Of a DNA stretch of 23,464 nt, positions 1 through 23,464 are shown piece after piece (positions within the stretch are counted from its first letter, which is position 1; each line of letters starts with the position of its first letter). The notes below the pieces were generated by a model. It worked only from the letters and a program-made list of their open reading frames with translations, searched no databases and was not told the origin of the DNA. This stretch comes from a virus. The stretch is from positions 1 to 23,464 of the IMG/VR virus record IMGVR_UViG_3300042395_000079; one strand, 5' to 3'. The position numbers and the translations under genes are program-made.

Positions 1-725
1 AGTTCTTATTGAAGTACTACGAGCGCATCCCTGAGACTAGCAACAACGCTGATGCCATGCAGTTTGGCTCGTACATTCATAAGATTTTTGAGCTTGGGGT
101 TAAGGCTAAAACCTACGATGAGCTAGTTAAGATCGCTGAGGAACAGCGTCAGAACTATACCTTCAATGATAGCTACGAGAAGAAGGTTTTTATATGCCTC
201 AAGAACTTCCTCAGGTTTAACGCAACACTAGAGGAAACGATAGGAACCGAGTTAGATTTTAAGGTAGGGCTGATAGAGGGCACGGATCAGCGAGTAGTCA
301 TTGACCGTGTTATAAAATCAAAGCAAGGTAACTACTTAATTATTGACTACAAGACTAGCGCGGATGAGAAAACTAAGTTAGAGTTATTCAACAATGACCA
401 ATTGAAAGCATACACCTATGCGGTATCAGAGCATTTCAAGATTCCTGTCAACAAGGTCATTGCAGCCCACTACTATCCCCTGACTAATAATTTTGTGTTT
501 GTTCAATACCTGCCGGGGCAAATTCACAAATATGTAAATGAAGTTAAAAAGGACATCTGGGACATCCGAAAAAAGAAAAAAGAAGATTTCTCACCTAGAA
601 AAAACGAGTTCTGCAATTGGTGCGGGTACAAGGATAAGTGTACCGAATTCCACAGCGCAGAGGATGTCAAGTGTAGAATTGAGGAAGCTAAGAACTCAAT
701 AAAAGAAAATAAACTTAATAAGTAA
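1..725 (+). CDS. PD-(D/E)XK nuclease, RecB/Cas4-like, 5' end outside window
   Basis: This is the 3' part of a probable DNA exonuclease of the PD-(D/E)XK (RecB/AddB/Cas4-type) superfamily. The frame is open to the left edge; a TTG at position 9 could be read as a start, but the residues around it (FLLKYYERIPE) look like the interior of the family's N-terminal 'CP.kF.lkY' segment, so the true start is probably upstream. Counting from position 9, the motifs are G20-x3-H24, E81, D99 in VVIDRV, and D113-Y-K115 in LIIDYKT, followed by a Q in NDQLKAYTYA. Near the C-terminus C202-x2-C205-x5-C211 matches the [4Fe-4S] ligand spacing of Cas4/AddB-like nucleases; the expected fourth cysteine would lie in the missing N-terminus. 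Such phage enzymes take part in recombination or DNA end processing. It ends in a short gap with a terminator and is not part of the tail operon. The superfamily call is firm; the exact role is inferred. Confidence 0.85.
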   Translation, partial: FLLKYYERIPETSNNADAMQFGSYIHKIFELGVKAKTYDELVKIAEEQRQNYTFNDSYEKKVFICLKNFLRFNATLEETIGTELDFKVGLIEGTDQRVVIDRVIKSKQGNYLIIDYKTSADEKTKLELFNNDQLKAYTYAVSEHFKIPVNKVIAAHYYPLTNNFVFVQYLPGQIHKYVNEVKKDIWDIRKKKKEDFSPRKNEFCNWCGYKDKCTEFHSAEDVKCRIEEAKNSIKENKLNK

Positions 726-762
726 ATAAAATAACACGCCAAAGACTACAAAAAATGAAACA

Positions 763-792
763 CACCCGTAATAGTCAGGAACGGGTGATTTT
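763..792. terminator. Bidirectional Rho-independent terminator
   Basis: A 7-bp perfect stem, CACCCGT (763-769) paired with ACGGGTG (781-787), encloses an 11-base loop and is followed by ATTTT on the plus strand. On the minus strand the same hairpin is followed by a T-rich run, the complement of the A-run at about 750-760. It lies between the convergent nuclease gene and the minus-strand gene ending at 823, which is where a shared terminator is expected. The rest of 726-822 shows no other recognisable element. Confidence 0.7.
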
Positions 793-822
793 GGCATGTT
801 TAGATAAATTAATCTCTCGTAG

Positions 823-1128
823 TCAGGTCTGTTTAGATTGTGCTTTCCGGTCATACTGAATGATAGGGTCGTACAGGTCAATTTCTATGGCTTTAAAAAA
901 ATTAGTTACCTCTTCCTCAGAATACTTACATCTTTTTGTTAAGTAGGTAAATAAGGTAGACTGTTTTATTGGTTTTTGGTTGTCCATACTTTCCAATAAT
1001 TTTAATTGGAATAGTTTTATAAAGGAAGAACTGAATCTATGTCTCCATCTTTCCTCAAACTGGTTTGATAAAGTAAAATTTATTAAATCTAAAAAGTCCA
1101 CTATATTTTCATCTATGTTTTCGCTCAT
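823..1128 (-). CDS. Small unidentified protein, only minus-strand gene
   Basis: A 101-aa soluble protein that I do not recognise. The N-terminal half is acidic (MSENIDENIVDFLDL), then comes a basic/aromatic stretch (ERWRHRFSSSFIKLFQ). The C-terminal half, residues about 55-90, has a helix-turn-helix-like rhythm (STLFTYLTKRCKYSEEEV, then NFFKAIEIDLYDPII). On the minus strand, AGGTG lies 5 bases before the ATG, so the start is plausible. The gene faces the nuclease convergently and the tail operon divergently, with only 21 bases between its ATG and the ATG at 1150. Its size and position would suit a small regulator such as a late-transcription accessory protein, but no sequence similarity I can see proves that. 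The coding frame is clean and is not a shadow of a plus-strand gene, so it is probably real. Confidence 0.7.
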   Translation of the reverse strand: MSENIDENIVDFLDLINFTLSNQFEERWRHRFSSSFIKLFQLKLLESMDNQKPIKQSTLFTYLTKRCKYSEEEVTNFFKAIEIDLYDPIIQYDRKAQSKQT

Positions 1129-1137
1129 AATACACCT

Positions 1138-1143
1138 AAAGGA
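1138..1143 (+). promoter_or_regulatory. Ribosome binding site of first gene in the tail operon
   Basis: AAAGGA sits 6 bases before the ATG at 1150 and fixes that start. The late promoter of the operon must lie upstream, inside the minus-strand gene or further left. The nearest look-alike of the T4 late element TATAAATA is TATAAAGG at 1018-1025, which is too weak to call. Confidence 0.6.
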
Positions 1144-1149
1144 TTATAC

Positions 1150-1596
1150 ATGAATAAGTACGAAAATTTATACGAAAAAGGAAAAGATTATTTACAAGAC
1201 ATAAATCAAGATCAAATTTCTCTTATTCCTAGAAGTGCTGGGTTTATTTCTCCGGGGGATGTATTATCTTTTACTTATTCTGGGGGTAGCAGACTGTTCG
1301 TTTTCGTAGTTAAAGTTAAAAGAGGAAACGGAATATTTTTGAGTGGACAGGGGAATTTATTGGTTGCTTGTTTTAAACTCACAACTACAGCACCGCAAAT
1401 AAGTGCTCAGGTATTGAAAACCCTATATAAAAATAGACGAAGTGCTAGTTATACGACAGTCCACAGAGGACTTAGAGCTATTTTTGGCACTGGTAGTTTT
1501 AGAACATACAATCTATCTAAAATAAGTGATTTGGTACAAGTCCAGATAGATATAAAAAAATTGCCATCCGCAGAAGAAGATGAGGTTGAAGAATAA
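1150..1596 (+). CDS. Unidentified small protein, first gene of tail operon
   Basis: A 148-aa protein with no clear family. The central part (residues about 30-75) is beta-rich with short strands: PGDVLSFTYSG, RLFVFVVKVKRG, GIFLSGQGNLLVACFKL. This pattern suggests a small barrel or SH3-like fold. It is followed by a helical segment (QVLKTLYKNRRSASYTTVHR) and a short 'FRTYNLSKISDLVQVQID' strand-helix-strand segment, then an acidic tail. No signal peptide or membrane segment is present. It has a good AAAGGA site and its stop overlaps the ATG of the tape-measure-like gene (TAATG), so the two are likely co-translated. In T4 the genes before the tape measure include hub assembly factors (gp26, gp51, gp28), so an assembly or minor hub role is possible, but that rests on position only. 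Confidence 0.85.
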   Translation: MNKYENLYEKGKDYLQDINQDQISLIPRSAGFISPGDVLSFTYSGGSRLFVFVVKVKRGNGIFLSGQGNLLVACFKLTTTAPQISAQVLKTLYKNRRSASYTTVHRGLRAIFGTGSFRTYNLSKISDLVQVQIDIKKLPSAEEDEVEE

Positions 1597-3434
1597 TGGC
1601 TTCTGGTAAAAATCCGTTAGATACAATCGCTAATGCACTTAAAGGGCCTAACGGAATTTCCGGGATGGTTAAGGCTCTAACTTTAAATAATAAAACTTTA
1701 AATACTAATAATAAAAATTTACAAAAATTAAACACTTCTATCCTAGCCTTAACTAAAAAAATGGGGATGCCTCCACCTCCACCTCCTCCGCCACCGCCCC
1801 CACCCCCTCCCCCTCCCCCACCACCACCTCCTCGGGCGCGACGCGCACCACCCCCTGATTTAAGAGTTTTGATGGAAGGTGCTGGGGATGTCTTAGGTAG
1901 TTTAATTGGAGCGAATAACTTAACTGATTTAGTTGGCACCATGTCCAACTTCATAAAACAGGCCGATTCTATTTCCAAGGAAGCTACTAGACAAGGCGCA
2001 ACCATTGCTTCAGTAGCGGACTCTTTGGGACCAGAACTAGGTAAACTTTCTGGTAGAAATGAAGAACTTACCAATGCCTTGGAAATGTTGGATGCTGGAC
2101 TATCCATAAACAATGAACAAGTCAGGTTGTTAAGTTTGCAAACTAGGGCCGCAGGCGGGGATTCTAGAATTCTTCAACAAACCTTTAGAAGATTAGTAGT
2201 TACTGGCGGTGCGAATAACGCAGAACTTTCCGACATGTCTGTAAGACTTGCACGCATGCGTGACACCTTTAAAATGTCAACAGACAAGTTGATTGGGGCG
2301 ATGGCTGACTTGGCTGATAATTTGGATTTGGCATTCTTTGGGGTCACAAAAGAGTTTAGCCTTGCAATAGCCAGCTTGGAAGGAAAATTCGGTGCAGGTG
2401 CTGGAGATCCATTCAAACGATTGACGGATCAGTTGATGAATCCTGATTTCTTTGGTAGAGCTTTGCAGTTTGGTTTGCAAGATGAAATTGATGTCCTTAC
2501 AAGTCAGACGGCAACGCAAGAAGAAATTCAACAAGCTTTGATGTCTGTTGTCGCTACGATGAAGCCCCAGATAGATATCATGCGAGGAACTCTTGGGGGC
2601 ATGGGTAGCCAAACTGTTGCGTTGCAAAGGTTAGGTGATTACTTTGGAGGAAAAGATTTTGTTACTACGATTGAACAACTTTCAAAGATGACCCCTCTAG
2701 AGAAACCGGGAATTGAAGGCGCGAAGGCGGAAGATCCGTTTAAAAATTTAGAGAATGCGCTTAATCAAGCCACTACTTATTTACAAGATTTAGCAAGTAA
2801 AGTAGTTCCATTTTTAGTAGAACACATTGGCATTTTAGTAAAGACTCTTTTATTTGTTGGAAGTCAAATCATTGTTGGATCGCTTGTTAGGTCGATGGGG
2901 ACAATGGCTACGAGCCTCCGCAGCAATTCAATTTATCTTAGAGCTTTAGGTAAATCTATAGGGGGCATAGGTAGTGCAATTTCTATGGTGGGCAGAGGAC
3001 TCGGCATGTTTTCTCGATTACTAGGGTTTGTTGGAAGATTCTTGGGGCCTATAGGAATACTAGTATCATTGCTCATGACTTTCTTACCTGAAATATTAAA
3101 CTTCTTCAGTGATGAAGAAACATCTAAGGATGATCAAGGTGATGAAGCTAAGAAACAGGCAGCAGCAGAAGAACGCAAAAGGTTGGCTGAAGAACGAGAT
3201 AGGCTAAGTCGTTCGGCACAAGAAGCTTTAAACTACAAAACCAACGATTACTTACAATTACAATCTAAGAGTTTAGATGATACCCTTAGAAGCATTCAGT
3301 TAGGTAATACTAACTCTGCGGAAGCTCTTGGTTTACAGGAACAACAAGTAGATTTACTAAGAATGTTGATTGGAGTTGTACAAAACAATACAAACAGGGG
3401 TCAGGCTCCAATCCCCGCAGGAGTTAGGAGATAA
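1596..3434 (+). CDS. Tape-measure-like tail protein with polyproline tract
   Basis: A 612-aa protein, close to the 590 aa of T4 gp29, the tail-length and hub protein. Residues 1-58 are polar and helical, and residues 59-79 are 21 consecutive prolines followed by RARRAPPPD. Residues about 85-400 are helical and rich in Ala, Leu, Gln and Ser, as in tape measures. Two strongly hydrophobic stretches lie near residues 405-431 (HIGILVKTLLFVGSQIIVGS) and 481-505 (GPIGILVSLLMTFLPEILNF), with a Gly/Ser/Met-rich stretch between them. A highly charged segment at about 506-545 (EAKKQAAAEERKRLAEERDR) and a helical tail complete it. Hydrophobic segments of this kind are typical of tape measures that enter the host membrane during ejection. 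It overlaps the upstream gene by one base and is followed by the tube/adaptor gene. The tape-measure call rests on composition, size and position. The alternative is another large hub component. Confidence 0.7.
   Translation: MASGKNPLDTIANALKGPNGISGMVKALTLNNKTLNTNNKNLQKLNTSILALTKKMGMPPPPPPPPPPPPPPPPPPPPPRARRAPPPDLRVLMEGAGDVLGSLIGANNLTDLVGTMSNFIKQADSISKEATRQGATIASVADSLGPELGKLSGRNEELTNALEMLDAGLSINNEQVRLLSLQTRAAGGDSRILQQTFRRLVVTGGANNAELSDMSVRLARMRDTFKMSTDKLIGAMADLADNLDLAFFGVTKEFSLAIASLEGKFGAGAGDPFKRLTDQLMNPDFFGRALQFGLQDEIDVLTSQTATQEEIQQALMSVVATMKPQIDIMRGTLGGMGSQTVALQRLGDYFGGKDFVTTIEQLSKMTPLEKPGIEGAKAEDPFKNLENALNQATTYLQDLASKVVPFLVEHIGILVKTLLFVGSQIIVGSLVRSMGTMATSLRSNSIYLRALGKSIGGIGSAISMVGRGLGMFSRLLGFVGRFLGPIGILVSLLMTFLPEILNFFSDEETSKDDQGDEAKKQAAAEERKRLAEERDRLSRSAQEALNYKTNDYLQLQSKSLDDTLRSIQLGNTNSAEALGLQEQQVDLLRMLIGVVQNNTNRGQAPIPAGVRR
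1770..1832 (+). repeat. Proline-codon microsatellite, 21 consecutive Pro codons
   Basis: Twenty-one CCN codons in a row (mainly CCT, CCA and CCC, with a few CCG) encode residues 59-79 of the tape-measure-like protein. The plus strand is almost purely C/T/A here. It is followed by the GC-rich CGGGCGCGACGCG encoding RARR, in sharp contrast with the AT-rich surroundings. Slippage in such a tract would stay in frame only in steps of three bases. Confidence 0.95.
3426..3430 (+). promoter_or_regulatory. Ribosome binding site of tube/adaptor gene
   Basis: AGGAG ends 6 bases before the ATG at 3437, inside the last codons of the tape-measure-like gene. It is one of the best Shine-Dalgarno matches in the window and supports this start. 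Confidence 0.7.
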
Positions 3435-3436
3435 TC

Positions 3437-4480
3437 ATGGCAATACCACAACAAGGATTCGGTAATGCATTTATAAAACAAAGCATAGTCGAATCAGCAA
3501 AAGCTACAGTCTCTGTTTATAACAAGGTTCCTCCTGATTCTTACTTCAATAGGAAATTAGAAGAAAGATCTTACTTAAGATTTGAATTTTATGAATCAGG
3601 CAAAGAATCTCCCCATGTCAGATATTTGCTTTTCTACGAAGATCCAGAAATAAGGGAATCAAGAAAAGCCATACATGCCAAGTATCAGCCAGTTGGAAGA
3701 AACTCAACTTTGATGTCTTTCACTGGTGCAGAATCAAGAGTCTTTTCCATAAACTTTAAGATGACTCTTCCTCACATTTTGGCTTATGGTGACACTATGT
3801 ACATGAACAGAAGTACACCATTCAAGAGCAAAGAAGAACTTAGAAAAGAATTTACAAAAAGTTTTGGGGATTCTAATGATCCTAAAATAGAAGCTTTACT
3901 TGGAAAAGCAGAAGATCATGACAGGTATTTTTTAGATTTAAATCGTGATTATGAACCTGTACGAACCTCTCCAGAAGATTTTTTTGCTCCACCGTTAAGA
4001 ACCTCTCCAGAAGATTTTTTTAACCCACCTCGTCCTGTTGTGGATAAAGGAGTAACAGAAGTCAGACGGGCTGCGGATAACTTAAGACCTCAGATTACTA
4101 AAGCTATTGATCTTATCATGTATTGGGTAAATTTGGTTAGAGTATCCATCCTAAACAATGCAAAAAATCCGACAAATGGACCCCCAATAATAAGATTAAA
4201 TCATGGTATAATGTATCAGGATGTTCCTTGTGTAGCTTTAGATTACAAAATAGATTATGATAAAAACCATGGATATGATCTAAAAACTTTGTTGCCTCGC
4301 GTGATATCCTTTGAAATAAATTTACAAGAAATCAGAGTTGGTGATTTCGGAGAGTTTGATGTAAAACAAATATCTAAGAGAGACAATAGTGTTGGATGGG
4401 AAGCCATGGTAGGGAACATCAATACAATTGATCCGATTAGATTGGATATAGGAACAGATTACAAGAGTAGAAGATTATGA
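3437..4480 (+). CDS. Baseplate tube/adaptor-like protein
   Basis: A 347-aa protein, in the size range of T4 gp48 (364 aa) and gp54 (320 aa), which cap the hub and start the tail tube. Residues about 85-114 carry PVGRNSTLMSFTGAESRVFS followed by INFKMTL. This is a motif type seen in tail adaptor proteins of contractile systems that ends in a beta strand. Residues about 248-305 resemble a tail-tube fold: PPIIRLNHGIMYQDVPCVAL, then a YDKNHGYDLKTLLPR stretch, then ISFEINLQEIRVGDFGEFD. The linker in between carries a 12-aa tandem duplication, RTSPEDFFxPP(L/R). A strong AGGAG site precedes the ATG. The stop overlaps the next ATG as ATGA. The call as a hub-to-tube connector is inferred from motifs and position. 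I cannot tell whether it corresponds to gp48, gp54 or a P2/XkdP-like adaptor. Confidence 0.65.
   Translation: MAIPQQGFGNAFIKQSIVESAKATVSVYNKVPPDSYFNRKLEERSYLRFEFYESGKESPHVRYLLFYEDPEIRESRKAIHAKYQPVGRNSTLMSFTGAESRVFSINFKMTLPHILAYGDTMYMNRSTPFKSKEELRKEFTKSFGDSNDPKIEALLGKAEDHDRYFLDLNRDYEPVRTSPEDFFAPPLRTSPEDFFNPPRPVVDKGVTEVRRAADNLRPQITKAIDLIMYWVNLVRVSILNNAKNPTNGPPIIRLNHGIMYQDVPCVALDYKIDYDKNHGYDLKTLLPRVISFEINLQEIRVGDFGEFDVKQISKRDNSVGWEAMVGNINTIDPIRLDIGTDYKSRRL
3962..4033 (+). repeat. 36-bp tandem duplication inside the adaptor gene
   Basis: Two adjacent 36-bp units (3962-3997 and 3998-4033) encode RTSPEDFFAPPL and RTSPEDFFNPPR. The first two thirds of each unit are identical at DNA level apart from the first codon (CGA versus AGA). 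The last codons differ, so the copy is recent but not brand new. Confidence 0.9.
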
Positions 4481-4782
4481 TTAGTGTTAACACAGATAGA
4501 ACTAGATATGCGGTAGGTCAAGTGCTTATGGACCATCGAGGGGTTAAAACCAATACTTCGGTTGGTCACCCAGCAAATGACCTGCTGGTTAAATACATGA
4601 ACAGAATTTATGATTTTGATATTGGATATATCCCAAACGGATATCAACATAGACCGGACGCAATATCAGAATTATTCTACAATTCTCCGGGTTACTGGTG
4701 GCTAATAATGCTAGCAAATAATATTTCAGACCCTTTTGAACAATTAAATGTAGGCGACAGAATTTTAATTCCTAAATTATGA
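4477..4782 (+). CDS. LysM-like baseplate protein, gp53/gpX type
   Basis: A 101-aa protein. Its second half reads HRPDAISELFYNSPGYWWLI, then MLANNISDPFEQLNVGDRIL and a terminal IPKL. This is the classical LysM-like tail motif: a short Tyr/Trp element (PGYWWLI, residues 71-77), ANNI-DP, and a closing 'G..I.IP' strand. It is found in T4 gp53 wedge proteins and in P2 gpX-like tail proteins. It is shorter than T4 gp53 (196 aa), so it is close to a minimal LysM unit with an N-terminal extension. It overlaps both neighbours by four bases (ATGA), which predicts coupled translation and an equimolar or linked role. It probably bridges the hub/adaptor and the wedge. Family assignment is fairly sure; direct correspondence to gp53 is less so. 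Confidence 0.8.
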   Translation: MISVNTDRTRYAVGQVLMDHRGVKTNTSVGHPANDLLVKYMNRIYDFDIGYIPNGYQHRPDAISELFYNSPGYWWLIMLANNISDPFEQLNVGDRILIPKL

Positions 4783-7592
4783 CTAAACCAATCCCCACAT
4801 TCAATATTCTAATTGCCTTTGACAAAAAAGTTTTTTCTGGTTTAAAAAAGGCGATAAAGCAAGGTTCCTTTTCATCATATTTGGGTGCCGCGAAAGACTA
4901 TGTACTATTTAATAATATCTCAGATAATTTTATAAAGTTAGCCCATGCTTATTCTTTTCAACAAAAAGAAGGAAGTGAGACTGACAATTTTACTATCACT
5001 TTAGAACTTTTAGACCCCGGTAGAGTTTTTGAACAAAATTACATTGCAAACTCATTAAAGCAATTATTAGCTCCTAAGAGTGGAAACCTGTTTGACGCTA
5101 CTGATACTGAAGAAGAAATAGCTAGATTACAAAATATATTAGATCATCAAAATGAGAATGACCCCGATTTCTGGAAAAACATGGGGGCCGTGGCATTAGT
5201 TGACGGGACAATTGAAAACGATTTATATAATTTAAGCAATGAAAAAAGAAACAAAAGAAATTTCAATATAGTCGCTCCCGGGGAAGAGGATGAAACACCA
5301 GAACAAATAAAAGAACGAGGGGAATTGGAGTATCAAAAATTAGTAAATGAATTTGAGGCTAAAAGACAGCAATATATTACAGAAATTCAGGCACGGTTAG
5401 CTAGATTACAAAACCCAAAAGGCTTGGCAAATTTTTACATATCGTATGGATGTGGTGATAACCTAGACAATTGGGCTGGGCCTTTCCTTTGTACTATGAC
5501 GGGTGCAAAAATTGGATTTTCTGCTGAAACTGGATTTAGAACCGTCACTGTTCTTTTTACCGTGGATTCGGAGTTTCCGGGATTAACTCCTATTGATTCA
5601 TCACGATTTGAATTAGGTAGAGATATACAAATTTTTGGACAATCCCCTTTGATTACTACCATAACACAAGACCCAGTAAACTTTACAGATTTTTTTTATG
5701 GGGGATCAGATGATGTTCCACTACTTAATGCAACCAAAGAACAGAAAGATAGAGAAGAAAAAGCTCAAGCTAGTAGAGTGAGTCAACTAAACTCAACTGG
5801 AAGTTCCCCCGGAGAAGAGGGTGTTTATGATTATCATTATGCAATATCGGAATGTATAAAAGATTATTTAAAAAAAGCCACTGCTAACAAAGCAAACATA
5901 GTGGTATTGTTCCCCGATATAAACTTATTGATGAAACCATTGGAAGACAGTTATAACAGGGAATATAGGTTTAATTCTAACTTGTATGGAAATGCTCCAA
6001 TATATGTTAAACTGCCTAGTGGGAAAGAGCAGGCTATTAGCAAGAGGAGATTGTATGTAGTGCCTAAAATTCTAAAAGATTTAGGTTTTGACATAACATC
6101 TGAAATTACATCGGGTGACAAAATAATTACTTATAGCGATACAACATTAATTTCACCAAATGGAACTCCTGATGCAAACGCAAAAGTCGTTGAGCGGGTT
6201 ACAGATGCAGCAAGAACTGCAAAAAATTTGCAAATTAGTTTAGTCAAAAAACCGGGACAAACTTTCATGGATCCTTTGAAGATTGTTACTGCTGGGCTAT
6301 CTACTGGTTTGCAAGTTATTAAACCTGTATTCATGATTGAAAATAATGTTGATTTCATAAAAGATTTTAAAGAATATTGCGACAAACACGGGGCAGAGGA
6401 AAGAGCAAGAAGACAAGAGATCGAGTCCAACTTTGATATTAGACAAAAGATTCGTTTAGGTGAGCTTTCAGGAAGACGGCAAGAAATTCTAGACATAGAT
6501 CCAGAAAAACCAATTTTAATTTATGGTGATAAAACCATGATTGATAGGTTTTTTTATGGTAAGATAAAACTAGAAAAAATAGGATTGTTCAAGTTTGGTT
6601 TTGGCGGTGACGAGGCAACTTTGGCGGAGATTGAAAAAAGTAAAAAAGCAGAAGATCCAACAAATATTTATTTTAATTATAATTATCTTTTTGCATATAG
6701 AGACAAAAAATTTGCTTCGGATGAATACTTCCAAATAGCGAACAAATATTTCCAAATAGCTAAACAAGATAATTGCTTTAATTCATACTCTTTACCGAAG
6801 TCACAATTTGCATTTGATGTCGTAGATCAGCAAAGACTAGAACAAGCTAATATCCCAGTATTTAAATTTGGGGTTCAAGATCCAAATGTTTTGGATCTTG
6901 ACATGGATGTTAATCATTACTATTTTAATATATTAAATAAAATAGTTTATGAAACAACTAAACTCCATCGAGGGTCTAGGGGCACAGTAAATAAAACGGA
7001 TGAAGGCTTTAATGCTTTGTTAGAATTGGACAAATTTCATGTTTCTAATATTATAAAAAACTTCACAGTGATAAAACCAGATGGGACCAAAGGGTTAAGC
7101 TACACAGGAATCAAGGCTGCAAAAGAGTTATCCTTATTTGCTGAAACTTCGGAAGAAGATATCGAAGCAGTTTTTGCATCCTTAATGGCTTTGTCTGGAG
7201 ACAAAACTTTAGTTAAAAACTTAGAATGGTGGAAAAAAGAAAATCCGACTGTACATTTTTTAACTATGTTGGAAGAAATGTCTCAATTAGCATATCGAGG
7301 AACCATTCGAACTTTACCTTTCTTCCACCTGTCCAATAGTGTTGGATCTATCAACCCCGCATTGCTTTTTGTGAGAGAATCTTCAATATTAGGAATCAAT
7401 AAAACCAATTCCATTAGCGATGTGCTTAACGGGCTGTGGGTGATTTATGGGTACGAACATTCAATAGGAAAAGGAGAAGCTTATTCTACATTCCATATTA
7501 CAAAAGATATTAGAATCCAAATGCCAAAGCCTATGATGCCAATAGGTAAGAAGTCTACAGAACCCATAGAAGTTAAAGAGGCAGAGGAGTGA
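4779..7592 (+). CDS. Large baseplate hub protein, gp27/gpD-like
   Basis: A 937-aa protein, more than twice the length of T4 gp27 (391 aa). The N-terminus (NILIAFDKKVF, then an aromatic/beta segment ending in ETDNFTITLELLDPGRVFEQ) resembles the first tube-like domain of hub proteins. Residues about 168-210 form a charged helical insertion rich in Glu, Gln and Arg. Residues about 220-270 return to beta structure (GPFLCTMTGAKIGFSAETGF, VTVLFTVDSEFPG). The last ~100 residues, from about 838, carry YRGTIRTLPFFHLSN, then a segment ending LWVIYGYEHSIGKGEAYSTF. This is the conserved second-domain pattern of gp27, gpD and VgrG hubs, where a short 'G-W-x-I-x-G-x-x-H' beta motif closes the ring. The gene lies directly before the spike gene, as expected for hub and spike partners. 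It has an ATGA overlap with the upstream gene. The hub role is well supported; the roughly 500-residue middle region is unexplained. Confidence 0.75.
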   Translation: MTKPIPTFNILIAFDKKVFSGLKKAIKQGSFSSYLGAAKDYVLFNNISDNFIKLAHAYSFQQKEGSETDNFTITLELLDPGRVFEQNYIANSLKQLLAPKSGNLFDATDTEEEIARLQNILDHQNENDPDFWKNMGAVALVDGTIENDLYNLSNEKRNKRNFNIVAPGEEDETPEQIKERGELEYQKLVNEFEAKRQQYITEIQARLARLQNPKGLANFYISYGCGDNLDNWAGPFLCTMTGAKIGFSAETGFRTVTVLFTVDSEFPGLTPIDSSRFELGRDIQIFGQSPLITTITQDPVNFTDFFYGGSDDVPLLNATKEQKDREEKAQASRVSQLNSTGSSPGEEGVYDYHYAISECIKDYLKKATANKANIVVLFPDINLLMKPLEDSYNREYRFNSNLYGNAPIYVKLPSGKEQAISKRRLYVVPKILKDLGFDITSEITSGDKIITYSDTTLISPNGTPDANAKVVERVTDAARTAKNLQISLVKKPGQTFMDPLKIVTAGLSTGLQVIKPVFMIENNVDFIKDFKEYCDKHGAEERARRQEIESNFDIRQKIRLGELSGRRQEILDIDPEKPILIYGDKTMIDRFFYGKIKLEKIGLFKFGFGGDEATLAEIEKSKKAEDPTNIYFNYNYLFAYRDKKFASDEYFQIANKYFQIAKQDNCFNSYSLPKSQFAFDVVDQQRLEQANIPVFKFGVQDPNVLDLDMDVNHYYFNILNKIVYETTKLHRGSRGTVNKTDEGFNALLELDKFHVSNIIKNFTVIKPDGTKGLSYTGIKAAKELSLFAETSEEDIEAVFASLMALSGDKTLVKNLEWWKKENPTVHFLTMLEEMSQLAYRGTIRTLPFFHLSNSVGSINPALLFVRESSILGINKTNSISDVLNGLWVIYGYEHSIGKGEAYSTFHITKDIRIQMPKPMMPIGKKSTEPIEVKEAEE
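6726..6767 (+). repeat. 21-bp tandem duplication in hub gene
   Basis: Two adjacent 21-base units (6726-6746 and 6747-6767) encode YFQIANK and YFQIAKQ. The DNA differs at only a few bases. It is a small in-frame expansion by seven residues, about two helical turns. Confidence 0.8.
7585..7589 (+). promoter_or_regulatory. Ribosome binding site that decides the spike start
   Basis: AGGAG lies 5 bases before the ATG at 7595. A GTG at 7589 in the same frame would overlap this site and leave no spacer, so the ATG at 7595 is preferred. Confidence 0.7.
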
Positions 7593-7594
7593 AT

Positions 7595-8488
7595 ATGGAA
7601 ATAGTATTAGCTGATGTTCGAGATAATGTAGATTTGTTTAAAACAGGTACTTTTATAGTTACATTTGAACAATACCCACACGGCGTAGAAGTTAGATATG
7701 TGTCCCCTTACATAACTCAAAACAATAAAGGCTTCATGGCTATTCCAGAGGTTGGAACACAAGTTTTAATTTGTAAACCTAACAATAAAAACGATTGGTA
7801 TTTCATGGGATCAGTCATGGAACCAAGTGTCGGTGATTCCTTATCGGAGGGTAAAATAACTGGCGAAGGGGTTGTTGATCCATTTTTAGATCCGTATAAA
7901 GCTAGAGGTGTGGTTCCTCAAAAATATATTTTTAGTTCCCCCAAAGGCAATAAATTAGTTTTATCTGATTCGTATTCCCCTATAGAGGAAAATAAAAAAG
8001 TAATGTTGGAATCGTCCAACGGCATGAAAGTTGAGTTAAATGATAGCATAGGATCGGTCATAGTTAGGAACTCAACTGGATCTGCCAAAGTTACTTTAAC
8101 TGAGAATTTTTGCGAAGGGGAAGGGGGGTCTGATGCAATAACCATGGAGTGTACTGGAAATATAAATATAACTTCCAGAAATGCATCAATGGATATTCAG
8201 GTTATTGATGGTAGAGTATTAAATATAGTAAACACATCCACGGGCGCGAATGGGGTTGGTAGAAGCGATCCACTTGCTGGAAATATAAACATTGTATCAA
8301 CGCACAATGATATTAATATCCAAGCTCAAGGCGACAACCAACAGATAAATTTAACTGCTGGGGGTGAGGGTGGAGATATTCAAATGAACGCAAGGGGAAC
8401 AGTTGTTATCAATGGTGAACAAGGCGTTTTTATCAATTCTGCGGATGGTGACATAAATATAAGTGGGAATAGAATTTATTTAAATTAA
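7595..8488 (+). CDS. Tail spike / central needle, gp5/gpV-like, no lysozyme domain
   Basis: A 297-aa protein from the preferred ATG. Residues 1-80 look like the OB-fold of gp5, gpV and VgrG spikes: short strands in FIVTFEQYPHGVEVRYVSPY, then GFMAIPEVGTQVLICKPNN and DWYFMGSVMEP. Residues about 100-175 form a beta-rich linker (KYIFSSPKGNKLVLSDSY). From about 180 to the end there is a regular run of short strands with Asn/Ile/Thr alternation (GNINITSRN, GNINIVSTHNDINIQAQGD, GTVVINGEQGVFINSADGDI), the signature of the intertwined triple-stranded beta-helix needle. The gene follows the hub gene by two bases. The lysozyme domain that T4 gp5 carries between the OB-fold and the helix is absent, so this spike resembles the P2 gpV type. 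It is expected to trimerise under the hub and puncture the outer membrane. Confidence 0.88.
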   Translation: MEIVLADVRDNVDLFKTGTFIVTFEQYPHGVEVRYVSPYITQNNKGFMAIPEVGTQVLICKPNNKNDWYFMGSVMEPSVGDSLSEGKITGEGVVDPFLDPYKARGVVPQKYIFSSPKGNKLVLSDSYSPIEENKKVMLESSNGMKVELNDSIGSVIVRNSTGSAKVTLTENFCEGEGGSDAITMECTGNINITSRNASMDIQVIDGRVLNIVNTSTGANGVGRSDPLAGNINIVSTHNDINIQAQGDNQQINLTAGGEGGDIQMNARGTVVINGEQGVFINSADGDINISGNRIYLN

Positions 8489-8489
8489 T

Positions 8490-11132
8490 ATGGTTTATTT
8501 TGACCTACAAACAGCAGCAAAGGTATTTGGGGAGGGTGCAAGCCCGGTAGACTCCCTAGCTACAGCATTTGGAGTTCCACAATGCTTATTAGATATTGGA
8601 AAAAGTGCTGCATTAGCACTACTACCCAGCAATGCTGTTTTGGGTATTTCAGAAAAAATCCAACAAGGTCGAGATAGAGCGTCTTCCCACATAGCCAGTA
8701 TAAAAAAGAAGATTCTACAACAAAACGGAATCTTTGAAATTGATACAGAAAATGGAACTTTTAGATTTACTTCGGATTTCAGCAGAAACGGTTCAGATAA
8801 GGATGCGTTTAGTTTAGGAAAAGAAGTTGGCGCAATTGCTGATGCAGTAGGGTATGCTACACAGTTTGGAACTGAGCTTTACGCCAATTATTTAGGTGCA
8901 GCGCAGGTAGTAAACGGGGTAATTGATTGCGTAAACACTTATAAGCAGTTCTTAGATTTGCAAAAAGGACCATCTGCATTAAAAGCAAAACAATTAGATC
9001 CCAACTATGTGGAGACTCAGTATGCAGTTGAGATAGCAGAAGTCCAATCATCTTTGGCTTTCATAGCAGAGGCCGACGAAGCTTTGCAAAACGCAAGAAA
9101 TGTAATGGCAGCAAGGCTTGCCGATCCAACACTAGAGCCAGTATTTATCAATTCAGATTTGGTTTCGGGTACAGGGTTCCTTACTGCGAAGGATCTCTCA
9201 TCCGCTCCGACAGATCCAATATTTAGATTAGTTTTTGGCCCACCCAAATCCAAAAAGGGGCAATTCCTATTGTCTGTTGATGGTTTGTATTATGATTCGC
9301 AATCCGGTGGGCTTCCTACAGTAAGCGGTATCGTTCTCCCTGAAGAAAAATATAAGTTTGAACAAGATGCAAACTTGGGAGGAAAAGGGTTTGGGGTTTC
9401 TTTAAAATCAATCAATGATTATGTCGATACTATTTTTGATTTAAATGTAATAGACAACTCTGCGGATATGATGGAGCAATATGACGCAGATCATTTTTAT
9501 TGCATTCTAAGAAATCAAAAAACAAAACACATTTATGATTTGTCAGCGCAAGTCGGAATAGCTGAAACATACGAAGGCGTTGCCGTTGTAAATAATTTGA
9601 GACAATCTTTGTATTCTACTGCTGCCATGTATGACTCAAAGATTAATAGGCGTAAAAAACAAATTGAAGTCGCTATCAAAGCACCATATTTGTTTGGAAA
9701 AGGAGCCTTCTTCAAAAAGGGAGAAGTCCCAATCAATGATTTTTCATACTTAAAAGACCTTAACTTAGCCGTAGCATATGAGAATCAAAAGAAATTAGTT
9801 TTGCGTCAAGCAGAAGTATCAGGAGTCGTACTACCCCTCAAACCCAAGTTCGTGACCGCACCTGAGGCTGAATCTGTGGTTACTATGAATCATTTAGTTG
9901 TTCCATCTGTTGGAGCAGGTGCAATTGTTTATGATCCAGATTCAAATGGATCGCAAGCATCCATATTGTCACTCACTGATGTAATTGTTAAGGATGGTCT
10001 TTTTGCAATCTACAACTTCTTGGATGGAGAAGTTACCACTATAGGGTCTGACAAGTACAATGTATTGAATTGTGCAAGTAGCAATAATTACAATAATGCT
10101 CAATTAATTGCTAACACGCCATCTTCAGTATTTAGCAAAGGACTAGCAATACCTCGATTCAATGGAATTGCAACTTATTCAACCGCTACAAGTATTAATG
10201 GAATTGGTTCTTTTGCAATAATGCCTGACACTAGGGAATTTCAAGATTGGACTTACAGCCCCAAAGGATTTACTTTTGAGTCTTGGGTTTACACCCCCGG
10301 AATTTCTAGAGTTGTTACTGGGGATATTAATCCAACAACAGGGTATGGAACATCCACCATGCATCGAATTATCCTAGGCTGTGAAAACACAGGTGGATTA
10401 AATGAATCATTGGATCCAACTCAAGTAGGTTATTCCAACAATAGCACAGTTACCAAAGGAATGTTAATTGGGTTCACTAGAGATCGCCAACTTACATCTA
10501 GCCTTGCGCCTAACGCTACAAATAGCTCAAATCCAGCATCTGGTGGAATTTTTTATATAGCTCCTACTAGGTCAATTAACGCATCAGATATTGCGTTTAT
10601 AAATAAAGCAAGCATAAATGGTTGTGCGTCTGGTTATGAAGTATTAAAGTGCGCCATTCCTATATCCAAGCAGTTAGCTAGTGGAAAATATGTAAGTTCT
10701 GTAAACTCAGAATTTATGCATTTTAGTGTCGCAGTTGATCCACAGTTAAACCAAGTTAGGATAGCCGTCGATGGTGAATTAGTGGCTACATCTGCCTTGT
10801 CCGATGTATTTGGTGTCCCTCCATACACAGCTCCGGGAATACCATCATTTAAACAATCTAATAGTTTTGAATATTCGTTCTCGTCTACCGGATCGCCATT
10901 CCATATAAATGGACCAAAACTTAATGATTACTTCACACCGTGGATTTTAGGTGGGGGTTATTCTGATGGAAATAAAAACGCAGGAGGGTTTATGAATTTA
11001 GATTCAGGACTCAGAAGCGGGTTAAACGGCCATTTAGGAAGTGTTAAATTTTACTCAAAAGCCCTAACTACTAGTGAGACTAAGACTAATTTTGATGGGC
11101 AGAAAGGGTTCTTCAAGAACATTGACTTATAA
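8490..11132 (+). CDS. Large structural protein with C-terminal LamG/concanavalin-like domain
   Basis: An 880-aa protein between the spike and gp25 genes. Residues 1-170 are helical and Ala-rich (SLGKEVGAIADAVGYATQFG). Residues about 170-490 are mixed and unrecognised. Residues about 500-880 look like a concanavalin A-like/LamG jelly-roll: GLFAIYNFLDGE at about 502, then GFTFESWVYTPGI near 593, DPQLNQVRIAVDGELVATSA near 750, and a closing LNGHLGSVKFYSKALTTSE near 846. These match the usual LamG order of 'f-t-x-e-x-W-v', 'v-a-v-d-g' and 'G-x-l-g-x-v-x-x-Y-x-x-A-L'. Such domains often bind glycans, so a cell-surface contact or virion-decoration role is likely. No good Shine-Dalgarno site is visible, and the start depends on coupling from the spike stop two bases upstream. 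The first 500 residues could be a baseplate attachment part. Confidence 0.75.
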   Translation: MVYFDLQTAAKVFGEGASPVDSLATAFGVPQCLLDIGKSAALALLPSNAVLGISEKIQQGRDRASSHIASIKKKILQQNGIFEIDTENGTFRFTSDFSRNGSDKDAFSLGKEVGAIADAVGYATQFGTELYANYLGAAQVVNGVIDCVNTYKQFLDLQKGPSALKAKQLDPNYVETQYAVEIAEVQSSLAFIAEADEALQNARNVMAARLADPTLEPVFINSDLVSGTGFLTAKDLSSAPTDPIFRLVFGPPKSKKGQFLLSVDGLYYDSQSGGLPTVSGIVLPEEKYKFEQDANLGGKGFGVSLKSINDYVDTIFDLNVIDNSADMMEQYDADHFYCILRNQKTKHIYDLSAQVGIAETYEGVAVVNNLRQSLYSTAAMYDSKINRRKKQIEVAIKAPYLFGKGAFFKKGEVPINDFSYLKDLNLAVAYENQKKLVLRQAEVSGVVLPLKPKFVTAPEAESVVTMNHLVVPSVGAGAIVYDPDSNGSQASILSLTDVIVKDGLFAIYNFLDGEVTTIGSDKYNVLNCASSNNYNNAQLIANTPSSVFSKGLAIPRFNGIATYSTATSINGIGSFAIMPDTREFQDWTYSPKGFTFESWVYTPGISRVVTGDINPTTGYGTSTMHRIILGCENTGGLNESLDPTQVGYSNNSTVTKGMLIGFTRDRQLTSSLAPNATNSSNPASGGIFYIAPTRSINASDIAFINKASINGCASGYEVLKCAIPISKQLASGKYVSSVNSEFMHFSVAVDPQLNQVRIAVDGELVATSALSDVFGVPPYTAPGIPSFKQSNSFEYSFSSTGSPFHINGPKLNDYFTPWILGGGYSDGNKNAGGFMNLDSGLRSGLNGHLGSVKFYSKALTTSETKTNFDGQKGFFKNIDL

Positions 11133-11584
11133 TGGCGACTAATTTTTACGGAAGACCAGTTTCAAAAGCGATCCAGAAGGATGTAGTTTCCACTACTAAA
11201 AAAATCTATGGATTCTCTTACCCATTGGTTGCTAATCCTAAACGGGGTTACTTTTCAAAAGAATCTGGTGTTACTCTGGTTAGAAATAATTTAAGACAAT
11301 TACTACTAACCACAAAAGGTGAGCGAGTTATGCTCCCAGATTTTGGCACTAATTTAAAGTATTTTTTATTTGAGCCATTAGATAAATTTACTGTTCAAAA
11401 CATACGAGACGATATTCTTCTTGCAATTAATAAATATGCTCCGGGAGTTAAAGTAGTTAGTTTGCGAGTATACCCAAGTCAGAGCATAAGCATGGAAGGA
11501 CTGCAAGGTCTTTACATAAATTTAACTGTGCAAGTTGAAGAGCTTAACCAGCAAACCCTAGATGTGAATGTGGAGATAGGATAA
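11132..11584 (+). CDS. 25: Baseplate wedge protein gp25
   Basis: A 150-aa protein of the gp25/gpW (VCA-type) family, near the 132 aa of T4 gp25. The core motif is GERVMLPDFGTNLKYFLFEP (about residues 65-84), matching the family pattern 'GER.m.P.fG..l...lFep'. It is followed by helical DKFTVQNIRDDILLAINKYA and a strand PGVKVVSLRVYPS that continues into the LQGLYINLTVQVEEL beta hairpin. gp25 joins the wedge to the first sheath ring and helps trigger contraction. Its stop is followed after one base by the ATG of gp6, the usual pair in all contractile systems. It overlaps the LamG gene by one base. The family call is firm. Confidence 0.94.
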   Translation: MATNFYGRPVSKAIQKDVVSTTKKIYGFSYPLVANPKRGYFSKESGVTLVRNNLRQLLLTTKGERVMLPDFGTNLKYFLFEPLDKFTVQNIRDDILLAINKYAPGVKVVSLRVYPSQSISMEGLQGLYINLTVQVEELNQQTLDVNVEIG

Positions 11585-11585
11585 C

Positions 11586-13163
11586 ATGGCATTTAACGGA
11601 ACCGTACAATCAGACTTTTTAAAGTTAGTAAATATTCCTGAGTCTAAGCGCGGGGATACGATTGATTATGCCGCTACGGATTTTTTAACTTTAAGAACTG
11701 CCCTTGTAAATTATATCAAAGCAACATATCCTTTAGATTATCAAAATTTTTCTGAGTCTGATCTCGGCATGATGTTGATTGAACTAGTAGCTTACATGGG
11801 AGCAGTCATGTCCATGAAAGCTGATATGCTTGCAAATGAATCGTTCCTATCAACTGCAAAAAATAGAAACAATGTAAAAAAATTGATGGAGCTTGTTGGG
11901 GTTAGAATGAAAGGGCCTATTTCTTCGGTCGCAAATGCAAGATTGTCTTTTAATTCAGCAGTTACTAACGCACCATTAAATATAACCCCATCCCAGAGGG
12001 TCGTTTCAATAGCGTCCCCAGAAGATGGGGGTCCTCTTAATTTTACTTTGTACAAAACAGAACCCGGTGGAGCTTTATCTCCAATTAGTTCAGATGCATC
12101 TATTGATCTAACTACTGGAGAATCCGAAAATACTGCCAGCACAGTCTGGACAAATTTAGCTTTGCTAGAAGGCGCATTAGTTATTCAAACTGGGGCATTT
12201 AATTCTACAGATTTAATAAAAAGAGTGGCATTGACCACATCTCCGGTTGTTGAGAAGAGTGTAGAGGTTTATATCACTTCAAATGACGCTGCTGCCTCTG
12301 GTGCTTGGACTCAAGTGGACAATCTATTCTTTGCTTCCGGTGGCGGTGAACGATTGTATGAAATTGTGTATGACGATTCCTATGGTGCAACTGTAGTTTT
12401 CGGAGACGGTATTGTAAGTAAATCTCCTCCCGCAGATGCGGAATACACAATAGCATACAGAGTTGGAGGTGGCACTAGAGGTAACATAAATTCGGAAATT
12501 ATTAATACCCAATTGATTATTGGTTCTGACACGGGGACTTTGGAAAATGTTACACTTGCAACAGGAGGTCAGGATTCTGAGACAGTAGAACATGCCAAAC
12601 GGTATGCCCCTCTAACATTCAAACGGCAAGATAGATTGGTCACAGCCGAGGATTATTCTACTTTTGCAAACGCATTCGTAAGCCAAACCGGAGCTACAGG
12701 AAAAGCTCGTGCTGTAGTTCGGGACGCTTATAGTTCAGCTAATATCTTAGATATCTACCTCTTACAGATAGCCTCCCCCCTTCAATTACAACAAGCTACT
12801 ATTCCATTTAAGAGTGACTTGCTTGCTGCGATGCAACCTAAAAAAATGCTTACAGACGAGATAATTGTGGTGGACGGGTTGATAAGAACTTTGGATTTAG
12901 TGGTGACGGTAAGAATAGATAAGAATTTATCTGCAAAAGAAGAGTTGATAAAAGGTAAAGTTAGAAGAAGAATAACAAACTTCTTCAATGTCAACAACTT
13001 TGATTTTGGCAAAACACTAGTTCTCGCAGACCTCAATCGTTCTATATTTACCATACCTGAAGTACGGTATGCAACTGTTGATAATTTAGATACGGATGTT
13101 ACAGTGGATTTCAATGAAATAATCCAACTGAACAATTATACAATTAATATAGTGACAGTCTGA
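11586..13163 (+). CDS. 6: Baseplate wedge protein gp6/gpJ
   Basis: A 525-aa protein of the gp6/gpJ (baseplate J) family, shorter than T4 gp6 (660 aa) but longer than P2 gpJ. The N-terminus has the typical IDYAATDFLTLRTALVNYIK opening and a SDLGMMLIELVAYMGAVMSM helix. The middle carries ERLYEIVYDDSYGATVVFGD and 'YRVGGGTRGNIN', which fit the J-type GDG beta motif. Residues about 337-357 are VEHAKRYAPLTFKRQDRLVT followed by AEDY, the family's best signature. gp6 dimers form the inner iris ring that holds wedges together and couples baseplate opening to sheath contraction. A weak GGAG/AGG region precedes the ATG. Its stop overlaps the next ATG as TGATG. The family call is firm. Confidence 0.92.
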   Translation: MAFNGTVQSDFLKLVNIPESKRGDTIDYAATDFLTLRTALVNYIKATYPLDYQNFSESDLGMMLIELVAYMGAVMSMKADMLANESFLSTAKNRNNVKKLMELVGVRMKGPISSVANARLSFNSAVTNAPLNITPSQRVVSIASPEDGGPLNFTLYKTEPGGALSPISSDASIDLTTGESENTASTVWTNLALLEGALVIQTGAFNSTDLIKRVALTTSPVVEKSVEVYITSNDAAASGAWTQVDNLFFASGGGERLYEIVYDDSYGATVVFGDGIVSKSPPADAEYTIAYRVGGGTRGNINSEIINTQLIIGSDTGTLENVTLATGGQDSETVEHAKRYAPLTFKRQDRLVTAEDYSTFANAFVSQTGATGKARAVVRDAYSSANILDIYLLQIASPLQLQQATIPFKSDLLAAMQPKKMLTDEIIVVDGLIRTLDLVVTVRIDKNLSAKEELIKGKVRRRITNFFNVNNFDFGKTLVLADLNRSIFTIPEVRYATVDNLDTDVTVDFNEIIQLNNYTINIVTV

Positions 13164-16100
13164 TGACAAACTTTAACGACATAGCTTCAAATCAAAAATA
13201 CTTCAAACGAAATTATGTTGAAGTATTAGAGATGCTTACACCAGATCTTTATCTGGATGATGATGTCGCAACCTTTGGGAAACAAATATCACCACTTGAT
13301 AGATTAATAAATTCCCACATAGACATTGCCAAAAATTTTAATACTATTTTTAACATATCAGGAACTACAGAAGGTTCAGCACTAAGATCATTTTCTGGAA
13401 TAGCGTCATATTTTGTAAAACAAAATAATATATTAAAATTAGACGCATTTGATTTTGAAAGATTAATATTAAAACCTCTTAACAAAAGACTAAAAGATTT
13501 TACTACTAGCGGAGAGTTTAACGCATATATTACTAGCACTTTATTACCAAACATTCAATTGAATAAACCTAATTATTTGTTTGGATTATTGACACAAGAC
13601 GAAGCTCACGATTATTTGATAGAAAATATGTCGTGGTTGTATTTCTTGAATTTATCTGGTCCAGCAGGTCTTGCGTATCAACCGTCATCATATGTAAGAG
13701 ATATTCTAGTAAACAAGACTTTCTATGGTGATACTATTTATTTGAATGATGGAATAAAAGGATTACAAAACCATATTTGGAGAAATACTTCTGTATGCTC
13801 TTTGTTCCAAAACTTTATTCCAACTGGATTCACTTCAGGATCTGATAAGTATACATCGGGCACTCTTCCTCTGGAAAAATTAGAAACCCTGATTGATGTA
13901 ATTTATTCTCCATTACAAACAGACTCTAAGGACTACAGAGTTCAAAATGCGTTTGACGATTATCTTTCAACAAGTTCTTATCTAGAAACGCTGGAGTCTT
14001 CTGGTGTGTTTCATAGACTTTTAAAAGCAATTTCCTTTGGTATGTTTGATATAAACGACCAAGTAAGTAATTTGCTTTTACTTAAAAGTATTGATGATTG
14101 CCCAGAACAATATTTACCATATTTAGCAGAATTAATCGGCTGGGAATTAATTGGACCAAATCCTGAACGCTGGCGTACTCAATTAAAAAGTGCAGTTGAA
14201 GTGTACAAGGCAAAAGGTACTAAAACTGCTCTTGATGTAGTAACCAAGACTTTATTCGGAGATAGTTATCAACAAAATTCTTTCATGTCTTCTAAGATAG
14301 AAGAACTTTGGGAATCTTATATTCCTAACTTGATTTATTATGCATTGAATACTGAAACATCAGCTTTCGATAATTTCGATATTTGGACAAGATCCGTAGC
14401 AGACGCTCTCGGTATTACGGAATACTCTGAAACAAACATGGATACTAATATTCGGTTTGTTGTAGATGATATTCTAAGAAGGGCTGTATCTTTATTCCCG
14501 GATAATTTCTATATTGGGGATTCCCCATTCCGTATAAATGATGAGGACTTTGTATTCAAATATAGAGATAGGATAACCAATATCCCGCCTTGGGAATATG
14601 AAAAGTATTACAAATACTGCACTGTAACTCGTGGATTGCTAGATTATATCTACGATAGATTGGTTTGTTTAGGGGTCAGACGAGCTTTTGCGGATCAGTT
14701 GTACACATACATAGATGAAAATGTGCTACTATCCACTAGAGAATCTTCTCGAAATGGATTCTTATTTTTTACAAAACAATACCAAACTCCACCAAATTAT
14801 AACGAAATCCTAGGAACTTTAAATCAAAGTAAATATAAATTTTTACCAATGTGGAACGGGAAATCGTCTCACTTTAGTTTTGATGTTTCGTCTTCTACAT
14901 TCGATGTAAATGTTGATGTCCTTCAAATTGGATCGTACACGGGGTTAAAATCAATTGGAAGAATTTTAGAATTGTTCGTACCCGCGCACGCGATACCTAA
15001 TTTTGATTTAACTGTTACTGATTTTGACTCTGTTGGATACAATGAGCTAGTTTGTGAAGATGCAGTCTTTGCTATTGATGATGTGTTTGTTTCTGGGGCA
15101 ATTGGTGGATTTGAATTTTCAGGGATGAACATGAGTTCTTTAGGTCGAGTCTTTAAAAGAACTGATGTGGATACACTTGAAGACTTTGTATTTACATCCA
15201 CCGTTCCATTATCGAATTTAAAAAGAACTTCAGTTCGTCGCCGTAGCCATAAAAATCTTTTACCCAAGGAAGGTTGGTATTATCGAGATGGATTTAACAT
15301 GCCACCTTATCTTGCACCATCTACTGTCCAAAACTACAATAATTACATGCCCTTGGGATATATCCCATCAGCAGGTAAGTTTGTTTCTATCCCGTACTAT
15401 TCTTCATTACCACAAGTTTACACTCGATGTGAGGATTTGAGATCCTCTTCAGTTATAAATGGGGTTACAACAAGCAATACCTTCCCATGTCGCGGAATAA
15501 CTTATGAATTGCCTGCTTGTTCTAAATATTCAACTCGGGGGGATTGTGACCCGATCATTGGATTAATTCATAGCAAGATAGTCTCCCGCGCATACGGGCA
15601 AGCATACGAAGATATTCAAAATGAATCTGCTGCAAGTGCTTATGATGCGTCTGCATATTATTCCGACATCGCTAGAAATCTATCAAACGCTAGCGGAGGG
15701 CCTAGTTCGATACAAGAGTTTTTTGATTTTGGATTCGGAATGGGTGTCCATAGGTCTTACAAAGACTATGTAACTTATTTTAGTGGACATGATTTAAGTG
15801 AAGAAATATTAGATTTGTCTGGAGGTCCAAATATAATCTCTCACACATATGGGCCGTTGTTGTTCAATGGGTTCTTTGATAAATCAGGATCCGCAGCAAC
15901 AACTTATTCACTTATAACTTCTTCTCTGTCTTCCCCTAAGCTAATTAACTCTGGGCAAGGTAGTGGAATTTTAAGCCCTTTAGGAGGCCCTTCAGGGACA
16001 TATGTCGCCAGCACAACAAACTCATTGTACATACAAAAATACGAATTCCGAAATCCCCACATATTAAGTGGAATTGAATTTGTTCAAACTTCTGGGGACT

Positions 16101-17005
16101 CTGAATCAAACTCATTTACAGTTTACAATTTAAATACCAGCGATTCTCGAACAGCTCAAGATAATTTTTCATATGGTAACCCATTAATTAAACTTAAGTC
16201 GGCTAGCTTCTTTGGATTACCTAGACTTAGATTTAGTTTAAAAAATTATGGAACTCCCAACTTCTTAATACCAGAACATGAATTTGATATTACTGTAAGG
16301 TATTTTGCGGGTAAGGAATCCGGTGGGTTTATAGGTGGGGCGGCAGTGGGTATGTGGATTCACACAGATCCTGAGGGTGGGTATGTTTGGTCTTATAATA
16401 AAAACTTTGATTGGGTAATAACTCCTGTTTCTGATTTAAATTTACAAAAAGTAGAGGAGTTGTCCCATTTCAATGCGTACCCAGTCCAAACCATTCCAAA
16501 CACAATATTAACATCGTCTATTCCGTGTATTGATCAGGTATTTAACACGAGTGCGATAACTAAAGTAAACATAGATAACTTAGTTTCAGAAGTATTTAAA
16601 GATTTTACTGTTAAAGTAAACACTTTAAACCCTCCCATTTGTATTCCAAACTATTATGGAGTATCAGGTAAACAAGTTCACAGATCTAATCAAGGATATA
16701 CTATAGAAGTGTTCATGCTTCCAGATGAAACAAACAATAGCTATGTTGTCCTTGATTATGTTGGCATGAAAGATACTACACTTAATGATTATGTTTCTGA
16801 ATTTGAACCAACTGAATTACTTACTTCTTACAGATATTTTGTGGATGTAGCGTCTGCAAGGGCATCAAGACAAGCATCAATTACTAGTGGAATATTTGAA
16901 ACATCAGGCGGTAGTAGAATAAACTATAGACACCACCCAGATTGGGGTCCTCAAACCAAATCTGCTGGATTTAATCAATACACAAGCATAGACATATACA
17001 GATGA
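13163..17005 (+). CDS. Large baseplate wedge protein, gp7/gpI-like
   Basis: A 1280-aa protein directly after gp6, the place of T4 gp7 (1032 aa) and P2 gpI. The N-terminal third is helical. The segment at residues about 313-368 carries CPEQYLPYLAELIGWE, then RWRTQLKSAVEVYKAKGTKT and ALDVVTKTLFGD. This is the gpI-type motif in which 'P...L..LA..lGW' is followed by 'R......a...yk.KGT...l'. The remaining 900 residues are mostly beta and loop with many Tyr, Gly and Asn. They include cysteine pairs near 750-800 (TRCEDLRSSS, TFPCRGITYELPACSKYSTR) and a C-terminal stretch ending HHPDWGPQTKSAGFNQYTSI. Wedge gp7 connects gp6 to gp8, gp10 and the peripheral fibres. The stop overlaps the next ATG as ATGA. 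The wedge call is good. The long C-terminal part has no recognised domain. Confidence 0.75.
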   Translation: MTNFNDIASNQKYFKRNYVEVLEMLTPDLYLDDDVATFGKQISPLDRLINSHIDIAKNFNTIFNISGTTEGSALRSFSGIASYFVKQNNILKLDAFDFERLILKPLNKRLKDFTTSGEFNAYITSTLLPNIQLNKPNYLFGLLTQDEAHDYLIENMSWLYFLNLSGPAGLAYQPSSYVRDILVNKTFYGDTIYLNDGIKGLQNHIWRNTSVCSLFQNFIPTGFTSGSDKYTSGTLPLEKLETLIDVIYSPLQTDSKDYRVQNAFDDYLSTSSYLETLESSGVFHRLLKAISFGMFDINDQVSNLLLLKSIDDCPEQYLPYLAELIGWELIGPNPERWRTQLKSAVEVYKAKGTKTALDVVTKTLFGDSYQQNSFMSSKIEELWESYIPNLIYYALNTETSAFDNFDIWTRSVADALGITEYSETNMDTNIRFVVDDILRRAVSLFPDNFYIGDSPFRINDEDFVFKYRDRITNIPPWEYEKYYKYCTVTRGLLDYIYDRLVCLGVRRAFADQLYTYIDENVLLSTRESSRNGFLFFTKQYQTPPNYNEILGTLNQSKYKFLPMWNGKSSHFSFDVSSSTFDVNVDVLQIGSYTGLKSIGRILELFVPAHAIPNFDLTVTDFDSVGYNELVCEDAVFAIDDVFVSGAIGGFEFSGMNMSSLGRVFKRTDVDTLEDFVFTSTVPLSNLKRTSVRRRSHKNLLPKEGWYYRDGFNMPPYLAPSTVQNYNNYMPLGYIPSAGKFVSIPYYSSLPQVYTRCEDLRSSSVINGVTTSNTFPCRGITYELPACSKYSTRGDCDPIIGLIHSKIVSRAYGQAYEDIQNESAASAYDASAYYSDIARNLSNASGGPSSIQEFFDFGFGMGVHRSYKDYVTYFSGHDLSEEILDLSGGPNIISHTYGPLLFNGFFDKSGSAATTYSLITSSLSSPKLINSGQGSGILSPLGGPSGTYVASTTNSLYIQKYEFRNPHILSGIEFVQTSGDSESNSFTVYNLNTSDSRTAQDNFSYGNPLIKLKSASFFGLPRLRFSLKNYGTPNFLIPEHEFDITVRYFAGKESGGFIGGAAVGMWIHTDPEGGYVWSYNKNFDWVITPVSDLNLQKVEELSHFNAYPVQTIPNTILTSSIPCIDQVFNTSAITKVNIDNLVSEVFKDFTVKVNTLNPPICIPNYYGVSGKQVHRSNQGYTIEVFMLPDETNNSYVVLDYVGMKDTTLNDYVSEFEPTELLTSYRYFVDVASARASRQASITSGIFETSGGSRINYRHHPDWGPQTKSAGFNQYTSIDIYR

Positions 17006-18012
17006 GAGGTATAGTAGAAATATATAAAAATTATGGAACTCCCCAACAGGAATTGGTTGAGGAGTCTCATAATTTAATTGTGGACGGTGCAGGCGAGATG
17101 ATTTGTGATTTAATGGCCCTTCCTGTGGAAGGTTCTGCTATCTCAAGTGCATCTGCAATCTATGATTCTTCTAACTTTACTGTGCGTGCAGTTTCTTTTG
17201 GAAAAGCCGCGTCTGGTTATTTGTACAATGCACATGGGGCTGATGCTTTTGCCTCTGGTGAGGCTGGCGCGTCGAGAATTGGAACTTTGACAAATAGTTC
17301 ACTAACAGTTTCTTCTCATGTGCCGTTTCTATTTTTGCCCGACGACCCAGATCCCTTAGATTATAAATTAGCATATATCCCGTCTGGTCAATATAATGAT
17401 GTAACAGGGGTTTCCGGTTTATCTGCTATTGAAGTTTTTGGACAAAATGTAAATTTAAATGAATATGGAGCTAGTGCTGCTGGCACTATAATCGCAAGAG
17501 CTTTTATTAGATCAGGCGCATGGCCTAGGAGATCGGGCAGTACTTTTACTCTTGGATATTTAAATAATGCGGGGGGGAGAGTAACCATAGCTTCTGCTGT
17601 GAGCGTTAGTAGTAATTTTAATACGGTATCTTCAATGGATATATATGGGTTTGTTACTACCACAAGTTCAACTAATCCTCTAAGTGGATTAGTTACATCA
17701 TCAACAAATTCATTTTCTTCAACTGGAGAAATTATTTATCAAATAACTGTTAGTGGATCTGACGCTTTAGCTGCAAATCATTACGGGGGTATTACCCAAA
17801 TGGGCTTATGGGGATTAAATTTAAAATCCATGTTGGCTTCGGGTAGAACTCCTCCTTACGCATTCCACCCATACCTCAATGTTTTAGATTACAGATTATT
17901 TAGTAAAAAGACATTTAATAAAAATATAGTGGCGATTCAAGATAACGGCTCTGACGCAGGTTTAAGGAATTACTCCAATTTAACCATAATATGGAGAATA
18001 TTCTTCTTGTGA
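17002..18012 (+). CDS. Unidentified virion protein, longer member of a related pair
   Basis: A 336-aa protein with no assigned family. The N-terminus is GIVEIYKNYGTPQQELVEES followed by HNLIVDGAGEMICDLM. The middle is rich in Ser, Gly, Ala and Thr with many predicted short strands. The C-terminus has YRLFSKKTFNKNIV and ends in LTIIWRIFFL. The same opening (G-x-(V/L)-E, K-x-Y, E-L, N-x-I-V, G-x-G) and the same kind of aromatic ending appear in the 192-aa protein encoded next, so the two are probably diverged paralogues. There is no signal peptide, and hydrophobic runs are too short for membrane segments. It follows the gp7-like gene with an ATGA overlap, which places it among wedge-rim or fibre-attachment proteins. 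Confidence 0.8.
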   Translation: MRGIVEIYKNYGTPQQELVEESHNLIVDGAGEMICDLMALPVEGSAISSASAIYDSSNFTVRAVSFGKAASGYLYNAHGADAFASGEAGASRIGTLTNSSLTVSSHVPFLFLPDDPDPLDYKLAYIPSGQYNDVTGVSGLSAIEVFGQNVNLNEYGASAAGTIIARAFIRSGAWPRRSGSTFTLGYLNNAGGRVTIASAVSVSSNFNTVSSMDIYGFVTTTSSTNPLSGLVTSSTNSFSSTGEIIYQITVSGSDALAANHYGGITQMGLWGLNLKSMLASGRTPPYAFHPYLNVLDYRLFSKKTFNKNIVAIQDNGSDAGLRNYSNLTIIWRIFFL

Positions 18013-18035
18013 TTAAGTGAAATATATACATTAGT
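18013..18035 (+). other. Largest spacer of the tail operon, AT-rich
   Basis: The 23 bases between the two paralogue genes are AT-rich and contain AATATATACATT. No Shine-Dalgarno match, hairpin or exact T4 late-promoter element is visible. It is noted because nearly every other junction in the operon overlaps or leaves 1-2 bases. Confidence 0.4.
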
Positions 18036-18614
18036 ATGAGAAACAGAGAAATTTATAGCCCTACAGGGGAATTAGAAGTTTGGAAGCACTACGCAGATGG
18101 TAGGAAAGAACTCCATTTTTCAGATACAAATCAAATTGTATCCGGGATGGGAGTAGCTTTAGCTCATTTATTTGCAGGATCTGGATCCGATAAAGCATAC
18201 GATTATCAAATCCGTTGGTTTCAAGTCGGGACTAACGGTAGCACCCCCGGAATAGGCACATATCAATTAACTTCGGCTTTAAGCAGCGTAGGTTTGTACG
18301 GATCTACCGGGGAAATTCAAGTTAGTACATTAAATCAAATAGTAAATGGGTCTATCATAAACAATAAAATTTTTGTTAAAATACCCGATAATAATATTCA
18401 ACGGGTGTCTAAAAATGCAGTCAGGTTTACTTTGTTTTTAGGCCCGGGAAATGCGAACGGGCTACCTGATTACTTAGATGAAATAGGTATCTTTGTTCAT
18501 AACATTAGGAAGCTGTCAACACCCGCGCCTATTCTAGTTGCATACAAATATTTTTCTCAAATAGAAAAAACAGCGGACTTTGCTCTAGTTTTTAAATGGA
18601 CTATAACATTCTAG
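18036..18614 (+). CDS. Unidentified virion protein, shorter member of a related pair
   Basis: A 192-aa protein that begins REIYSPTGELEVWKHYADGR, then KELHFSDTNQIVSGMGVALA, and ends ILVAYKYFSQIEKTADFALV followed by FKWTITF. The opening and ending repeat the layout of the 336-aa protein just upstream: 'G-E-x-E-x-x-K', an E-L pair, N-x-I-V, G-x-G, and a 'Y-(R/K)-x-F-S' to aromatic beta-strand ending. The middle is shorter and has an Ile/Phe-rich beta part (FVKIPDNNIQRVSKNAVRFT, LDEIGIFVHNI). No Shine-Dalgarno site is visible before the ATG, and this start follows the largest gap in the tail operon (23 bases). The role is unknown; position suggests baseplate rim or fibre connection. Confidence 0.8.
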   Translation: MRNREIYSPTGELEVWKHYADGRKELHFSDTNQIVSGMGVALAHLFAGSGSDKAYDYQIRWFQVGTNGSTPGIGTYQLTSALSSVGLYGSTGEIQVSTLNQIVNGSIINNKIFVKIPDNNIQRVSKNAVRFTLFLGPGNANGLPDYLDEIGIFVHNIRKLSTPAPILVAYKYFSQIEKTADFALVFKWTITF

Positions 18615-18624
18615 GAATTTAATT

Positions 18625-21600
18625 ATGGCATTTATCCCTCAAGACTTATATTTAACATCTGGACTAGTTGGTAGCATAAACAACTGGCAGGAGACTGTAA
18701 CTAAATTTGATTCTTCCACATTTTATAATTGGGAGCAGGATAACTTGCCTGTCTATGACCTAGAGGATCGCACGGACTATATTTGGGAGAGGATAGGTTA
18801 CCCTGTTCAAGATGGATTTTCCGGCATCCCCGGAAAAATGTTTGTCGTTTCCTCCAATTACTCGTTCGCTGCTGGTCGAGACTCTAGTGGAATCATATTT
18901 AAAAGTTTAAGTTCCGTAATTAATACTTTACCAAATCCCATTACATATCCGATTATTATTGAGGTCGCTAGCTTTGGAAACTTGGGCGAACTTAATTTAA
19001 ACAATATTAAGATTGATGATTCGTGTCCGGGCGCGGGGCTGGAAATTATAAACAGAGTATTTGCTAGATCTAAATTTGGATCGGCAGGTAGCCCTTCTGC
19101 GTTATATCAAACAACGCCCCCCTCTGTAAGTTCTGTAATGATTAAGGAAATGTTCCACAATGCCTCTGCGTTGGCCCTTAGTGCTGCTGTCTTGAGTGCC
19201 ACTATAGATGCAAGATTGAACGCTAATAACAGATCTTGGATAGTTAATTATCCTTATGGCAATCAATCATCCCCCGTCACTATAAACTCATTGTTGTCGC
19301 AAAAACCCATATTTAGTTTTAAAGATTCTTCATTCGATCAAACTGGCGGAACAAACCTGTTTGCGATAGAAGAATATGGAAACAACGAAGACAATACGAT
19401 CAATACTTACGACATATCAACAATAAATACAATCGCGGGTGGAACCATTAGTAGACCTGCAATACAAGCTAGTTCAAATGTGGCAATGTTGTCATATGGA
19501 AATTTCTTGAGTAATGTAAAAATTAGTAATTGTGATGGTCCGATATTCATTCGTAATTTCTTGGTTGATGGAGCGTTGGATACTACAGGTGCAACCCTTG
19601 CACACACAACAGAGTCTGGATTCAATGTAGTTAATTCAGATGTAACATTGGAAAATTGCGCTGCTGTCAGATGCAGCAAACACGGGTTCAAACTAATAAA
19701 TTCAAATGTAGAAGTTCGCAGAGCCATAGTTGGTGCTAGAATTTACGATGTATCATCAACAACCACTGCAAGAAAAACTAATACAAATGGAATTGGTTTG
19801 TACGCTGAAAATAGCTTAATCAATTTTATTCCCGTTAGTACAGCATATGTACAATACTCTGGGGTTGATTTTATTTCGCAATTTGCTTTTAATGATGTTG
19901 GAATTGAATTAAACAATTCCAAGATTACTGGTGGAAACTCCATTACCACGGCATTTACAACAACTAATGGCCCCACTATGATCCAATCCATGTATAACAA
20001 GAAAACTGGATTGATAATGAATAATTCAATCTGGGATCATAAAGGTGGGTTGGAAACATTCAATAACGCTTATGGTATAGTTGCGAATAATTCACAACTC
20101 AATATTCCATTGCTAACAGTGGAGTACAATCAAGAAATTGGATTGCAGGCGTATAACTCAGATATTAAATTCAATCCTGAATTAATTCAGCCTGCGGTTG
20201 GAACTTCATATACAAACACCCAAATTGGTGAAGATTACAAACAATTCAATTTCCATTTGAATGGTCAACATATGCTGTTAGATCATTCTGATTTAAGATA
20301 CCCAGACTCATCTTCGCTCCCTACTAAAGTTGGCAATATACTCGCTGGTTTTGGGTTTGGAACTTACACTGTTGGTACAACTAATGGGCACTTGCCTGCA
20401 TTTGAAGTAAGAAACAATTCAAATGCTGAATTAATTCATGCGAAAATAACAACCTATCAAACCACCTCAACTAATTTTAAACAGCCCGGATTTGGAACTG
20501 CAATTTCTGTCCATGATAATAGTAAAGTTTGTTTTAAAGCTTCCATAGGAAATGGAACTACATCTTTTGGGCCTACGATTTTGGTTGGGCCTCAAAGCTT
20601 AATTGGGCAAAAAGGATCTGCCGTAGCATATGCATCTAAAAACTCACAAATAGAGTTTAATGGAAATACACTAGTTGCTCAAGGTGGTGTAGCCGTTCTT
20701 GCTGAAAATAATTCTGTAATTAATTTTAACCCACATAGAAAAGTCGGTAAGAATTTAGATGTATCTAGTTGGAATTTAGACAATACTTCAAACCACACCC
20801 GAGTTGAATTACACGCAATTCGCGCATGCGTAGTCGTAGACAATAACTCCGTGTTGAACATGGAGGATCTTGGCGATTACAATGCATACTGGCCTGTTTC
20901 TCTTACAACCATAAATGACTACAATAATGCTAATGGATTTGGCATGGCGGCATATACAAGTGCGGGATACATGCAGTTTTATCCAAATCCAGAAGATTCT
21001 AATATAGTAACTGGGAACAATTTAGTTCCAGCAGGGTCATATTCCTACAACAACACAAGCCCCGGTTACTTTTTAACAGATTACACTAATGGCAATTCTG
21101 AAACAAATATAGCTGCATTCTCCAAGGGTGGAATTTGCGTAAAAGCCCAAAGAGGAAGCAAAGTAAATGCATTAAATGTTAACTTTGCTGCTGGATGGTA
21201 CAACACTTCTGGAAATTTCTTTGATACATCTTCTGGAAATTGCGAGTTGTTGAGAATATGGAATATCTGCCAAGGCTCCGAACTAGAGGCAGCACATCTT
21301 TCCGTAAGTTCTAATTATCCAAGTTTGACTGGATATTATGGGCCATCTGCGGTTTATGTTAGTGGTGCATCCAATACTCCAGCATCTGGAGCACCGTCAA
21401 GCACTCCAGATACAAGCACGCTTAGTGTTCTTGATTTCTATGGAGCATCGGGCACACGCGCAGCGGCAAATTATGGACCCTTTAGATTGTACTTCTCACC
21501 ACATACTCAAGCGAAGATGCTTGGTTATGTAAGCGGTACAGGTGCAGGTGGTGCGGCTTTTTATGGAGCACCCTATCAAATGCTTGCTCAAGGGTACAAC

Positions 21601-21909
21601 CCATCTGCGAATTTGATAGGTTCTTCCGCTTTCGACGCAATTTACAGCGGAATATCAACATCCGCTTTCTACTATGTATCAGCAATGCTAGATCCCGGAT
21701 ACAGAAATAGGGTTAGAATAGACGAGTCTGCTGCGGATACTTTTGCAAATGCTCGTCACAATGCAATAGGAAAATCAGGAAGAATACCTTTGGTTACAAT
21801 TTATAGATCCTTCAATTCACCCGGAAGTCAGCAATATGATGCCGATCTTGGTGGGTATGGAAAAGGATTTAAATCTGCGGAAATATTCGATTTAAGGAGA
21901 TATAGCTAA
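18625..21909 (+). CDS. Beta-helix tail fibre or tailspike-like protein
   Basis: A 1094-aa protein. Residues 1-60 are an attachment-type N-terminus with FYNWEQDNLPVYDLEDRTDY (33-52). Residues about 310-900 contain many irregular repeats with a strand, a turn with Asn and a short loop: ESGFNVVNSDVTLENCAAV, HGFKLINSNVEVRRAIVGA, GIGLYAENSLINFIP, VGIELNNSKITGG, TGLIMNNSIWDHKGG, YGIVANNSQLNIPLLTVEYN, VAVLAENNSVINF. Each repeat has the 'G-I/V-x-(A/L)-x-N-(N/S)-S-x-(I/L)-x-(F/L)' rung rhythm of a right-handed parallel beta-helix. Such folds in phages carry host-surface glycan binding or cleaving activity; I see no clear catalytic acidic set. The C-terminus is glycine/alanine/tyrosine-rich. The AGGA at 18613-18616 with an 8-base spacer supports the start. 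The stop overlaps the next ATG by one base. The fold call is good; the binding target is unknown. Confidence 0.82.
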   Translation: MAFIPQDLYLTSGLVGSINNWQETVTKFDSSTFYNWEQDNLPVYDLEDRTDYIWERIGYPVQDGFSGIPGKMFVVSSNYSFAAGRDSSGIIFKSLSSVINTLPNPITYPIIIEVASFGNLGELNLNNIKIDDSCPGAGLEIINRVFARSKFGSAGSPSALYQTTPPSVSSVMIKEMFHNASALALSAAVLSATIDARLNANNRSWIVNYPYGNQSSPVTINSLLSQKPIFSFKDSSFDQTGGTNLFAIEEYGNNEDNTINTYDISTINTIAGGTISRPAIQASSNVAMLSYGNFLSNVKISNCDGPIFIRNFLVDGALDTTGATLAHTTESGFNVVNSDVTLENCAAVRCSKHGFKLINSNVEVRRAIVGARIYDVSSTTTARKTNTNGIGLYAENSLINFIPVSTAYVQYSGVDFISQFAFNDVGIELNNSKITGGNSITTAFTTTNGPTMIQSMYNKKTGLIMNNSIWDHKGGLETFNNAYGIVANNSQLNIPLLTVEYNQEIGLQAYNSDIKFNPELIQPAVGTSYTNTQIGEDYKQFNFHLNGQHMLLDHSDLRYPDSSSLPTKVGNILAGFGFGTYTVGTTNGHLPAFEVRNNSNAELIHAKITTYQTTSTNFKQPGFGTAISVHDNSKVCFKASIGNGTTSFGPTILVGPQSLIGQKGSAVAYASKNSQIEFNGNTLVAQGGVAVLAENNSVINFNPHRKVGKNLDVSSWNLDNTSNHTRVELHAIRACVVVDNNSVLNMEDLGDYNAYWPVSLTTINDYNNANGFGMAAYTSAGYMQFYPNPEDSNIVTGNNLVPAGSYSYNNTSPGYFLTDYTNGNSETNIAAFSKGGICVKAQRGSKVNALNVNFAAGWYNTSGNFFDTSSGNCELLRIWNICQGSELEAAHLSVSSNYPSLTGYYGPSAVYVSGASNTPASGAPSSTPDTSTLSVLDFYGASGTRAAANYGPFRLYFSPHTQAKMLGYVSGTGAGGAAFYGAPYQMLAQGYNPSANLIGSSAFDAIYSGISTSAFYYVSAMLDPGYRNRVRIDESAADTFANARHNAIGKSGRIPLVTIYRSFNSPGSQQYDADLGGYGKGFKSAEIFDLRRYS

Positions 21910-23464
21910 TGGCTGGCTTTAAAGAAAGTTCGTTTGTATTTACTGATCCCATTCGTTATTTTAAAGAAAACGATCCATATTATTGGGAAGTAGATAATAT
22001 TCCATTAAAACAATTACAAGAAAACTGCATGTGGTTGAAGGGTCAAATAGCTTCTAACCCAGCAGCGGATGGAGTTGATAGAAATGAATTGAACGAGCTT
22101 CGCCCATATTCAGAAGGGAATACTAATATAATAAAAGTAAAACCCGGAAGATTTACTGCTCGTATCAATGATGCATACAATAAAGATCCTCTGCAAAAAT
22201 TGCAGATGCTGACTGGAGATTTATTAGCATCCTATGAATCATTCAACAACCCTTCTGGATTAACTTTAGCTGAAGCAGTATTAACTAGAATTCAAAGCAC
22301 AGTATCGACAAATGCTTTATCCTTGAATGGACTCATCGAGCGTGTTTTATCTTGGCCTGTTATTAACGATGATGAAGTTTACGGAACTCAAATAGTTAAT
22401 AGTTTTCCTGTTCCCGGATCTACATCATACACTAAATGGCCCTTGTTGAGTACATTCCCATTTGTACCTACTTTAATACAAGCTTATGGCGCAGCGGGAG
22501 AATTACCTAGAATATCCGCAGAATTTATAAAACAATTCCGTGGTGTAGCGAGAACTGCCGTAGTAGATGTTCCTGAAGAGTTGTCAATTCAAATCCCAAA
22601 TTTTGATGCAAATGACTTTTTTACAATAGATTCCACTGGCACAAAAACATTGCTTAGTAATGCAAGCGTTAGAATAGACTTGTTGTTTGTATACAGCAAA
22701 CCAGTAGATGTATCTTCTACTACTCTACAAAAATGGTCTGGCGGTCAACCAGTTACTATCACAAAACCAATTTTAGGATTGGTTAGAGGTGCTGGAGTTG
22801 GAATTAATAGATCCGATTATTCTCTCACACCCGCACGCGATGCAGGTGGGAATACTCAAATCCTCGCAGATTACAAGGATTCATTACTACCCACAAATGG
22901 ATTCCAAGCAACTTCAATTGATGTGCATGGATCATTCCCTAGCCCGGATGATTTAATGAATATCGCTCCAATAATTTCTGAAAAATTATCAGAGACAGAT
23001 ACTCAACTAGTTGGACAAACCATACTACCTTTGGCTTACATAGTTGTTCGTAAAAATGCCATAGTAAATTCTTTAGGAAATGTCGTATTGTCCGACAGCG
23101 ATGTAATTGACATCAGGCCCTTCTTTAGAACTACAGAATTAACTTATGGTGAGCGTGCCGGATTAGCTGCTGCATTGCCTTCACCATCCTTAGCTAACCC
23201 AGTAGTTACTCAATACAATTTAGACAACCAAGTTAATGGTGTTAAATCTTATATTGATTCAGAAATTACTAGAATCACAGGATTAATTCCCGGGGATACT
23301 GGTGGTGGAGGTGGCGGAGGTGGAAGTCCTATAGTAACCCCTAGAACTGTTGCTGGGGGTACTATTTGGGGAGGTTTGAATTTTGGCCCAGAAGGTGCGA
23401 TCAATACACAGCTACAAACTTTGGGTCAAGAAAATATTTTTGACGATAATACAGTACCAGAATT
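21909..23464 (+). CDS. Large virion protein, 3' end outside window
   Basis: The frame starting at ATG 21909 stays open to the window end (518 codons plus two bases, no stop). Translation begins MAGFKESSFVFTDPIRYFKE and continues NDPYYWEVDNIPLKQLQENC, then a helical stretch (WLKGQIAS). Residues 24-36 match the attachment motif of the beta-helix protein just upstream (W-E-x-D-N-(L/I)-P-x-x-x-L). The following region (residues about 40-450) is mixed alpha/beta with no clear family, including a 'GRFTARINDAYNKDPLQKLQ' segment and 'VRKNAIVNSLGNVVLSDSDV'. At about residues 465-472 eight glycines form a hinge, after which a new part begins (TVAGGTIWGGLNFGPEGAIN). Its size, position and shared motif suggest a fibre or wedge-rim protein of the same virion layer. 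The stop of the previous gene overlaps its ATG (TAATG). Confidence 0.85.
   Translation, partial: MAGFKESSFVFTDPIRYFKENDPYYWEVDNIPLKQLQENCMWLKGQIASNPAADGVDRNELNELRPYSEGNTNIIKVKPGRFTARINDAYNKDPLQKLQMLTGDLLASYESFNNPSGLTLAEAVLTRIQSTVSTNALSLNGLIERVLSWPVINDDEVYGTQIVNSFPVPGSTSYTKWPLLSTFPFVPTLIQAYGAAGELPRISAEFIKQFRGVARTAVVDVPEELSIQIPNFDANDFFTIDSTGTKTLLSNASVRIDLLFVYSKPVDVSSTTLQKWSGGQPVTITKPILGLVRGAGVGINRSDYSLTPARDAGGNTQILADYKDSLLPTNGFQATSIDVHGSFPSPDDLMNIAPIISEKLSETDTQLVGQTILPLAYIVVRKNAIVNSLGNVVLSDSDVIDIRPFFRTTELTYGERAGLAAALPSPSLANPVVTQYNLDNQVNGVKSYIDSEITRITGLIPGDTGGGGGGGGSPIVTPRTVAGGTIWGGLNFGPEGAINTQLQTLGQENIFDDNTVPE
23301..23324 (+). repeat. Eight-glycine codon run
   Basis: GGN repeated eight times encodes residues 465-472 of the last gene, a flexible hinge between two unlike parts. 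The codons vary (GGT, GGA, GGC), so it is not a pure nucleotide repeat. Confidence 0.85.

Follow-up and report, generated by a model that had tools for sequence, protein, structure and literature searches.

The putative tape-measure protein (TMP) of an uncultured phage carries an unbroken run of 21 prolines inside an N-terminal insertion of ~85 residues that its sister phages lack. The gene was analysed within a 23,464-nucleotide stretch of viral DNA (i.e. the window; IMG/VR record IMGVR_UViG_3300042395_000079). Our main reading, to which a probability of roughly 0.5 is assigned, is that the tract is a proline linker that spaces a coiled-coil cap from the core of the TMP. The tract most likely serves as a stiff linker specific to this lineage and not as a core part of the ruler, because the whole segment is absent from a sister phage.

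The probable tape-measure gene and its neighbourhood

The 612-aa protein is probably the TMP of a contractile-tail phage, an assignment resting on a PHROG match, a helical model and baseplate neighbours. The match to phrog_167 ('tail length tape measure protein') covered residues 112-491 with a modest score (E 1.8e-5), and proteins of relatives matched three further TMP PHROGs (E 1.3e-4 to 4.4e-4); the tape-measure-like character proposed in the first-pass annotation is supported by these matches, which fall short of proof. A Pfam search with the 612-aa protein returned no match. AlphaFold predicted helices only, with weak overall confidence (mean pLDDT 58, pTM 0.29). Many of the Foldseek matches to this model were tail or tape-measure proteins, none of them below an E of 0.001, and solved structures gave weak matches only, mostly to helical bundles. 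Translation is predicted to start at ATG 1596, preceded by a Shine-Dalgarno-like GATGAGG (-6.3 kcal/mol), and the gene lies within a tail/baseplate module with homologues of gp53, gp25 and gp6 downstream, in an order kept in many uncultured relatives. The protein resembles the contractile-tail TMPs T4 gp29 (64 kDa; PMC3004832) and diffocin CD1366 in its baseplate operon, its length of ~600 aa, its helical character and its place in a tail module, but differs from both in carrying the ~85-residue N-terminal insertion with 21 prolines. The coordinates of the features are collected in Table 1.

Table 1. Features of the tape-measure region and of the tail/baseplate module in the window
Feature	Position	Strand	Evidence
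Conserved 148-aa gene just 5' of the TMP gene	1150-1596	+	Overlaps TMP start (TAATG); 63% identity in L203/L204, 32% in L214
Probable TMP gene, 612 aa	1596-3434	+	phrog_167; TAATG start overlap; Shine-Dalgarno-like GATGAGG; all-helical model
Lineage-specific N-terminal insertion, ~85 residues net within residues 2-92	1599-1871	+	Alignment; residue counts before KQAD; L344
Predicted long helix, residues 20-55/56, heptad L28-L35-L42-I49-M56	1653-1763	+	AlphaFold, block pLDDT ~63-79
21-proline tract, residues 59-79	1770-1832	+	Translation; identical genes in L002/L003; codon count
RARRA basic patch then PPP, residues 80-87	1833-1856	+	Translation
Conserved 347-aa protein 3' of the TMP gene	3437-4480	+	Synteny in ~30 loci; no PHROG/Pfam match
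gp53/LysM-like baseplate wedge protein	4477-4782	+	phrog_7145, 3.4e-8
gp25 baseplate wedge protein	11132-11584	+	PF04965, 1.6e-13
gp6-like baseplate wedge protein	11586-13163	+	phrog_219, 6.5e-40

The 148-aa protein encoded upstream had no PHROG or Pfam match, and the fixed position of its gene before the TMP gene suggests a role in tail assembly. It was considered as an SH3-like partner of the prolines and rejected, as its predicted fold was poor (mean pLDDT 38) and the gene is kept by the sisters that lack the prolines. By position, the 347-aa protein encoded downstream is a candidate tube initiator (i.e. gp48/gp54-like); it contains a short internal duplication (RTSPEDFFAPPL / RTSPEDFFNPPR) at 3960-4035. 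An exonuclease-like gene (phrog_69; 3-725) lies directly 5' of the tail genes, and a similar gene is so placed in L203, L204 and L211-L214. The group is uncultured, because the gp6 protein shared at most ~26% identity with isolated phages among the matches listed. Searches for isolated-phage relatives of the TMP, its N-terminal part, an 880-aa protein and the 347-aa protein found none, and scans of prokaryote genomes likewise found nothing.

The proline tract and the N-terminal insertion

Translation of 1596-3434 bore out the first-pass annotation in that residues 59-79 are 21 in-frame prolines followed by RARRAPPP (the PPP being residues 85-87, 1848-1856) in AT-rich DNA (GC of the window ~0.37). 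All four proline codons occur in the tract (CCT 8, CCA 7, CCC 4, CCG 2), in a mix similar to the proline codon usage of the window outside the tract (chi-square p = 0.93), and no stretch of one and the same codon is longer than three. This background-like mix and the short same-codon repeats make the tract unlike a fresh triplet-repeat expansion and suggest an older tract held as proline. PPP was found in no other protein of the window. A run of 21 prolines would be expected ~1e-25 times if residues were independent, a null that is too harsh as duplication lengthens tracts of this kind; the count of (CCN)21 in IMG/VR is a better measure, and there a scan of 2.9 million viral contigs gave at least 120 stretches. 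Many of these lay outside convincing genes and several within large proteins of AT-rich phages, e.g. the protease-like L263 and L252, and in the tail-fibre-like L264. Among the matches listed (80 contigs) for ATG followed by at least 10 CCN codons, the longest run was that of the window's phage. Long polyproline linkers are rare but known among phage proteins.

Low-complexity sequence invites the suspicion that the tract is an assembly or frame artefact; evidence of an assembly artefact had been named by the first-pass annotation itself as a possible refutation. The artefact reading is barely credible. The 1839-base gene is identical in two contigs from other metagenomes (L002 and L003). Elsewhere, contigs of this phage depart from the window's sequence at 5-28 bases over 7.3-16.7 kb, and agreement of the gene in three contigs that are not otherwise identical makes an assembly artefact unlikely. 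Homology in frame extends both downstream of the tract and upstream (i.e. in L344, below), and the other forward frames reach stops within ~31 codons. A programmed frameshift at the C-rich tract was discarded on the same ground, namely that both other forward frames stop within this distance. A poly-Gly gene on the minus strand (1517-2113) was dismissed as a shadow ORF, since the plus frame has homologues on either side of the tract.

The extent of the insertion was defined by comparison to the sister phages L013 and L014 (TMP loci L203 and L204), whose gp6 is 78% identical to that of the window. The TMP start overlaps the upstream gene at the same TAATG junction in the window and the sisters, with GAATAATGGCT in both. 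The window has 120 residues before KQAD as compared to 35 in L203/L204 and 492 as compared to 482 from KQAD onwards, so that the cores are almost equal in length. The insertion sets in within a few residues of the start; its parts are, in order, a predicted helix showing a heptad pattern, the 21 prolines, RARRA and PPP, after which an ordinary TMP core follows. The ~85-residue segment was gained in the window's lineage or lost in the sisters, and alignment favours a gain because the short form is shared by nine more distant relatives whose N-termini are complete. PPP was absent from all 22 related TMP sequences, some of them partial; the tract region is missing from the two closest of the partial ones (L008 and L010), which are truncated ahead of it. 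In the wider relatives, TMP length varies by other indels and in none of them through prolines. The suggestion that the tract varies in 3-base steps and so tunes tail length is not supported by these comparisons, in which exactly 21 prolines occur in three strains and complete genes differ only by the whole insertion. Homologues without any proline tract but with the same tail length and host range had been proposed as grounds for abandoning a role for the tract; the first part of this, a lack of the tract, is observed in the sisters.

A scan with residues 1-66 yielded one more relative, L344 (IMGVR_UViG_3300015375_000804; 78% DNA identity), in which the insertion's first 56 residues are retained with 80% identity and a dN/dS of ~0.25. 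Judged from this comparison, the N-terminal part of the insertion is under constraint. The L344 match (5001-5179) ends with its contig, only a few bases from the expected start of the prolines, and the last residues read are LKSL as compared to GM in the window; the low-complexity tract may have broken this assembly too, and L344 provides no evidence of prolines. The AlphaFold model places a helix (residues 20-55) immediately before the tract and gives the tract itself no regular structure. One heptad position of this helix is hydrophobic throughout (28, 35, 42, 49 and 56), a score equalled by 2.4% of shuffles (nominal p ~0.02), and L344 retains L28, L35, L42 and I49, with M56 replaced by L. 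The proline run itself was read in three nearly identical strains only, so that selection on it can be judged only indirectly.

In the diffocin TMP, a coiled-coil trimer and the only cryo-EM structure of a full-length TMP that our search yielded, the N-termini lie at the collar and the C-termini on the spike (PMC11329794). By analogy with this arrangement, and because the residues invariant among the sisters are at the C-terminus (partly because two alignment rows are cut off), the tract probably sits at the head end of the tape. The same two considerations make it unlikely that the tract acts as a docking handle for the hub, as had been proposed.

Explanations for the insertion

According to the main reading, three (or six) copies of the predicted helix would assemble into a short coiled coil at the tape's head-proximal end. 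The rise of a polyproline-II helix is 0.31 nm per residue, and the prolines would form rods of ~6.5 nm (21 x 0.31 nm) between this cap and the helical core, holding the two at a distance. Without such a spacer, two coiled-coil blocks might join up out of register. The measuring itself would fall to the core, which is of nearly the same length in the sisters without the insertion, and host EF-P would be required for translation. If this linker-and-cap arrangement holds, the N-terminal end of the TMP would be a site at which phages place modules with the core ruler unaltered, and sisters with near-equal cores, one of them longer by ~85 residues, would serve as a natural experiment on which TMP residues count towards the measured length. 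The protein would further provide a clear example of dependence on host EF-P in a virion protein. A more specific proposal, which we advance only tentatively and consider unlikely as a whole, is that of a modular head-proximal cap in which a helix that oligomerises, separated from the ruler by a stiff rod of polyproline, was gained as one block; a head-end function would then have been added without a change in the measured length, and tail assembly would have become dependent on host EF-P.

There is a smaller yet appreciable chance that the insertion is a tolerated by-product, i.e. a proline-rich joint that expanded through duplications of 3 or 6 bases and is neutral because additions are tolerated at the N-terminal end of the tape. 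The sisters live without it, Tandem Repeats Finder detected a 6-base unit (CCTCCA, 82% match) in the tract, and the third bases have a weak lag-2 periodicity, which was not significant (nominal p 0.035; 0.13 over all lags). Set against neutrality are the constraint on the adjoining 56 residues, the same tract length in three strains and the translation cost that a run of 21 prolines should carry. It is improbable that the insertion instead lengthens the ruler, such that the tail tube grows over it and the tail exceeds those of the sisters by ~15 nm (several tube rings). Tail length is in general set by TMP length (PMC9022992, PMC11329794) and the insertion, if extended, could span roughly 15 nm (58 x 0.15 + 21 x 0.31), but TMP length in the wider relatives changes through other indels and none of them uses prolines.

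Two further possibilities concern translation. Ribosomes stall at PPP motifs (PMC4176338), and polyproline pauses have been proposed to aid co-translational folding between domains (PMC5811046); the tract could be a programmed pause that gives the N-terminal helix time to oligomerise, or to encounter a chaperone, before synthesis of the hydrophobic core. This is quite unlikely, since PPP is enough for a pause and 21 prolines far exceed the need. Production of two proteins, a full-length form initiated at ATG 1596 and, from ATG 1872 (M93), a short TMP with the extent of the sister protein, appears very unlikely: M93 adjoins the aligned position of the sister N-terminus, but the Shine-Dalgarno sequence at 1872 is weak (-2.4 as compared to -6.3 kcal/mol at 1596) and the TAATG junction at 1596 is conserved.

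EF-P and other polyproline proteins

The TMP contains EF-P-type motifs (i.e. at least three consecutive prolines) in both the 21-proline run and the following PPP, and its translation is expected to depend on EF-P given the established stalling at PPP. In this respect it is like the bacterial EF-P-dependent polyproline proteins, whose motifs are known to stall ribosomes (PMC4176338, PMC5811046), but its run is much longer and occurs in a virus. Unbroken prolines between differently built regions were also seen in two phrog_3677 protease-like proteins (L263, 37 prolines; L252, 21 prolines) and join two such regions in a tail-fibre-like protein (L264); unlike the window's protein, none of these is a TMP. 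Among the 50 polyproline ORFs scanned, none could be assigned convincingly as another TMP with a run of this kind. One candidate, L291, was set aside as unconvincing, as its phrog_3547 match is confined to the end of a 484-aa protein. A search of the available literature for polyproline or proline-rich TMPs found nothing relevant.

Shorter polyproline proteins were observed as well. Small phage proteins of phrog_831 (69-74 aa; L126:4622-4828, minus strand, and L090:1862-2083, minus strand) start with MSFLxPK..MPPPPPPPPPP and form a family whose N-terminus carries a run of prolines. Short proteins of 71-92 aa with the form MCxG...MPPPPPPPPPPPP and no PHROG match occur in several phage contigs (L146:1745-1957, plus strand; L139:1060-1335, minus strand; L111:437-667, plus strand) and possibly constitute one family. 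Within the window, a short GGTGGCGGA repeat (poly-Gly) is located at 23301-23323 in the last, cut-off ORF.
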